From the NCBI GenBank assembly GCA_026418625.1, contig JAOABA010000004.1, positions 1-64,000 on the forward strand: 64,000 nt of DNA, given 5' to 3'. Below, one piece after another: positions 1 through 64,000 of this stretch (position 1 is its first letter; each line of letters begins with the position of its first letter). The translations under genes and the position numbers were made by a program. The notes under the pieces are model-generated. The model had not been told where the DNA came from. It did not search any database and was given only the letters and a program-made list of their open reading frames with translations. The stretch is from Candidatus Kapaibacterium sp. (lineage in GTDB: Bacteria; Bacteroidota; Ignavibacteria; Kapaibacteriales; UBA2268).

Positions 1-74
1 GCTTTTAGTCCTTGTTCAAGAACTAATCTTACTGCTCGTTCTTTGAATTCTGTTGTGTATTTCGTTGCTCTCAT
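1..74 (-). CDS. IS3-family transposase OrfA, N-terminal 24 codons (cut by window start)
   Basis: ATG at 74-72 with AGGGAGA 7 bases upstream. The 24 visible codons read MRATKYTTEFKERAVRLVLE and onward, the usual first helix of the IS3/IS911 OrfA helix-turn-helix DNA-binding protein. In the family OrfA binds the terminal repeats and is joined to OrfB by -1 frameshifting to form the DDE transposase. The remainder is outside the window, so intactness is unknown. Family assignment rests on this short stretch plus the adjacent terminal repeat. Confidence 0.75.
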   Translation of the reverse strand, partial: MRATKYTTEFKERAVRLVLEQGLK

Positions 75-141
75 AATTTTTCTCCCTTGTTTGTTTACAA
101 AAATAATATTTATTTTTGTCTACTTTTCGGGGTCCACTTCA
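1..141 (-). mobile_element. IS3-family insertion sequence, left end (partial)
   Basis: The outer end is at about 141, where the reverse strand begins TGAAGTGGACCCCGAAAAG, a typical terminal inverted repeat of the IS3 family. A ribosome site (AGGGAGA, 81-88) and the start of an OrfA-like transposase reading leftwards follow. The rest of the element lies outside the window, so neither completeness nor the target duplication can be judged. Confidence 0.8.
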
Positions 142-463
142 GAAAACAAAAATTTTTATTAAAAATAATATTTTTTTAAATTAGTGGATAAATTTTATTA
201 GAATAGCTAAGAATATAATAATTAAAATAATTTATATATTAGTTATTTGAAATAGAAACGATTTATCCTTCATAAAACTATTGACCATTTATTTTAGTAA
301 TAGTTTTTCCAAAAAGACTGTCTTATAAAAATTATTTGATCCCTATAGAGATTTACAAATTGATATAAGAATCTTAATACTTCAAATCTAATGTCAGAAA
401 AAAACAAGGAAAATCAATCCAAAATAAAATTTTTTAAATATTTTTTTCTATTTGGGAGGATTT
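142..463. other. AT-rich intergenic region between the IS end and the T9SS cargo gene
   Basis: About 320 bases without a credible gene. The only recognisable piece is AAGACTGTCTTA at 314-325, which resembles sequences at 37693-37706 and 62183-62198 and recalls IS1182-type terminal repeats. I see no convincing promoter. The end of the region carries GGGAGGA (454-460), the ribosome site of the next gene. Confidence 0.5.
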
Positions 464-1936
464 ATGAAAAAATGTTTCTTAATGTTGTTAGTTGTTTTAT
501 TAGCTCTTTCAAATTTATTTTTATATTCTCAAGCACCCGATACTATGTGGACACGGATGTTTAAAGCAACCGGAGGAATGTTTAGTGGAATGGCTATTTC
601 AAAATTTGCCAAACAAACACCTGATGGTGGTTTTATTGGTATTGGATATTCTGTTCATCCATTTCTGATGGCACATATTATTAAAACTGATGCTATTGGA
701 AATAAGCTTTGGCAGAAAGAATATTTTGATAATTACAATAAAGGGACTCTAACAGTAAGTAGTGCAGCACAAATAAGTGACAATAATTACATTATTGCTG
801 GTTATGGAAATATTCTTCAAGACAAAGGTTTGTTTCTAATTAAAATTGATTCAAATGGAGATACTCTCTGGACGCAATTTTACAATCATCAGGATTCAAT
901 TGTTATTACAAAGGAGATAAAAATATCAAGTGATAAAGGATTTATACTAACAGGGACAATAGCTCCTTTGATTAATGCAGATCAAGCAAATGTATTTTTT
1001 ATGAAGACCGACGAATATGGAAATATGCAATGGTCTGATAGGTTTGGTTTAGAAAATATTTTTGATGATGGATATTCTGTCGAAGAAAGCTATGATGGAA
1101 ATTATTTAATTGCTGGTAAAACTGGTATGCCATCATCTGAAGATACTATTTTTGTTATTAAAGTCGGTACTAATGGTTCATTGATTGACATTAAAATTTT
1201 TGGTGATGAACCTGATATTAAATATCCCTCAGAAAATATAAATTTATTCAAGACATCTGATAGAAATTATATGCTTGCAGGTCACGATGGTGGAGATATT
1301 CATTTAATTAAACTTGATCAAAATCTTAAAATTTTATGGCATAAAGTCTGGGGAAGTGAAAATATTGAGACCGCAAATAACATAATTGAAACAAGAGATG
1401 GTGGTTTTATTGCAGTTGGTAAAATTAATCTCGAATGGCCACCCAATTCTGGTAATGGAAAATATTTCCCCTTGATAGTCAAATTTAATAGTAGCGGAGA
1501 GTTTGTTTGGGATAAAATTATGTATAATGAATTTGATGGAGACTTTCACTCTATCAATCAAAATTCTGATGGTGGATTTATCGTTGGCGGTCAGCAAAAA
1601 GATAATCAAGCTTTTGACCATTTCTATATGGTTCGTTTGCTTGGCGATGGTAATTATGTTAATGATATGAATTCATCTGATTTCCATCTCGAAATTTCAC
1701 CAAATCCAGTTAGTAATGATTTAAAAATAGGTTATAATTTAACCAAAACCGACAAAATTAAAATAAGTATAGTTGACTTTTTTGGACGAGAATTGATGTT
1801 ACTAAAAAATTCAATTAATATTGCCGGATCGCATTATATCCAAACTGACGTGAGCAATCTATTATCAGGAATTTATTATTTTGTCTTAAAAAATGATGAA
1901 AAAACGATTATCCAAAAATTTATAGTTGTAAAGTAA
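464..1936 (+). CDS. Secreted seven-repeat (propeller-like) protein with T9SS type A sorting domain
   Basis: A 490-residue exported protein of unknown function. The ATG at 464 is preferred over the in-frame TTG at 452 because GGGAGGA lies directly before it. Residues 1-23 form a Sec signal peptide (KK, then a hydrophobic core ending in YSQ). The body holds seven related motifs of the kind DGGF-I-x-x-G (for example DGGFIGIGYS, DGNYLIAGKT, DGGFIVGGQQ), about 50 residues apart, with LW/W strands between, which suggests a seven-bladed propeller. The last 80 or so residues (ISPNPVSNDLKI, IVDFFGREL, LLSGIYYFVL, final KFIVVK) form a Por/type A C-terminal domain. In the family this domain directs export through the type IX system and attachment to the cell surface. 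A terminator follows, so it is probably monocistronic. Confidence 0.85.
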   Translation: MKKCFLMLLVVLLALSNLFLYSQAPDTMWTRMFKATGGMFSGMAISKFAKQTPDGGFIGIGYSVHPFLMAHIIKTDAIGNKLWQKEYFDNYNKGTLTVSSAAQISDNNYIIAGYGNILQDKGLFLIKIDSNGDTLWTQFYNHQDSIVITKEIKISSDKGFILTGTIAPLINADQANVFFMKTDEYGNMQWSDRFGLENIFDDGYSVEESYDGNYLIAGKTGMPSSEDTIFVIKVGTNGSLIDIKIFGDEPDIKYPSENINLFKTSDRNYMLAGHDGGDIHLIKLDQNLKILWHKVWGSENIETANNIIETRDGGFIAVGKINLEWPPNSGNGKYFPLIVKFNSSGEFVWDKIMYNEFDGDFHSINQNSDGGFIVGGQQKDNQAFDHFYMVRLLGDGNYVNDMNSSDFHLEISPNPVSNDLKIGYNLTKTDKIKISIVDFFGRELMLLKNSINIAGSHYIQTDVSNLLSGIYYFVLKNDEKTIIQKFIVVK

Positions 1937-2009
1937 ATTTCATAATATTATTCAAAAGAAAATAATAATCCCTTAAATTATCAAAAGGGTTAGAATTAAT
2001 CACTATTAT

Positions 2010-2034
2010 TCGGAGAAAAAAAAATTTTCTCCGA
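2010..2034 (+). terminator. Rho-independent terminator after the T9SS cargo gene
   Basis: A perfect 10-bp stem (TCGGAGAAAA at 2010-2019 against TTTTCTCCGA at 2025-2034) with a five-base A loop, followed by a T-rich stretch. It sits 75 bases after the stop codon of the cargo gene and separates it from the giant glycosyltransferase gene. Confidence 0.65.
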
Positions 2035-2128
2035 TGATATTTTATTATTTTACTTTCCACTATAAACTAAATAATTAAACTTATTTAGTTTGTCCTCTCT
2101 TTTTCCGTTGGCATATTTCTTGTTATTT

Positions 2129-2157
2129 TTGACTTGGAATTTTTTTTTGGTTAATAT
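2129..2157 (+). promoter_or_regulatory. Candidate promoter of the giant glycosyltransferase gene (possibly leaderless)
   Basis: TTGACT at 2129-2134 and TAATAT at 2152-2157 are separated by 17 bases, a good match to a primary-sigma promoter. Initiation would be expected at about 2164-2167, at or next to the ATG at 2167, giving a leaderless or nearly leaderless mRNA. No Shine-Dalgarno sequence is visible before this ATG. In AT-rich DNA such a match can arise by chance. Confidence 0.35.
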
Positions 2158-2166
2158 TGACATATA

Positions 2167-5100
2167 ATGAGAGAAAACGAACCTATTATTATATCTGCTA
2201 AACAAGCTGAAGACTCTGTTTTTTGCTTTCTTGGAGAGTTTGGCTACGAGATGATTTCGTGGCTACCTTACCTCCTTTTTTTGAAGCAAAACTTAAATAT
2301 CAAGCTTCACACAGTCAGTAGGAAAGGCTCTAAACCATTTTATTATTTTTCTGACGAACACTTCGAAGCTGAGCCTTCTCTAATAGGCGATATGTGGGGT
2401 GACACAAAGCACTATAATCAACTCGCTTCAATCTTTCCCGGAAGGCTTCTTATTCATCCCGGTCCTGACTTCATTAATCAAAGAAAGATAATAATTGAAG
2501 GGAAAGAATGGACAAATAACAACATACATACTATTATTAACCAAAAAAATTATTCTGTCCCGGATTTTTCCGGAAATAATATTAAGCTTCCTTTTGAAAT
2601 TCAAAAACCATTTATAGTAATCAATAATAAGTTTTTCCGCCAATGGTATCAAAAATACAAAGGTCCAATAAATTATTTCAGACGAGAAGATTTAGAGGAA
2701 ATGAGAGATATTCTCCAATCTCTCGGTTATTCCATTGTTTATAATCACTTTGTTGAGCAGACTTCTTATGACCAGTTTTTCGATTTAAACGATAGGGACA
2801 TTTTCGGTAAGGACAGTCATTCCGTGAATTTAGCTGACTTTTACAAAAACTTAGATGCAGAAGGTAGAAATATTCTACAACTTTCGGTCTATAATAACGC
2901 TGAATTTGTTATTGGTCCTCAGGGTGGCAATCTTTATCTTCCTGCAATATGCAAAAAGGATTTATGGATTTTAATGCGAGACGGCGAATATCTTGATTAT
3001 CTTGAATTCGGGCGACTTTATGGAATTAACGTCAATATTTTTTATGAACCTGCCCATATTTTGGCTTCAATTAAATATTTCAACGACAAACAAAAGCTCA
3101 AAAACACAACTCAAAAAGCTATAGAAATTGTTCACAGTGCTTACACAGGTATAGTTAAAGAAGATAAATCTGAAATACAGCCATTAATTTCAATTTGTAT
3201 TTTTACTTATAACAGAGGAAATTTAATTGCCGAAACAATCCAAAGCTGCCTTGAACAAAGTTATAATAATTTTGAAATAATTATTGCAGATGATGGTTCA
3301 ACCGATAACACCGCAGAAGTTGTTAAATCATTTAATGATGCAAGAATAAAGTATTTTTATAAAGCTCACACTAACGCTCCTGACACAAGGAATTATGCAT
3401 TGAAACACGCAAAAGGAGATTATATCATATGGGTTGGTAGCGATGATATATTAGACAAATCAATTTTAGAAGAATATGTAAATACTCTGAAAAGCTTTCC
3501 TGACGCAGACATCTTGTATTGCAATCTTCAAAGCTTTGATAATCAGGGAAACAAAGGCATTTTTCTATCATATCAGGAATGGTATGGCAGAAATCCCGAA
3601 ATGCTTGCTTTCCTATTCGAAGGCTCTCCAATTGCTGACGGTGGCACATTAATTAAAAAATCAATTTATGATGAAGTTGGGCAATATAACACCGAATTCA
3701 CTCGTGCTCAGGATTATGAATTTTGGTCTCGAGTTGTTCTTTCCCAAAAATTCAAAGCAAAATATGTTAATAAAACACTTTACTACTACAGAATTCACGA
3801 TGGAAATTTAACTGGTCATCTGAACGAGAAGACGGACTTTTCTTTCGAACGCAAGATTTTGCAAAATGTAATTGATAAAGCAGGTTTCGAGAAACTATTC
3901 TTGGATTTCAGCTGGAATATTGACTATGATTATAACCTTTCTATGGCTTATCTGAAAGCAGGTCTGAAATTCCTCGAAAGGCAGGGAGTTATCGAAGGCA
4001 TTAATTATATCTCACAAAGCATTGAAATTTATCCCGATGCTGAAAAATTCAAGCTTTTATCTGAAATTTATTTGAGACTAAATCAATTTGAACCTGCTAA
4101 AACCATTCTAACAGAAGCATATAAACAATTTCCCTATGATGAATGGATTATCAGCAGGCTTCAAGGTTTGGGAGTTGATCCTTCCTCTATTACAATTAAC
4201 TATCAATTAGACGAGGTTGCTAAAGATGAATTGGAAGATTTTGTTAATATTTGTATTGTTACATATAACCGCCTCGAATTTACAAAGCAGTGTATTGATG
4301 GTATTCTAAAACACACTGATTACCCTTATGTAATAACAGTTGTTGATAATAATAGTCAGGATGGAACAAAGGAATATTTGAAAAAATTAAAAGATGAAGG
4401 CAAAATCAAAAACCTTGTTCTTCTGGATGAAAACATTGGTGTTGCAAAGGCTTCCAACCTCGCTTGGAGTCTTGAGCCTAATGCAAAATATTATATGAAA
4501 CTTGATAATGACATTGTCATACAGAAACCAGCTTGGCTCTCTGCAATGATTAATGTCGCTGAGAACGTTCCAAAAATTGGAGCATTAGCCTATAATTTTG
4601 AACCAAAATCTTATCCAATACAAATTATCAATGGCTTTAAAATTAGGATTAAAAACCCTCACAATCTTGGCGGTGCCTGTATTTTGATTCCCAAAAGAAC
4701 AGAAAAGCAACTTGGCTATTGGTGCGAGGATTATGGTCTTTATGGCGAGGAAGATGCTGATTATGGAATCAGAATTCATTGTGCAGGACTCTTTAATGCA
4801 TATATGGAAGATGAAAACATCGGTATTCATCTCCCCGCAGGAAAAGCTGGAGTTATTGACCCCTATACTATGTTCACAAAAGATGGAATCGAAGAAAGCG
4901 AAGACAGAGAATATAGGCTTTTCAAAGATGAAAGCAGGAGAAGAAATGTTAGCAATGGTGCATTTACTAAAAACTATAATGATTATATCGCTCGAAAGAA
5001 AAGTTTGTTTGTTGATTCTCTATTCGCAAAATCTTTTGATATTAGTAAATATCTATATAAGAGTGATAACCAAGAAATAATTGAAGAAAATATTACTAAT

Positions 5101-8100
5101 ATAATCTCCTCCAGACAAAGCCTAACAGAATTCGAATTGGAGTCCAATAAGAAAGCTTTCCTGCCAATTCTTTTAAATGTTATAAATCAGCTAAACCCGA
5201 AAAATATCGTAAGCATTGGAAATTTCAATTATGACTACCTCGAACCAATATGTCTGGCAAAAGAAAAATTAAATCCAAATTTGAAAATATTAGCTTTTGT
5301 TTTAGAAGATTTGGATGTTTCTGCCATTGAAGACAAAATTCAGAGATTAGAAAACAAATTCCCTAATTATATATCATTTTTCAAAAATACTTTCTTCGAA
5401 GCCTTGATTGGTCTTGATGATAAAAGTGCGGATTTAATAATTTTCGATAGTTTAATAAAAAATGAAGACCTTGATTTTTATATAGATTCAATTTTGCCAA
5501 AATTATCCAATTCAGGATTAGTGATTTTACCAAATACTAATATCAGCCTCTCAAACGAAACAAATTGGAAGTCTTGGCAAAAACTTACTTGGGATTTTGA
5601 AAATATTGAGTTTGATTTTGGTGGTGGTTTTGGGTTAATATTTCCTAAAAATCAAAGCAATAAATTAAAGAATTATCTGAACGATTTGAAATCAAATAAA
5701 CATATTTATACTGAGAGATTCAGAGCTGAAGCATTTAAGCTTTCTTCAAAACAAGATTTATCAAACACCGAATACAGTTCCGATATTGAAAAATTCGAAA
5801 AAGTGCTTGATTATCTCGAAAAGACACAAATAGCAATGTCACGTCTTGATTATAGCTCTGTTAATCAACTTGAAAAAGAGTTTATTAACTTATTTCCAGA
5901 TAGCCCATTTGCCTATTTAACAAGTGCAATCATCAAAAGACATAAAAATGAACTAAATGAATCCGTCAGATTAATAGAGCAGGCAAGAGATTTATTTGAA
6001 ATTCCTGAAGTTATTTACGAAATGAAAGTGATTGCCGGCTCAAAAGGAAATGTTGAAAAATCAAGAGAAATAAATGATTATATTCAATTAAAATATCCTG
6101 ATTGGAATTTCTCACCCTCCGATTCAGACTATATTTCACTCATTTTTTCTTCGGCAATCGAAAGATTGAAGCAACTGAAGAATAACTTTAATGATGCTTC
6201 ACAAAAAATTGAACTAAGTAAAATTCAAGAATTTAATACATCCGCATCGACTAAGATAAAAACTGTTAAGATTGGTTTCCTCTCAATAGAATATCACAAT
6301 AATGCCTGTCCTGTAATTAGATTGATAACTCCATTGAAAAGCCTCGAAAAAGAAGGCTTTGGTTATCAATGGATTGACGTTGGGGAATTGATTGACGGTA
6401 AACTTGAACCAAAAATCGAAAATATTTTATCGCTCGATATACTAATTATTCAGCGTCAGATTTGTGGATTAATACCCTTCAATGCCCTGAAGAGCCTCAT
6501 TAAGGAAAAGGATATTAAAATTGTCTTCGAAATTGATGATGCACTGACGGATTTGCCATTCCATCATCCACATTATCTACATTTCGAACGGTTCAGACCA
6601 TTTATATATGAATACATTAAAAATGCTGATTTAGTTACTGTTTCCACCGAAGGATTAAAAAAGCTATATAGTTCTCATTCGGATAAAATCGTTGTTTTAA
6701 AAAATTATTTCTCTAAGGAATTAATCACAAAGAAAGTTGAATTTCCCAGATATAGCGATGGTCCTGTTAAAATTCTATTCAGCGGAACTATTACCCACGA
6801 ACCGGATTTTAAAGAGATTGAAGGAGTATTGAGAAGAATTCTAAATGAATTTGGCGAAGCTGTTGAACTTCTGATGTGGGGCGGAACGACTTTTTCCTCT
6901 TTAAGTCAACAAAAAAATGTCAGAATTATTGATGAATTCTATAACGATTATTATGATTATCTGAAAAGACTTCAAACCATCGAAGCTGATTTTGCTGTTA
7001 TACCCTTGAATGACAACACTTTCAACCGTGCAAAATCGCACATTAAATGGGTTGAATACTCCGCCTGCGGTATTCCCGGTATTTATTCAAATGTTGGTGA
7101 ATATTCAGTAAGTATTAAAAATGAAGTTACAGGTATCCTTGTTGATAATAACTACGAACAGTGGTATAGCGCAGTTCGAAGATTTATTGAAGATGAAAAT
7201 TTCAGGGAAAACATTGCCAAAAATGCCTATAATACAGTTCATAACGAGTTCACTATCGAAAATAACTGCTATTACTGGGATAAAGCTTATAGATCCATTC
7301 TATCCTTCGGAAAAAATGAGACATTTGAAGAACCTAAGAGCACAATCGAATCTTCAATAATAATTCCCGTTCATAATCAACTTCATTATACCAAAAATTG
7401 CCTTGAGGGGCTCTTTAAAACAGTTGATTTATCAAAAGTTGAAATAATCATTATTAATAATGCCTCGACAGACGGGACAGGGGAATATTTGCAGTCTCTT
7501 GGCAACCGTATAAAAGTCATAACCAATCAGGAAAATCTTAACTATTCAAAAATTAATAATCAGGGAGCAAAAATAGCTTCAGGAAAATATCTTATCTTTC
7601 TGAACAATGACACCTTGCCACTACCCGGTTGGTATGATGAAATAATAAAAGAGTTCGAAGAAAACCAAGATACGGGTATTCAGGGAGCGAAACTTCTTTA
7701 TGAAGATGGAACAATACAACACGCCGGAATGGTCTTTGGTTCAATGCCAAATAAGGATGATTCACCATTCCACGCTTACGTTAAAGTTCCTGCTGATTTC
7801 CACTATGCCAATCTAAGGAGGCAATTCCAGTTTGTTACAGGAGCTTGCCTCGCTATCCGAAGTGATTTGTTCGGACAGATTGGTGGATTTGACGAAGGAT
7901 ACGATTTTGGTTGGGAAGACACAGATTTGTGTATGAAAGTTAATCAAATAGGGAAAAAAGTAATCTATAATCCAAAGGCAGTTCTTTATCATTATGAATC
8001 CGGAACGAAGGTGTTAAAGGAAGAGGCTATGAACGACTTCCTTTTGCCTCAATCTTCTCGTGATATAAAAAACAGACTTCATTTTATGGACAAATGGTCT

Positions 8101-11100
8101 CAATTTGTTAAGAAAGATGCTGATGAATTCTTCCGAAATGACGGGTTTAAACTCGAAAACGGGATGCTTTTCCCGATAAATATGCAGTCCGCTCAACTCA
8201 TTAGAGAGATAACTAGTAATAAAAACCTGACAAGCTTCTCATCATCTTTCTGGAACTTCAATTATGAAAACGGTAAGAATATCCTCATAAGAATTACTCC
8301 TGCTTTTGGCGATGCCCTTATGATGACATCTATAATACATAAAATAAAGTCCGATTTCCCGCACATTGACATTTATGTTTCAGGTGCTCAAATCATCGAA
8401 TCTGTTTTCGAGGGAAATCCAGATATAAAAGAATTTATAATTAAAGACAGCGATGAAGAAAGAAGGCTTATCTCAAACATTGACAGAATTCTTGATTATA
8501 ATAATTTGATTGCGAATTTGCCGGAATATTACAACGGACTTCATTTTATGGATATCCTCGCTAATATTGCAGGTATAAAGCTAAATTCTAAGGAATTAAT
8601 ATATAACATCACAAACGAAGAAATCAATTGGGCTGAAAATGTAATTAATAATTTTTCCAATGGAAGCAAAATTATTGGGCTACAATTAATTACTAATAAA
8701 GATACAAAACGGTCTTATCCTTATGGGAATGAATTACTTACTGAATTAAGAAAGCGATATCCTGAATATAAATATATTCTTTTTGGACTTCACGAAAATT
8801 ATGGTAATGGGGCTGATACCTTAAACTGCGGTGAAAAAGGATATACATTTCGTCAGCAGGTAGCCTTGGCAAACTTTTGTGATTCATTCATCACAATAGA
8901 TAGTGTCTTCTTCCACGTTGCCCATAATTTACTCAAAAAACCTACTTTATTAATTGCCGGACTTACTAATCCTGCTTTGATAGGCAATTATACTGCCGGT
9001 TTTTCAGTTATCAGAAATAATTCTCTTGACTGTCTCAATTGTTATTGGACTAAAAAATGTAATATAGAATGTATGAATCAGCTAAGTCCTGAGATAATTG
9101 CTTCTGCATTTTCAAACATTGAGAATACAAGATACACCCCAGATTCTTTTGAAATTATAGATGTTAAATTGAATTGGAACACAGATTACCAGAAATCAAT
9201 TTATGATTTCTTTGCAAATTATTCAAATAAGAACAAATCATTAAGGCTAATTGACCAAGATGGAATTCTTCCAAGCCATTCACTCAATTGGAATGGTATT
9301 GAAATTAGGTATTCTCCGGCAAAAACAGAGCAACTAAGCTTTGATTTTTCCTCGAATGTCACTTCTTTTGAAAAACTTGAAATAATACAAAAACCGAAAG
9401 AAATAAAGAAAACCGACAAAAAATTAAATGTAGTTTGGGAAGGCTCTCAATTTGTTTATCATTCACTGGCTCTAATAAATAGGGAACATTGCTCAAACTT
9501 AATTAACGTTAAAGATGTTGAATTAACTATTATACCCTACGAGCCAGAGACATATTTGCCCGAGAAAACCAAGAAAAACGATGACTTAATAAAGCACGAC
9601 ATTCGTTTCAAGGAAAAAGTTGATGAGTCAATTTCCAAGCTGCCTTATGTCTGGATTCGGCATCAGTGGCCCCCCCAATTTCAGCCTCCAAAAGGAGCAA
9701 AATGGATAATTATGCAACCTTGGGAATTCTCTACTTTGAGAAAAGATTTTGCTGATCTTTTTAATCAAGCTGACGAAATTTGGACCCCTAGCAATTACTC
9801 CCGACAAAGTTTTATTAATTCAGGTGTTGATTTTAACAAAGTTCAAGTCATTCCAAATGGCATTGACCCAGAAATATTCAAACCAACAGGTGATAAATTT
9901 GAACTTAAAACCAACAAAAAGCTGAAATTCCTATTCGTCGGTGGAACAATTTTCAGAAAAGGCATTGATATATTATTAAATTCTTATGCTTCAACTTTCA
10001 ATTCTTATGATGATGTCTGCCTTGTAGTCAAGGATATGGGCGGAGACTCGTTTTACAAAGGTCAAACGGCAAAGGAACAAATTGAAATATTGAAAGTTAA
10101 ACCAAATTCACCTGAGATTATCTACATTGATAATGCTTTAACTGAATTAGAAATGGCTTCTCTTTACAGAGCCTGCGATGTTTTCGTCTGTCCTTATAGA
10201 GGTGAAGGATTTTCTCTACCCACATTAGAAGCAATGGCGTGCGGTTTGCCTGTTGTTGTTACAAAGGGAGGCTCTACCGATGACTTTACTGATGAAGATA
10301 TTGCTTGGTATATTCCTGCAATGAAGCGTTCAATAGGAAATGTTATTGATGGTCATCAATTAACAGGTGAAGCTTTTGTGCTTGAACCGGAACAAGATGC
10401 TTTAAGTGATATTTTGAGAGAAATATATAACAAACCATCAGCAATTAAACTTAAAGGTATCCTTGCCGCACAAAAGGCAAGAAACCATTGGACTTGGAAA
10501 AGAGCCACTTTGAAAGTGCTCTCGAGATTAGATGTTCTTTATGACTTTAATCTTGCATCTGAAAATGAGAAGATTCTTTCTGATGAAAAAAATGAAATTG
10601 ATGACTTCCTGAATGCAGAGTTTGAATTTCAATCTAAAAATTATAAAAAAGCCGAAGAATTATTCTTAAAGGCTGTAAGCTCTGATAATTCTGATTTACA
10701 ACATAAGATTCACTCCTATTTGCGGCTTGCGGAGATGAATATTATTAAAAAAGATCTCGAAAATTCCTTGAATTTCATCAAAGAAGCAGAAAAGCTTAAT
10801 AACGATAACACTGACGTAAAATATATAAAATCAAAATATTTAGCTCTAACTGGCAATGACACAGAAGCTCTTGAGTTATTAACAGAGTTATTTAATGAGT
10901 GGAAAACAAGGAAATTCGAAACTTTTTTAGGAATAACGCTTGATGATTTACTGACTGACACAGCTGATATTTTTCTATCTTTCGAAGATGCTGAATCAGC
11001 TCTCAGTCTTTATACAGAAGCTTTAAAGTATAACACAACAAATGCAAGAGCCTGTCTCGGTGCCGGAAAATGCTTTTTAACAGTTTTAGCTTACGAAGAG

Positions 11101-11196
11101 GCTCAAAAGATGTTGGATTGGGCAAAAAAACTCGATCCAGATCTATCGGAAGCCTCTATTTTGCTCGAGGATATTTTAGAGAAACAAGCCGTTTAG
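2167..11196 (+). CDS. Giant multi-module glycosyltransferase, 3009 residues
   Basis: One uninterrupted frame joins several sugar-transfer modules. Approximate modules by residue: 10-320, a GT61-like domain (GEFGYEMISW; GPQGGNLYLP); 340-570, GT2 (DDGSTD 375-380, GSDD 424-427); 600-670, TPR-like; 693-960, GT2 (DNN 727-729, DND 780-782, EED 861-863); 1000-1170, a weak Rossmann/methyltransferase-like domain; 1200-1340, TPR-like; 1369-1700, GT4-like (EYSACGIPG near 1630); 1729-1960, GT2 (NND 1813-1815, WED 1916-1918); 2039-2310, GT9/heptosyltransferase-like (GD 2048-2049, Cys 2289, 2292, 2298, 2302); 2420-2790, GT4 with E-x7-E (E2680, E2688); 2815-3000, TPR. No membrane segment or signal peptide is visible, so it is probably cytoplasmic. 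It may assemble much of a surface glycan on one chain, but substrate and product are unknown. Confidence 0.85.
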   Translation: MRENEPIIISAKQAEDSVFCFLGEFGYEMISWLPYLLFLKQNLNIKLHTVSRKGSKPFYYFSDEHFEAEPSLIGDMWGDTKHYNQLASIFPGRLLIHPGPDFINQRKIIIEGKEWTNNNIHTIINQKNYSVPDFSGNNIKLPFEIQKPFIVINNKFFRQWYQKYKGPINYFRREDLEEMRDILQSLGYSIVYNHFVEQTSYDQFFDLNDRDIFGKDSHSVNLADFYKNLDAEGRNILQLSVYNNAEFVIGPQGGNLYLPAICKKDLWILMRDGEYLDYLEFGRLYGINVNIFYEPAHILASIKYFNDKQKLKNTTQKAIEIVHSAYTGIVKEDKSEIQPLISICIFTYNRGNLIAETIQSCLEQSYNNFEIIIADDGSTDNTAEVVKSFNDARIKYFYKAHTNAPDTRNYALKHAKGDYIIWVGSDDILDKSILEEYVNTLKSFPDADILYCNLQSFDNQGNKGIFLSYQEWYGRNPEMLAFLFEGSPIADGGTLIKKSIYDEVGQYNTEFTRAQDYEFWSRVVLSQKFKAKYVNKTLYYYRIHDGNLTGHLNEKTDFSFERKILQNVIDKAGFEKLFLDFSWNIDYDYNLSMAYLKAGLKFLERQGVIEGINYISQSIEIYPDAEKFKLLSEIYLRLNQFEPAKTILTEAYKQFPYDEWIISRLQGLGVDPSSITINYQLDEVAKDELEDFVNICIVTYNRLEFTKQCIDGILKHTDYPYVITVVDNNSQDGTKEYLKKLKDEGKIKNLVLLDENIGVAKASNLAWSLEPNAKYYMKLDNDIVIQKPAWLSAMINVAENVPKIGALAYNFEPKSYPIQIINGFKIRIKNPHNLGGACILIPKRTEKQLGYWCEDYGLYGEEDADYGIRIHCAGLFNAYMEDENIGIHLPAGKAGVIDPYTMFTKDGIEESEDREYRLFKDESRRRNVSNGAFTKNYNDYIARKKSLFVDSLFAKSFDISKYLYKSDNQEIIEENITNIISSRQSLTEFELESNKKAFLPILLNVINQLNPKNIVSIGNFNYDYLEPICLAKEKLNPNLKILAFVLEDLDVSAIEDKIQRLENKFPNYISFFKNTFFEALIGLDDKSADLIIFDSLIKNEDLDFYIDSILPKLSNSGLVILPNTNISLSNETNWKSWQKLTWDFENIEFDFGGGFGLIFPKNQSNKLKNYLNDLKSNKHIYTERFRAEAFKLSSKQDLSNTEYSSDIEKFEKVLDYLEKTQIAMSRLDYSSVNQLEKEFINLFPDSPFAYLTSAIIKRHKNELNESVRLIEQARDLFEIPEVIYEMKVIAGSKGNVEKSREINDYIQLKYPDWNFSPSDSDYISLIFSSAIERLKQLKNNFNDASQKIELSKIQEFNTSASTKIKTVKIGFLSIEYHNNACPVIRLITPLKSLEKEGFGYQWIDVGELIDGKLEPKIENILSLDILIIQRQICGLIPFNALKSLIKEKDIKIVFEIDDALTDLPFHHPHYLHFERFRPFIYEYIKNADLVTVSTEGLKKLYSSHSDKIVVLKNYFSKELITKKVEFPRYSDGPVKILFSGTITHEPDFKEIEGVLRRILNEFGEAVELLMWGGTTFSSLSQQKNVRIIDEFYNDYYDYLKRLQTIEADFAVIPLNDNTFNRAKSHIKWVEYSACGIPGIYSNVGEYSVSIKNEVTGILVDNNYEQWYSAVRRFIEDENFRENIAKNAYNTVHNEFTIENNCYYWDKAYRSILSFGKNETFEEPKSTIESSIIIPVHNQLHYTKNCLEGLFKTVDLSKVEIIIINNASTDGTGEYLQSLGNRIKVITNQENLNYSKINNQGAKIASGKYLIFLNNDTLPLPGWYDEIIKEFEENQDTGIQGAKLLYEDGTIQHAGMVFGSMPNKDDSPFHAYVKVPADFHYANLRRQFQFVTGACLAIRSDLFGQIGGFDEGYDFGWEDTDLCMKVNQIGKKVIYNPKAVLYHYESGTKVLKEEAMNDFLLPQSSRDIKNRLHFMDKWSQFVKKDADEFFRNDGFKLENGMLFPINMQSAQLIREITSNKNLTSFSSSFWNFNYENGKNILIRITPAFGDALMMTSIIHKIKSDFPHIDIYVSGAQIIESVFEGNPDIKEFIIKDSDEERRLISNIDRILDYNNLIANLPEYYNGLHFMDILANIAGIKLNSKELIYNITNEEINWAENVINNFSNGSKIIGLQLITNKDTKRSYPYGNELLTELRKRYPEYKYILFGLHENYGNGADTLNCGEKGYTFRQQVALANFCDSFITIDSVFFHVAHNLLKKPTLLIAGLTNPALIGNYTAGFSVIRNNSLDCLNCYWTKKCNIECMNQLSPEIIASAFSNIENTRYTPDSFEIIDVKLNWNTDYQKSIYDFFANYSNKNKSLRLIDQDGILPSHSLNWNGIEIRYSPAKTEQLSFDFSSNVTSFEKLEIIQKPKEIKKTDKKLNVVWEGSQFVYHSLALINREHCSNLINVKDVELTIIPYEPETYLPEKTKKNDDLIKHDIRFKEKVDESISKLPYVWIRHQWPPQFQPPKGAKWIIMQPWEFSTLRKDFADLFNQADEIWTPSNYSRQSFINSGVDFNKVQVIPNGIDPEIFKPTGDKFELKTNKKLKFLFVGGTIFRKGIDILLNSYASTFNSYDDVCLVVKDMGGDSFYKGQTAKEQIEILKVKPNSPEIIYIDNALTELEMASLYRACDVFVCPYRGEGFSLPTLEAMACGLPVVVTKGGSTDDFTDEDIAWYIPAMKRSIGNVIDGHQLTGEAFVLEPEQDALSDILREIYNKPSAIKLKGILAAQKARNHWTWKRATLKVLSRLDVLYDFNLASENEKILSDEKNEIDDFLNAEFEFQSKNYKKAEELFLKAVSSDNSDLQHKIHSYLRLAEMNIIKKDLENSLNFIKEAEKLNNDNTDVKYIKSKYLALTGNDTEALELLTELFNEWKTRKFETFLGITLDDLLTDTADIFLSFEDAESALSLYTEALKYNTTNARACLGAGKCFLTVLAYEEAQKMLDWAKKLDPDLSEASILLEDILEKQAV

Positions 11197-11273
11197 AATA
11201 GATTTTTTAAGCTGAATTTATTTGAATTTCTTATATTTATTTTCTATTCGAAAGTATTATTAGATTTTTGTTT

Positions 11274-12875
11274 GTGAAATTTAAGTTAAAAATATTTCTG
11301 TTTTTCTTATTAATTCTTGCACCAGCTGTATCTTTGTATTCTCAGCAATTTATTAGAAACTTTGGCATAAAATCCGAAATTTCTTTTCTCAATTATAACT
11401 ATAATTTCAAATCAATACCCAATATTCCAAGACCTGAAATTCCTTTGACAATTTCAAACAACAAACCTGTCCTTGGATTTGGAGGATTAATTAGTTTCAA
11501 CCTTACTGATGATTTTTTCCTATCTTCATCACTTCTCTATTCAAAATCCGAATTAGACTTTCAGGATTTGGAAAATGTTACGGTCATCGTTCAGGGTGAA
11601 CCAATTGATGCTATAATTCGACATAATCTTGAAACCGACATAAATAATCTTGAAATTTCTCTTAGTGCGGGTTATCGTTTTTTTAAAGCAATAAATTTAT
11701 CATTTGGAATTGGTCTAAATTTCCCGATTTCAACATATATCAATCAAAATCAAACCATCATTTCCCCAGAAAATTTAAATTTTGTATTTCCGATTGGAAA
11801 TCACGAAGGAAAAATCAATAATCTAAGTAGTTTGGTTTTTGTTCCTAAGGCAACCTTCTCACTTGATGAAAACAAATTATCCATTGGTAAAATCGGAATC
11901 TCTCCGGAAATTTCATTTAAATTTTCACTAAATAGCTATTTAACTTCTGCTGATTGGAAATTTTCTGCTATAACTGCAGGTGTTAATCTACTATTCATTA
12001 ACAAGACTGAACAATCTATAAGATATGACACAACGCTAACACGAGATACAATAACCAATTTCAGCACACAGATAACTACTGAAACTTTACAATTAAGAGC
12101 AAGAAATATCATTTACGACACACTATTATCGGATAACTCTATTGCTTATATTACAAATATTAAAGAGACTTACGAACGCCAAATTCCCAAACCTTTACCA
12201 ATTTTAAATGGTGAATTAAAGACTGTTTTCGTTTCTGATGATGGAACTGAGTCAGTTGAACAAGAAATTGAGTATATTAAAAATATCTATCAGATACATT
12301 ATTTTGAAAAGAGAGGAAAGCAAGAAAGACTTACAAAAAAACTTGACACAATAAGCTCCTTAAACATTCCATTTATTAGATTTTATCCCTCCGCTTTCAG
12401 TGAAGCAGGATTACAAGAATGGCAAATTAAAATTTCATCCGATAATCAAATAATTAAAACATTCTTAGGGTATGATGCTACTCCGAAATTAGTAAACTGG
12501 TATCCCTATGAAAACAATAAAAATATTGAATTTAATGATATTAAATTCAAATACGAGTTCATTATCAAAGACTACGAAGAACAAGAAATAACAGTTAGCA
12601 CCGGAGAAATAAACTTCAAAAAAAGCCTTAAAGGAGAAAAAATTAATAAAATTATTCTGATTGCAATAGAACCCACAAAAATTAACGACAACAATTTCAA
12701 GAAGCTGTTTTCCAATCTAAGAAAACAGAAAAAAGTTGTGCTTTATTATCCTTTTTTAACCGGTGTTGAGGATTTAATAAAACCGGATTTTATTACAGAA
12801 AAAAATGAAGAAATGATTCAAGTAATTTCGAGAATTAACAATCGTAATAATTTGATAATTATAGGAATAATCTAA
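11274..12875 (+). CDS. Exported protein with probable outer-membrane beta-barrel, function unknown
   Basis: 533 residues from the GTG at 11274 (an in-frame TTG lies at 11268). The N-terminus has lysines followed by a hydrophobic stretch ending in SLYSQ, a clear signal peptide. Residues 25-240 alternate polar and hydrophobic residues with many aromatic girdle-like positions, as in PorT/OmpA-type barrels (SAGYRFF, LSFGIGLNFPI). The remainder contains Ig-like strands and a C-terminal alpha/beta stretch (KINKIILIAIEP) reminiscent of a periplasmic domain, but I do not recognise the family. The start lies 77 bases after the giant glycosyltransferase gene, so the two may be co-transcribed. No sorting domain is seen at the C-terminus. 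Confidence 0.6.
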   Translation: MKFKLKIFLFFLLILAPAVSLYSQQFIRNFGIKSEISFLNYNYNFKSIPNIPRPEIPLTISNNKPVLGFGGLISFNLTDDFFLSSSLLYSKSELDFQDLENVTVIVQGEPIDAIIRHNLETDINNLEISLSAGYRFFKAINLSFGIGLNFPISTYINQNQTIISPENLNFVFPIGNHEGKINNLSSLVFVPKATFSLDENKLSIGKIGISPEISFKFSLNSYLTSADWKFSAITAGVNLLFINKTEQSIRYDTTLTRDTITNFSTQITTETLQLRARNIIYDTLLSDNSIAYITNIKETYERQIPKPLPILNGELKTVFVSDDGTESVEQEIEYIKNIYQIHYFEKRGKQERLTKKLDTISSLNIPFIRFYPSAFSEAGLQEWQIKISSDNQIIKTFLGYDATPKLVNWYPYENNKNIEFNDIKFKYEFIIKDYEEQEITVSTGEINFKKSLKGEKINKIILIAIEPTKINDNNFKKLFSNLRKQKKVVLYYPFLTGVEDLIKPDFITEKNEEMIQVISRINNRNNLIIIGII

Positions 12876-12929
12876 TAATTTACCTTTAAATTTTTAAAGA
12901 CTTTTTCAACTAAATCTTGAGGGTTACGT

Positions 12930-13505
12930 TTAAAAAACCTTTGGTTTGAATTTTTTGGAATTAGTTATAGAAGCACTATTGCCCGTTGCTTTTATAGTGA
13001 ATAAACCATTTTTTTCTGCAAGTTTAGAACAGCCGGAATCTTCATTTAGAAAAGCAACTGCACCATATATCTTGTTGTTTGCATATTTTGGCAAAACTTT
13101 TTTTATTTCTCCCAATTCCTCGATAAATTCTTTTATGTCCTCTTGTTTTAGAGTAGTTTTTACTTCCACAACAACAACTTCCTCGCCATTTTCAGCAATG
13201 ATATCAAATTCATATTGCCGATCGTTAAAATAGACTTTTGTTCTGGTGGTTGTTATATTAACAGGTATACCTCGATTATTCAATAGATGAACTAAATCAC
13301 CTTCAACGAGTGATTCAATAAGTTTACCCCACTGACTTGTAAATAGATGCTCAAGTTTATTAAGCTTCTTATCGGTATCTTTAAATTTCTTATCTGTATC
13401 CTGAAACTTCTTATCTGTTTCTTGGAATTTTCTATCAGTTTCCTGAAACATTAACCAGACTTTTTCAAAGTCTAATTTTTCGCTTGTATTTATTGTGTCT
13501 GCCAT
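12930..13505 (-). CDS. PD-(D/E)XK nuclease-like protein with heptad-repeat N-terminus (DUF3782-like)
   Basis: 191 residues. The N-terminal part (21-48) is four near-identical seven-residue units (QETDRKF, QETDKKF, QDTDKKF, KDTDKKL), a predicted coiled coil. The C-terminal half shows the nuclease-fold signature: E64, then D101 in EFDII, then E114-V-K116 in VVVEVKTTL. This matches the DUF3782/YraN-like group of PD-(D/E)XK proteins. Such proteins are common and often expanded in FCB and cyanobacterial genomes; their role is unproven and may be DNA binding or cleavage. It is convergent with the membrane-protein gene and stands alone on its strand. Confidence 0.75.
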   Translation of the reverse strand: MADTINTSEKLDFEKVWLMFQETDRKFQETDKKFQDTDKKFKDTDKKLNKLEHLFTSQWGKLIESLVEGDLVHLLNNRGIPVNITTTRTKVYFNDRQYEFDIIAENGEEVVVVEVKTTLKQEDIKEFIEELGEIKKVLPKYANNKIYGAVAFLNEDSGCSKLAEKNGLFTIKATGNSASITNSKKFKPKVF

Positions 13506-13853
13506 AACTTAATTTACCTTTTTATTTTATTAACGTCAAAACATAAAAAAATTGTAATATTTGAAAATAATTATCTTTAAATCGGCCTCAAAATTCTAAT
13601 ATGGGTTTATACCAAATAACATAATCACTTAAATTACTATTTACGAAGTAGCTATTCATTTTTATGAATGAAGAATATTTAGATAGAATTTTTTAAAAGA
13701 AAATATTTGCCTACATTTCAAAAAAATTATTCGAAAAATCAAAGTTATTTTTAATTTAAACTAATAAAATAAATACAGCATAGAAAAAATATCATTTCTG
13801 ATAAAATAAATTTCAAATTTTATAGTTTCCATTTTATTTTGAAAGATATAATT
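13506..13853. other. Intergenic region between divergent nuclease-like and pyrophosphatase genes
   Basis: About 350 AT-rich bases between divergently transcribed genes. It must hold both promoters, but I see no unambiguous -35/-10 pair, repeat or structured element. A TATAAT lies at 13847-13852, too close to the ATG at 13854 to serve as its -10 box. Confidence 0.4.
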
Positions 13854-14561
13854 ATGCAAACAGGAAAAGAATTCTGGAAACTTGCAGGATTAAGATATAA
13901 ATCACACCCATGGCACGGTGTTTTTATTGGTGATAAAGCACCTGAAATTGTAACGAGCTTTATAGAATGTGTTCCCTCTGATACCGTTAAATATGAGGTT
14001 GATAAATTATCTGGCTACCTAAAGGTTGATAGACCGCAAAAATTTTCGAACATAATACCAGCTTTATATGGTTTTATTCCTCAAACTTATTGCGGAAATT
14101 CGATTGCAGAGTTCTGTATGCAAAAATCCGGTAGAAATGATATTATCGGCGACGGCGACCCTCTTGATATTTGTATTTTAACAGAAAGACACATTCCTCA
14201 TGGTGATATTTTAGTTCAGGCAGTTCCTATCGGGGGATTCCGTATGATTGATGGTGGAGAGGCTGATGATAAAATTATAGCTGTTATGAAAGAAGATGAG
14301 GTTTATAAATCTTGGAAGGATATTAATGATTGCCCTCCGGTTGTTGTCTCACGATTAAAACATTACTTTCTTACTTATAAAGATATGCCCGGGCAACCGA
14401 CGAGATGTGAGATAACACACGTATATGGCAAAGAGGAAGCAATCGAAGTCATCAAAAGAAGTATGAATGATTATAGAGCTACTTTCGGCAAGCTCGAAAA
14501 CAAAATGTCAATCGCAGCGATGGAAGCAATAGAGTTCGGCAAAAAAGCTAGCAAAAAGTAA
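13854..14561 (+). CDS. ppa: Inorganic pyrophosphatase (family I)
   Basis: 235 residues from the ATG at 13854; the in-frame TTG at 13839 is less likely. It hydrolyses pyrophosphate to phosphate in the cytoplasm, driving biosynthetic reactions. The metal-binding signature D-x-D-P-x-D is at residues 100-105 (DGDPLD), and the YGFIPQTYCGN stretch matches the active-site YGyiP..yc region. A late conserved K-DMPG-QP segment is also present. At 235 residues it is longer than the roughly 175-residue E. coli type and resembles the longer form seen in some Bacteroidota. It stands alone, convergent with yjbQ. Confidence 0.9.
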   Translation: MQTGKEFWKLAGLRYKSHPWHGVFIGDKAPEIVTSFIECVPSDTVKYEVDKLSGYLKVDRPQKFSNIIPALYGFIPQTYCGNSIAEFCMQKSGRNDIIGDGDPLDICILTERHIPHGDILVQAVPIGGFRMIDGGEADDKIIAVMKEDEVYKSWKDINDCPPVVVSRLKHYFLTYKDMPGQPTRCEITHVYGKEEAIEVIKRSMNDYRATFGKLENKMSIAAMEAIEFGKKASKK

Positions 14562-14574
14562 TTAGTTTTTTTCT

Positions 14575-14991
14575 TTACTCCCCAATTATTTTGATGAGAA
14601 CTCTTTTCCTTCTCATTCCGTCGAATTCGCCATAGAAGATTTGCTCCCATGGACCGAAATCGAGTTTTCCGTCTGTTATAGCAACTGTAACTTCACGACC
14701 CATTATCTGCCTTTTTAAATGGGCGTCTGCATTATCCTCATAGCCGTTATGACGATATTGAGAGTGGGGTTTTTCCGGAGCTAATTTTTCAAGCCATTGT
14801 TCAAAGTCATAGTGGAGCCCTGACTCATCATCATTTATGAAAACGCTCGCAGTTATGTGCATAGCATTGACAAGAACCAACCCCTCTTTTATTCCGCTTT
14901 CTCTAACTGCCTGTTGAACCTGAAGTGTAATGTTAATATATTCCCTGCGGGATTTTGTCTGAAACCATAATTCTTTTCTGTAGCTTTTCAT
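14575..14991 (-). CDS. yjbQ: YjbQ / UPF0047 family protein
   Basis: 138 residues from the ATG at 14991; a longer in-frame reading would overlap the upstream CoA-binding gene, whose stop lies at 14996-14998. Family signatures are present: [13 protein letters not shown], the D-rich segment after it, [12 protein letters not shown] and the C-terminal [13 protein letters not shown]. Some members have been reported to show thiamine-phosphate synthase side activity, but the native role is unsettled. It is the last gene of the run that starts at ridA, four bases after its neighbour. Confidence 0.85.
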
Positions 14992-14995
14992 TCTT

Positions 14996-15448
14996 TCACT
15001 TAGGATATTTACCAAAAAATTTTGACAAGAATTTATGAAGGTTATGTGGAAATGAGTCTTCGGCAATAAACATCATCAAACATCTTTTACTTACGACATT
15101 AATATTATTTGCCTTGCAAAACTCAATAGCTTCCTTTGATTCAGAGCCTTGTTGAAGCCAAACTTTTTTTATTTCAGCCTTTTTTGCGTCTTCCAGAACA
15201 CTCATTACATTTTTTGGCTTAAGTGAGCATATAAGAGCATCAACCTTTTCAGGCAAACTATCAAGACTCGGATAGCATTTCACTCCTTTATATTCCGATA
15301 AACTTGGATTAAGAGGATATGTTTTTATTCCTTTTTTAATAAGTTCATCATATAAATAATTTCCGAATTTGTCTTTATTATTAGAAACTCCAGCCAATGC
15401 AAAAGCTTCGCTACTTAAAAAGTCAGTTATTATTTCTTTTTCTGTCAT
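14996..15448 (-). CDS. CoA-binding domain protein (YccU-like)
   Basis: 150 residues, the usual size for the stand-alone CoA_binding family (YccU). It is a single Rossmann domain: [21 protein letters not shown] forms the nucleotide loop and VWLQQGSES the conserved central strand and loop; [10 protein letters not shown] is the conserved late segment before the tail. It is homologous to the CoA-binding part of succinyl-CoA ligase alpha, without the ligase domain. The biological role is unknown. It lies 19 bases after iorB and 4 before yjbQ, so it is probably co-transcribed with both. Confidence 0.85.
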
Positions 15449-15467
15449 TTTTTTCCTTTTTTTAAAT

Positions 15468-17822
15468 TTATTTTTTCATAATAGGAAAAGAGTAAGAATC
15501 AATACCATCAGAGAATAACACATAATAAGTTCCCGCAGCAATTGTCGGAAAACTAAATTCACCGATATATCTTATACCATCAAATTCAATTAAAGTTTTA
15601 ATTAATTTTTTTCCTAAAATATCCACTATACTAACATCGAGTTTCGGTTGATTCCATCTTTTTAACTTAATTGAGACCTTGAATGAAGATTCAAATGGCG
15701 TTGGAACAGCTTCAAACTCGACATTATTACTTATTTGGCTTTTTTTTTCAACCTCACTAACCAAACTTGTATGTGCTATTGGTAGTCTCCTTATTCTTAT
15801 CCCGGTTGCATCGAAAATAGCATTGCATAAGGCAGGAGTTACTGAAGGGAAGCCTACCTCACCCATACCTGATGGTGTTTCTGATGTGTGAATAATATCA
15901 ATATCAAATTCAGGAACATCTTCCATAGTCAGCCACCTGAAATTATGAAAGCCGGATTGTTGAATTTCTCCATTTTTCACAGTTATTTCAGTATTTAATG
16001 CGGTCGAAAAAGCATCAATTGCGGCACCCATAATCTGATTTTTTATATTCCCGGGATTTATCGCAAAACCGGGATCAACGACCGCATATACTTTTTGAAT
16101 TTTTAATTTTCCAGTGTCCGAAATAGAGACTTCGACAACGTGAGCAATATAAGCGCCGTAGCCAACAAAGGCAGCTATACCTCTGCCCCAGCCCTTAGGC
16201 AGTTGAGAGCCCCAATTTGATTTTTCTGCTACGAGCTTAAGAACATTTTTTAATCTTCCGTCCTTAGTTAGATCATATCGGTATTGGTATGGATCTTTTC
16301 CAGCCAGATGAGCTAATTCATCTATCAAAGACTCGTTGACAAAAATATTTTGAGTGTAATCAACCGATCGCCAAGGACCAGTTCTAATTCCAAATCTCTC
16401 CGATGCGGTTTGATTAGTAATATTCGGTACATCATAATTTGGATTATTTGGCGAAACATCACCTTGAGATATTACTTTTTGAATCCATCCTGAAGGATAG
16501 CCACTTGATGTAATACCAACTTTGAAAGCATGCATACTTGCTGGTCTAAAATTATCGTTTTTTATATCGTCTTCCTTTGTATAGAAGAACAAAATTGGAT
16601 ACCCTGATAATTTCGAGATTTTTGCAGCCATCACAACATAATCATTATCGTGACGGCGTCCAAATCCCCCACCAGAGAGCATAACATTTACCGTCACATT
16701 CGATTGAGAAATACCCAATGCACTTGCAACATTGGATCTTGCTGTCTGAGGGTTTTGTGTTCCGGTCCATACCTCACAATTTCCATCTTTAAAATGTGCG
16801 AAGGCACTCATAGGTTCCATTGTTGTATGCGCAAGGAACGGAACTTCATAAACACCTTCAATAAATTTACTTGTGTTGGCAGGGAGATTGGGTAATGTCC
16901 CGATTTTGTCAGTAAAAGCTTTTCGAATGTCTTCTGAGCTAAAATTTGAATTCTGTCGCCATACGGCTTTTAGTGCATTTCTGCCTTCGAGCGCTGCCCA
17001 AGAATTCTCAGCTACTACAGCTATACCCTCGCTCATCTGATAAACACCAAGCACACCCTTAACTTTCTTTGCATTCGTATCATCATAGGATTGCAATGAA
17101 CCGCTTATGTATGGACACCTCAAAATAACAGCATATTTCATTCCTTGGACTCTATAATCGCTTCCATATTTGGCTTTGCCTGTTACAATGTCCGGTTCAT
17201 CAAAATTCCATTTTGTCTTTCCAATTAATTTGAATTCAGATGACTTTTTTAAAGTTACTGAATTAGTCGGAGGAACGGGAAGAGTTAATGCTTTATCAAT
17301 CAATTCTCCGTAGGATAATTTTCTGCTTCCATTTTTCTCATAAACAAAGCTTTTTTCTGCATAACAATTAGCTTCGGAAATGCCCCAGATAAGCGAGGCG
17401 GCTGTAATAAGCATTTTTTTCGCCTGTGCTCCTGCAGTTCTCAAGGGTTGCCAAAATGTTCTAATGCTTGTGCTACCACCTGTTGACTGATTACCATATT
17501 TTGAATCTCCTTCAGCATTTCTCACTCTAACTAAATCCCAATCAGCATCCAATTCATCGGCTAAAATCATCGAAAAGGATGTTCTTACTCCCTGACCGAG
17601 TTCAGAGCGAGCAACAGTAACAATAACTTCGTTTTCCTTTGTAATCTCAACCCATATACTCGGAGCAAAGCTCATAATTTTATTGTTGCCATTTTCAGTG
17701 ATAATGAGTTCAGCCAAAGCTTTATTTGATGATATAAAGCCTGATACCAGACCTGCAAAAGACAGTGCAGAACCAAAAATAAATCTTCTTCTGGAAATAT
17801 TATTTTTTTCTGTCATAATCAT
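15468..17822 (-). CDS. iorB: Molybdopterin-binding hydroxylase large subunit (IorB-like) with Tat signal and T9SS sorting domain
   Basis: 784 residues. ATG at 17822 overlaps the iorA stop in ATGA; ATG at 17816 is an alternative. Residues 10-15 (SRRRFI) followed by a hydrophobic stretch are a Tat signal. The body matches the aldehyde oxidase/isoquinoline 1-oxidoreductase beta family, binding Mo cofactor: GGGFGRRHDNDYV, TTMEPMSAFAHF, and GMGEVGFPSVTPALCNAIF with the probable catalytic E655. Family members hydroxylate N-heterocycles or aldehydes with water as oxygen donor; the substrate here is unknown. The last 85 or so residues (EAVPTPFESSFKVSI, VSIVDILGKKLI, AAGTYYVLFSDG) are a T9SS type A sorting domain. 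A Tat-exported, cofactor-loaded enzyme with a T9SS tail is unusual. Confidence 0.85.
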   Translation of the reverse strand: MIMTEKNNISRRRFIFGSALSFAGLVSGFISSNKALAELIITENGNNKIMSFAPSIWVEITKENEVIVTVARSELGQGVRTSFSMILADELDADWDLVRVRNAEGDSKYGNQSTGGSTSIRTFWQPLRTAGAQAKKMLITAASLIWGISEANCYAEKSFVYEKNGSRKLSYGELIDKALTLPVPPTNSVTLKKSSEFKLIGKTKWNFDEPDIVTGKAKYGSDYRVQGMKYAVILRCPYISGSLQSYDDTNAKKVKGVLGVYQMSEGIAVVAENSWAALEGRNALKAVWRQNSNFSSEDIRKAFTDKIGTLPNLPANTSKFIEGVYEVPFLAHTTMEPMSAFAHFKDGNCEVWTGTQNPQTARSNVASALGISQSNVTVNVMLSGGGFGRRHDNDYVVMAAKISKLSGYPILFFYTKEDDIKNDNFRPASMHAFKVGITSSGYPSGWIQKVISQGDVSPNNPNYDVPNITNQTASERFGIRTGPWRSVDYTQNIFVNESLIDELAHLAGKDPYQYRYDLTKDGRLKNVLKLVAEKSNWGSQLPKGWGRGIAAFVGYGAYIAHVVEVSISDTGKLKIQKVYAVVDPGFAINPGNIKNQIMGAAIDAFSTALNTEITVKNGEIQQSGFHNFRWLTMEDVPEFDIDIIHTSETPSGMGEVGFPSVTPALCNAIFDATGIRIRRLPIAHTSLVSEVEKKSQISNNVEFEAVPTPFESSFKVSIKLKRWNQPKLDVSIVDILGKKLIKTLIEFDGIRYIGEFSFPTIAAGTYYVLFSDGIDSYSFPIMKK

Positions 17823-18265
17823 TCCTTCGAAGCAAGAATAATTGCATCTCTGATTTTGTTATATGTGCCACATCTGCAAACATTGCCCGACATTTCTTCA
17901 TTTATGTCCTCGATAGTAGGTTTTGGCTTTTTCTTGAGTAGTGCTGCGGCTGTCATAATTTGTCCGGGCTGACAGTAACCACACTGACTAACACCCACTT
18001 CAACCCAAGCTTTTTGCAAAGGATGGCTTCCATCGTTGGATAATCCTTCAATTGTGGTTATCTTTTTTGTACCGATAAATCTTACAGGTATTAAGCAAGA
18101 TTGCTCCGCATTTCCATCAATCAGAACAGTGCAGGATTTACAAAAACCAATTCCGCAACCGTATTTAGTGCCGGTCAAACCCAAAACATCCCGAAGAACC
18201 CATAACAAAGGCATATCAGGGTCAACATCAATATCATAATTTTTGTTGTTAATGTTGAGAATCAT
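17819..18265 (-). CDS. iorA: 2Fe-2S subunit of molybdenum hydroxylase (IorA-like)
   Basis: 148 residues from the ATG at 18265; a longer in-frame reading would run into ridA. It carries two [2Fe-2S] clusters that move electrons from the Mo site of IorB. The N-terminal plant-type ferredoxin motif is CGIGFCKSC with a later cysteine (AEQSC); the C-terminal helical domain has CGYCQPGQ and CRCGTY. Length and motif order match IorA/CoxS-type small subunits. It has no signal of its own, so it would have to travel with the Tat-bearing IorB. The gene overlaps iorB by four bases and follows ridA by 14. Confidence 0.9.
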   Translation of the reverse strand: MILNINNKNYDIDVDPDMPLLWVLRDVLGLTGTKYGCGIGFCKSCTVLIDGNAEQSCLIPVRFIGTKKITTIEGLSNDGSHPLQKAWVEVGVSQCGYCQPGQIMTAAALLKKKPKPTIEDINEEMSGNVCRCGTYNKIRDAIILASKE

Positions 18266-18279
18266 TCGAGTCCCTTTGC

Positions 18280-18651
18280 TTATTTGAAAGCAGTTACTTC
18301 GATTTCGATTAGACATCCTAAAGGCAAGTTCCCACAAGGAACAATAGCGCGAGCTGGTTTATGTTCACCGAAAAATTCACTGTAAACATTATTGACTTCA
18401 CCTCTTAATTCAATGTCAGTCAAATAAATTCTTGCCTGAAGGACTTGATTTTTACTGCTCCCTGCTTCATTGAGGATTGTATTAATATTATCAAGCACTT
18501 GCTTGGTCTGAGCTGATATACCATTTGGAATTTCATTAGTCTGTGGATTAATTGGGAGTTGCCCTGCCAAGAAAAGCATTCCGTTATGTTCAACACAATG
18601 TGAATAATGCCCTAATACTTTTGGAAATTTTTCGCTCGAATAAGTTTTCAT
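18280..18651 (-). CDS. ridA: RidA family reactive-intermediate deaminase
   Basis: 123 residues from the ATG at 18651 (other in-frame starts at 18657 and TTG 18678). In the family RidA hydrolyses reactive enamine/imine intermediates from PLP enzymes to keto acids and ammonia. Visible signatures: FLAGQLPINPQT, QVLDNINTILNEAG, and KPARAIVPCGNLPLG with the conserved arginine, then IEIEVTA. It is the first gene of the run ridA-iorA-iorB-CoA-binding-yjbQ. The pairing with a heterocycle-type hydroxylase hints at detoxification of a ring-opening or imine product, but that is inference. Confidence 0.9.
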   Translation of the reverse strand: MKTYSSEKFPKVLGHYSHCVEHNGMLFLAGQLPINPQTNEIPNGISAQTKQVLDNINTILNEAGSSKNQVLQARIYLTDIELRGEVNNVYSEFFGEHKPARAIVPCGNLPLGCLIEIEVTAFK

Positions 18652-19291
18652 AATCATTTTCTTACAAATTTTGAACAAATTTAGTTATTCAAATTTAAAA
18701 AGATAATACCTATTTAAAAAATAAACTGACTGTTAATTTTTTTTGTATTAGTTGATTTGCTCGAATTAATTTTGACTGAAATGTTTAAGGAATTTTGTCT
18801 CTTGTTTTCTCAAAAGAAGTTTGAAAAAAACAATTTATAAAAATCAATTTTTCAAAATAATCCCTGATTATTCATTAGAGAAATAAAAAAAATTTTAAGT
18901 AAAGCTGAACGAAGCGAAGCGTCTATTTAAGATGTTCTAGATTCTTCCTCACTTCTTTCGAGGTTGTGTAAAAAGTATAAAAAGTAGTTATTTGTCACTC
19001 TGAACGAAGTGAAGAGTCTATTATATCTCAATAACTTATGTAATATGGATTCTTCGCCTTTGCCTCAGAATGGCTGCTTTTTACACAACCTCGTTAGTCA
19101 GAATGAAAGCTTCAATAAGTAACGATAATAATTATTATATTCCATTTGCATTATCTGAGATAATAATGGATTCCATGCAGAGTTCGCAGAGAATTTTTAA
19201 AAGATATTTTTTTGTTATACCAAACTAATATAACCTTTCAGCAAAAAATTCGTATTTTTATTCTTTATCATAAACATTATTTGGGAAAAAA
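18652..19291. other. Repeat-rich intergenic region before the alpha/beta hydrolase gene
   Basis: About 640 bases without a gene. It contains several imperfect copies of a TCTGAACGAAG-GAAGA-type repeat (around 18906, 18999 and, inverted, 19049-19075), a 135-bp element with 17-bp perfect inverted ends (18959-19093), and CAGAGTTCGCAGAGAA at 19178-19193, which recurs in inverted orientation at 21959-21974. No promoter is clear. Confidence 0.6.
18959..19093. repeat. 135-bp palindromic (MITE-like) element
   Basis: CGAGGTTGTGTAAAAAG at 18959-18975 and its exact reverse complement CTTTTTACACAACCTCG at 19077-19093 bound a 135-bp segment. Inside are two imperfect opposed copies of the TCTGAACGAAG/GAAGA repeat (about 18999-19018 and 19049-19075). 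It has no coding capacity. Size and inverted ends resemble a miniature inverted-repeat element or a large REP/BIME-like palindrome. Confidence 0.6.
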
Positions 19292-20707
19292 ATGAAAGCC
19301 AAAATCTTTTTTATTCTATCTTTAATTCTTATTATTCCTAATCTATTACTATCCCAGAGTATAATTGGAAAGTGGAAAGGTGAAATTAATGTCCTTAATC
19401 AGAAATTAAACATAGTTGTCAATTTTAAGACCGAAAATGACTCACTTAAAGGAACTATTGACATCCCTCAGCAAATGGCTTTTGGATTGGAATTAACCAA
19501 TATCAAAACAGATAAAGAATCTGTCAATTTTGAACTTGTCGCCGGTCCGGGTAACATTGCCTTTTTTGAAGGTGAATATTTAATTGATGATAGTGGAAAT
19601 CCGAAAATTGAGGGTAAGTTCCTGCAAATGGGCATCGTAGGAACTTTCAATTTAGCATTGACTAAGGAAGAAGTTAAAAAAGAGGAAACCCAATCAGTTC
19701 AGAACTTTAATGATTTAGATGTTAAGATTTTATCTGGAGTTGATACTTTGGGGGGAACTCTGTCTATACCGAATGATAACACCAAAAAGAAGTTCAAATG
19801 TGTTATTTTAATCACTGGAAGCGGTCCTCAGGACAGGGATGAAGATGTCTTTGGATTTAAAATCTTCAAAGAAATTGCAACCCATTTGGCAAATTCAGGA
19901 ATAGCCGTTCTGCGCTGCGACGATAGAGGAGTAGGTCAATCTACTAATAGTCTCGGTGATAAGGTAACAACTTATGATTATGCTCATGATGTTGAAGCCT
20001 GCATTAAATTTCTAAAAAATCATCCTTCAATTGATACAAAAAAAATTGGTCTTCTTGGGCATAGCGAGGGCGGAATTATCGCTTCAATAGTCGCTTCGAG
20101 GAACAAAGATGTTGCTTTTGCTGTCCTAATGGCTGGAACATCAATAAGAGGGGATTCCCTCCTTATTTCTCAGCTTTATGAAATAACCAAAGCTTCCGGT
20201 GCCTCTGAAGAAGATATTCAAGAAGCTCTTCGCTGGCAAAAAAACACTCTGAATGCCATTAGAACTGATTCAGGCTGGGATGAACTTCGAGAGGAAATGT
20301 TCCTTATGTCAAAAAAACAAATTGATACTCTTCCAGAAGCTCAGAAAAAGTTATTTCCCGATTCTTTGATTTATCAGAGAGTTGATTTGTTAATTTCTCA
20401 ATCAAGAAATGAGTGGATGAGAAAATTTATTCAACTTGATCCTTCGGAATACATTGTGAAAATCAAGTGTCCTGTTCTTGCTTTATTTGGTAAGCTTGAC
20501 ACCCAAGTTCCTCCAAGCACTAACGAAATCCCAATGAGAAAAGCTCTTGAAAAAGCTAAAACAAAATATGAAATAAAGATATTCGATAAGGCTAATCATC
20601 TCTTTCAGGAAGCTAACACAGGCAGTCCCAACGAATACTTTATGCTTGAAAAAAAATTCGTCCCCGGCTTCCTTGATTACATTACTAACTGGATATTGAA
20701 AATATAA
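19292..20707 (+). CDS. Exported alpha/beta hydrolase with N-terminal lipocalin-like domain
   Basis: 471 residues. A signal peptide (1-21, ending in LLLSQ) is followed by a beta-rich domain (GKWKGEINV, about 24-130) of the kind often found before such hydrolases in Bacteroidota. The alpha/beta-hydrolase domain starts near 145: oxyanion region TGSGPQDRDED, DDRGVGQS, nucleophile elbow G-H-S258-E-G-G, acid D403 in GKLDTQVPP, and H436 in ANHLF. It is probably a periplasmic or surface serine hydrolase (esterase or peptidase); the substrate is not predictable. pdxA starts eight bases after it, so the two are probably one transcript despite unrelated functions. Confidence 0.85.
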   Translation: MKAKIFFILSLILIIPNLLLSQSIIGKWKGEINVLNQKLNIVVNFKTENDSLKGTIDIPQQMAFGLELTNIKTDKESVNFELVAGPGNIAFFEGEYLIDDSGNPKIEGKFLQMGIVGTFNLALTKEEVKKEETQSVQNFNDLDVKILSGVDTLGGTLSIPNDNTKKKFKCVILITGSGPQDRDEDVFGFKIFKEIATHLANSGIAVLRCDDRGVGQSTNSLGDKVTTYDYAHDVEACIKFLKNHPSIDTKKIGLLGHSEGGIIASIVASRNKDVAFAVLMAGTSIRGDSLLISQLYEITKASGASEEDIQEALRWQKNTLNAIRTDSGWDELREEMFLMSKKQIDTLPEAQKKLFPDSLIYQRVDLLISQSRNEWMRKFIQLDPSEYIVKIKCPVLALFGKLDTQVPPSTNEIPMRKALEKAKTKYEIKIFDKANHLFQEANTGSPNEYFMLEKKFVPGFLDYITNWILKI

Positions 20708-20714
20708 CAAAAAA

Positions 20715-21704
20715 ATGAAAATTATAGTATCTATTGGCGATTGTAACGGCATTGGGCTTGAAACCTTCTATAAAGCTGTTCAAAAATTAAGTCTTAACAA
20801 GGCTCTTGATAAAAAAATTCATCTTACTTTAGCTGGAAATAAGAAGACAATAAAAGAATATTTCAAAAAGCTCAATTATGAAATTAAGGATACAAAAGAA
20901 GGAATCCTCATTGAAAATAAAGAAATTGATGTTATTGATTTATCATTCTATTCCCCGGTTGATTTTGGAAAAATTACTGAAAAATCAGCTAAACTGACTA
21001 TTGAAGCACTTGATTATTCCGTAAATGCAGTTATTAACAAAAATTTTGACGCTATTGTTACACTGCCAATCAATAAATATGCTTTGCAAAGCGTAGGTTG
21101 GAATTTTCCCGGTCATACTGAGTTTTTGGCAGAAAAAACCCAATCTAACTCTTATATGATGATATTAATGACAAGAAAATTGCGGGTTGCCCTTGTTACA
21201 ACTCATATACCACTTTCAGATGTATCAAAAAAAATAAATCAAAAGTTAATCAAAAACAAAGCTAAAATTTTTTATCACACACTTGAGCAGGATTTTTCAA
21301 TAAAAAAGCCTAAAATAGCCGTTCTTGGTCTTAATCCTCACGCTGGTGAAAACGGTGCAATTGGAAAAGAGGAAAACAGAATAATTCAGCCTGCAATTGA
21401 TAAACTCAACAGCGAAGGAAACAGCTATTATGGTCCTTTCCCCGCTGATGGTTTCTTTGCCCATAATGATTACAAGAATTACGATGGTATTTTGGCAATG
21501 TATCACGATCAGGGCTTAATCCCTCTAAAGCTTTTAGCAGGTAATAAGGGTGTGAATTTCACTGCTAATTTACCAATTGTCCGAACCTCACCTGATCACG
21601 GAACGGCTTTTCAAATTGCAGGGAAGGGCATTGCGAGCGGGGATAGCACTTTCGAAGCTATCAGAATGGCATATTTAATATCAAAAAGAAGGAATAATCT
21701 ATAA
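20715..21704 (+). CDS. pdxA: 4-hydroxythreonine-4-phosphate dehydrogenase
   Basis: 329 residues, normal for PdxA. It oxidises 4-phosphohydroxy-L-threonine with NAD in the DXP-dependent pyridoxal phosphate pathway; PdxJ (51853-52605 in this window) uses the product. Signatures: GDCNGIGLE at the N-terminus, TLPINK, metal histidine in GHTEFLAE, LNPHAGENG, AMYHDQGLIP and SPDHGTAF, the last two supplying the other metal histidines. It sits directly after the hydrolase gene. Paired pdxA and pdxJ fit the presence of DXP-type isoprenoid synthesis (ispG, below). Confidence 0.92.
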   Translation: MKIIVSIGDCNGIGLETFYKAVQKLSLNKALDKKIHLTLAGNKKTIKEYFKKLNYEIKDTKEGILIENKEIDVIDLSFYSPVDFGKITEKSAKLTIEALDYSVNAVINKNFDAIVTLPINKYALQSVGWNFPGHTEFLAEKTQSNSYMMILMTRKLRVALVTTHIPLSDVSKKINQKLIKNKAKIFYHTLEQDFSIKKPKIAVLGLNPHAGENGAIGKEENRIIQPAIDKLNSEGNSYYGPFPADGFFAHNDYKNYDGILAMYHDQGLIPLKLLAGNKGVNFTANLPIVRTSPDHGTAFQIAGKGIASGDSTFEAIRMAYLISKRRNNL

Positions 21705-22197
21705 CAGTATTTATTCAAAAGAAATAGAACAAACAAGTTTAATATTTTTTCTAAAGTCATTTTGACAAACTGAGTATGGAAGAATCCATATTTTAATGGT
21801 TGCTTTAAAATACCACACTTAATTATATTTCTCGCAGAGGTCGCAGAGAATGATTTCTTCAATTTCAAAAATCAAGTGACCGCAGAGAACGCAGAGCCTT
21901 TTTAAATAAGATTAAATTGTATATTCATTTTTGAAAAAAATTTAAAAGTTCTTGGAAATTCTCTGCGAACTCTGTTTTATACTTTGCGGTCTCTGCGAGA
22001 AAAAAATTCTCAGAGAAATCAAAAAGACTAAAGATTCAACTAAAATATTCTAAAAAAATGAATTAAACAGACAATTATTATTTTGTGTCATTCTCTCAAA
22101 CGAGGTTTGAAAGAATCCATAATGTTTTGAAAGGGATGCTTCACATTTGGATCAGCATTACCTTTTGTTTGTATAAATTTAGATTGAATATTTTAGC
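21705..22197. other. Repeat-rich intergenic region after pdxA
   Basis: About 490 bases with no gene. It holds copies of a CGCAGAG repeat in both orientations (21831-21896 and 21959-21999), a long-range inverted repeat (21828-22002), and two pieces of the CATT-TGA-GAAGAATCCAT repeat type (around 21752-21788 and 22088-22121) also seen upstream of the hydrolase gene. Confidence 0.6.
21828..22002. repeat. Inverted CGCAGAG repeat cluster
   Basis: TTTCTCGCAGAG at 21828-21839 pairs perfectly with CTCTGCGAGAAA at 21991-22002, bounding 175 bases. Within it, CGCAGAG-type units occur forward at 21842-21848 and 21880-21896 and reversed at 21960-21974. TTCTCTGCGAACTCTG at 21959-21974 is the exact reverse complement of 19178-19193. 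Confidence 0.6.
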
Positions 22198-22896
22198 TTA
22201 AGGAATATAAATTCTTTTGCGGATGAATTTGCTTCTGCCAATCCTGATTTCACCGATATAATCACCGGGTGGCATAAGTCGTCCCGCATCATCTCGAACA
22301 TTCCAAGTGTAAGTGTATTTTCCGGGAGACTGTTTCCCGCTGAAAATTGTTGCCACAACTCTAGCCTGAATCGAATATACAACAACCTCAACATCAGTAT
22401 AAGTATCAACTTCATAAGTAAGAACAGGTGAAACATCTTCGACAAGACCTAATAACTTTCCGATATCAGATAAATTTGCTTTGAATCCAAATGGCTGACT
22501 TGTTCGAATATATGGGACATAAGTAGAAAGTTTTTGATTTAATTCATAAAGAGCGAATTCTTGAGGCGATGGAATAAAATATTCAGACGGTAAATCAAGA
22601 TTTTTTCGAGCTATGTCAAGCGGAGTGCCTTTGTTAAGCTCGCCTATTAATCTAATATCACTTTCGAACCTTTTTAAATCGAGCGAGAACCTTGTTGAGG
22701 CAGGTATCTTTGTTCTTAATGCACGAAAATAAGCACTATCCTGCTCGGGAGTTGTTTGGAAAAAAATTTCTCCGGGAAGAATAATTATCGGTTGAGAAGT
22801 ATCAGATTCAATTTCAAGCAGACTCCTTCCTCCACCCCTATTCTGTGCATTTGTTGAAATTACAAAAAAGAAGGAAAAAAATAATACCCAAACCAA
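22198..22896 (-). CDS. Exported protein with C-terminal FlgD-Ig-like domain
   Basis: Function unknown. The first canonical start in frame is TTG at 22896 (232 residues). The codons before it encode QLFKKYIL, which would give a far better signal peptide (KK then a long hydrophobic run ending in STNAQ), and the only starts available there are ATT codons at 22920 or 22923. The C-terminal 80 residues (VEVVVYSIQARVVATIFSG, GKYTYTWNVRDDAGRLMPPGDY) match the FlgD immunoglobulin-like domain, common in secreted FCB proteins. No sorting domain is obvious. It lies downstream of the Dsr-type operon but beyond its terminator. Confidence 0.65.
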   Translation of the reverse strand: MVWVLFFSFFFVISTNAQNRGGGRSLLEIESDTSQPIIILPGEIFFQTTPEQDSAYFRALRTKIPASTRFSLDLKRFESDIRLIGELNKGTPLDIARKNLDLPSEYFIPSPQEFALYELNQKLSTYVPYIRTSQPFGFKANLSDIGKLLGLVEDVSPVLTYEVDTYTDVEVVVYSIQARVVATIFSGKQSPGKYTYTWNVRDDAGRLMPPGDYIGEIRIGRSKFIRKRIYIP

Positions 22897-23030
22897 TATG
22901 TATTTCTTAAAAAGTTGAATAATTTAATCCATCAATATTAAAATCAATAAACAAACACTTAAAAGTAGTATAAAATCAAAAATAAAAAAAATATTGTTGA
23001 ATTTGCCAATTTCCAATAAATAATTTAGGT

Positions 23031-23059
23031 AAAAAAAAACCACGAGTCATTGCTCGTGG
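23031..23059 (-). terminator. Rho-independent terminator of the DsrMKJO-type operon
   Basis: On the reverse strand CCACGAG, a six-base loop and CTCGTGG (23059-23040) form a perfect 7-bp stem, followed immediately by nine T residues (23039-23031). It lies 37 bases after the dsrO stop codon. Confidence 0.85.
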
Positions 23060-23096
23060 CTTACAACATCTAATGACTATTTTAAAATAAAATTTT

Positions 23097-23870
23097 CTAA
23101 ACCAGATAATATACTTCGGGTTTTGTTCCTAATTCGGGTTTTCTTCTAATTGAAAAGTTCTCTTGCAGAAGTTTCCTGACTTCTGATTCAGGATTATCAA
23201 GATCACCGAATGTTAGAGCTTTTACAGGGCAAGCCTCGACACAAGCAGGAAGCATTCCACGAACCAATCTTTCATCGCAGAATGTGCATTTTTCGACAAC
23301 ACCTTTGGTTCTTGTTGGAAAATCCTCTGTAATATCATTCATAAATGGTCTGGGATCCATCCAATTGAAGCTCCTTGAACCATAAGGACAGGCAGCAACA
23401 CAATACCTACAACCAATGCAACGGTGCCAGTCCATCATAACGATTCCATCTTCTTCCCTTTTCCAAGTTGCCTTGGTCGGGCAAACATTTGTGCAAGGAG
23501 GATTACTGCAATGATTACACAGCAAAAGAACATTCTTATGATTCATATTTCTTGGAAGATGCTCATTTTCCTGCGTTATAAAAGCATTATGAAATTTATC
23601 CTTCCATATCCACTTAATTTCATCTTTGGGATTTTTGATATTTGGAACATTATGAGCTTTATGGCAAGCTTCTATACAAACTTTACAGTCAGATTGTTGT
23701 TCACATTTCCTGACATCAATTACCATCGCCCATCTTTTTGCTTCGAGCCTTCCATCGTGAAGTTTAACATTTCCTGTATCTGAAATGGCGTCGAAAGTCA
23801 TTTTAGTAGCAATTCCAACAACACCACCTACACTGACAATTTTCAAGAAATTTCTTCTGTTAATGTTCAT
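23097..23870 (-). CDS. dsrO: Periplasmic 4x[4Fe-4S] ferredoxin-like subunit, DsrO-like
   Basis: 257 residues from the ATG at 23870, preceded by GGAGG and overlapping the dsrJ stop in ATGA; a longer in-frame reading is unlikely. A Tat signal is present (N-RR-NFLK followed by a glycine/valine-rich stretch), so it acts outside the cytoplasmic membrane. Cysteine groups for four [4Fe-4S] clusters are visible: CEQQSDCKVCIEAC, CNHCSNPPCTNVCP, CIGCRYCVAACP and CTFCDERLVRGMLPACVEACP. This is the DsrO/HmcB/NrfC pattern. Normally it partners a NrfD-type membrane protein (DsrP), which is not encoded next to it; the operon ends here. Confidence 0.85.
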   Translation of the reverse strand: MNINRRNFLKIVSVGGVVGIATKMTFDAISDTGNVKLHDGRLEAKRWAMVIDVRKCEQQSDCKVCIEACHKAHNVPNIKNPKDEIKWIWKDKFHNAFITQENEHLPRNMNHKNVLLLCNHCSNPPCTNVCPTKATWKREEDGIVMMDWHRCIGCRYCVAACPYGSRSFNWMDPRPFMNDITEDFPTRTKGVVEKCTFCDERLVRGMLPACVEACPVKALTFGDLDNPESEVRKLLQENFSIRRKPELGTKPEVYYLV

Positions 23871-24271
23871 TTTAACACCTCCTTTGGAGCTACGTGACAG
23901 TCCCAGCAATAGGGATTAACAGCTAAATAATTATGACATTGGTCACAAAATTGAGATTTATTATTATGACATTTCATACAAGTGTGTGAAAGACTCATTT
24001 CCATTTTTTTGCCGTTAAAATCAACAAATCTACCGTTTTTAACAAGAAATCTTTCATTTTCACGAACAACTTTATCTCTCCATTCATTCAGTAAATCCAT
24101 ATGATTGGTTTTCATATATTCAGTAGGATAAACACATTCTTTGGAATCCTTTGGCAATTGAATATCAGGTTTTACAGAAGATTGTCCACCAAAGATATTT
24201 ATCCATAAAGGTGAAGTAAAAAGAAGAAGAAAGACTATTATACCTAAAATTACTTTTGGAGCATCATACAT
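23867..24271 (-). CDS. dsrJ: Triheme cytochrome c, DsrJ-like
   Basis: 134 residues. One N-terminal membrane segment (about 7-27) anchors a periplasmic domain with three CxxCH haem sites at 98-102, 109-113 and 122-126. A lone cysteine at residue 46 lies where a cysteine is known as an unusual haem ligand in Allochromatium DsrJ. The length and haem count match DsrJ of the DsrMKJOP complex, which in sulfate reducers and sulfur oxidisers links quinones, periplasmic redox proteins and the cytoplasmic DsrC/K side. The gene is one base after dsrK and overlaps dsrO by four. Confidence 0.85.
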   Translation of the reverse strand: MYDAPKVILGIIVFLLLFTSPLWINIFGGQSSVKPDIQLPKDSKECVYPTEYMKTNHMDLLNEWRDKVVRENERFLVKNGRFVDFNGKKMEMSLSHTCMKCHNNKSQFCDQCHNYLAVNPYCWDCHVAPKEVLK

Positions 24272-24272
24272 A

Positions 24273-25883
24273 TTATATTTCCTCCTTTTTTATTGTTGGA
24301 TTGCCACGTAAATCTGTTGAGCGGTCGTTTTCTCCTTTCATAACGAGAGCATTGCCGACCATTTCGTGAACTCCGGCTACCTCAACCCCCGGCACCCAGT
24401 ATTCAAGAAGCGGTGGCAAAGTAGCTTTGTCTATAGCACACATACAAAGCAATAAATTAACGTCATTCTGCTTATGAACAAAATCGACTGCATTAGCTCT
24501 TGGGAAACCACCTCGCAGCCTCATTTCGAAGTTTTCCTCTGTTCCTAATCCTGCCCCACTACCACAACAGAAAGTTTGTTCTCGGATTGTATTATCAGGC
24601 ATTTCAACAAAATTATTCATTACGTTTTTAATTATATATCTCGGTTCCTCGAGCAAACCCATACCCCTCGAAGGATTACAGGAATCGTGATAAGTTGCTC
24701 TCCAATGATCATTTCTCGATGGATCGAGTTTTATTTTATTATTTCTTATTAAATCAGCGGTGAATTCGGCAATATGAATCATCTTTGTAGATTTTGCATT
24801 TTCAAACTTTGTCCCCGTAATAGGAGAAACTGGAACTTCAAGGAAATCTGCCGGACCATTTAAAGTATCCATATATTGGTGAAGGACTCTCCACATATGC
24901 CCACATTCTCCACCAAGAATCCATTTTACCTTGAGCCTCTTTGCCTCTGCATAAATTTTTGCATTTAAAACTTTCATTAACTCGTGAGAAACAAAAGACC
25001 CAAAATTTCCACCCTCTGAGGCATAAGTACTCATTGTAAAATCTAACCCTATTTCGTGAAAGAGTGCAAAATAACCCAGAAGTGTGAAGTAATGTGGCTC
25101 TCCAAAATAGTCTGCCGAAGGAGTAACAAAAAGAATTTCAGCCCCTTTTTTATTTAATGGGACTTCGACTCTTACTCCAGTTCTATCTTCAAGGTCGTCA
25201 ATAGCAAATTCAATGCTATCCAAAACGCCGTGTGGTTGAATGCCAAGGTGATTACCGGTTCTATGGCTATTCTTAACTGGTGTCATAACCCAATCAATAT
25301 TAACTCCGATTAGATTCATAATCTCTCTGGCAAGAAATGTAATTTCCGCTGTATCTATTCCATAAGGACAAAATACTGAGCAGCGACGGCATTGAGTGCA
25401 TTGATAGAAATAATAAAACCATTCTTTGAGAACAGGAAAGGTAAGTTCTCTTGCTCCTACCATTTTGCCCATAAGCTTACCTGCAAGTGTGAAATCACGG
25501 CGATAAACTGAGCGCAGAAGCTCTGCTCTCAAAACGGGCATATTCTTCGGATCGCCACTTCCAAGGAAGAAATGACATTTATCAGCACAAGCACCACAGC
25601 GAACGCATATATCCATAAAGAGTTTCAAGGAGCGAAATTTTGAGATTCTTTCCCTAAGCCCCTCCATAACAATTCTTTGCCAATCTTCAGGAAGCTTCCA
25701 ATCTTCTTCGTAAGGCTGCCATTTTCTTGGATATGGTTGATTTATATATTCAATGCTATCAGGAACGGCTGCGTGATTATATGTCCCTTTCCTGAATTCA
25801 ACTGGATTATCAATCCAATTAACTTTTGGTGGCTTATAATTGATTTCTGATGATAATTCTTCGGGTTTAATCTTTATTGACAT
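24273..25883 (-). CDS. dsrK: HdrD-like iron-sulfur subunit, DsrK-like
   Basis: 536 residues, typical for DsrK. Two [4Fe-4S] binding groups: C93, C96, C99, C103 (CVRCGACADKC) and C162, C165, C168, C172 (CTQCRRCSVFC). A CCG-type C-terminal module follows (DSCNPSRGMG, FCCGSGAG), which in heterodisulfide reductases binds the special catalytic [4Fe-4S] centre. It is expected on the cytoplasmic face bound to DsrM and to reduce a disulfide or trisulfide such as DsrC; no dsrC or dsrAB is in the window, so the partner is unknown. It overlaps dsrM by one base. Confidence 0.88.
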   Translation of the reverse strand: MSIKIKPEELSSEINYKPPKVNWIDNPVEFRKGTYNHAAVPDSIEYINQPYPRKWQPYEEDWKLPEDWQRIVMEGLRERISKFRSLKLFMDICVRCGACADKCHFFLGSGDPKNMPVLRAELLRSVYRRDFTLAGKLMGKMVGARELTFPVLKEWFYYFYQCTQCRRCSVFCPYGIDTAEITFLAREIMNLIGVNIDWVMTPVKNSHRTGNHLGIQPHGVLDSIEFAIDDLEDRTGVRVEVPLNKKGAEILFVTPSADYFGEPHYFTLLGYFALFHEIGLDFTMSTYASEGGNFGSFVSHELMKVLNAKIYAEAKRLKVKWILGGECGHMWRVLHQYMDTLNGPADFLEVPVSPITGTKFENAKSTKMIHIAEFTADLIRNNKIKLDPSRNDHWRATYHDSCNPSRGMGLLEEPRYIIKNVMNNFVEMPDNTIREQTFCCGSGAGLGTEENFEMRLRGGFPRANAVDFVHKQNDVNLLLCMCAIDKATLPPLLEYWVPGVEVAGVHEMVGNALVMKGENDRSTDLRGNPTIKKEEI

Positions 25884-26878
25884 TATTTTTCCTCCTTTTC
25901 AAGCGGCAGATTAACATTTTTCATCACTTCACGGAACTCGTCTTCATATTCTTCATAAGTGTGATAATGCATTTTGAATTCTTTATTCCAAGGATTTATA
26001 TGCCTTTTTTCCCTATTGTCATTTGATAAATTACGTGTTGGGCTAAAGAAAATTCCGGGCATATGAACCAATTTACTCATAGGGAAGTAAATTAATAAAA
26101 CAGAGACAAAAAATAAGTGCATTGAAAATATTGGATTTAATTGATTTGGTATTACTGGATTGAAGCTTAGAATACCAACTGCTAATTCTTTGATTTGCAC
26201 TAAATCCACCTTGAAGAAATACCTCATCAAAATTCCCGTTGTAGCAATTCCCAAGATTAATAGAAGCGGGAAATAATCCGATGAAAGTGAAATATATTTA
26301 ATCTTTTGATCTATTACTCTTCTTAAGAAAAGATAAGTTAAAGCAACAACAATTGCCACATTTGTGATATAAAGAATTGGAACCCCAAATTGGAAAAAGC
26401 CATCAATGTTTTGAAGAAAACCAACAAAAGCTGGCGTCGGTTCAGTAAAAAACCTGAAATGCCTTAAAACAATAATCAAAAATGACCAATGAAATAATAT
26501 TGCAAATAGCCAAAGCCATTTTTCAGCACCATATACTAATTTCTTCCCATCTTTAATGCTTGCTCTTGTATTTCTGAATAGTGATCTGAAAAACAGAACT
26601 TCGAGTAACATTCTGACAAAAGTTTCCCAAGCATTCGAAGGATTATCAAAGCGATTTCTATGGATCCAAGGCAGTGATTTTTGTTGCCCCGCTGTTGTTG
26701 TAATGCGAAATGGAACAGGCGAGGTAGCCCACTTAATGATTCTAACTACTATACCAATCAGAAATAAACCCAGAGCTATATAGGGAATAACAACTCCAAA
26801 TACCGTAGGAGCAAAATTTCCTAAATACCCTATGACAGCTATAACTAAAAATGCTACAATTGAAAAAAATAATCCCAT
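25883..26878 (-). CDS. dsrM: Membrane cytochrome b subunit, DsrM-like
   Basis: 331 residues with two N-terminal hydrophobic segments and then a nitrate reductase gamma-like domain with about five helices. Histidines expected to bind haem b occur in LFHWSFLIIVLRHFRF and later SMHLFFV and KLVHMPG. It would exchange electrons with the menaquinone pool and pass them to DsrK. The C-terminal tail after about 280 is hydrophilic and cytoplasmic. The tight spacing in the operon (3 bases after the Rsb-like gene, 1-bp overlap with dsrK) supports the assignment. Confidence 0.85.
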   Translation of the reverse strand: MGLFFSIVAFLVIAVIGYLGNFAPTVFGVVIPYIALGLFLIGIVVRIIKWATSPVPFRITTTAGQQKSLPWIHRNRFDNPSNAWETFVRMLLEVLFFRSLFRNTRASIKDGKKLVYGAEKWLWLFAILFHWSFLIIVLRHFRFFTEPTPAFVGFLQNIDGFFQFGVPILYITNVAIVVALTYLFLRRVIDQKIKYISLSSDYFPLLLILGIATTGILMRYFFKVDLVQIKELAVGILSFNPVIPNQLNPIFSMHLFFVSVLLIYFPMSKLVHMPGIFFSPTRNLSNDNREKRHINPWNKEFKMHYHTYEEYEDEFREVMKNVNLPLEKEEK

Positions 26879-26881
26879 TTA

Positions 26882-27433
26882 TTAAACCTCGTTAAATTTT
26901 GTTTCATTATCATTATTTTCATCTATTCCATACTTCTTCATTATTCTATCAGCCATTTTACCAAATCTATTTTTCAATTCATTGGCTTTTATTTCGAATA
27001 TTTTTGATTTTAACAACACAAAAATATCAACAGCTTCGAGTGCAATTGAGTCAATTTGTTCAAACAAGCTAAGTAGTTTATTTAAATCATTAGCTTGATA
27101 AACCTGACTATCAAGTTTAGAATAAATTATCTTTTTTAAATTTAGAAAAAAGTTAATAGTGACAGATGGTTCGAAATCCTGAACAACTCTAATTTTAAGG
27201 AAACTTTCGAGTGATTGCCTAATCTTTTCTTTGTCATTAACTTGATTAACAAAAATCAAATCAAGGAGGTTTTCAAGCTCTTTTGCCAGATTGTAGCCAA
27301 CGGGGTTGGAAAATCTGTTTTTACCATTTTTCAGAAATTTTCCTGATTCAATCGGATAAGAGTCAAAAACAGAATTAATCCATTCGTTTAGGATTAACTC
27401 TTTGGAATTCTCTAATGATTTATTTATATCCAT
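26882..27433 (-). CDS. RsbRD N-terminal-domain protein leading the Dsr-type operon
   Basis: 183 residues, entirely helical in appearance, with a charged tail. It resembles the RsbRD N-terminal (globin-like, non-haem) domain; ILNEWINSVFDSYP near the start and LRIVQDFEPS-type segments are typical. Small proteins of this kind are found directly upstream of dsrM in several lineages, but their function is unknown; sensing or assembly of the complex are possibilities. It is the first gene of the operon, three bases before dsrM. Confidence 0.7.
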   Translation of the reverse strand: MDINKSLENSKELILNEWINSVFDSYPIESGKFLKNGKNRFSNPVGYNLAKELENLLDLIFVNQVNDKEKIRQSLESFLKIRVVQDFEPSVTINFFLNLKKIIYSKLDSQVYQANDLNKLLSLFEQIDSIALEAVDIFVLLKSKIFEIKANELKNRFGKMADRIMKKYGIDENNDNETKFNEV

Positions 27434-27596
27434 TTAAAAACAAAAAAAATGATGAACCGAAATTCACCCGATTTTTTTTAGATAATTTTTTCAAACGGTT
27501 TAATTTACAATTGGATATAAGAATTGCAATATCAATTTTTCTTTATGTAAAATGTGTGTTGATTTAGATTTGACTAAAAAAAGAAAAGAAATCACG

Positions 27597-28274
27597 TCAG
27601 AAATCAATGTTTGGCATAATAAACAATTGCATAGTATTAAGCTCGAGAGCAACAAGATTGCCAAGCCCTACATATTTTCCTTTATAGACACAACCTCCAT
27701 CAAGCATTATTTTATCAGTATTTAGACTATATCTTATCTTTTCAATTGGTGAAGGTGTGTGTCCAACTATCAATTTTTTATTTCCAATAACTGAAGGAAT
27801 AACAAAATCATTTCGCATCCAAATCATAGATTCAGTATCTTCAAAAGGATTTTCAATGTCAAAATTAAGACCGCCATGAACAATTACGAAACCGTTATGA
27901 ATATAATAATACTTAAGATTTCTAAAGAAAGAAAGGTAATTTTCGGAAAGTTCAGATGCTTTTGCTATTAGAAAACTTTTTAAAGTTGCAGTTGCACCGT
28001 TATAAAGCCAAATATTAAATTTTTCATCATTGTTAATTGAATCCAAAAGAAGTTGTTCGTGATTACCTATAACGCAGTTTATATTAAACCCTTTTGTTTT
28101 TAAATCAATCAGGAAATCAATTACTTCTTTGCTCGAAGGTCCTCTATCAATGTAATCACCAAGAAAATACAAAGTATCTTCTTTTTTTATCTGAATTTTA
28201 TTCAATAATAAATTTTCAAGTGTCTTGAAACAGCCGTGAATATCCCCAACAACAAATACTCTATCTGAATTCAT
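27597..28274 (-). CDS. Metallophosphoesterase, PrpA/ApaH-type Ser/Thr protein phosphatase
   Basis: 225 residues, the size of bacterial PPP phosphatases of the lambda/PrpA group. Metal-binding motifs in order: GDIHGC (8-12 region), GDYIDRG, GNHEQ and later VHGGLNF. These ligands hold two metal ions that hydrolyse phosphomonoesters. The substrate may be phosphoproteins or dinucleoside polyphosphates; sequence alone does not decide. It is monocistronic between the Dsr-type operon and the divergent E1 dehydrogenase gene. Confidence 0.9.
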   Translation of the reverse strand: MNSDRVFVVGDIHGCFKTLENLLLNKIQIKKEDTLYFLGDYIDRGPSSKEVIDFLIDLKTKGFNINCVIGNHEQLLLDSINNDEKFNIWLYNGATATLKSFLIAKASELSENYLSFFRNLKYYYIHNGFVIVHGGLNFDIENPFEDTESMIWMRNDFVIPSVIGNKKLIVGHTPSPIEKIRYSLNTDKIMLDGGCVYKGKYVGLGNLVALELNTMQLFIMPNIDF

Positions 28275-28451
28275 AAAAAATTAACTTTAAAAAAACAAAA
28301 TTAGCAAAATTTTTAATATGTTTAAAATTAAGTAGCAAAATAAAGAATAAGCTCACAAAAAATGGCTAAAATTAAAATCAGACAATAGTTCTTTTATAAT
28401 TTAGTTAATATAAATGAATTTTTTATAATTTTAAAAATTTATTGGTGAAAA

Positions 28452-30593
28452 ATGAGAGAAATGTATTTGAAAAATAATACTAAAATAGATAAAGAACAAA
28501 AAAATGGAGAAAGAAAAGTGATTAAAAAAATCCTTTATATGAATGTTGAACGAGAGGTCGAACTTTATTCTAAGTTTGATATGAGCGGTTTCGATAAGGA
28601 AACAATCATTGAATGGTATAAAACAATTCATTTAGGCAGACGCTTGGACGAAAAAGCAGCTCTTTATTTAAAAATGGCAAAAGGATGGTCTTATCATGCT
28701 CCATTTGCTGGGCACGATGGAATTCAGTTTGCATTAGGAAAAATATTCAGACCCGGAAAGGATTTCCTTTTCCCATACTACAGAGATATGCTTACCAGTC
28801 TTACTGCTGGAATAACAGTCGAGGAAATAATTCTCAACGGTTTGAGCAAGGATACAGATGTTGCCGGTGGTGGCAGACATATGAGTAATCATTTTGCAAA
28901 ACCTTCAATCGGAATACAAAATGTTTCTTCTTGCACTGGAAACCATTCTCAACACGCTGCAGGACTGGCAAGAGCAATAAAAAAATACAATGGTGACGAA
29001 ATAGTATATTACTCCAGTGGTGAATCTGCCTGCTCTGAGGGCTATTTTTGGGAAGCATTAAACTCAGCAACATTAGAATCCTTACCTGTTATTTTTGTTA
29101 TTCAAAATAATTTCTATGGTATTTCTGTTCCTTTGAATGAAGCAACAGCAAACCTTAGAATTTCAGATAATTACATAGGATTCAAAAATTTAAAAATAAT
29201 CAATTGCGATGGAAGAGACCCATTTGATTCATATAGAGCATTATCCGAGGCAAGAGATTATGTCGTTTCAGGCAAAGGACCTGCTTTTGTTCACGCTGAA
29301 TGTGACCGTATTGGGTCCCATTCAAATTCTGATAGACACGAAATTTACAGGTCAAAAGAAGAATTAGACGAAGTCCACCGCAGAGACCCTCTGCTACAGT
29401 TTCGTTATCACATTCTCAATAACGGCATTATTGATGAAAAGACATTGAAGGAAATAGAAAAAGAAAATCAGGAAATTATCTTTCAGGCAGCTGATAAAGC
29501 AGAAGCTGCACCCGATGCAGATGGTTCAAAATGGAATAAGTTTATTATTCCTGAACCTTATATTAGCATAAATGATAATACTGAAATACCACATCCTGAA
29601 AATAATCCTGATATTAGCTTTTTGGAAGCCATAAATCAAACATTGAAAGAAGAATTCAGAAGAAATCCAAATACTTTTCTTTGGGGACAGGATATTGGTA
29701 AAGGTGGGGTATTCAATGTTGTCAAAGGTATGCCACAGGAATTTGGCAAAGAAAGGGTATTTAATGCTCCAATTGCTGAAAATAATATTGTTGGAACTGC
29801 TAACGGTTTCAGTCGTTACCGTGATGATATCAGAGTGGTCATTGAAGGTGCAGAATTCGCTGACTACTTTTGGCCCGCTATGGACCAACTAATTGAATGT
29901 TCTCACGATTATTGGAGAACTGCCGGACAATTTTCCCCTAACATCGTCATTAGACTCGCTTCGGGTGGTTATATTCAAGGCGGTTTATATCACTCTCAAA
30001 ATCTCGAAGGAACATTCACAACAATTCCCGGTATTAGAGTAGTAGCCCCTGCTTTTGCTGATGATGCTGTTGGTCTTATGCGTAATGCAATCAGATCTAG
30101 AGGAACAACCCTATATCTTGAAATGAAATATCTATATAACTTTAAAGGTGCACATACTAAGAAACCAGCTGATGAATTTATTGTTCCGTTTGGAAAGGCT
30201 AAAATCAGACGAGAAGGCAAAGACCTTACAATCGTTGCTTACGGAACAGCTGTTCATATTAGCCTTAAAGTTGCTGAATATTTCGAAAAAGAAGGCATTT
30301 CCATTGAAGTCATTGACTTAAGGTCGCTAATTCCTTGGGACAAAGAGATGGTTTTTGAATCAGTTAAGAAAACCAACAGAGTATTAATTGCTCACGAAGA
30401 CAAAGTTACTGGTGGTTTTGGTGGTGAGATTGCCTCAACTATAACCGAGAATGTCTTTAAATATCTTGATGCCCCTGTTCTTAGGGTTGGTTCGAAAGAT
30501 GTTCCAGTTGGATTTGCTAAAAATTACGAAAAAGCAATCCTCTTGAGTGAACAAGATATTAAGGAAGCAGTTAATAAACTCATAAGTTTTTAA
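28452..30593 (+). CDS. Fused alpha/beta E1 component of 2-oxoacid (branched-chain type) dehydrogenase
   Basis: 713 residues joining E1 alpha (about 35-360) and E1 beta (about 385-713). It decarboxylates a 2-oxoacid with thiamine diphosphate and passes the acyl group to E2 lipoate. In the alpha half the ThDP motif begins G190-E191-S192 and ends Q-N219-N220; the usual start is GDG, so the metal-binding aspartate is replaced by glutamate. Alpha also has DRHEIYRS in the phosphorylation-loop region; beta has WGQDIGKGGVFNV, FNAPIAENNIVG and HEDKVTGGFGGEI. Such fusions are common in FCB bacteria. E2 and E3 are not adjacent. 2-oxoisovalerate is the likely substrate, but pyruvate cannot be excluded. 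Confidence 0.85.
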   Translation: MREMYLKNNTKIDKEQKNGERKVIKKILYMNVEREVELYSKFDMSGFDKETIIEWYKTIHLGRRLDEKAALYLKMAKGWSYHAPFAGHDGIQFALGKIFRPGKDFLFPYYRDMLTSLTAGITVEEIILNGLSKDTDVAGGGRHMSNHFAKPSIGIQNVSSCTGNHSQHAAGLARAIKKYNGDEIVYYSSGESACSEGYFWEALNSATLESLPVIFVIQNNFYGISVPLNEATANLRISDNYIGFKNLKIINCDGRDPFDSYRALSEARDYVVSGKGPAFVHAECDRIGSHSNSDRHEIYRSKEELDEVHRRDPLLQFRYHILNNGIIDEKTLKEIEKENQEIIFQAADKAEAAPDADGSKWNKFIIPEPYISINDNTEIPHPENNPDISFLEAINQTLKEEFRRNPNTFLWGQDIGKGGVFNVVKGMPQEFGKERVFNAPIAENNIVGTANGFSRYRDDIRVVIEGAEFADYFWPAMDQLIECSHDYWRTAGQFSPNIVIRLASGGYIQGGLYHSQNLEGTFTTIPGIRVVAPAFADDAVGLMRNAIRSRGTTLYLEMKYLYNFKGAHTKKPADEFIVPFGKAKIRREGKDLTIVAYGTAVHISLKVAEYFEKEGISIEVIDLRSLIPWDKEMVFESVKKTNRVLIAHEDKVTGGFGGEIASTITENVFKYLDAPVLRVGSKDVPVGFAKNYEKAILLSEQDIKEAVNKLISF

Positions 30594-30874
30594 TTCTTTC
30601 TTCAAGTGTTATATTAAAATTTTAGTATATTATAATCTGTAATATTTACAGTAAATAGTTAATAAGATTTTTTAGATAACACTTTTTATAATGTAAGTTA
30701 TCGGAATTTGTTCTGCTGAAAAATTTTTTAAAAATGTAAACATAAACCAATTTTCGAATAGATTAAATTCTAAAAATAAAAGAAAATTGGTTTATTATTT
30801 GCTTGAAATACTATGAATATTTATTAAATTGTATTTTACATAGGAATTTTAGCGGGATTTGTTTTTAAAAAATT

Positions 30875-31741
30875 ATGACTAAGATTGATATCAGGAAAAT
30901 AATTGAAGAAAGAATTCCAGACTTTTATAAAACTTTCCCGAAAACCATTGCAAAAATATTTGAGATTTTTGTCTCAAGAATGCTTAAGGTTAAGGAATTA
31001 AATAAAATCTTTGAAATCTTTCACGATAAATACAATTTTGAGTTTATCGATTCATTTTTTAAATATATCAATTTTAAAAGTAATGTCAAGGCAGAAGATT
31101 TAAAAAAGATACCTGAAAAAGGAAAACTCGTTTGTATAGCAAATCATCCGCTCGGTGCTCTCGATGGTTTAGCACTTCTGCAAACAATTAGTCAGGTTAG
31201 AAAAGATGTAAAAATAATAGCAAATAATATTCTTTTAAATTTAGATTTTCTTAAAGACCTTTTTCTTCCAGTTGATTCATTATCAAAAAAAATCCAAAAA
31301 AACTCAATAAACTTGATAATTGAATCTTTAAAAAGAGAAGAAGCAATAATAATATTTCCGGGAGCCTCTGTAGCAAGGTTAACTCTTGCCGGCATAAGAG
31401 ATTATCATTGGAAAGATGGTGCTTTCAAATTTGCTTTGAAATACAATGCACCTATTTTACCATTTTATGTTTCCGGAAAAAACTCTTGGATATTCTATTT
31501 ATCCAATTTTATTCATACAAAATTACCGAATTTGCTCTTAGCTCGGGAAATACTTAAAAAATCTAATAAATCCATTGAAATAAAAGTTGGGGAAATAATC
31601 GAACCCGAAAAACTAAAACGCAAAAACCTGAATATTGAAACCATAAAACAATTAATTAGAAATTATATCATCAATATTGGCAAAAAGAAAAACATATCAT
31701 TTTCTTATTATTTAGAGGATGAAAAACTCAGCCCACGTTAA
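30875..31741 (+). CDS. Lysophospholipid acyltransferase-like protein
   Basis: 288 residues with the PlsC acyltransferase pattern: N-H-x4-D (NHPLGALD, near 89-96) as catalytic motif, followed by PVDS and FPGASVAR for substrate contacts. The helical N-terminus and overall form resemble the hemolysin/ornithine-lipid OlsA group rather than classical PlsC. It would acylate a lyso-lipid at the membrane with acyl-ACP or acyl-CoA. The photolyase gene starts three bases after its stop, so the two are probably co-transcribed. Confidence 0.8.
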   Translation: MTKIDIRKIIEERIPDFYKTFPKTIAKIFEIFVSRMLKVKELNKIFEIFHDKYNFEFIDSFFKYINFKSNVKAEDLKKIPEKGKLVCIANHPLGALDGLALLQTISQVRKDVKIIANNILLNLDFLKDLFLPVDSLSKKIQKNSINLIIESLKREEAIIIFPGASVARLTLAGIRDYHWKDGAFKFALKYNAPILPFYVSGKNSWIFYLSNFIHTKLPNLLLAREILKKSNKSIEIKVGEIIEPEKLKRKNLNIETIKQLIRNYIINIGKKKNISFSYYLEDEKLSPR

Positions 31742-31744
31742 TTT

Positions 31745-33088
31745 ATGAACCCTAAAAGAGTATTTCATTTAAATTCTTTTGATTACAACCTTGGACCTAT
31801 AATCTATTGGATGTCGAGAGATCAGCGAATTGAGGACAATTGGGCTTTAATTTTTTCTCAAGAACTTGCACTTAAATATCAACAACCACTAATCATTGTA
31901 TTTACTTTAGTTGATAATTTTCTTAACGCTTCAATAAGGCATTTCTCCTTTATGCTTAAATCTCTTGATAAAGAGGCAAATAAGAGTTTTGAACTAAATA
32001 TTCCTTTTCTTTTGCTAAAAGGTAATCCCTCTGAAGAAATAATAAAAACTACTAATAATTTGAAAGCTGGTGCTTTAATTACTGACTTCGATCCATTAAA
32101 AATTAAAAAGCAATGGAAAAACCAAGTAAAAGAAAAAATCAAAATTCCCTTTTACGAAGTTGACGCTCATAATACAGTTCCTTGCAGATATATATCCCAA
32201 AAAGAAGAATTCGCTGCTTATACTTTGAGACCAAAAATTCATAAAGTCATAGATGAGTTTTTAGATGAATACCCAAAAATTCAAAAACATATATATAATT
32301 CTTATGATTTTGTCCAGCAAAATCATTCATTTAGTTATGATCTAAAATCTTATGCACAATTTCCTTATGAAATTAATTGGTTAATTCCCGGAACCGAACA
32401 GGCAAAAGAAACACTTGATACTTTCATCAATGAAAAACTTAATGGTTATGCTGAATTCAGAAATATTCCCACACTTGATTACCAGTCAAATTTATCACCT
32501 TATCTTCATTTTGGGCAGATTTCAGCTCAAAGAATCGCTCTCGAAATTATGAAAGTAAATGGATTAGAAGAATCCAAAAAAGTTTTTCTTGAGGAGTTAA
32601 TAGTCCGAAAGGAACTGGCAGACAATTATTGCTTTTATAATGAAAATTATGACAATTTCGAAGGTTTGCAAAATTGGGCAAAAAACACATTGAACGAAGA
32701 AAGAGACAGCCCAAGAGATTATATTTATTGCCTTGATGAATTTGAAAATGCTAAAACTCACGATGAACTTTGGAACGCAGCTCAACTGGAAATGGTAAAA
32801 ACTGGAAAAATGCACGGTTACTTGCGAATGTATTGGGCTAAGAAGATTTTGGAATGGACAAAAAATCCTGAAGATGCCATAGAAATTGCTATTTATTTAA
32901 ATGATAAATATGAATTGGACGGTCGGGATCCAAACGGTTATACCGGTATAGCTTGGTCTATAGGTGGAGTTCACGATAGACCTTGGTTCCCAAGAAAAAT
33001 TTTCGGAAAAATCCGATATATGAACTATAACGGAATGTCAAAAAAATTCAATATAGCAGATTACATTAAAAAAGTCAGGGATTATTAA
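31745..33088 (+). CDS. phrB: Class II CPD photolyase
   Basis: 447 residues, as expected for class II deoxyribodipyrimidine photolyases. It uses FADH- and blue light to split cyclobutane pyrimidine dimers. Class II marks: YWMSRDQRIEDNWAL at the N-terminus, LSPYLHFGQISAQRI in the middle, and DGRDPNGYTGIAWSIGG with HDRPWFPRKIFGKIRYM at the C-terminal FAD site. The stop codon overlaps the end of atpG on the other strand by four bases. A photolyase implies exposure to light in at least part of the life cycle. Confidence 0.93.
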   Translation: MNPKRVFHLNSFDYNLGPIIYWMSRDQRIEDNWALIFSQELALKYQQPLIIVFTLVDNFLNASIRHFSFMLKSLDKEANKSFELNIPFLLLKGNPSEEIIKTTNNLKAGALITDFDPLKIKKQWKNQVKEKIKIPFYEVDAHNTVPCRYISQKEEFAAYTLRPKIHKVIDEFLDEYPKIQKHIYNSYDFVQQNHSFSYDLKSYAQFPYEINWLIPGTEQAKETLDTFINEKLNGYAEFRNIPTLDYQSNLSPYLHFGQISAQRIALEIMKVNGLEESKKVFLEELIVRKELADNYCFYNENYDNFEGLQNWAKNTLNEERDSPRDYIYCLDEFENAKTHDELWNAAQLEMVKTGKMHGYLRMYWAKKILEWTKNPEDAIEIAIYLNDKYELDGRDPNGYTGIAWSIGGVHDRPWFPRKIFGKIRYMNYNGMSKKFNIADYIKKVRDY

Positions 33089-33978
33089 CCCTTCTTCAAT
33101 GCATTAGCACCACCAACGATTTCGAGCATTTCTTTAGTGATTGCAGCTTGTCTTTCTTTGTTAAAGACCAATTCAAGATATTTGATTAAATCTTTGGCAT
33201 TGTTTGTGGCATTTTCCATTGCCATCATTCTTGCAGCTTGCTCAGCAGCATTAGATTCAAGAATTGTTTTCCACATCTGGATTTCAAGGTTTTTTGGAAG
33301 CAGTTCATCCAAAATTGATTTCCTATCTGGCTCAAAAATATAATCAACATTAAATTTTTCTTTTTTAATATTATCAATTTTGTGTTCGATTGGTAACAAA
33401 TCTAACCTTGAAGGAACCTGTGATATTAAATTCTTAAACCAGTTATAGAAAACTATGACCTTATCAATTTTATTCGATATAAAATTTTCACTAAGTATTT
33501 CAATAATATCTTTTGCTTTTTGGAATTCTATCTTTTGGAAGAAACCGGGATAATTCTTTATTACTTCAATATTATCAGGCTTAAATGAACTTACTGCCCT
33601 TCGTCCAACGAGTATTGAATAAACATTTTTCAAATCTGGAAATTCTGAGTGCATTTCTTCTTTGATATAACGGTTCACAAATCTGAAAAGACTTGTGTTA
33701 AAGCTTCCACATAGTCCTCTATCGGAAGAAATAACTACTATGGCTAAATTATTGATTTGTTTTCTCTTTTGTATGAGAGGGTGATCATAATTTTCACCGA
33801 CAGATGCGATTAAATTACTTAGCATTTCTTGAATTTTCGCTGAATAGGGTCTTGCTGAACGTATAGCTTCGTCAGCTCTTCTTAACTTTGCAGCCGAGAC
33901 CATTCTCATAGCTTGAGTTATTTTAGCAGTATTAGCAACTGCATTTATTCTTCGTCTAATATCTCTTAGTGTTGCCAT
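33085..33978 (-). CDS. atpG: ATP synthase gamma subunit
   Basis: 297 residues. It is the central shaft of F1: the long N-terminal helix (LRDIRRRINAVANTAKITQAMRMVSAAKLRRA) and C-terminal helix (AARMMAMENATNNAKDL) form the coiled coil inside the alpha/beta ring. ISSDRGLCGSFN is the conserved central motif. In most bacteria it follows atpA directly; here hldD lies between (23 bases upstream of atpG). No atpD or atpC follows; the convergent photolyase gene begins instead. Confidence 0.93.
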   Translation of the reverse strand: MATLRDIRRRINAVANTAKITQAMRMVSAAKLRRADEAIRSARPYSAKIQEMLSNLIASVGENYDHPLIQKRKQINNLAIVVISSDRGLCGSFNTSLFRFVNRYIKEEMHSEFPDLKNVYSILVGRRAVSSFKPDNIEVIKNYPGFFQKIEFQKAKDIIEILSENFISNKIDKVIVFYNWFKNLISQVPSRLDLLPIEHKIDNIKKEKFNVDYIFEPDRKSILDELLPKNLEIQMWKTILESNAAEQAARMMAMENATNNAKDLIKYLELVFNKERQAAITKEMLEIVGGANALKKG

Positions 33979-34001
33979 ATTTTTTTACCGTTTCTCAAAA
34001 T

Positions 34002-34976
34002 TTAATAATATTTCCAAGACTTTGTCAGGTAATTTCTGACATAATCATTAATACTATCCTCCAAAGAAGTAAAATTCACAGAACAACCAGACTTTTGTAA
34101 TTTTTTTATATCCGCCTGAGTAAAATTCTGATATTGATCCATTAAATTGTCGGGCATATCAATATATTCAATGTTTGGTTCCATATCAAGCGCCGAGAAA
34201 ACTGAATTTGCCAGTGAATTCCAAGTCCTTGCTTTACCAGTGCCAAGATTAACAATGCCCAAAGCCTTTTTATTATTTAATATTTTCCAAAGAACTTCAA
34301 CAACGTCTTTTACATAAACAAAATCTCTTTGCTGTTCCCCATCAGCAAAAAGTTCGGAATTTGATTTAAATAGTTTTATCTTTCCAGTTGTTTTAACCTG
34401 ATTATATGCTTTATATACCATACTTGCCATCTCACCTTTATGGTATTCATTGGGACCGAATACATTGAAAAATTTTATCCCCGTAAAAATTTTATCAAAA
34501 TTGTTTCTATGAACCCAAATATCAAAAAGCTGCTTAGAATAGCCATAAGGGTTTAATGGTTTTAGATTTTCAATTTGCTTATCACTATAACCTTCCTGAC
34601 CGTCACCGTAAGTAGCTGCACTGCTGGCATAAATAAATTTGATATCATTTTCCAAAGCAAATCTTGCCAAAGTTGTGCTGAATTGATAGTTATTTTGAAA
34701 AAGATAATCCATATCTTTTTCAGTCGTATCTGTGCAAGCTCCTAAATGTATAATAGCATCAAATGGAACTTTTGACTCAACCTCTTGCGAAACATCTAAA
34801 ATTGGTAATATTTCATCTTTATGAAGAAATTCAACAAACTTTTTGCCAACTAAATTCTTCCACTTATCAGAATTACGAAAGCTATCAACAACGATAATGT
34901 CATCAATTCCTTCATCGTTCAGTTTCTTTAGGAAACAAGAACCAATGAAACCAGCACCACCAGTAAGTATTATCAT
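34002..34976 (-). CDS. hldD: ADP-L-glycero-D-manno-heptose 6-epimerase
   Basis: 324 residues. An extended short-chain dehydrogenase that epimerises ADP-D-glycero- to ADP-L-glycero-manno-heptose for the LPS inner core. The NADP loop is G6-x2-G9-x2-G12; the catalytic pair is Y144-x3-K148 with serines at 118-119; DGEQQRDFVYVKDVV is typical of HldD. The ATG overlaps the atpA stop by one base (TGATG), implying translational coupling, and atpG follows 23 bases later. It is thus embedded in the ATP synthase operon. Its presence implies heptose-containing LPS, consistent with the GT9 module in the giant glycosyltransferase. Confidence 0.92.
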   Translation of the reverse strand: MIILTGGAGFIGSCFLKKLNDEGIDDIIVVDSFRNSDKWKNLVGKKFVEFLHKDEILPILDVSQEVESKVPFDAIIHLGACTDTTEKDMDYLFQNNYQFSTTLARFALENDIKFIYASSAATYGDGQEGYSDKQIENLKPLNPYGYSKQLFDIWVHRNNFDKIFTGIKFFNVFGPNEYHKGEMASMVYKAYNQVKTTGKIKLFKSNSELFADGEQQRDFVYVKDVVEVLWKILNNKKALGIVNLGTGKARTWNSLANSVFSALDMEPNIEYIDMPDNLMDQYQNFTQADIKKLQKSGCSVNFTSLEDSINDYVRNYLTKSWKYY

Positions 34977-36535
34977 CAGGATAAATTATGGTTCTTTTTA
35001 AATATTGAAATAAAACTGTCAGCAGCTTTTTTCAAACCCTCTGAAATTTCTGTTGTTAGCTCTTTGACAGTGATTATCTGATTTAGTAAATCAGAATGAT
35101 TAATATCCAAGAACTCGAAGTATTCAACTTCAAAGTTGTGTAAAGTTTCAACTGGCAAATCATCAAGATAACCATTCGTAGCAGTCCAAATCAAAGCTAT
35201 CTGTTTTTCAACAGGTATAGGTTGAAATTGTTTCTGTTTTAATATTTCAGTTAATCTTGCACCTCTTCTTAACTGCTGTTGAGTTGATTTATCAAGGTCT
35301 GAGCCAAATTTTGCAAATGCTTCAAGCTCTCTATACTGGGCTAATTCGAGTTTCAATGGTCCAGCTACCTTTTTCATCGCCTTTATTTGAGCATTTCCAC
35401 CAACTCTTGATACCGAAATACCAACGTTCATAGCAGGACGAACACCAGCGTTGAACAAGTTTGGTTCAAGATAAATCTGTCCGTCTGTAATTGAAATAAC
35501 ATTGGTAGGAATGTAAGCAGCAACGTCACCAGCTTGTGTTTCAATAACTGGCAAAGCAGTCAAAGAACCGCCACCATATTCATCTGAGTATTTGGCTGCT
35601 CTTTCGAGCAATCTGCTATGGAGGTAGAAAATATCGCCCGGATACGCTTCTCTTCCCGGTGGTCTTCTTAATAATAATGAGACCTGACGATAAGCAGCTG
35701 CCTGCTTGGATAAATCGTCATAAATAACCAAAGAATGCATACCATTGTCCCTGAAATATTCTCCCATAGCACAGCCACAGTATGGACCGATAAACTGCAA
35801 TGGTGCGGGATCAGAAGCATTTGCTGCAACAACAATTGTATAATCCATTGCTCCAAATTGTTCAAGATAGGAGACAACGTTAGCAACAGTTGAGCCTTTT
35901 TGACCAATTGCAACATAAATGCAATAAACAGGATTAATCCCTAATTTTTTTGCTTCTTCGGTATGAGTAAATTTTTGATTGATTATAGTATCAAGAGCTA
36001 TGGCTGTCTTACCCGTTTGTCTATCGCCGATTATCAACTCTCTTTGCCCTCTTCCAATTGGAATTAAAGCATCAATCATTTTTAAACCAGTTTGTAATGG
36101 TTCCTTAACAGGTTGTCTGAAGATAACGCCCGGTGCCTTTCTCTCAATTGGAAGATATTGTTTTATATCTATCGGTCCTTTATTATCAAGCGGTTGTCCA
36201 AGTGGATTAACAACCCTTCCTAAAAGTTCTTTCCCAACAGGAACCGAAGCAACTCTACCTGTTCTTCTAACTGTATCGCCTTCCTTGACTAACCTGTCAT
36301 CTCCAAAAAGAATTACACCAATATTATCTTCCTCGAGATTTAATACCATACCAAAAACATTATTTGGAAACTCTACAAGTTCCGATGCCATAGCTTTGGT
36401 TAATCCATAAACTCTTGCTACACCATCACCAACTTGCAAAACAGTTCCAACTTCATATATATCAGTCTCTTTTTCGAACCCTGATAACTGTTGTCTCAAA
36501 ATTGCTGATATTTCTTCTGGTCTTACATCTACCAT
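34976..36535 (-). CDS. atpA: ATP synthase alpha subunit
   Basis: 519 residues. Walker A is at 170-177 (GDRQTGKT); [13 protein letters not shown] before it and [27 protein letters not shown] after it are the standard alpha signatures, including the late [19 protein letters not shown]. It forms the non-catalytic nucleotide-binding part of F1. It lies 54 bases after atpH and overlaps hldD by one base. Confidence 0.96.
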
Positions 36536-36589
36536 TTTATTTCCTCTATCTAATTTATTACTTATTTGTTTTTAATTTCGATTTAAAAT

Positions 36590-37138
36590 TTATATTTGTT
36601 TTCCCTCAATCAACTGTTTATGAAGATGTTCAAGCTGATTTTTTATGGACCCGTCATAAACCCAATCATCAACTTTGATGAGAATTCCACCTTTCAAATG
36701 AGGATTTATTTTGAAATCAGGGATAATAGTTTTGTTTATCAAAGTATTTATCTTGGCAACAGCTTTTGTTTTTAAATCTTCATTTAACTCAACAGCCGAT
36801 TGAATTTCAACAAATTTTCGGTTCTTAAGTTCGTTATATTGTAATATAAACTGCTCGGCAATGCTTTCTATCAGGTTACTTCTTCTCTTCCTAATAATAA
36901 ATACCAGAAAATTTAAAGTCAGAGAAGAAATTTTATTTTCGAAAATTGCTTTATAAGCTTTCACTTTTCTCCATTCTTGAATGATAGGATTAATAGTGAA
37001 GAGTTTTAATTGAAATGATGACTTAAGAGTTCTTCTGACGAAGTCCAAATCCTGATATATAGTATCCGAAAGATTTTGTTCTTCAGCTAATTCAAGAACA
37101 GCCCGAGCATATCTAAATGAAACTTTATATTCTGTCAT
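36590..37138 (-). CDS. atpH: ATP synthase delta subunit
   Basis: 182 residues. The peripheral stalk subunit that joins F1 to the b dimer. The N-terminal six-helix domain starts FRYARAVLELAEEQ, and the C-terminal part has the conserved HLKGGILIKVDDWVYDGSIKNQL segment. Sequence divergence is high in the family, but position between atpF and atpA makes the call secure. It is 13 bases after atpF. Confidence 0.92.
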   Translation of the reverse strand: MTEYKVSFRYARAVLELAEEQNLSDTIYQDLDFVRRTLKSSFQLKLFTINPIIQEWRKVKAYKAIFENKISSLTLNFLVFIIRKRRSNLIESIAEQFILQYNELKNRKFVEIQSAVELNEDLKTKAVAKINTLINKTIIPDFKINPHLKGGILIKVDDWVYDGSIKNQLEHLHKQLIEGKQI

Positions 37139-37151
37139 TTTTTTCTAACTA

Positions 37152-37646
37152 TTAATTTTTTGGAATTTGTTCGATAAAATTTTCAGCTAATTTTTGATGC
37201 TTTTCACGGTCAAGAACTTCTCCCAATAGCTTTTCAGTCGCTGAAACAACCATATCTGCCACCTCAGTTTTAAGTTGCTGCAAAGCCAATTCTTTTGTTC
37301 TATTAATTTCTCTAACAGCTTCATCAACTTTGTTCTTTTTTGCAATTTCTGCTTCTTCTTCAGCTTTGCGAATAATGGCTTCTGCTTGTTCTTTGCCCTT
37401 ACGAATTATATCTGTCATTTCTTGCTGAGCACTCATCATTTTTTCATTAGTCTCTTTGAGAAGTCTTTCTGCTTCTTTATTGGCTTTTTGGGCATCCTCA
37501 ATTGATTTTCTTATATTTTCTTCTCGTCTTTTTAAACCCTCTGATATTGGTTTTGCACCGAATTTGATGAGTAAAAACAAAAATATCAAAAAGTTTAAAA
37601 GAGTCCATATCATCAATCCGGGTGATACGTTCAGAACGCTTTCCAT
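37152..37646 (-). CDS. atpF: ATP synthase b subunit
   Basis: 164 residues. One N-terminal membrane helix (about 8-30, MIWTLLNFLIFLFLLIKFGAK) followed by a long, highly charged alpha-helical stalk that dimerises. The F-x-x-x-P-x-x-x-x-L-x-x-R-x-x-x-I region (AKPISEGLKRREENI) is typical. It is preceded by a strong stem-loop separating it from atpE. Confidence 0.94.
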   Translation of the reverse strand: MESVLNVSPGLMIWTLLNFLIFLFLLIKFGAKPISEGLKRREENIRKSIEDAQKANKEAERLLKETNEKMMSAQQEMTDIIRKGKEQAEAIIRKAEEEAEIAKKNKVDEAVREINRTKELALQQLKTEVADMVVSATEKLLGEVLDREKHQKLAENFIEQIPKN

Positions 37647-37692
37647 TTTATATCCTTTAATTGATTATTAACTTATTCGAATATTATGAATT

Positions 37693-37760
37693 AAGAGACT
37701 GTCTTAAAAGAATCAAAATGATAAAAAAACATTAACAATCATCTTCTAAGCCAGCCTCTC
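37693..37760 (-). repeat. Stem-loop / miniature repeat between atpE and atpF
   Basis: In the mRNA (reverse strand) GAGAGGCTGGCTTA (37760-37747) pairs with TAAGACAGTCTCTT (37706-37693): 13 of 14 positions pair, two as G-U, around a 40-base loop that can extend the stem. The arms resemble the ends of IS1182-type elements and related short sequences at 314-325 and 62183-62198, so it may be a miniature element. Placed just after atpE it could act on processing or partial termination, raising c-subunit yield. Confidence 0.5.
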
Positions 37761-37768
37761 AAAAAAAT

Positions 37769-37990
37769 TTATTTGATTGCAAGAAGCATACAAATAACAC
37801 AAGAGAATAACGCAACACCTTCGATTAGAGCTGCTGCAATAATCATTGTTGTTCTTGAGTCGCCTGCTGCTTCGGGTTGTCTTGCTCCGGCTTCTAATGC
37901 TGCTGAAGCTAATTTACCAATACCAAGACCAGCACCTATAACAGAAATTCCTGCTCCTAAACCGGCTCCTAAGTGTGCTAAACTTTCCAT
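37769..37990 (-). CDS. atpE: ATP synthase c subunit
   Basis: 73 residues, two helices joined by the polar loop ARQPE. The ion-carrying carboxylate is E57 in IAAALIEGVALF. The residue after it is glycine rather than the serine/threonine of sodium-binding c rings, so proton coupling is more likely. It forms the rotor ring in the membrane. A good GGAGG-like ribosome site precedes the ATG at 37990. Confidence 0.95.
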   Translation of the reverse strand: MESLAHLGAGLGAGISVIGAGLGIGKLASAALEAGARQPEAAGDSRTTMIIAAALIEGVALFSCVICMLLAIK

Positions 37991-38088
37991 TATTTTTCCT
38001 CCATTATTTTTAATTAATTAAAATGTTAATAGTGTTTTTTATAAAAAGTTGTTAAATATCCTAATACTTTTTTGTTTTCATAATTAAA

Positions 38089-39177
38089 TTAATGTGCGTG
38101 CTTTTCTTCACCTCCATGAGAGTGATCTCCTACTGCCAATCCGGTGAATACAGCTGTTAAAATTGTAAAAATGTATGCCTGAAGAAATGCAACCAATAAT
38201 TCCAAAGCATACATAAATATTGAAAAAGCAACTGAAACAGGTGCTACAGCTAATGACTTAAAATAAAAAATTAGCCCAACTAACGAAAGCAAAACCACGT
38301 GACCAGCTGTCATATTTGCAAAAAGACGGACAGTGAGTGCAAATGGCTTTGTAAACATCGAAATAATCTCTATTGGAACCATTATAAATGACAACCACCA
38401 CGGTGCTCCCCCAAGTAAATGCTTGAACCAATTTCCTAATCCGATTTCCTTAATAGCTGTCCAATTGATAACAAATAAAGCAGTCAGTGCTAATCCAGCG
38501 GTTGTCCCTAATGCCCCAGTTGCAGTGTGCCCTCCGGGGATTAATCCAAATAAGTTCATTAATAAAATAAAGAAAAATAGACCGATAAAATATGGGAGCA
38601 ATCGGTCAGAAATATGCTTTCCACCAATATTTGGTTCTATTACTTTGTCTCTTAAAAAGGTTATAGTAGCTTCGAGCAAGTTTTGAATGCCTTTGGGTGC
38701 CTCGTTTTCGTTCTTCTTATATCTTCTTGCTCCAAATATAAAGGCTACTAAAACTATTATTATGGCTAACCATTGAAAAACAACCAGACTTGTAACCGAG
38801 AGATCCAATGCTGGTGTTTGATGGTGATCTTTGGTTTTGACGATTTGATGTGTATGATGGTCAAGAGTATAAATTCCAGCTTCATTCATTGAATTTACTG
38901 ATGGATATATTTTTAATCCATATTCTCCATCGTAAAGTATGACAGGCAAGTCAATTAAATGATAATGGAAAAAAGTCAATTCTCTATGTTCACCAAGCCC
39001 TTTGAGCAAAACAGGAAATACTTCCGATGGTGGTATATCACCTCCATTATGACCTCCTCCGTGCCCCGCATCACTATGAGAGCCATTATGTTCTTGACTT
39101 TTTAAATTATTATCTATATGACTATCCTTATTAATTTCTTTACTTTCTGTATAAAATCCATCAATATTTTTTGCCAT
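38089..39177 (-). CDS. atpB: ATP synthase a subunit
   Basis: 362 residues, longer than the roughly 270 of E. coli because of a hydrophilic, histidine- and glycine-rich N-terminal extension (about 1-120, including GHGGGHNGGD), as seen in Bacteroidota/Chlorobi a subunits. Five to six membrane helices follow. The essential stator arginine is R284 in FALTVRLFANMTAGH. A histidine-rich tail (DHSHGGEEKHAH) ends the protein. It is followed by atpE after about 100 bases. Confidence 0.94.
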   Translation of the reverse strand: MAKNIDGFYTESKEINKDSHIDNNLKSQEHNGSHSDAGHGGGHNGGDIPPSEVFPVLLKGLGEHRELTFFHYHLIDLPVILYDGEYGLKIYPSVNSMNEAGIYTLDHHTHQIVKTKDHHQTPALDLSVTSLVVFQWLAIIIVLVAFIFGARRYKKNENEAPKGIQNLLEATITFLRDKVIEPNIGGKHISDRLLPYFIGLFFFILLMNLFGLIPGGHTATGALGTTAGLALTALFVINWTAIKEIGLGNWFKHLLGGAPWWLSFIMVPIEIISMFTKPFALTVRLFANMTAGHVVLLSLVGLIFYFKSLAVAPVSVAFSIFMYALELLVAFLQAYIFTILTAVFTGLAVGDHSHGGEEKHAH

Positions 39178-39192
39178 AAAAATACCTTATTT

Positions 39193-39492
39193 CTACATCA
39201 AATTTTGCAAATTTAATAAATTAGCCCGATAATTTATTAATAATATTTCTATGAAAATTAGAATAAATGTTGATATCATAAATGTTAAAGCAAATGGCAA
39301 AGGCAACAGATTTAAGACTTTAAGGCAAAACCACACTGCAATTACATTAATAAAATAACGCACAACCATAGACCCAATAATGATTTTATTAAATTTCTTT
39401 GTGTCTTTCTTTTGTGCTTTTCTTGCAATTATATATGCTGCTAAAGCATTAAGTAAAGTAATTCCAAAAGCTATTGAAATTGCCTCAATCAA
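39193..39492 (-). CDS. Small membrane protein, AtpI-like
   Basis: 99 residues from a TTG at 39492, with AAAGGG a few bases before it; it overlaps the end of atpZ by eight bases. About three to four hydrophobic helices are seen, with a basic loop (ARKAQKKDTKKFNK). Position between atpZ and atpB is that of AtpI, which aids c-ring assembly and Mg uptake in other bacteria. The sequence itself is not diagnostic. Confidence 0.65.
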   Translation of the reverse strand: MIEAISIAFGITLLNALAAYIIARKAQKKDTKKFNKIIIGSMVVRYFINVIAVWFCLKVLNLLPLPFALTFMISTFILIFIEILLINYRANLLNLQNLM

Positions 39493-39679
39493 ATTTTTTC
39501 CCTTTGTCCTTTTTACTGTTATTTAATACTGTTTTAAAAAAATTGACCAGTCCTGCTGCTATACCAAAAAGCGAAAAAATTATTATTAAAATCGGTGAAG
39601 TTTGAAAATATTTATCCAACCACCATCCTAAAAGTGCCATAATACCAATCGTTATGGCTAATTGCCACCCTAAATTCAA
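39485..39679 (-). CDS. atpZ: AtpZ-like membrane protein (true start probably further upstream)
   Basis: Two membrane helices with the family pattern G-x-x-L-G-W-W-L-D near the first helix end (MALLGWWLDKYF). From the TTG at 39679 the product has 64 residues. The same frame stays open upstream to 39736 and encodes KKDKRYESIIRELAPYLNLG, which matches the usual AtpZ N-terminus, yet it contains no ATG, GTG or TTG. Either an ATC/ATT-type start (for example 39730) is used or the sequence has an error there. Family members promote ATP synthase assembly and ion balance. Confidence 0.75.
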   Translation of the reverse strand: MNLGWQLAITIGIMALLGWWLDKYFQTSPILIIIFSLFGIAAGLVNFFKTVLNNSKKDKGKKFD

Positions 39680-39783
39680 ATAAGGAGCTAACTCCCTAAT
39701 TATGCTCTCGTATCTTTTATCTTTCTTGATGAAAGTTCAAACTTGATTTACTTTAAAATCCAAATTTAAGAATAAAATTGGAA

Positions 39784-40203
39784 TCAAACATAGTCAAGTT
39801 GCTCATATCCTTGTTCATTAAGGAATTTAGAAAACTTTTTATCTTCAAAATCAATATGATTCAGAAATTCTTCCCTTAAATCCTTAAACAAATCAATATT
39901 ATCCAAATAAATATTACTTTCAAAATACCCATTCAATTTTTTCATCATATTCCAAAATCTTTTGTGAGCACTCAGATGACTGTCAATTTTAGGATATTTG
40001 AACTCCTCCATCAAATTTTCTTCGAACAACCATAATTCAACCATATTATGAATGATTTGTTTGAATAATTCGTGGTTTTTAGTATCATCAACCCCTTGAG
40101 CAATATTATCAGATAGCAAATACATATCATTCACTATCTTTTTATTAATATTGTCAAATCTTGAAATACCTGTGTTATAAAGATCGTTCCATTTTTCACT
40201 CAT
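39784..40203 (-). CDS. Hemerythrin-like protein with incomplete di-iron site
   Basis: 139 residues from the ATG at 40203, preceded by GGAGAAAGCT; an in-frame TTG lies at 40215. The four-helix hemerythrin pattern is clear: GISRFDNINKKI, then EELWLFEE-type segment, YP, H76-x3-H80, and H116-x4-D121. Compared with bacteriohemerythrins, the helix A histidine is N20 and the helix B histidine is L57, while E61, H76, H80, H116 and D121 are kept. That removes both terminal histidines of one iron. It may bind a single metal or none. It sits between gldM-like and atpZ on the same strand. Confidence 0.75.
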   Translation of the reverse strand: MSEKWNDLYNTGISRFDNINKKIVNDMYLLSDNIAQGVDDTKNHELFKQIIHNMVELWLFEENLMEEFKYPKIDSHLSAHKRFWNMMKKLNGYFESNIYLDNIDLFKDLREEFLNHIDFEDKKFSKFLNEQGYEQLDYV

Positions 40204-40244
40204 AGCTTTCTCCAATATATGTGAATAAATAATTCAGTTCGTTA

Positions 40245-41762
40245 TTAACCTCCACGATGACTTTTTGGGAGAGAAACTTTTCCCCGTTTATCAACGGCTT
40301 GAATTTTGAACTGGAATGGTTTTGAAGGATTTGCTGGTTCAAAGCGAAAATGTTGGATGACTGTCGCTTTGTCCTGTAAAATTGTCATTTTACCTCTCAT
40401 ATCCTGCCATTTAGCGTTTCCTTCAATTATGAAATCAACTACTTCATTCCGTTCTTTATCCTTAAAACCATAACTTTGAGTAATAACTTCAGCGGTTTGT
40501 CCAAGATAAATTATCTCGTAAATAATAGGATCTGGATAATTTACTACCCGTGTGAAATGCTTTTCACCTAATAATTCATTATCTATATATCTTTCAAAGG
40601 TAAAGACCTTGCCTGTGTCAGTAATTTCGGGAGTAAATGTAAATTTCTCGCCCTGATTGCTCTTAGCTCTTATGATATTTCCCTCTTTAAGATAAGCTTT
40701 CGGTTCAATTCCGAGTAATGGCATTTTTGGGTCAAATGTATATCTTTGTTCGGGATACATTATCTTTGGAAAATCGGGCTGCTCAAATGGTGTTGGTGTT
40801 ACAGTGAACCTTATTGAAGCATCGGCATTGTCATACTTTCTATGAACTGATAGCTCTACAACCATTCTTCCGGTTGAAGGAGTCTTACCGTGAATTATTA
40901 ACTTATTCTCACCTTTATCCAGAATTTCCGCTACTCCCCTATTATCAGGTGGATCCAATCTAACTTGTAGATCAATTTTCGATAAGTCTTTTATTGGATT
41001 TGCATTATTGATATAAACTGTGTTTGTCCATTGTTGATATGCAATAGCACTTATTTCTCTTCTATCCGGTAGTAATTGAATGGGTCCGATAGGAACAGAA
41101 GTTGTCTGTTGTTGAAATTGAGGCAAATTTCTGAATAGTGTATCTATTCCCAAAAGCTGTAATGGTAATTGTTGTGTTATTTGTTGGGCTGGTTGCGGTT
41201 CATTTACAAATATCATCAATAAACTGAACTGCTGAGTAACTTTATAAATTTGTTTGACTTTTCCGGGATCAACCACCCCCTTTGTATTTGCTAAGTCACT
41301 TCGAGAACTGCCATAAGCATTAACTCTTACCAGATAAGTTTTATTTTGACGCTCATTAATTGGAGGTTCCCAATAAAAAAGAATAGATTGACGATCCCCC
41401 TCTTTTTCGAGCCTGAAAAATCTGCTTCGTGGTTTTACATCTGAGGTCAGAACAAGATTTTGCTTTAAAAATTGGTCTTCAATTATAAATTCAAATTTTA
41501 CATCTTCCACATCACCTGAATAATAAATTCGGTTGACAGAATCAATTGATAAAATTCTCGGACCAGTTGAATCCATTATCAATCTACAAGTTAAATTAGT
41601 CTTTTCGGGAAATAAGGCAAACTTGGGTGTAATGAATTGTATTCCCTCGTCGGAACCATCTTGTTTTTTGTCAGTCCTGCCATCAGGTATAAGAAAAACA
41701 AGTGCAGCAAGATAAAGTATAAAATATATTTCTATTGCCTTTTTTGTTCTAACTACTGACAT
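40245..41762 (-). CDS. GldM/PorM-like periplasmic motor component
   Basis: 505 residues, close to the roughly 515 of GldM. An N-terminal membrane segment (about 8-27) is followed by a long beta-rich periplasmic part arranged as several Ig-like domains, ending in RGG. The gene follows a GldL-like gene by three bases, as gldM follows gldL in T9SS operons. In those systems GldL and GldM form the proton-driven rotary motor that powers secretion. Sequence similarity by eye is weak, so the call rests on size, layout and neighbour. gldK and gldN are not adjacent. Confidence 0.5.
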   Translation of the reverse strand: MSVVRTKKAIEIYFILYLAALVFLIPDGRTDKKQDGSDEGIQFITPKFALFPEKTNLTCRLIMDSTGPRILSIDSVNRIYYSGDVEDVKFEFIIEDQFLKQNLVLTSDVKPRSRFFRLEKEGDRQSILFYWEPPINERQNKTYLVRVNAYGSSRSDLANTKGVVDPGKVKQIYKVTQQFSLLMIFVNEPQPAQQITQQLPLQLLGIDTLFRNLPQFQQQTTSVPIGPIQLLPDRREISAIAYQQWTNTVYINNANPIKDLSKIDLQVRLDPPDNRGVAEILDKGENKLIIHGKTPSTGRMVVELSVHRKYDNADASIRFTVTPTPFEQPDFPKIMYPEQRYTFDPKMPLLGIEPKAYLKEGNIIRAKSNQGEKFTFTPEITDTGKVFTFERYIDNELLGEKHFTRVVNYPDPIIYEIIYLGQTAEVITQSYGFKDKERNEVVDFIIEGNAKWQDMRGKMTILQDKATVIQHFRFEPANPSKPFQFKIQAVDKRGKVSLPKSHRGG

Positions 41763-41765
41763 ATT

Positions 41766-42557
41766 TTATGAATTTGACAGTTTTTGAACAAGAATTCTTT
41801 CCACTTCTCTACGAACAGCCAACTCTATCTCGTCTTTTCTTAAAGCCTCTGCAGAAAGATTTAAATTATCAACAGATTGCTTAAATGATTCAAGGGCAAT
41901 GCTTGTCCTCTCCATAGTTTCCAGTAATTTTGGATTTGGTGAGACAGCTTGACTTGTCAACTCTGCAACATTATTAACCGACCGAACAAGCTCTTGTTGT
42001 GTTTCAATTAATGTTGTTATATTATCACTTAGTTTTTCAAGATTTACAACAACTTTTGCAAAATCTGTTGCAATCTCTCCTACTTCTATTATCAAATCAG
42101 TTACCGAACTTTTGTCGTCTTCTTCGTATGTTCCATTTTTAGAATCCTCCTTAGGAGTGAATAGCATAACAATGAACATAAATATCAACATTAAGGATTC
42201 GAACGCAATACCAGCTATGACTATTGAATCATCAATTTTATCGCTGAATCGCCTTATTCCAATCAATATTAGAAGAATAGCTGCTCCGAAATAAACAAAT
42301 GAATTAATTGTTGCAAAATAGTAGCGATTCACTATTTCTTCCATCCATAAAGCTGTTCCCGAAAAGAATCCAAGAGGGTGAGCTATAGTTACATCTTTTT
42401 TAACATATTTCGATAAATCTCTTTCTTGAGTGCAGATTTTCCATAAAATGCCTAATGTAGCAAAACTGGGTCTTTGCTTTTCATATCTTAATTCGTGAAA
42501 AATTTCTAAAAGAAGCTTTCTTCCCTCAATTGATGTTAATGTTTCTATACTTCTCAT
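41766..42557 (-). CDS. GldL/PorL-like inner-membrane motor component
   Basis: 263 residues. Two membrane helices (about 85-101 and 111-133), then a long charged, coiled-coil cytoplasmic tail to the end. The second helix carries a glutamate, E120 in GIAFESLMLIF, corresponding to the essential proton-path glutamate of GldL helix 2, and ends in FTP much as GldL ends in FEP. An 80-residue N-terminal extension precedes the helices, unlike Flavobacterium GldL. With the next gene it would make a T9SS motor. This fits the two sorting-domain proteins found in the window. Confidence 0.6.
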   Translation of the reverse strand: MRSIETLTSIEGRKLLLEIFHELRYEKQRPSFATLGILWKICTQERDLSKYVKKDVTIAHPLGFFSGTALWMEEIVNRYYFATINSFVYFGAAILLILIGIRRFSDKIDDSIVIAGIAFESLMLIFMFIVMLFTPKEDSKNGTYEEDDKSSVTDLIIEVGEIATDFAKVVVNLEKLSDNITTLIETQQELVRSVNNVAELTSQAVSPNPKLLETMERTSIALESFKQSVDNLNLSAEALRKDEIELAVRREVERILVQKLSNS

Positions 42558-42648
42558 TCTAACAATTCTTAAAAATCAATTTAATATCATTTATTATTAA
42601 ATATTTAAATTAATTATTTTTAAGCTAATTTAAATAAAAAAAATATGA

Positions 42649-43776
42649 CTATGTTCTTGTTCTGAAAATAATAAAAATACCTGCAATCAAAAAAATTATA
42701 TTTGGCATCCAACCTGCTAATTCTGGATTTAAATTTGTTGCATACCCAACGGTTTGACCTACTTGGGTAAATAGCATATAAAAAAATGAAACAATCATTG
42801 CTGCTGTTAGCTGGATGGCTAATCCCCCACGTTTTCTGATTGATGCAAAAGGAACTGCAAATAGTATTACAATGAAATCCGCAAAAGCAAATGCATAATC
42901 AGAATAATATTTAATTAACTGAAATCTGACATCTTTCCCGCCTTTTTGTAAAAGTAATATATATTCCTTTAATTCATCATAATTCATCTCGTCAACTGAT
43001 TTCCTTAACTTGACGATTTCATTATGTGTCAAACTCAAATCAATAGCAAGAGTGTCGAACTTTTGAATTTCAGCTTTGGATGCTCTTGGATTTAACTTTA
43101 TTTTTTGTTCTGAAGAATCTGTATTATTAAAAACCCTAACAAAACCATTTATTAACTGCCATTTGTTATTAGTGGAGTCCCAAATCAACTTTTTTGCTTC
43201 GGTTCTTTGCTTCATTCTTGGCTGACTTAGTGATGTGAAATCTTCAATATAAATATTACTCCCCTCTTTTGCACTTGCATCGTAATATTGAATATTGACA
43301 TTCCTCAATGGATTATCCCGATAATAAAAATCATAAAGAGGTGTTTTGTTTGATGATTTATTTAAATATTTAGCTTCGATGGCAAGTTTTTGCTGATTTG
43401 CCGCTGGAACTATCCACCCATTAAAATATAATTGAAAAACACTAATACCAAAGCAAATGATTATAAAGGGGGCAAGAAATCTAAAAAGGCTCATTCCTCC
43501 GGTTTTCATTGCTGTAATTTCATTCAATGTTGATAACCTGCCAACTGAAAATAGTGAGGCTACAAGAATTGCTACGGGTGTTAAGAATTTCAGGATTTCT
43601 GGAAAATAATATAAGTAATATTTTGCTATTACTGTGAAAGATGCACTTTGGTCAAGAAAATCATCAAGACTTTCAATCAAATTGACAACAAGAAAAATCA
43701 GGCATAATGCTATCAACGAAAATAACAGTGTTAATAAAAATTGTCTGATAACATAAAAATCTAACAATCTAATCAT
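42649..43776 (-). CDS. LptF/LptG family LPS export permease
   Basis: 375 residues, typical of YjgP/YjgQ. Three N-terminal helices, a beta-jellyroll periplasmic domain (about 130-260) and three C-terminal helices are visible; FAIPFASIRKR-like (VPFASIRKRGG) before the last helices is characteristic. It forms the membrane part of the LptB2FG transporter that extracts LPS. One member alone cannot be assigned to F or G; the partner gene is not here. It precedes the GldL-like gene by about 90 bases. Confidence 0.88.
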   Translation of the reverse strand: MIRLLDFYVIRQFLLTLLFSLIALCLIFLVVNLIESLDDFLDQSASFTVIAKYYLYYFPEILKFLTPVAILVASLFSVGRLSTLNEITAMKTGGMSLFRFLAPFIIICFGISVFQLYFNGWIVPAANQQKLAIEAKYLNKSSNKTPLYDFYYRDNPLRNVNIQYYDASAKEGSNIYIEDFTSLSQPRMKQRTEAKKLIWDSTNNKWQLINGFVRVFNNTDSSEQKIKLNPRASKAEIQKFDTLAIDLSLTHNEIVKLRKSVDEMNYDELKEYILLLQKGGKDVRFQLIKYYSDYAFAFADFIVILFAVPFASIRKRGGLAIQLTAAMIVSFFYMLFTQVGQTVGYATNLNPELAGWMPNIIFLIAGIFIIFRTRT

Positions 43777-43887
43777 TACTTCAATGAAGCATTAATGAAA
43801 TAATTAATGATTTTGCTGAATAGTAAATTAATTCTAAATAAATTTATTTCAAAATTCTTTGACAAGCTTAATTGCGGATTATCAAAT

Positions 43888-44301
43888 TCAGTCTGTTTCA
43901 AAATTTTTTGGTTCCCAGTTCAAACCTTCGCAGGGTATATATTCTTTAGTTATGTGTTCATCAAATATTTTACAAAGTTGCCCAGTCTTATCAAAATGCT
44001 TACAAGAGCCGCAAAGTGTTGATTCTTCAACTTTTTTAATTCTTTGCTGAAATTTTTGGAATTGACGCCATCCGGGATAAGCTGCCACAAACCATAGTAA
44101 AAAAAGTATAATCCACCAGTATTGACGATATTCGAAGCTTGCAAGAAGAAGAAAACTAATTACAAATACAATAGCTGTCCTAAGAATCACACCCCAAACT
44201 ATTGAGCCTGTTGTTACTACGGGGTAATTTTCTCCATCAATTCCTTCTTCTGTTCCTTCGCGGAACATTAGAATATCTGTTATTTTATTAAATACACTCA
44301 T
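43888..44301 (-). CDS. Small membrane protein with C-terminal four-cysteine motif
   Basis: 137 residues from the ATG at 44301; longer in-frame readings add an unlikely basic leader. After a polar stretch with acidic residues (REGTEEGIDGEN) come two membrane segments (about 38-57 and 61-77). The soluble tail has C-x2-C-x8-C and a later cysteine (CGSCKHFDKTGQLC, IPCEG), suggesting a small zinc or redox site. I do not recognise the family. It heads the long reverse-strand run toward lptF/G. Confidence 0.6.
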   Translation of the reverse strand: MSVFNKITDILMFREGTEEGIDGENYPVVTTGSIVWGVILRTAIVFVISFLLLASFEYRQYWWIILFLLWFVAAYPGWRQFQKFQQRIKKVEESTLCGSCKHFDKTGQLCKIFDEHITKEYIPCEGLNWEPKNFETD

Positions 44302-44432
44302 ATTAATATATATAAATACAATATGGTATAACGAAAATATGTGAAAAAAGTTGATTTTTCTTTTTGTAAATTTCAATAATAAATAGTTTTAATGATATTT
44401 AATTTATTTTTCGAAAAGATTTTTTTATATAG

Positions 44433-46301
44433 ATGCAGAAAATAAAAATATTACCTGATGTTGTTGCTAATCAAATTGCAGCGGGGGAAGTAGTTCAACG
44501 ACCGGAATCTGTCATTAAAGAATTAATCGAAAATTCTCTTGATGCCGGCTCCGACTCAATCTTTGTTGTCGTCAAAGGTGCTGGGAAGCAGCTAATTCAC
44601 ATTGTTGATAATGGATTCGGTATGAGCAAGGAAGACCTTCTTTTGTCAGTAAGGCGACACGCAACAAGTAAAATTTATTCTTCTGATGACCTTGAAAGAA
44701 TTATAACTTATGGTTTTCGTGGGGAGGCTCTTGCATCTATCGCTGCTGTTTCCCAACTTGAAATCCGAACCAGACAAAAGGAAGATGAAATGGGCTGGAA
44801 GCTATTATCAGAGCCATCAAAGGAATTAATTATAGAACCTTGCATTACTGAAATTGGAACTCAGATTTTTGTTAAAAATTTATTTTATAATGTCCCTGCA
44901 CGAAGAAAGTTCCTGAAATCTAACCTGACTGAGTTCCGATACATTTCGGACACTATGATAAAGTTTGCTTTATCAAAACCTGAGATAAGATTTACATTTT
45001 ATGATGAAGATACTCTAATTTTCGATTTAAAGCCTTCAGATTTAATCAATAGGATAAAAGACTTATGGGGCGAAAACACTTCAAGTTCATTATTACCTGT
45101 TTATCTGGAAAATGAATATATCAAAATTAATGGTTTTATTGGAAAACCACATTTAGTCAAACAATCCAAATCAGGGCAGTATATTTTCCTGAACGGGAGA
45201 AGTATTATTAATAAATCAATAAGTCACGCAATTTTCTCAGCTTATGAGCATCTGCTGGAAAAAAGCGGAAATCCCTTCTATATAATCTTTATTGAGTTGA
45301 ACCCTGAATCCTTCGACGTAAATGTTCATCCTCAGAAAAATGAAGTTAAATTTGAAGATGAACGAATGATTTATGGGTTTATGAATAAAGCTGTTAGCAA
45401 GACACTTCAGGAAAACAATCTTGCTCCTGAATATCATTTTATCAACCAGCAAGTCTCTCAACCTTTTGGAAAAATAGACAACAATCAAGTTTCCCCCGAT
45501 AAAGATTATTTAATTGTTAATAAACTAACTGGGGAAATTATTGAGAAAACACAAACCAATAGCTTAAATTCAACATTTCCGCAATCTCATTACTATCCAA
45601 GACAACAATTCAACCATCGGGAACAGGCATTCACAAGTGCCTTCGATAAAATATTCGGAAATTCACCTAATGAGGATAAAAGCAATATTGACATTTTCAA
45701 AACTGAAACCGGAGAAAGCTCTGAATCCTCGAACATTTCTTATTGGCAGCTTCATAATAAATACATTTTAACCCAGACAGCAAACGGTTTGACAATTATA
45801 GACCAACACGCTGCCCACGAAAGAATTCTTTACGAAAAAGCTTTAAAGGCAATGAACCGAGAATTTTCCTATTCTCAACAGCTTCTTTTTCCGGTAACGG
45901 TAAAAGTTACCCCCACTGAAATGAAATTAATTGAGGAACTTAAAACAGAATTAAACAGTCTCGGTTTTGTCTTTGATTTTCTCTCAGTTGACAAGATTGA
46001 AATAACCTCAGTCCCTTTGGATACTATAAATGGGGAAGAAATAAATTCTTTCAGGGAAATTATCGAAACTTATGATGAATACCAGAAAGTCCGACATACA
46101 AACAAAAGAGACAATTTAGCCGCATCTTATAGTTGTAAATCAGCAATAAAAACAGGACAGAAATTAAGTGTTGAGGAAATGAAAAATTTGATAACTGAGC
46201 TACAAAAATGCGAAGTCCCTTATGCTTGCCCTCACGGCAGACCTATTATAATTGAATTCACTCTCGATTTCCTCGATAGGAAATTTGGAAGAATCCTATA
46301 A
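44433..46301 (+). CDS. mutL: DNA mismatch repair protein MutL
   Basis: 622 residues. GHKL ATPase motifs: ELIENSLDAGS, DNGFGM and TYGFRGEALASI. After a variable linker, the C-terminal domain holds the nicking endonuclease motif D457-QHA-x2-E463-x4-E468, so this is the endonuclease-type MutL found in bacteria without MutH. ACPHGRP near the end belongs to the same metal site. It nicks the strand to be repaired after MutS recognition. It is transcribed divergently from the lptF/G run. Confidence 0.95.
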   Translation: MQKIKILPDVVANQIAAGEVVQRPESVIKELIENSLDAGSDSIFVVVKGAGKQLIHIVDNGFGMSKEDLLLSVRRHATSKIYSSDDLERIITYGFRGEALASIAAVSQLEIRTRQKEDEMGWKLLSEPSKELIIEPCITEIGTQIFVKNLFYNVPARRKFLKSNLTEFRYISDTMIKFALSKPEIRFTFYDEDTLIFDLKPSDLINRIKDLWGENTSSSLLPVYLENEYIKINGFIGKPHLVKQSKSGQYIFLNGRSIINKSISHAIFSAYEHLLEKSGNPFYIIFIELNPESFDVNVHPQKNEVKFEDERMIYGFMNKAVSKTLQENNLAPEYHFINQQVSQPFGKIDNNQVSPDKDYLIVNKLTGEIIEKTQTNSLNSTFPQSHYYPRQQFNHREQAFTSAFDKIFGNSPNEDKSNIDIFKTETGESSESSNISYWQLHNKYILTQTANGLTIIDQHAAHERILYEKALKAMNREFSYSQQLLFPVTVKVTPTEMKLIEELKTELNSLGFVFDFLSVDKIEITSVPLDTINGEEINSFREIIETYDEYQKVRHTNKRDNLAASYSCKSAIKTGQKLSVEEMKNLITELQKCEVPYACPHGRPIIIEFTLDFLDRKFGRIL

Positions 46302-46389
46302 TAAAAGCATTCCAAATAATTTTTATTGATTAAAAAATTCCATAATTTAACATTTTCAAAATGTGTTAAATAACACAAAGGCTTTGATT

Positions 46390-49110
46390 ATGAAATTCAG
46401 TCTGCTAATCATAACTTTTATACTATTTAGTTTTATTTCATTTTCTCAAGATTGGAAAAGCGAAATAACAAAAACAAACGAGCTAATTATACAGGAGAAA
46501 TTCGAAGAAGCCGAAAAATCTGCTTTAATTTCTTTAAAATTAGCTGAAGAAGAATTCGGAAGTCAGTCTGAATATTATGCTCAAAGTCTTAGCCTTCTTG
46601 GTGAAATTAATTACAACATTGGAAATTTTGATAAATCTATTGATTATTACACAAAAGCAAAAAACTTAAAGAAAAAAACGCTGGGAGAGAAAAACGAAAG
46701 CTACTTAACTACATTGAATAATCTTAGTGTTGTATATCAATCCATAGGCAGATATTTTGATGCAGAGCCTATATTACTGGATATTATCAGAATTAAAAAA
46801 GAAATTTATGGTGAAAATGATACCTCTTATGCTGTATCTATGAATAATCTTGGACAGCTCTATACCAATATTGGTAAATATCCTGAGGCTGAAGATTTAC
46901 TAAAAAAATCATTAAAAATTAAAGGCGAAAAACTTGGAAATAATTCTTTAAGCTATGCAGTAACCTCAATAAATTTAGGTTATCTTTATAAACTACTTGG
47001 AAATTACGACGAAGCCATAAAATATTATGAAACTGCAGTAAATATCTATGAAAATTCAAAAAATGCTTCCATAATTTCCAAAGTCAGAGCCTTGAATTCC
47101 CTCGCCAATGTCTATATGGATATCGGTGAAAATCAAAAAGCTGAAACATTGCTTAAAAAGGCTGAAAAACTAAGCGATGACATTACAAGCACCAATCCAT
47201 CAGATAATATAAGCACAATGTATAATATCGGTATAATACATTGGGCTAACGGAAATTTAGCTCAAGCTGAAAAGATGCTTAATCAAACACTCGAAAAAGC
47301 CCATACTCATCTTGGAAATTCTCATCCTCTTTTTTCTTCCTGCTTAAATTCATTGGGGATTGTAAGGTGGCAGATGGGAAAATTAGATGAAGCCCTTAAA
47401 AACTTAAAAGAAGCTGTCTTTTTAAGAAAAATTATTTATGGAGAGAAACATCCTGCTTATGCAAATTCACTCCACGTACTTGCCGGATTACAAAAGGAAA
47501 TGGGAAATTTTGAAGAAGCTGAAAAAAATTATCGAATTGCCTGTAACTTATATATTCAAAAAATTAATACTTATTTCCCATTCTTGAGTGACAGGGAAAG
47601 AACAAAATTCTATGTGGAAATAAAAGAGCGTTTCGATTTATTTTATAATTATGTAATCTCAAGATATGATGAAAATCCGGTTCTTCTTGCCGATATGTTT
47701 AATTATCGCACAGCAACAAAAGCTATACTTCTCAATAGCCAAAAAACTCTTAGAAATAGAATCGCAGCTACTCAGGATAATTCAATAATGAATATCTACC
47801 AAAGTTGGAAGAATCATTGCATTGAACTTTCGAAAATTTATTCCCAAACCTTAAGAGAGACACAATTTTATGGCCAAAATATTGATTCATTGGAAACCGA
47901 AATAAATACAATCGAAAAAAATCTTTCAAGAAAAATCAGTTATATCGAACGGGAAAGAGATAAAAAGACTATAAAATGGGAAGACATCCGCAAATCTCTA
48001 TCAAACGATGAAGCAGCAATCGAGATTATCAGATTCAACACTTTCAACCGAAATTGGACTGATACTATTTTTTATGTTGCCCTGATTATCACAAGAGAGA
48101 CAGTTAATTTTCCTGATATAGTTTTACTTAAAAATGGGAAAGCTCTCGAAAACCGTTATTTCAGGAATTATAGTAAAAGTTTAATTTTCAGAATCCCTGA
48201 TAAAATTTCTTATAATGTTTTCTGGGAACAGATTGAAAGTAAAATCAAAGGTAAGAAAAATATATTCATTTCAACTGACGGAATTTATAATAAAATAAAT
48301 ATTTCCTCCCTCTTAAGACCTGATAATTCCTATGTTATTGATGATTTCAATATAAAAATAGTTTCAAACACTAATGAATTGATTTTCAGAGACAAAAAAT
48401 TCAAGTTGTCATCAAATCAAGCATTACTTTTTGGAAATCCAAATTTTAATAATACCCCATTTCCTCCCTTGCCCGGGACTAAAGAGGAGTTATCAAATAT
48501 TTCCGAAAAATTTATCCAAAAAAAATGGAATGTTCAGCTTTTTGAAAATGACCAAGCTACAGAATTAAACCTAAAAAAAGCTCCAAAAAAAGGCTTAATT
48601 CATATTGCAACTCACGGTTTCTTTTTTGAGACCAGTGATATCATCAATCCACAGAACATTTTTGGTTTGGATTTCAAAAAATTGCCAGAAAATCCATTGC
48701 TGACTTCAGGTTTAATATTTTCAAAACCGACACTTGAGGATTCAAAATCATTTTCTGATGAGAATAGTGATGACGGAATCTTCACCGCTTTTGAAGTCTT
48801 ATCAATGGATTTAGATAAAGTGGAATTGCTTGTCTTGAGTGCTTGTGAAACAGGGTTAGGGCAAATCAAAAACGGAGAGGGTGTTTATGGTTTGCAAAGA
48901 GCTTTTATGATTGCCGGTGTTAAAAATTTAATTATGAGCCTATGGAAAATCAATGACTTCGCTACTCAATATCTTATGAATGAATTTTATTCTAACTTAA
49001 CCACTGGCTCTAACCTCGATGATTCATTCCGGAAAGCAATATTATCAGCAAAAGAAAAATACAATCATCCATATTATTGGGGTTCTTTCATATTTGTTTC
49101 TTCTAATTGA
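46390..49110 (+). CDS. Exported TPR-CHAT protein (caspase-like peptidase)
   Basis: 906 residues from the ATG at 46390, chosen because a signal peptide (MKFSLLIITF to SFSQ) follows at once; an in-frame GTG lies at 46363. Residues 30-400 hold tandem TPR units of the 42-residue kinesin-light-chain type (YTKAKNLKKKTLGEKN and repeats). After a helical middle region comes a CHAT domain (about 640-906): GNPNF, catalytic H742 in ATHGF and catalytic C819 in SACETG, then GVYGLQRAFMIAG. CHAT proteases are clan CD peptidases related to separase and gingipain. Export suggests action in the periplasm or outside. Substrates are unknown. Confidence 0.88.
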   Translation: MKFSLLIITFILFSFISFSQDWKSEITKTNELIIQEKFEEAEKSALISLKLAEEEFGSQSEYYAQSLSLLGEINYNIGNFDKSIDYYTKAKNLKKKTLGEKNESYLTTLNNLSVVYQSIGRYFDAEPILLDIIRIKKEIYGENDTSYAVSMNNLGQLYTNIGKYPEAEDLLKKSLKIKGEKLGNNSLSYAVTSINLGYLYKLLGNYDEAIKYYETAVNIYENSKNASIISKVRALNSLANVYMDIGENQKAETLLKKAEKLSDDITSTNPSDNISTMYNIGIIHWANGNLAQAEKMLNQTLEKAHTHLGNSHPLFSSCLNSLGIVRWQMGKLDEALKNLKEAVFLRKIIYGEKHPAYANSLHVLAGLQKEMGNFEEAEKNYRIACNLYIQKINTYFPFLSDRERTKFYVEIKERFDLFYNYVISRYDENPVLLADMFNYRTATKAILLNSQKTLRNRIAATQDNSIMNIYQSWKNHCIELSKIYSQTLRETQFYGQNIDSLETEINTIEKNLSRKISYIERERDKKTIKWEDIRKSLSNDEAAIEIIRFNTFNRNWTDTIFYVALIITRETVNFPDIVLLKNGKALENRYFRNYSKSLIFRIPDKISYNVFWEQIESKIKGKKNIFISTDGIYNKINISSLLRPDNSYVIDDFNIKIVSNTNELIFRDKKFKLSSNQALLFGNPNFNNTPFPPLPGTKEELSNISEKFIQKKWNVQLFENDQATELNLKKAPKKGLIHIATHGFFFETSDIINPQNIFGLDFKKLPENPLLTSGLIFSKPTLEDSKSFSDENSDDGIFTAFEVLSMDLDKVELLVLSACETGLGQIKNGEGVYGLQRAFMIAGVKNLIMSLWKINDFATQYLMNEFYSNLTTGSNLDDSFRKAILSAKEKYNHPYYWGSFIFVSSN

Positions 49111-49112
49111 TT

Positions 49113-49892
49113 ATGTCTGACTTAAAAACATTAACCAATAACTTAAAGAAATTTGTTTCTTCGCTTAAATTACGCAAAAACCGTGAAGAAAGTCATCTTT
49201 TTATTGCAGAAGGACTAAAACTTTGCAATGAAGTATTCAACAGCAATTATAAAACTGAATTTATTGTAGTTCGTTCCGGATTTTCAAAAGAGACTGAAAA
49301 ATTATTAAACCAATTCCTTATTAAAGGTGTTGATGTATATATTTCGAGGAAACAGCAATTTGACCAATTATGCGAAACAAAAACACCTCAGGACATACTC
49401 GCTGTGGTAAGAATGTCTGAGAAAGAGAATAAGGCTCAAGGTCCATTTATAGCACTTGACGGAATAAGCGATCCGGGAAATTTAGGAACAATAATCAGAA
49501 CTGCAGACTGGTTCGGCTTTTCAAACATAATCTTAGGAAACTCTTCAGTTGATAAATTCAATTCGAAAACAATCAGAGCTTCAATGGGCTCATTTTTCAG
49601 AATGAACATCATAACGGCAAAAAACCTTTCGGAATTTATAAAGTCCAATTATCCTGATTACGATATTTATGGTGCTTGTTTGGATACTAAATTAAAAATG
49701 GAAAAAATAAAACCAAATAAAAATTTTGGTTTGGTTTTTGGTAATGAATCAAATGGAATTTCAAAAGAGACTGAAACTATTTTAACAAAAAAATTTATTA
49801 TCAGCGGATTTGGAAGGGCGGAATCGTTAAATGTTGGTGTTTCAGTAGGGATAGCACTATATTATTTTTCAAATTTTAACAAAATTTACTAA
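49113..49892 (+). CDS. SpoU/TrmH-family RNA 2'-O-methyltransferase
   Basis: 259 residues from the ATG at 49113, just after the CHAT gene. The SPOUT motifs are clear: motif 1 LDGISDPGNLGTIIRTADWFG, motif 2 FGNESNGIS, motif 3 AESLNVGVSVGIALYYF. The N-terminal substrate-binding domain (LRKNREESHLFIAEG) matches the RlmB-like rRNA group. It transfers a methyl group from SAM to a ribose 2'-OH, most likely of 23S rRNA; the exact nucleotide cannot be told. It is probably co-transcribed with the CHAT gene. Confidence 0.88.
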   Translation: MSDLKTLTNNLKKFVSSLKLRKNREESHLFIAEGLKLCNEVFNSNYKTEFIVVRSGFSKETEKLLNQFLIKGVDVYISRKQQFDQLCETKTPQDILAVVRMSEKENKAQGPFIALDGISDPGNLGTIIRTADWFGFSNIILGNSSVDKFNSKTIRASMGSFFRMNIITAKNLSEFIKSNYPDYDIYGACLDTKLKMEKIKPNKNFGLVFGNESNGISKETETILTKKFIISGFGRAESLNVGVSVGIALYYFSNFNKIY

Positions 49893-49913
49893 AAATTAAT
49901 TATTTTTAATATA

Positions 49914-49960
49914 TTAGTAATTGTCAATATTCCAAAAAGCTGATATTTTACAATTACTAA
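49914..49960. repeat. Inverted repeat upstream of plsY
   Basis: TTAGTAATTGT (49914-49924) and ACAATTACTAA (49950-49960) are perfect reverse complements around a 25-base loop whose inner part is partly complementary. No T tract follows on either strand, so it is not a classical terminator. It may be an operator or a 5' UTR structure of plsY. Confidence 0.4.
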
Positions 49961-50022
49961 AGAAAAAAAACGTTTATTAATCAATTATTTATTAGGTTTT
50001 TAATTTTATTTAAGATTTCATA

Positions 50023-50718
50023 ATGGAAAGTATAATTAAGTTAATATTAGTAATAATACTTAGTTATCTCATCGGTTCAATACCTTCTGCGGTAATAATT
50101 AGTAAAAGATTTTTCGGCTTCGACATTCGTGAGAAAGGCAGTGGTAATATGGGTAGCACCAATGCTTTTCGTGTTCTCGGTTGGAAATGGGGCATAATAG
50201 TTCAAGTAATGGATATATTAAAAGGTGTCATAGCAGTTCTTGTCATCGCTGAATTCGTAGGTAAAGACATTAATTTAGGAAATTACACTTGGTTTCAGGA
50301 TTCAACAATTGTAAAATGGATTGCAGGTTTATCTGCTGTATGTGGGCATATTTGGTCTGCTTTTGTAAACTTTAAGGGTGGTAAAGGTATTAACACAGCT
50401 GCCGGTATGTTGGTTGCAATTGCTCCAATAGATGTCAGTATCGCACTTGGTATTTTCGTATTGGCTGTTATTTTCTCAGGATATATCTCATTAGGATCTA
50501 TCTCCGCAGCTTTTGCATTCCCCTCATCACTTTTTGTTAGATACAATCTATTTCACGTTGATATTCCCGGATATAGTATTCTGATATATTTTTCTATTAT
50601 TCTTGCTGTTATTTTGATTTTTGCACATAGAAAAAATATTATTAGACTCTTGAAAGGCACAGAAAATCGTTTCACGAAACTACAGCTTATAAAGTGCAAG
50701 ACAACTAACCCAATCTGA
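50023..50718 (+). CDS. plsY: Glycerol-3-phosphate acyltransferase (acyl-phosphate type)
   Basis: 231 residues with five or more membrane helices. Conserved motifs: GSIPSAVIISKRFFGFDIREKGSGNMGSTNAFRVLG (split here as GSIPSA and GSGNMGSTN) and GGKGINTAAG, with AHRKNI near the end. It acylates glycerol-3-phosphate at the 1-position with acyl-phosphate, the first step of phospholipid synthesis. gpsA, which makes the substrate, follows 18 bases later; the pair is a common operon. Confidence 0.94.
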   Translation: MESIIKLILVIILSYLIGSIPSAVIISKRFFGFDIREKGSGNMGSTNAFRVLGWKWGIIVQVMDILKGVIAVLVIAEFVGKDINLGNYTWFQDSTIVKWIAGLSAVCGHIWSAFVNFKGGKGINTAAGMLVAIAPIDVSIALGIFVLAVIFSGYISLGSISAAFAFPSSLFVRYNLFHVDIPGYSILIYFSIILAVILIFAHRKNIIRLLKGTENRFTKLQLIKCKTTNPI

Positions 50719-50736
50719 TAATTTTTATAATTATTA

Positions 50737-51750
50737 ATGCTTTCAAACCAAAAAAAGCAAATATCTGTAATAGGTGCCGGCGGATGGGGAACTGCACTTG
50801 CAAAATTACTTATTGAAAATGGTCATAACGTTATTCTTTGGTCTTTTGAATCTGAAGTTGCCGATGAAATCAATTCAAAACATTCAAATTCTAATTATCT
50901 TAAAAATATTACTCTACCCTCTGAACTCTATGCAACTACAAACTTAAATGAAGTATTAAACAATGATTTGCTATTACTTGCAATCCCAACCCAATTCATT
51001 GTTGACACTATTTCAAAAGCAGATACTGATTTAAATAAAAAAATCATTGTTAATGTTGCAAAAGGCATCGAAAAAAACAGCCTTAAGAGAATTTCTGAAA
51101 TTTTGAAAGATAATTTCAATGTGCAGCCTGACTCTTATGTTATTATGACTGGTCCAAGCCACGCTGAAGAAGTCGCACGAAAAATCCCAACCACAGTTGT
51201 TGCTGCTTCAGAAAACTACTTGACAGCTAAGGAAATTCAAAGTATCTTTTCAAATAGTTACTTTCGTGTATATTCCAGCGACGATGTAATCGGCTGTGAA
51301 TTAGGCGGAGCCGTCAAGAATGTGATTGCTATCGCTGCCGGTATTATTGACGGTCTTGGTTTAGGCGATAATACTAAAGCAGCTTTAATAACACGTGGTC
51401 TTGCCGAAATGTCTCGTCTTGGCATAGCTCTTGGTGCTAATGCCCAAACTTTTTCAGGACTATCCGGCTTGGGAGACTTGATTGTAACTTGCAATAGTCG
51501 TTTCAGTAGGAACAGATACGTAGGAGAACAGATTGGTAGAGGCAAAAGTTTCGAAGAAGTTGTATCAGAGATGAAAATGATTGCAGAAGGTGTCTTTACA
51601 ACTCAATCAGCTTATGATTTGGGAATGAAGCACGGTGTTGAATTACCAATTGTCGAACAGGTCCATAAAATTCTTTTCGAAAATGTCAAACCAAGTGATG
51701 CTATAAATGACCTGATGACCAGAAAAACCAAACGAGAATGGTGGTGGTAA
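50737..51750 (+). CDS. gpsA: Glycerol-3-phosphate dehydrogenase (NAD(P)+)
   Basis: 337 residues. It reduces dihydroxyacetone phosphate to sn-glycerol-3-phosphate. NAD(P) loop G-A-G-G-W-G near residue 13-18, GPSHAEEVARKIPT, catalytic lysine region in ELGGAVKNVIAIAAG, and GLSGLGDLIVTC are all standard. It supplies PlsY, encoded directly upstream. Confidence 0.95.
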   Translation: MLSNQKKQISVIGAGGWGTALAKLLIENGHNVILWSFESEVADEINSKHSNSNYLKNITLPSELYATTNLNEVLNNDLLLLAIPTQFIVDTISKADTDLNKKIIVNVAKGIEKNSLKRISEILKDNFNVQPDSYVIMTGPSHAEEVARKIPTTVVAASENYLTAKEIQSIFSNSYFRVYSSDDVIGCELGGAVKNVIAIAAGIIDGLGLGDNTKAALITRGLAEMSRLGIALGANAQTFSGLSGLGDLIVTCNSRFSRNRYVGEQIGRGKSFEEVVSEMKMIAEGVFTTQSAYDLGMKHGVELPIVEQVHKILFENVKPSDAINDLMTRKTKREWWW

Positions 51751-51852
51751 TATCCTATTTACTTTTCTATCAATTTCAAAGTTAATAATTCCTTTAAATA
51801 AATAGTTAAAATCAGCTAATTTTGTATTTTAAAATTAGTTTAAAATATAATT

Positions 51853-52605
51853 ATGATAAGATTAAATGTAAATGTTGACCACGTTGCTACACTTAGAAAT
51901 GCTCGTGGAGGAACTGAGCCAGATCCTGTTACCGCTGCACTACTATCCGAAAACGCAGGTGCATCGGGTATTGTAACGCATTTGCGAGAAGACCGAAGAC
52001 ATATTAATGACCGAGATGTCAGGATTATCAAAGAAGTTCTTCAAACTAAACTTGATCTGGAAATGGCTGCCACCGATGAAATTATTGCAATTGCTTGTGA
52101 TTTGAAACCTGCACTCGTTACCATCGTCCCCGAAAAACGTATGGAAAGAACTACAGAAGGTGGGCTCGACCTAACAATTAACATAGAGTTTTATAAAGAT
52201 CTCGTTAAAAAAATGCACGATAATGGTATTGAGGTAAGCTTTTTCATTGAACCCTTGGAAAATCAAATTGAGGCTGCCTTGATTTCCGAAGCCGATATGG
52301 TTGAACTTCATACCGGAAACTATTCATTACTCAAAGACACAATAGAAATTAAAAATGAAATTGCAAGAATAAAATCTGCAGGAAGATTCGCCAAGCAATC
52401 TGGATTGAAAGTTGCTGCAGGGCACGGGCTGAATTATCTGAACACAACCGCTTTATGTGATGGCTCAATATTTGACGAATTCAGCATTGGTCATTCTATT
52501 ATTTCAAAATCAGTCTTTGTTGGCATTCAAACCGCTGTAAAAGAAATGCTCGAAGTTATTTACAAGGGTGAAATGCTTCATCTAAACAAAGACTTGAAAT
52601 TTTAG
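51853..52605 (+). CDS. pdxJ: Pyridoxine 5'-phosphate synthase
   Basis: 250 residues. It condenses 1-deoxyxylulose 5-phosphate with the PdxA product to form pyridoxine phosphate. Motifs: NVDHVATLRNARGG at the N-terminus, HLREDRRHI, TIVPEKR, VELHTGNY and AGHGLNYLN, and the late GHSIISKSVFVG. The next gene, asnB, starts 12 bases downstream. pdxA is at 20715-21704. Confidence 0.95.
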   Translation: MIRLNVNVDHVATLRNARGGTEPDPVTAALLSENAGASGIVTHLREDRRHINDRDVRIIKEVLQTKLDLEMAATDEIIAIACDLKPALVTIVPEKRMERTTEGGLDLTINIEFYKDLVKKMHDNGIEVSFFIEPLENQIEAALISEADMVELHTGNYSLLKDTIEIKNEIARIKSAGRFAKQSGLKVAAGHGLNYLNTTALCDGSIFDEFSIGHSIISKSVFVGIQTAVKEMLEVIYKGEMLHLNKDLKF

Positions 52606-52617
52606 TAGAGCTTTCCT

Positions 52618-54549
52618 ATGTGTGGTATAACGGGTGTTATAAAATATGGGAGACAATCCACTGAAATTTCTGAAGCCATTTTAAAAAAGATGTCTGATGT
52701 CATCTTCCACAGAGGACCAGATGACGAGGGATTATGGATTTCTGAAGATAAAAAATGCGGCTTTGGCTTCCGAAGGCTTTCAATCATTGACCTTTCATCC
52801 GCCGGACATCAACCAATGTCAACACCAGATGGAAGATATACTATTGTCTTTAATGGTGAAATCTACAACCACTTAACTTTAAGGCAGGAATTAGAATCCA
52901 AAGGCTACAAATACCGCTCCCGCACTGATACTGAATCAATATTATATGGTTATGCAGAATTCGGAAAAAATGTAATTCATAAGCTTTTTGGAATGTTCTC
53001 CTTTGCTATCTGGGATGATGAAACCAAGGAATTATTTTGTGCAAGGGACAGAGTAGGCAAAAAGCCATTCTATTTTACTTTTGCAGACGGAAATTTCATT
53101 TTCGGCTCTGAAATCAAATCCATTTTGGAACATCCTTCTTATTCTAAAGAAATTGATAAAAATGAACTCATAAATTATCTGAATTATGGAATGAGCAGTA
53201 ACCGCTCTTCACTTTTTAAAGGAGTTCATAAAATTCCAGCTGGTCATTTTTTAATCCTTAAAGATGATGGCTCATATAAATTAGAAAGATATTGGTCTCC
53301 ATTAATCAACTTCAATGGCTATAATAGACTTAGTTTATCTGAAATCAATACTGAGATTTTAAAAATTCTTAAAATAGCCATAAAAGACAGGATGATGAGC
53401 GATGTTCCTTTTGGTGTTTTTCTTAGTGGGGGCATCGACTCAAGTTTGAATGTAGCTTTAATGTCAGAATTGATGGATAGACCAGTTGATACATATACTG
53501 TCGGTTTCAAAGAGCTTGAAAAATATAATGAACTGGAATATGCCAGATTAGTTTCGAAGCTATTCAAGACAAATCATCACGAAATATTAATTGATGATAA
53601 TGACTCATTACCAATTTTGCAGGAACTTACTTGGCACGAAGACGAGCCCAACGGTGACCCTGTTTGCATTCCTTTATGGTTTTTGAGTAAGTTAACAAGA
53701 GACTCTGGAACCATTGTAGTTCAAGTTGGTGAAGGAAGCGATGAGCAATTTGTTGGATATCCTTGGATGTTGCGGGAGTTCCTTTTCGAGAAAAGCTATT
53801 GGAAATTTTTTACTAAACTCCCCCCTGCTATCAGAAAGTCCATCTATTACACATTAAAACCATTACTAAAAAATAAAAATAATCAAATACTTGAATATTT
53901 CAGACGAGGTGCTTTCGGTCATCAATTATACTGGGGTGGTGCTTCGGTTTTTTCCCCAACTGAACTTGAATCCCTTTTAAATACTAACTATCACAATTTA
54001 ATCGAAATTCCTATTGAATTTGCAGATTCAATGCACCGACAAGCCCTTGAAATATCACCTGACATTGACTACTTGCAAAGAATTCTCTTTGTAGAATTAA
54101 CCGAGAGACTTCCTGAAATTTTGCTAATGCGTGTTGATAAAATTGGTATGGCTCATAGTATTGAAGCAAGAGTGCCATTCCTCGACCATAGATTGATTGA
54201 ATTCACAATGTCAATAAAGCCCGAAATTAAAGCCCCCGATAGAAAAATTACAAAATATATACTCAAAAATGCAGTCAAAGGCATCATACCCGATGAAATA
54301 ATTCACAGAAAAAAACAGGGATTTTGGGCTCCGGTAACAGAATGGCTCAGGAATCAATGGTATAATTATTCTTTTTCCGTAATAAATAACAGCGAATTGC
54401 TCAAAAATGATTTATTTAACAAGGATTATATTGATTTCCTTATTAAACAACATAAAAATGAGAAACAAAACAACGGAACCAAGATTTTTATGTTGATAGA
54501 ACTTGCTCTCTGGTATGACAGATTCTTTAAAAATCAATCACCGGGTTGA
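52618..54549 (+). CDS. asnB: Asparagine synthase (glutamine-hydrolysing)
   Basis: 643 residues. The mature N-terminus begins Cys2 (M-CGITG), the glutaminase nucleophile, with GRRLSIIDLS-type, FNGEIYNH and SRTDTE segments typical of the class II amidotransferase domain (1-200). The synthetase domain has the pyrophosphatase loop SGGIDSS and EGSDEQFVGYPW. It makes asparagine from aspartate, glutamine and ATP, but the length and the neighbouring gene content do not exclude a role in surface-sugar amidation as in related AsnB paralogues. The 3' end overlaps ispG on the other strand by 16 bases. Confidence 0.9.
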   Translation: MCGITGVIKYGRQSTEISEAILKKMSDVIFHRGPDDEGLWISEDKKCGFGFRRLSIIDLSSAGHQPMSTPDGRYTIVFNGEIYNHLTLRQELESKGYKYRSRTDTESILYGYAEFGKNVIHKLFGMFSFAIWDDETKELFCARDRVGKKPFYFTFADGNFIFGSEIKSILEHPSYSKEIDKNELINYLNYGMSSNRSSLFKGVHKIPAGHFLILKDDGSYKLERYWSPLINFNGYNRLSLSEINTEILKILKIAIKDRMMSDVPFGVFLSGGIDSSLNVALMSELMDRPVDTYTVGFKELEKYNELEYARLVSKLFKTNHHEILIDDNDSLPILQELTWHEDEPNGDPVCIPLWFLSKLTRDSGTIVVQVGEGSDEQFVGYPWMLREFLFEKSYWKFFTKLPPAIRKSIYYTLKPLLKNKNNQILEYFRRGAFGHQLYWGGASVFSPTELESLLNTNYHNLIEIPIEFADSMHRQALEISPDIDYLQRILFVELTERLPEILLMRVDKIGMAHSIEARVPFLDHRLIEFTMSIKPEIKAPDRKITKYILKNAVKGIIPDEIIHRKKQGFWAPVTEWLRNQWYNYSFSVINNSELLKNDLFNKDYIDFLIKQHKNEKQNNGTKIFMLIELALWYDRFFKNQSPG

Positions 54550-55610
54550 AACTTCATTACTTCTTCGTAAACAGCATCAACAAGTTCATCTTCTCTAACT
54601 TTCCTAACCATCTCACCCTTAATGTAAAGAATTCCTCCATCTTTACCTCCAGCTATTCCGATGTCGGCTTCTTTAGCTTCTCCGGGTCCGTTTACTGCAC
54701 AACCAAGGACTGACAATTTAACCGGTTTTTTAATACCGTGCAATCTTTTCTCAAGTTCTTCTGTTACTTTGAATAAGTCAAAATCAAGCCTTCCGCAAGT
54801 TGGGCAGGATATTATTTCAACAGTTCTTTGAGCTAAGCCTAGTGAGCGAAGAATTTCTTTACCAACTTCAACTTCTTGCTCAGGTTCATCAGTTAAACTG
54901 ACTCTGATTGTATCTCCAATTCCTTCGGCAAGCAAAGTTCCAATACCGACAGAGGATTTTATCGTTCCAACCCTTGTTCTTCCGGCTTCTGTAACGCCAA
55001 GATGTAATGGGAAATCAGTTCTTTGAGCAATAAGCCTATAAGCTGAAATCATAAGTGGGACGCTTGTTGATTTTACAGAAATAATAATATCTTCAAAACC
55101 GTTTGAAGTAGCGTGTTCGACGTGCCTCATAGCACTTTCATAAAGGGCTTCATCAGTTGGATAGCCATATTTTTCGAGTAAGTCTTTTTCGAGTGAACCT
55201 GAATTCACACCTATTCTAATTGGTATTTTTTTATCCTTAGCTGCGTTTAGAACTTCTCTTATTCTTTCCCTTGTTCCGATATTACCGGGATTAATTCTGA
55301 CCTTTGCTACGCCAGCTTCAATTGATTTAAGAGCAAATATATGATTGAAATGTATATCAGCAACAATTGGTATATCAACACTTTTCACAATATCGCCAAT
55401 TGCTGCAGCTGCTTCTTTGTCATTGACCGTAACTCTTACAATATCAGCACCGGCTTCTTTGCATCTTAAGATTTGATTTACGGTAGCTTCGACATCACTA
55501 GTCTTGGTCTTGGTCATTGTTTGGACTGAAACCGGGGAACCTCCACCAACAGGAACATTCCCGACCATTATCTTTCGAGTTTGTCTTCGTTCAAAATTAT
55601 TCTTAATCAT
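54534..55610 (-). CDS. ispG: 4-hydroxy-3-methylbut-2-enyl diphosphate synthase
   Basis: 358 residues. It converts methylerythritol cyclodiphosphate to HMBPP in the MEP isoprenoid pathway, using a [4Fe-4S] cluster. Motifs: VGGGSPVSVQTMTKTKT at the N-terminus, IVADIHFN, KVRINPGNIG; cluster cysteines are in SCPTCGR and LGCAVNGPGEA. The length is that of the compact bacterial form, without the large insert some bacteria and plants have. It indicates a working MEP pathway. Confidence 0.95.
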   Translation of the reverse strand: MIKNNFERRQTRKIMVGNVPVGGGSPVSVQTMTKTKTSDVEATVNQILRCKEAGADIVRVTVNDKEAAAAIGDIVKSVDIPIVADIHFNHIFALKSIEAGVAKVRINPGNIGTRERIREVLNAAKDKKIPIRIGVNSGSLEKDLLEKYGYPTDEALYESAMRHVEHATSNGFEDIIISVKSTSVPLMISAYRLIAQRTDFPLHLGVTEAGRTRVGTIKSSVGIGTLLAEGIGDTIRVSLTDEPEQEVEVGKEILRSLGLAQRTVEIISCPTCGRLDFDLFKVTEELEKRLHGIKKPVKLSVLGCAVNGPGEAKEADIGIAGGKDGGILYIKGEMVRKVREDELVDAVYEEVMKFQPGD

Positions 55611-55656
55611 AATATTTGTTTATATTATTTAATTGATTAAATGTTATGAAATGGTT

Positions 55657-56592
55657 TTATTTGATTTTCTTACTTAATTCAAAAAGAATTGCTTTTTCTC
55701 TGTCAGTTAGGTTTTGATAACCTGACTCTGAAATTTTATCTAATATTTCATCAATCTTTGCCTGAGTAATCTCTTCGCCGTTTACACTAAAAACCGAAGA
55801 AACAAAGTCGTTTTGACTTCTTCCAGTATGATAGGCTGCAGTTCTTTCGCCGGGGAAGGGTTGATAAACCCTGCTTCGGTCTTCTTCGTAATAATTTAGA
55901 GGTCTTCTTCTACCTGAAAAGATTCTATCAAAAAATCTATATAATCCGATTCTATCTCCAAATTTAAAAAGAAGAAATCCGGTTAAAGCTCCACCCAAGT
56001 GAGCGAAGTAAGCAACATTGCCTCCCGTTCCCGAAATTCCCATCAATAAATTAATTCCAGCATAAATCAATACAAATATTTTAGCAGGAACTGGAATAAA
56101 AATTGGGAACATAAATATTGGACGGTTGGGATAACTCAAACCGAAGGCAACAAGTATTCCGAAAACAGCCCCAGATGCTCCGATTGTTGGTGCGGCAGTT
56201 CCGAACATTGGCGCAATGAAAAGTTGAACTAAACCTGCTCCGATTCCACTTAGCAAGTAATAAACAAGAAATTTCCTTGAACCCCATTCATTCTCAAGCT
56301 CAGCCCCAAACATCCAAAGTGCGAATAAATTAAAGAATATATGCCACAAATCACCGTGAATGAACTGATATGTTAGTAGCTGCCAAATTTGAAAATTGTT
56401 TGTTTCGAAAACAGGCCACAAATAGAAATACACCTTGAAAATATATCCAATTGACATATCCCCAAAGGTCAAACGGTCAAGAAATAATTTTTCAAGTATG
56501 AAGACTATGAGATTGATAATTATCAATGTCTTCATTACAGGTGGAAAAATTGAAAACCGACCAAAAAAACCGCTTCTATGATATTGATTCAT
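55657..56592 (-). CDS. Rhomboid-family intramembrane serine protease
   Basis: 311 residues from the ATG at 56592 (an in-frame TTG lies at 56598). Six membrane helices make up about 20-215. The catalytic dyad is S140 in GASGAVFG and H198 in AHLGGALTG; the H-x5-F-N segment (HGDLWHIFFN) belongs to the oxyanion region. The C-terminal 90 residues are cytoplasmic and charged (EEDRSRVYQPF, and a helical end). It cleaves membrane proteins within or near the bilayer. The substrate is unknown. Confidence 0.9.
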   Translation of the reverse strand: MNQYHRSGFFGRFSIFPPVMKTLIIINLIVFILEKLFLDRLTFGDMSIGYIFKVYFYLWPVFETNNFQIWQLLTYQFIHGDLWHIFFNLFALWMFGAELENEWGSRKFLVYYLLSGIGAGLVQLFIAPMFGTAAPTIGASGAVFGILVAFGLSYPNRPIFMFPIFIPVPAKIFVLIYAGINLLMGISGTGGNVAYFAHLGGALTGFLLFKFGDRIGLYRFFDRIFSGRRRPLNYYEEDRSRVYQPFPGERTAAYHTGRSQNDFVSSVFSVNGEEITQAKIDEILDKISESGYQNLTDREKAILFELSKKIK

Positions 56593-56648
56593 ATTCAAAT
56601 TAAGTTAATTAAACAGGTGAATTAGACGAGTGAGATATTGAAGAATTT

Positions 56649-57032
56649 TTAATTCAAAGAGAGAAATATAGTATGCTTTGATTCTTGAATTTTTGATATA
56701 CCTGATTCGTATTCTCTCCACCAGAAGACAAACTCAGTCCATCTATCATTAAGAGTTTCAATCTCTGAGTTCTTATCCCTCCAACTGCTAATTAGTGAGT
56801 CAGAGCTTGTAACAAGTTCATTTCTAAGAAATTCGAATCTTGTTTGATTGTTGAGAACCTCTGGTAGTAATCTTACAATTTTTTGAAGCATTATGAAAAT
56901 CATAGTAATAGAATTAAAAAGCGAACCGTCAACTTCGCTCTTTGTTCTGATTAACATCAGAATGTCGCTTGTTGATTTTATTATCAGATTAATCAAAGAA
57001 ATCTGATATTCATATTCAATTACATTTTTCAT
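56649..57032 (-). CDS. Hypothetical helical protein
   Basis: 127 residues from the ATG at 57032; a longer in-frame reading adds an improbable leader. It looks all-helical, with amphipathic stretches (SLINLIIKSTSDILMLIR) and a tryptophan-rich C-terminal part (WTEFVFWWREYE). No motif or family recognised. It lies 57 bases upstream of the rhomboid gene on the same strand and may be co-transcribed with it. Confidence 0.5.
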   Translation of the reverse strand: MKNVIEYEYQISLINLIIKSTSDILMLIRTKSEVDGSLFNSITMIFIMLQKIVRLLPEVLNNQTRFEFLRNELVTSSDSLISSWRDKNSEIETLNDRWTEFVFWWREYESGISKIQESKHTIFLSLN

Positions 57033-57312
57033 AATTACTTCATTTATCCAATGTAAAAATGAAAAATGAATTTGAATTAAAAAAATCATAGGATTATATT
57101 TTTGTATAGATTTGCTATAGAACCTTAATTTAAGCCTATGTAAAGATGCTCTGTCGCATTCATTTTAAAATCTTATTTAATCAAGTTTTTGTGAAGATTA
57201 TGATTTTTCTTTTTTGACAAGATAACAGATAACCATCTTTTTCAGGAACAATCAATCATAACTATGCCTTAGAGAAATAAAAAAACGTTTAATGTCACTT
57301 GAATAATTAAAT

Positions 57313-58596
57313 TTAATAGAAATACCACAAAAGAAATATTGAGCAAAAATTAAATAAAATGATAAAAGAAAAAGCTTTGAAAACAGGTTTTAATGAATTC
57401 TTGTCTCCAAGAAAATATGAATATAGAAGTTTTAAAACATTATTGCTCAATATTGCTTGTAAAGCAATCGCACCAATTGAATTTAATGGAAGTGAAAATT
57501 TTCCTTGAAAAAGATTTAGTAAAAATGGATCAATATCTGTTACTCCAGTTATTAAAGAGAGAACATTTATACCTGCATTTCCGAAATATTGAATAACAAA
57601 ATATGTAACAAGAGAAAAAACTATAAATAGCACTGCAAAGAGAATGGCAAATTTTATTTCAAGTGGATTTTTATCAAAATAAGTGTCTTCGCTTTTCTCA
57701 CTTTCCAATTTATCTTTTGAATGAGTGAATAGAAAACCAAGAAGGAAGCTAATAGCTGATAAAAAAATAAAATGAGGAATTAGAATAATACCAAGCTCGT
57801 AATTGAAAATGAAAACAAGAACTAAAATTCTTATATACATTGAGCCTGTAGCGAAAACAATACCTCTGGCAAATTGTTTAGGCTGACTACCTGTTTCTTT
57901 GCTTTTTTTCGAAAGAATTACTGTAGCAGCTGTGCTACTATATAATCCTCCTAAAATTCCGGAGATTGGGATACCTCCCTTCTTGACAATATATCTATTG
58001 AGTATATAACTAAGGTAGGAAAGTGATGAAATAACTACAACAGTCAGCCAGATTTTGTAAGGCGATACTGTTATAAAAGGTATTATTGGTGTATTTGGTA
58101 ATAAAGGAAGGATAATTCCAGCAATTATGAGAAATTTAGCTAATGTCTGATATTCCTGAATACTAATGCGTTCGGAAAATTCAGTAAACCATTCCTTGAG
58201 TTCAACAAATATCAGAACTGTAACGATTATTATAAGAACCAACCATTTAGGTTGAGTATAAACTAATGGGGCTATACAATAAGTGATAAGTGCTATTATT
58301 ATCTTTGTAATTCCATATTGATTTGTATTTCTTACCTTTTGGTAATAAAAAACACTAAAAAGCATAGTGATAGCGAAACCACCACCTAAAAAAGGTATCA
58401 AATTATTTGGTGATATGATATACAAAACAAAACCAAGAATCCCAATAAAAGTGAATGTTCTGTCAGTCCCAAAAATTTCCTTTTCTGGTGTGGATTTATA
58501 CAATCCTCTTTGTTCAAGTCCAATTAATAACGAGAAAATAATAACTAAAGCGGCATTGTAAAAATCTTCGGGGATTTCTTTGAATATTTGCTCCAT
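57313..58596 (-). CDS. MgtC/DUF4010 family membrane protein
   Basis: 427 residues from the ATG at 58596. The N-terminal third has the MgtC/SapB look (SLLIGLEQRGLYKS, GTDRTFTFIGILG) and the rest, with about ten helices, matches DUF4010: GGLYSSTAATVILSKKSKE is the characteristic segment. The transported substrate is unknown; related MgtC proteins are linked to Mg homeostasis without being proven transporters. It is monocistronic, divergent from rimO. Confidence 0.8.
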   Translation of the reverse strand: MEQIFKEIPEDFYNAALVIIFSLLIGLEQRGLYKSTPEKEIFGTDRTFTFIGILGFVLYIISPNNLIPFLGGGFAITMLFSVFYYQKVRNTNQYGITKIIIALITYCIAPLVYTQPKWLVLIIIVTVLIFVELKEWFTEFSERISIQEYQTLAKFLIIAGIILPLLPNTPIIPFITVSPYKIWLTVVVISSLSYLSYILNRYIVKKGGIPISGILGGLYSSTAATVILSKKSKETGSQPKQFARGIVFATGSMYIRILVLVFIFNYELGIILIPHFIFLSAISFLLGFLFTHSKDKLESEKSEDTYFDKNPLEIKFAILFAVLFIVFSLVTYFVIQYFGNAGINVLSLITGVTDIDPFLLNLFQGKFSLPLNSIGAIALQAILSNNVLKLLYSYFLGDKNSLKPVFKAFSFIILFNFCSIFLLWYFY

Positions 58597-58743
58597 AACA
58601 ATCAAGAATGGTTAGCATAAAAGAACAAATTTAAAAATATAAATAATATTATTCAATTTAATTTTAGGACGCTTGAAATAATAAGAAAAATATTTTTTCC
58701 TTCTTATTTTCGTTATACCTAATTTTATTATTCTCTTTTTAAA

Positions 58744-60042
58744 ATGAAAAACAAGCAATCAAATAATAACGTTACAATTTTGACTTTGGGCTGCAGCAAG
58801 AACTTGGTGGATAGCGAGGAACTAAACGGTATTTTAACCAAAAATAATATTAAAGTTACTCAGGATTTAAAAAAGTCCGACACTGTTATAATCAACACTT
58901 GTGGCTTCATCAAACCCGCTAAAGAAGAAAGCATCCAACTAATTATGGAAGCCCGTGAAATGAAAAATCAAGGTCTTCTGAATAAAATAATCGTTATGGG
59001 CTGCCTTTCCGAAAGATACAAAGATGCATTAGAAGAGCAAATCCCCGAAGTTGACCGTTTTTTCGGTTTGAATGATTATAACAGCATAGTAAAATTTCTA
59101 AAAAATGATGAGTTGAAATACGTTCTGCCGAGCGAAAGGCTGACATTCACTCCAAGACATTACGCATATTTAAAAATATCTGAGGGTTGCAACCACACCT
59201 GTTCATTCTGTGCCATTCCGCACATAAGAGGCAGGCATATTTCAAAATCAATTGAATCAATTTTGGAAGAGGCTCATTATTTAGTTGAAAAAGGCGTTAA
59301 AGAAATAAATCTGATTGCTCAGGACTCCACTTATTACGGTGTGGATTTATACGGAAGTAGAAAAATTACTGAGCTTCTCGATAAAATCAGCAATATCAAA
59401 GGGCTTGAATGGATTAGGCTACATTATGCTTATCCCACAGGTTATCCCGAAGAACTGCTTGATGTAATTAATTCAAAACCTAATATCTGCAAATATGTTG
59501 ATATTCCTTTGCAACATATATCCGATAAGATGCTTAAGTCAATGCGAAGAGGCATTAGTTCAGGAAGAATCCGAAAATTAATTGATACAATCAGAAACAA
59601 AATCGATAATGTTGCTTTCAGGACAACATTCATTGTGGGTTATCCGAATGAAAGTGAAGAAGATTTCAATCTACTTTATGATTTCATTGAAGAACAAAAG
59701 TTCGAAAGAGTTGGTGTTTTCACTTATTCTCACGAAGAAGATACTCACGCTTACAAATTAGAAGACAATATCCCTGAAAACGTCAAAGTTCAAAGAAGAA
59801 ATCTGTTAATGGAGCTTCAGCAGAAAATTTCCCTCAATTATAATAAGTCCAAAATTGGAAAAACTTTAAAGGTAATCATAGACGGAAAAAACAAAGGAAC
59901 TTATATCGGCAGAACTGAACACGATTCGCCTGATGTTGATAATAATGTTATTGTTTTTTCCGAAAAACCTTTGAGAATAGGTCATTTCTACGATGTTCAT
60001 ATCGAGAAAGCCAAAGAATATGATTTGATAGGTAGAGTTTGA
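58744..60042 (+). CDS. rimO: Ribosomal protein S12 methylthiotransferase
   Basis: 432 residues. It adds a methylthio group to Asp88/89 of S12. The N-terminal UPF0004 domain has three cluster cysteines (GCSKNLVDSE, NTCGF, GCLSER); the radical-SAM motif CNHTCSFCAIP with IRGRH follows near 147; a TRAM domain ends the protein. The C-x3-C-x2-C spacing and PSERLTFTPRHYAYLKISEGC identify RimO rather than MiaB. Its stop is separated by one base from that of dedA on the opposite strand. Confidence 0.94.
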   Translation: MKNKQSNNNVTILTLGCSKNLVDSEELNGILTKNNIKVTQDLKKSDTVIINTCGFIKPAKEESIQLIMEAREMKNQGLLNKIIVMGCLSERYKDALEEQIPEVDRFFGLNDYNSIVKFLKNDELKYVLPSERLTFTPRHYAYLKISEGCNHTCSFCAIPHIRGRHISKSIESILEEAHYLVEKGVKEINLIAQDSTYYGVDLYGSRKITELLDKISNIKGLEWIRLHYAYPTGYPEELLDVINSKPNICKYVDIPLQHISDKMLKSMRRGISSGRIRKLIDTIRNKIDNVAFRTTFIVGYPNESEEDFNLLYDFIEEQKFERVGVFTYSHEEDTHAYKLEDNIPENVKVQRRNLLMELQQKISLNYNKSKIGKTLKVIIDGKNKGTYIGRTEHDSPDVDNNVIVFSEKPLRIGHFYDVHIEKAKEYDLIGRV

Positions 60043-60043
60043 T

Positions 60044-60667
60044 TTACTTTTGCTCTGTTGCTTTTTTCTTTTTGATAAAAAAACGGATTGTCAGAATAAC
60101 AGCTATTACAATAATGACAATCATCACGATTTTACCATAGAGGTCTAAAAATTTGTCAACCTCTCTCCAATTTTCGCTGAATGTCATTCCTAAATATAAG
60201 ATGATGAAGTTCCAGACGATTGAACTAATTGTGCAATAAATAATTGAATTTAAATATTTTAAATCGGACAAACCTGCTATAAAGGAAATTACAGCCCTTG
60301 TCCCTGATAAAAATCTGTTAACAACTATAACCCAATAGCCATATTTATCGAACCAAAGTCTTGGTTTCTCTATTGTTTCTGGAGTAATAAATTTTAATCT
60401 TCTATGCTCTATAACTTTATGCCCGAAATTCCTTCCCAGCCAGAACATAGTCATAAATCCAAGCGATGAGCCGACTGTAGAAAAAATCAACATTGGTATG
60501 AAACTAACAGTTCCAATTCCAATGAATGTTCCAAGAAATAAAAGGATAGCATCACTTGGTGAAGGTGGAAAGATATTTTCAATATAAGTAACTAAAAATG
60601 CAAATAACAAAAAGTAAATAGCAGGAAAATTCGCCCCTTGCAGAAAATTTATTATCGGTTCAAGCAT
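60044..60667 (-). CDS. DedA family membrane protein
   Basis: 207 residues with four to five membrane segments. The family pattern is present: E-N-I-F-P-P-S-P-S-D near residue 30, GRNFGHKVIEHRR, and FDKYGYWVIVVNRFLSGTRAVISFIAG with the conserved R/G. DedA/SNARE-associated proteins act in membrane lipid recycling, including undecaprenyl-phosphate flipping in some lineages. The exact role here is unknown. Confidence 0.9.
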   Translation of the reverse strand: MLEPIINFLQGANFPAIYFLLFAFLVTYIENIFPPSPSDAILLFLGTFIGIGTVSFIPMLIFSTVGSSLGFMTMFWLGRNFGHKVIEHRRLKFITPETIEKPRLWFDKYGYWVIVVNRFLSGTRAVISFIAGLSDLKYLNSIIYCTISSIVWNFIILYLGMTFSENWREVDKFLDLYGKIVMIVIIVIAVILTIRFFIKKKKATEQK

Positions 60668-60818
60668 AGTTTCTTGTTTTCTTAAAAATAATTTCCATTA
60701 AGGATTTTCACTTAACCCTTCACTCCGTTGAGGTAACAATTTGTGTTTCTTTCAATTTCGAAACGTTACCAAAGTAGTATTATAATTTAAACAAGTTCAA
60801 AAGAAACTTAACTTAATG

Positions 60819-62114
60819 TCAGTCTTCTTGGAATAGAGGAAATCTCGACGTAAATTCCCTAACCTCTTCTTTAATAGATTTTAATAAATCAAGATTATCA
60901 ACATTCATCAATACTTTGTCTATGAATTCGGCAATCTGTTTCATTTCAGCTTCTTTCATACCTCTTGTAGTAACGGCAGGTGTTCCTAAACGAATACCTG
61001 AAGTAACCAATGGTGGTTGAGTGTCGTAAGGAACTGCATTTTTGTTTGTTGTAATTCCTGCTTCGTCCAAGGCTTTCTCAGCTTGTTTCCCTGTTAAATT
61101 CTTATTCCTTAAATCAACTAACATTAAGTGATTGTCTGTTCCGCCACTAACGAGGTTATAACCCTTGGACATAAGAGCTTCAGCCAAAGTCTTTGCATTT
61201 GCCATCACTTGCTTGATATATTTATCGAATTTATCGCTGAGGCATTCTCCAAAAGCAACAGCCTTTGCTGCTATAACGTGCATCAAAGGACCACCTTGAA
61301 CTCCGGGCATAACCCAAGAATCAATAATTTCGCCCATTCTCTTTACTCTGCCTGATTTTGGTGCAACTATTCCAAATGGATTTTCATAATCTTCCCCAAG
61401 TAGAATAATACCACCTCTTGGTCCTCTGAGGGTTTTATGTGTCGTGCTTGAAATTACGTGTGCATATTTTATCGGGCTTTGAAGATATCCTTTAGCAATC
61501 AAGCCCGCTGGATGGGCTATATCAGCAAAAAGAAATGCACCGACCTTGTCAGCTATTTCCCTAAATGCCTTAAAATCAATTTCTCGAGGATAAGCAGAAG
61601 CCCCGACAGTTATCATTTTTGGTTTATGCTGAAGTGCAAGTTGCTCAACTTTATTAAAATCAATTCTACCGGTTTTCTCATCGAGTTCGTAAGGAATGAA
61701 ATTGAAAAACTTTCCTGAAAAATTCACTGGGGAGCCGTGAGTTAAATGACCGCCGTGTGCTAAACTCATTCCCATAACTGTATCGCCATACTTCAAATAT
61801 GAGAAGTAAACAGCCATATTTGCATTACTACCGCTATGGGGTTGAACATTTGCATAAGCTGCACCAAAAAGCTGTTTGGCTCTGTCCCGAGCAATATTTT
61901 CAGCGACATCAACCCATTCACATCCTCCATAATACCTTGCACCCGGATAACCTTCGGCATATTTGTTTGTTAGAACTGAGCCCTGGGCTTCCATAACCGA
62001 TGTGGATGTAAAATTCTCACTTGCAATTAATTCAATCTTTTCAGATTGTCTTTTGAATTCATTACTAATAGCATTGAAAACATCACTATCTGTTTTCTTT
62101 AAATTATCATACAT
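60819..62114 (-). CDS. glyA: Serine hydroxymethyltransferase
   Basis: 431 residues. It interconverts serine and glycine with tetrahydrofolate, using PLP. The PLP lysine is K227 in [37 protein letters not shown] and [12 protein letters not shown] are the standard substrate-site segments. It stands alone with about 150 bases of untranslated sequence on its 3' side and 230 on its 5' side. Confidence 0.96.
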
Positions 62115-62347
62115 TTTTTATTCCTTTTATAATTTGATTTATAAAAAATTTAAATTAGCTAATGTTTTGGAATTACACAAATAAGAGACTGTTTGAGATT
62201 TTTATCATTGTTGTTATTTAATAATTCAAGCCATTACCAGATATAAAAATTTATTCAGTTTTCTAATCAGAATAAAATTTTATTCTTTATTGAATGATAT
62301 TTTTAGTAAATTTGATAAAATTATAAATTATATGACTACATATAAAT

Positions 62348-63157
62348 ATGGGAAAAATAATTGCTTTATTAACAGATTACGGATTAAAAAACAACTTTGT
62401 TGGAGTTATGAAAGGTGTAATAAAAAGTATCTCCAACGATTCAGAAATTATTGATATTACTCATTCAATAATACCACAGAATATTAAACAAGGGGCTTTT
62501 GTATTGATGAATAGTTTTCAATTTTTCCCCGAAGGAACAATTTTTGTATGTGTCGTAGACCCTGAAGTAGGTTCAAATAGATTAGCAATTGGCACTTTTT
62601 TGAATGGTAAATACTTTCTCGCTCCAAATAATGGAATTTTAAGTTATGTTATTAAAGGTATAAAAGTAAAAAATTTCTACTCTTTGGAAAATACTGAGTA
62701 TCATTTGAAATCAATAAGTTCAACCTTTCACGGTAGGGATATTTTTGCACCGGTCGCAGCACATATAGCAAATGGAAAAAAATTAGAAGAAGTTGGAAAA
62801 AAAATTCCAACAAGTGATGTTGTTATCATACCTAATCCTCAGTGTTTTCTTGACGTTCAAGGAGTTTGGCACGGTGAAGTAATTGAAATAGATATTTTCG
62901 GAAACATAATCACTTCTTTATCATTTGATACTATTATTAAAGAGGCAAAATCTAGTCCCCAAACCCCGATTTGGGTATTCGAAAGCGGAAACTTAAAAAT
63001 CAAGGGACTATCAAACACATTTTCAGATGTTAAAATCGGTGAACCTTTGATTTATATTGGTAGCAGTGGATTTATTGAAGTTGGCATTAGAGAAGGTAAT
63101 GCTGCAAAATCCTATAATATTGATATTGGTCAAAATGTCTATTTTTATAAAGAATAG
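62348..63157 (+). CDS. SAM hydroxide adenosyltransferase (DUF62)
   Basis: 269 residues, the full length of the family. It hydrolyses S-adenosylmethionine to adenosine and methionine, and is related to fluorinase and chlorinase. Motifs: LTDYGLKNNFVGVMKG, VVDPEVGS, APNNGILSYV, HGRDIFAPVAAHIANG and IDIFGNI. The halogenase-type loop is absent, so the hydroxide enzyme is the likely activity. The 3' end is nearly adjacent to the convergent M20 gene. Confidence 0.9.
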   Translation: MGKIIALLTDYGLKNNFVGVMKGVIKSISNDSEIIDITHSIIPQNIKQGAFVLMNSFQFFPEGTIFVCVVDPEVGSNRLAIGTFLNGKYFLAPNNGILSYVIKGIKVKNFYSLENTEYHLKSISSTFHGRDIFAPVAAHIANGKKLEEVGKKIPTSDVVIIPNPQCFLDVQGVWHGEVIEIDIFGNIITSLSFDTIIKEAKSSPQTPIWVFESGNLKIKGLSNTFSDVKIGEPLIYIGSSGFIEVGIREGNAAKSYNIDIGQNVYFYKE

Positions 63158-63175
63158 CTTATATTCTATTTTTTT
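63151..63175 (+). terminator. Possible weak terminator between DUF62 and M20 genes
   Basis: AGAATA (63151-63156), a five-base loop and TATTCT (63162-63167) form a 6-bp AT-rich stem followed by seven Ts (63169-63175). It overlaps the 3' end of the DUF62 gene. The low stem stability makes this a weak call. Confidence 0.3.
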
Positions 63176-64000
63176 AAATAAACATAGGCAGCCATAGTCA
63201 TTATTGCTATTCCCGACTTAATAGCATTTTCATCAGGGTTGAAACGAGAATTATGCAAAGGAACAATATTTGTGGTTCCTTTGGGTTTTACCCCTAAAAA
63301 CCAAAAAGCAGAAGGTATTAATTGTGCATAATATGCAAAATCCTCAGCCCACATTTTTGGCTCAAACACTTGAACATTTTTAGAGCCTAAATATTCTGAA
63401 GCTATTCTTCTGATATGCTCTACCGCTTTATGGTTATTTTTGAGCGGTGGATAACCAAGAATTGGGTTAAATTTATATTCAATATTAAATATTTCTGAGA
63501 TACTTTTTAAGTTCTTTTCTATCAATGTCAAAGCTTGATTTCTCCAGTTAGTATCAAATGAACGCAGTGTTCCTTTAATTTCAACCTTATCTGGTAAAAT
63601 ATTTGTAGCAGAACCACCATTAATTGCAGTTATAGATAATACACCGGGAAGCAGGGGGTTTCTGTTGCGTGAAATAATACTTTGTAAATTCATAATCAAG
63701 CTTGATGAGGCTAATATTAAGTCGTTACCGAGATGTGGTTGTGCGGCATGAGTCTGTTTGCCGAGTAATGTAATATAAAGCTCATCTGCTGATGCCAAAA
63801 TTGTTCCTTCAGAAATTGAAACAATACCTGCTTCCTTTTCTGGATCAACATGCTGACCAAATACAAAATCTGGTTTTGGATTATCTAAAACTCCATCACT
63901 TATAAGCTTGATAGCTCCACCGGGCAATTTTTCTTCAGCAGGTTGAAAAATCAACTTAACAGTCCCAGTAATACTATCTTCAAACTTTTTCAGAATTGAA
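63166..64000 (-). CDS. M20 family amidohydrolase (cut by window end)
   Basis: The visible part has 278 codons; the frame is open to the window end, so the N-terminal ~115 residues, including the HACGHD-type metal site, are missing. Visible marks: IFQPAEEKLPGGA (metal ligand and base glutamate), GQHVDPEKEAG, SINGGSATNILPD, and VEDFAYY-like AEDFAYYAQ near the end. The family (M20D, hippurate/indole-acetyl-amino-acid hydrolase and peptidase V relatives) hydrolyses N-acyl amino acids. The substrate is unknown. It ends 8 bases after the convergent DUF62 gene. Confidence 0.85.
   Translation of the reverse strand, partial: SILKKFEDSITGTVKLIFQPAEEKLPGGAIKLISDGVLDNPKPDFVFGQHVDPEKEAGIVSISEGTILASADELYITLLGKQTHAAQPHLGNDLILASSSLIMNLQSIISRNRNPLLPGVLSITAINGGSATNILPDKVEIKGTLRSFDTNWRNQALTLIEKNLKSISEIFNIEYKFNPILGYPPLKNNHKAVEHIRRIASEYLGSKNVQVFEPKMWAEDFAYYAQLIPSAFWFLGVKPKGTTNIVPLHNSRFNPDENAIKSGIAIMTMAAYVYLKK

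Follow-up and report, generated by a model that had tools for sequence, protein, structure and literature searches.

The window, a stretch of 64,000 nucleotides from Candidatus Kapaibacterium sp. (contig JAOABA010000004.1), encodes a giant multi-glycosyltransferase protein, P0001, which is probably a multi-enzyme that assembles an O-linked glycan on flagellin, and possibly on other filament or cap proteins, before their export. A role in the flagellar sugar coat is probable because relatives of P0001 are almost confined to flagellated bacteria and are sometimes encoded beside a flagellin gene. This link to flagellin is a new point on function, unseen in an earlier note made from the sequence alone, which had described a single chain of six or more glycosyltransferase (GT) modules.

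The single open frame described in that note was confirmed (Table 1). A Pfam scan of the whole chain matched Glycos_transf_2 in three stretches (E 5e-71 overall), Glycos_transf_1 in two (9e-28), and TPR_19 (9e-12), and the modules were also scanned one at a time. As had been proposed, one covalent chain carries some six conserved GT modules, a GT9 module among them. The only other genome of the same genus encodes a homologue, 81–83% identical, whose reading frame is intact wherever that assembly covers the gene, with open frames over residues 1–943 and 1530–2997, each ending at a contig end, and identical joins between neighbouring modules. Purifying selection was observed on every covered module in this comparison (dN/dS 0.03–0.12), in which residues 943–1530 are a gap and the methyltransferase-like region lacks a homologue for comparison. 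These open frames and dN/dS values make a frameshift artefact very unlikely. Neither a frameshift nor a loss of catalytic residues in most modules, both named beforehand as grounds for refutation, was seen, the motifs being kept in general.

Table 1. Features of the P0001 gene in the window; residue numbers (res) refer to the protein.
Feature	Position	Strand	Description
P0001, single ORF	2167..11196	+	Multi-glycosyltransferase protein, 3009 aa, ATG start, no internal stop
Domain 1 (res 1–312)	2167..3102	+	Predicted GT-B fold, GT9-like; GEFGYE and QGGN motifs invariant
GT2A (res 333–585)	3163..3921	+	PF00535, 106 bits
TPR1-like spacer (res 586–688)	3922..4230	+	TPR_14, E 0.002, weak
GT2B (res 689–975)	4231..5091	+	PF00535, 55 bits
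Methyltransferase-like region (res 976–1230), doubtful	5092..5856	+	Methyltransf_24, 25.3 bits vs. cut-off 26.3
Spacer 2 (res 1231–1390)	5857..6336	+	No Pfam TPR match
GT4A (res 1391–1725)	6337..7341	+	PF00534, 43.5 bits
GT2C (res 1726–2000)	7342..8166	+	PF00535, 94 bits; part of the recurring GT2-GT9-GT4-TPR tail
GT9 module (res 2001–2330)	8167..9156	+	Profile evidence; D2049, K2181, R2182, D2245 invariant
Four-cysteine cluster	9031..9072	+	C2289-x2-C2292-x5-C2298-x3-C2302, invariant in 7 homologues
Linker (res 2331–2408)	9157..9390	+	SAM methyltransferase at the same position in most relatives
GT4B (res 2409–2795)	9391..10551	+	Constant family core; PF13692, 64 bits; E2680-x7-E2688
TPR3 (res 2796–3009)	10552..11193	+	Helical repeat tail; TPR_19, 47 bits

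Three stretches belong to GT2, as had been claimed, each combining a PF00535 match with acidic metal/base motifs: D375/D376, G-S-D-D (424–427), and D516 in GT2A; D727, D-N-D (780–782), and E-E-D (861–863) in GT2B; and N-N-A-S, N-N-D (1813–1815), and E-D (1917–1918) in GT2C, where the acidic motif takes the variant N-N-D form. Both GT4 assignments also held. GT4B matches the profile with a complete E-x7-E motif, and its predicted structure matches MshA (Z 31.6). GT4A matches the profile and retains E1630, although the first Glu of E-x7-E is replaced by Ala. As a single sequence, the module read earlier as a GT9/heptosyltransferase-like domain matched PF01075 weakly (E 0.003, below the cut-off), and its assignment to GT9 comes from its profile, which matched the solved GT9 enzymes 3tov (1e-5) and WaaF (1psw, 7e-5), and from its invariant residues, including the four cysteines. 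Six of the seven aligned GT9 homologues matched PF01075 (best 3e-5).

The description of domain 1 as GT61-like was not borne out. No match to this domain was found in Pfam at E ≤ 1 or among PDB sequences, and its AlphaFold2 model (pLDDT 74.8) adopts a GT-B fold that is nearest to GT9 heptosyltransferases (Z 15–17; for 1psw, Z 17.2, rmsd 3.7, 254 aligned residues), while POMGNT2, which we take to be a GT61 enzyme, reached only Z 9.9. The fold of domain 1 is thus GT9-like as modelled. Searches for plasmid homologues with the gene DNA and domain 1, and for phage homologues with domain 1, found none; in PHROGs, domain 1 and the methyltransferase-like region had no match and the GT9 module had one weak unannotated match.

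The possible methyltransferase domain is doubtful, since its Pfam score lies below the cut-off, and this reading could not be strengthened, residues 976–1230 having one weak relative among 196 other genomes of the class. Among the three TPR-like spacers, TPR3 is strong, with high-confidence helical pairs in its predicted structure, and TPR1 is weak, but the second spacer lacks a Pfam match.

P0001 belongs to a family that is class-wide and nearly single-copy. Its constant part, which the earlier note had not noticed, is the C-terminal GT4-TPR end, usually preceded by a methyltransferase, and this end carries from zero to many extra GT modules in frames of about 600 to 4531 aa. The same module order was seen only within the genus of the window, but the GT2-GT9-GT4-TPR tail is shared by seven or more further genomes. 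GT4B is 48–67% identical in most family-level relatives, GT2C homologues are 35–59% identical, and two relatives (L076 and L082) have the architecture GT2-GT9-MT-GT4. Splitting of homologues in close relatives, which would have spoken against a single enzyme, was found in part: the chain is divided between GT9 and MT-GT4B in G007 (L078), and in G032 (L098) domain 1 is encoded on its own, by a 384-aa gene that lies 24 bp upstream of one with several GT modules. Such splits are compatible with a modular family shaped by fusion and fission, and do not refute the enzyme. In the GT4B tree, two or more changes are required for the GT9-tail forms, and likewise for the short forms, and many forks are open, so this tree neither shows nor excludes a single origin of the GT9 tail. 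Our literature search of openly licensed papers returned nothing on such proteins in this class or on giant single-chain GT families.

The GT4 core is present in 50 of 294 class genomes and flagellin (PF00669) in 118 of 294. Flagellin was found in 49 of the 50 core-positive genomes and in 69 of the 244 that have no core match at the cut-off used (Fisher p 8e-22), and among the 60 nearest genomes, 43 have both, 1 the core only, 5 flagellin only, and 11 neither (p 1e-7), both p-values being inflated by shared ancestry. As 69 flagellated genomes of the class have no core match, the gene is not required for flagella generally. Genomes that lack both are spread over separate lineages: core and flagellin are missing from G025 whereas G266, of the same genus, has both, and further joint absences are found in f2, f7, genus g44 of f9, and G039 of f5. 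Sister lineages have lost core and flagellin together. Rod proteins are also absent from G025, G036, G041, and G171. The exception is G268, in which a 3358-aa relative is present and neither flagellin nor a rod protein was found.

In four relatives, all from other families (G080, G153, G156, and G308), the giant GT gene lies 2–3 kb before flagellin and FliD, in the order giant GT, a second gene of 504–527 aa (GT2-like in G156), flagellin(s), and FliD; flagellin and FliD were confirmed by Pfam in three of them and by homology in G153. Flagellin is encoded 5.4 kb downstream of the giant gene in G040. Adjacency to flagellin was not observed at the window locus or in most relatives of its order, and the four flagellin-family matches and the flagellin-FliD cluster of the window's genome are located away from the gene. 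Flagellin genes of this genome include L158:8705–9640, L158:9667–10602, and L157:10113–11069.

GT2, GT4, and GT9 are module types characteristic of LPS and EPS pathways. Other families of the phylum encode remote stand-alone relatives of domain 1 in glycan-gene loci, where the adjacent genes were judged by eye to encode a polysaccharide flippase, a fucosyltransferase, a GT4, an acetyltransferase, and an ABC exporter. In Bacteroidota, O-glycans are assembled on a lipid carrier and their outer glycans are species-specific (PMC12871550). P0001 might accordingly build a lipid-linked oligosaccharide, such as an O-antigen, an exopolysaccharide, or the general O-glycan of Bacteroidota, but we consider this unlikely. 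No neighbour of any kind was conserved across 38 loci of the window's order, neither flippase, polymerase, nor nucleotide-sugar genes, so the pattern of a general O-glycosylation locus (wzx flippase plus GT genes) was not found. Moreover, presence of the gene tracks flagellin, whereas the polysaccharide-initiation family PF02397, used as a control, failed as a co-varying marker, being found in 58 of 60 genomes with or without the gene. For the same reasons, the repeat-unit assembly line suggested in the earlier note, a concept from polysaccharide synthesis, is the weaker reading.

It is rather improbable that P0001 glycosylates another exported protein and is associated with flagellin indirectly, through lifestyle. 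The upstream ORF (452–1936) has a Por_Secre_tail, as in T9SS-sorted proteins, the downstream ORF (11268–12875) has a weak outer-membrane beta-barrel match, and G268 carries the gene with no flagellar genes found. However, other genomes do not keep these ORFs next to the gene, except that the downstream ORF is retained within the genus, and the gene directly precedes flagellin and FliD in the four relatives described above. An artefact of assembly or read-through, in which separate genes were joined wrongly or the gene is degenerate, could be evoked from the split versions L078 and L098 and from a probable frameshift in the G004 homologue, but is highly improbable: a 9-kb frame without stops, joins that are open in the same genus, and the dN/dS values largely refute it.

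The reading of P0001 as a flagellin-modifying enzyme finds parallels in known systems. FlmG, the flagellin O-glycosyltransferase of Caulobacter crescentus, also fuses a TPR region, which binds flagellins, to a GT-B glycosyltransferase, but it is a 596-residue protein with a single GT domain and its TPR at the N-terminus, and the sugar that it transfers is pseudaminic acid (PMC7591256). P0001 has its TPR at the C-terminus, next to a GT4, and contains five or more further GT modules; it is not a member of the FlmG family and, by analogy, may work in a similar way. Nor is it a Maf flagellin nonulosonic-acid transferase, as no Maf domain was matched in Pfam or among the 25 NCBIfam matches listed. 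Several GT domains on one chain build one protein-linked glycan in chlorovirus PBCV-1, where A064R (GT-GT-MT, 638 residues), acting sequentially, and A111/114R (GT-GT-GT, 860 residues) make N-glycans of the viral capsid protein with three domains each and no mention of a TPR (PMC9614988), compared with six or more GT modules in P0001. The autotransporter heptosyltransferases TibC/BAHT are GT9-type GT-B enzymes that glycosylate an exported protein and have a four-cysteine metal site; TibC is, however, a single-GT dodecamer with cysteines 339, 342, 358, and 370 (PMC4358343), and the 2-5-3 spacing in P0001 differs from its 2-15-11 iron finger. Flagellin glycosylation islands of Enterobacteriaceae, with GT41-methyltransferase proteins, resemble the family in GT-methyltransferase fusions and strain-variable GT sets, but vary by separate genes (PMC4875605), whereas the P0001 family varies inside one polypeptide. 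Fgt1 and Fgt2 of Pseudomonas syringae are flagellin glycosyltransferases encoded upstream of fliC, in an oligosaccharide pathway with a methylated sugar; there the glycan parts depend on separate genes, with no giant chain described (PMC3927599).

We propose that P0001, presumably cytoplasmic, has an acceptor-facing end formed by GT4B and the TPR tail, plus the methyltransferase in most relatives. The tail would probably grip flagellin, the likely acceptor in this species, like the TPR domain of FlmG, and GT4B would add a conserved sugar. The variable N-terminal modules (domain 1, the three GT2, GT4A, and GT9) would extend the glycan with sugars taken from nucleotide-sugar donors, the growing glycoprotein remaining tethered throughout, and a change of modules would then alter the glycan but not the acceptor. 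More speculatively, and as a tentative possibility at best, the chain may be a true glycan assembly line: flagellin would be held and primed by the C-terminal GT4-TPR core, and the GT modules on the N-terminal side would work one after another along the chain. If so, species would remodel their flagellar glycan through the gain, loss, or exchange of modules within a single gene, and module order would predict sugar sequence, making the chain the glycan equivalent of modular polyketide and peptide synthases.

Flagellar glycans normally vary through islands of separate genes. Here, one bacterial class seems to hold the variable part within a single giant polypeptide while the acceptor-facing end is constant. 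The length series of this family is a natural experiment relating the number of GT modules to flagellin glycan mass, and bears on whether glycan structure may be read from domain order and on whether protein glycans may be built by tethered enzymes in place of a lipid carrier.

The 3009-residue multi-GT frame, proposed from the sequence in the earlier note as a single chain, was confirmed and is both real and maintained. It lies in the opening 64 kb of contig C28 of a 3.3 Mb genome (96% complete). In the only other genome of the genus, the homologue has open frames covering residues 1-943 and 1530-2997, each cut by a contig end, and codon comparison with this homologue gave dN/dS values of 0.03-0.12 in every module covered; residues 943-1530, which include the methyltransferase-like region and the beginning of GT4A, lie outside the comparison. 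The closest named homologue, from a 'Candidatus Kapabacteria' MAG, is 80% identical across the last 1480 residues.

From N- to C-terminus, the protein comprises domain 1 (residues 1-312), GT2A, a weak TPR, GT2B, a doubtful methyltransferase, a spacer, GT4A, GT2C, GT9, a linker, GT4B, and a TPR tail (TPR3). GT2A, GT2B, GT9, and GT4B have their catalytic motifs; those of GT2C and GT4A are variants. Domain 1, previously called GT61-like, had no match in a Pfam search; its AlphaFold2 model (pLDDT 74.8, built from five sequences) adopts a GT-B fold nearest to GT9 heptosyltransferases (WaaF, Z 17.2, rmsd 3.7 over 254 residues; TibC, Z 15.2), compared with Z 9.9 for POMGNT2. Elsewhere in the phylum, in other families, its remote relatives occur as stand-alone genes, with neighbours judged by eye to be flippase and glycosyltransferase genes. 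The GT9 module was identified as such because a 7-sequence profile matches 3tov (1e-5) and WaaF (7e-5), and because the GD, K-R, D-S, and four-cysteine positions are invariant. In the tail model (pLDDT 77), GT4B is confidently predicted to have a GT4 fold (MshA, Z 31.6), and an extended series of helical pairs comes after it.

Location of the multi-GT frame, its upstream gene, and related frames (core: GT4B-TPR C-terminal end; MT: methyltransferase)
Locus	Coordinates	Strand	Source	Description
Window	452-1936	+	contig C28	Gene directly upstream of the multi-GT ORF; T9SS C-terminal sorting domain (Por_Secre_tail)
Window	2167-11196	+	contig C28	Multi-GT ORF; single frame, 3009 aa
L163	1455-7511	+	contig C11, window's genome	Multi-GT frame, also giant (2018 aa), with two or more GT2 modules and no core; within a series of same-strand genes
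L087	1494-12728	-	genome G019	3744-aa multi-GT frame without GT4B core; short core gene elsewhere in genome
L100	8303-16174	-	genome G033	2623-aa multi-GT frame without GT4B core; short core gene elsewhere in genome
L118	1853-9999	-	genome G004	Core GT4 split between overlapping frames of 2294 and 428 aa; probably a frameshift, real or an assembly error
L076	3723-14717	+		3664-aa relative; one chain holds GT2, GT9, three stretches of GT4 type, and two or more methyltransferase domains
L031	9239-11779	+	contig labelled Desulfobulbaceae	MT-GT4-TPR member; either mis-binning or transfer
L147	7733-17809	-	genome G268	3358-aa relative

Among 60 near relatives, 44 gave a match to the protein, which in almost every case involved its GT4B-TPR end. 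This core was found in 50 of 294 genomes of the class Ignavibacteria, in nearly all as a single copy, and all 23 matches obtained at the same cut-off in a phylum sample of 395 genomes fall inside the class. The short members, of about 800-900 aa, are made up of MT-GT4-TPR alone, the SAM methyltransferase preceding GT4B in most of the order Kapaibacteriales; longer ones, which reach 3664 aa within the family and 4531 aa across the class, carry extra N-terminal GT2, GT4, GT9, and methyltransferase modules. As the order in G005 and G013 is GT2-GT9-MT-GT4-TPR, the window protein's 78-residue linker occupies the position of its relatives' methyltransferase. GT2-GT9-GT4 also occurs in G005, G013, G021, G035, G038, G047, and G055. 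Domain 1 is likewise paired with GT2A in G022, G162, and G032, in the last of these as two neighbouring genes; the complete order was seen solely in the window's genus. These recurring, fused, and split sets indicate that modules were gained, lost, fused, and split, events that the poorly resolved GT4B tree does not allow to be counted.

No conserved neighbours of the multi-GT gene were found within the order, and its presence was therefore compared with that of other families. On full genome sets, this comparison covered two families only, flagellin (PF00669) and the polysaccharide-initiation family PF02397. Flagellin was present in 49 of 50 core-positive versus 69 of 244 core-negative genomes of the class. 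Since p-values ignore ancestry, separate joint absences and co-location were weighed as much as counts. Core and flagellin are absent together in genome G025 (versus G266 of the same genus), families f2 and f7, genus g44 of f9, and genome G039 of f5. Co-location was seen in G080, G153, G156, and G308, which represent two other families of the class: after the giant gene come, in order, a gene of 504-527 aa, flagellin gene(s), and FliD, the last two identified by Pfam in three of the four genomes and by homology in G153. Exceptions were G268, whose 3358-aa relative occurs in a genome where flagellin and rod protein were searched for, yet none found, and whose lineage may put the enzyme to another use; G027, with a match only 30% identical and no flagellin; and G037, G297, and G048, with flagellin-type matches (short flagellin-like frames in G048) without the core. 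The earlier note had proposed an assembly line for one repeat unit. PF02397, a general polysaccharide marker present in 58 of 60 genomes, did not co-vary with the core. The chain may act as an assembly line, and its product is more probably a flagellar glycan than a repeat unit.

Modular flagellin glycosyltransferases are already known, but our search of the openly licensed literature yielded no account of a giant single-chain family that spans a class and combines a constant acceptor end with interchangeable GT modules. In bacteria, flagellar O-glycosylation can take place stepwise in the cytoplasm, with nucleotide sugars as donors (PMC12871550); FlmG binds flagellins by its TPR region alone, and not by its GT domain alone (PMC7591256); and A064R shows that a protein glycan can be acted on sequentially by the GT and MT domains of a single chain (PMC9614988). 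Combining these precedents gives a model of the multi-GT protein in which the acceptor, sugars, growth direction, and colinearity are inferred: TPR3 probably docks flagellin, GT4B would add a conserved sugar to be lengthened by the variable modules, and members carrying an MT would also methylate.
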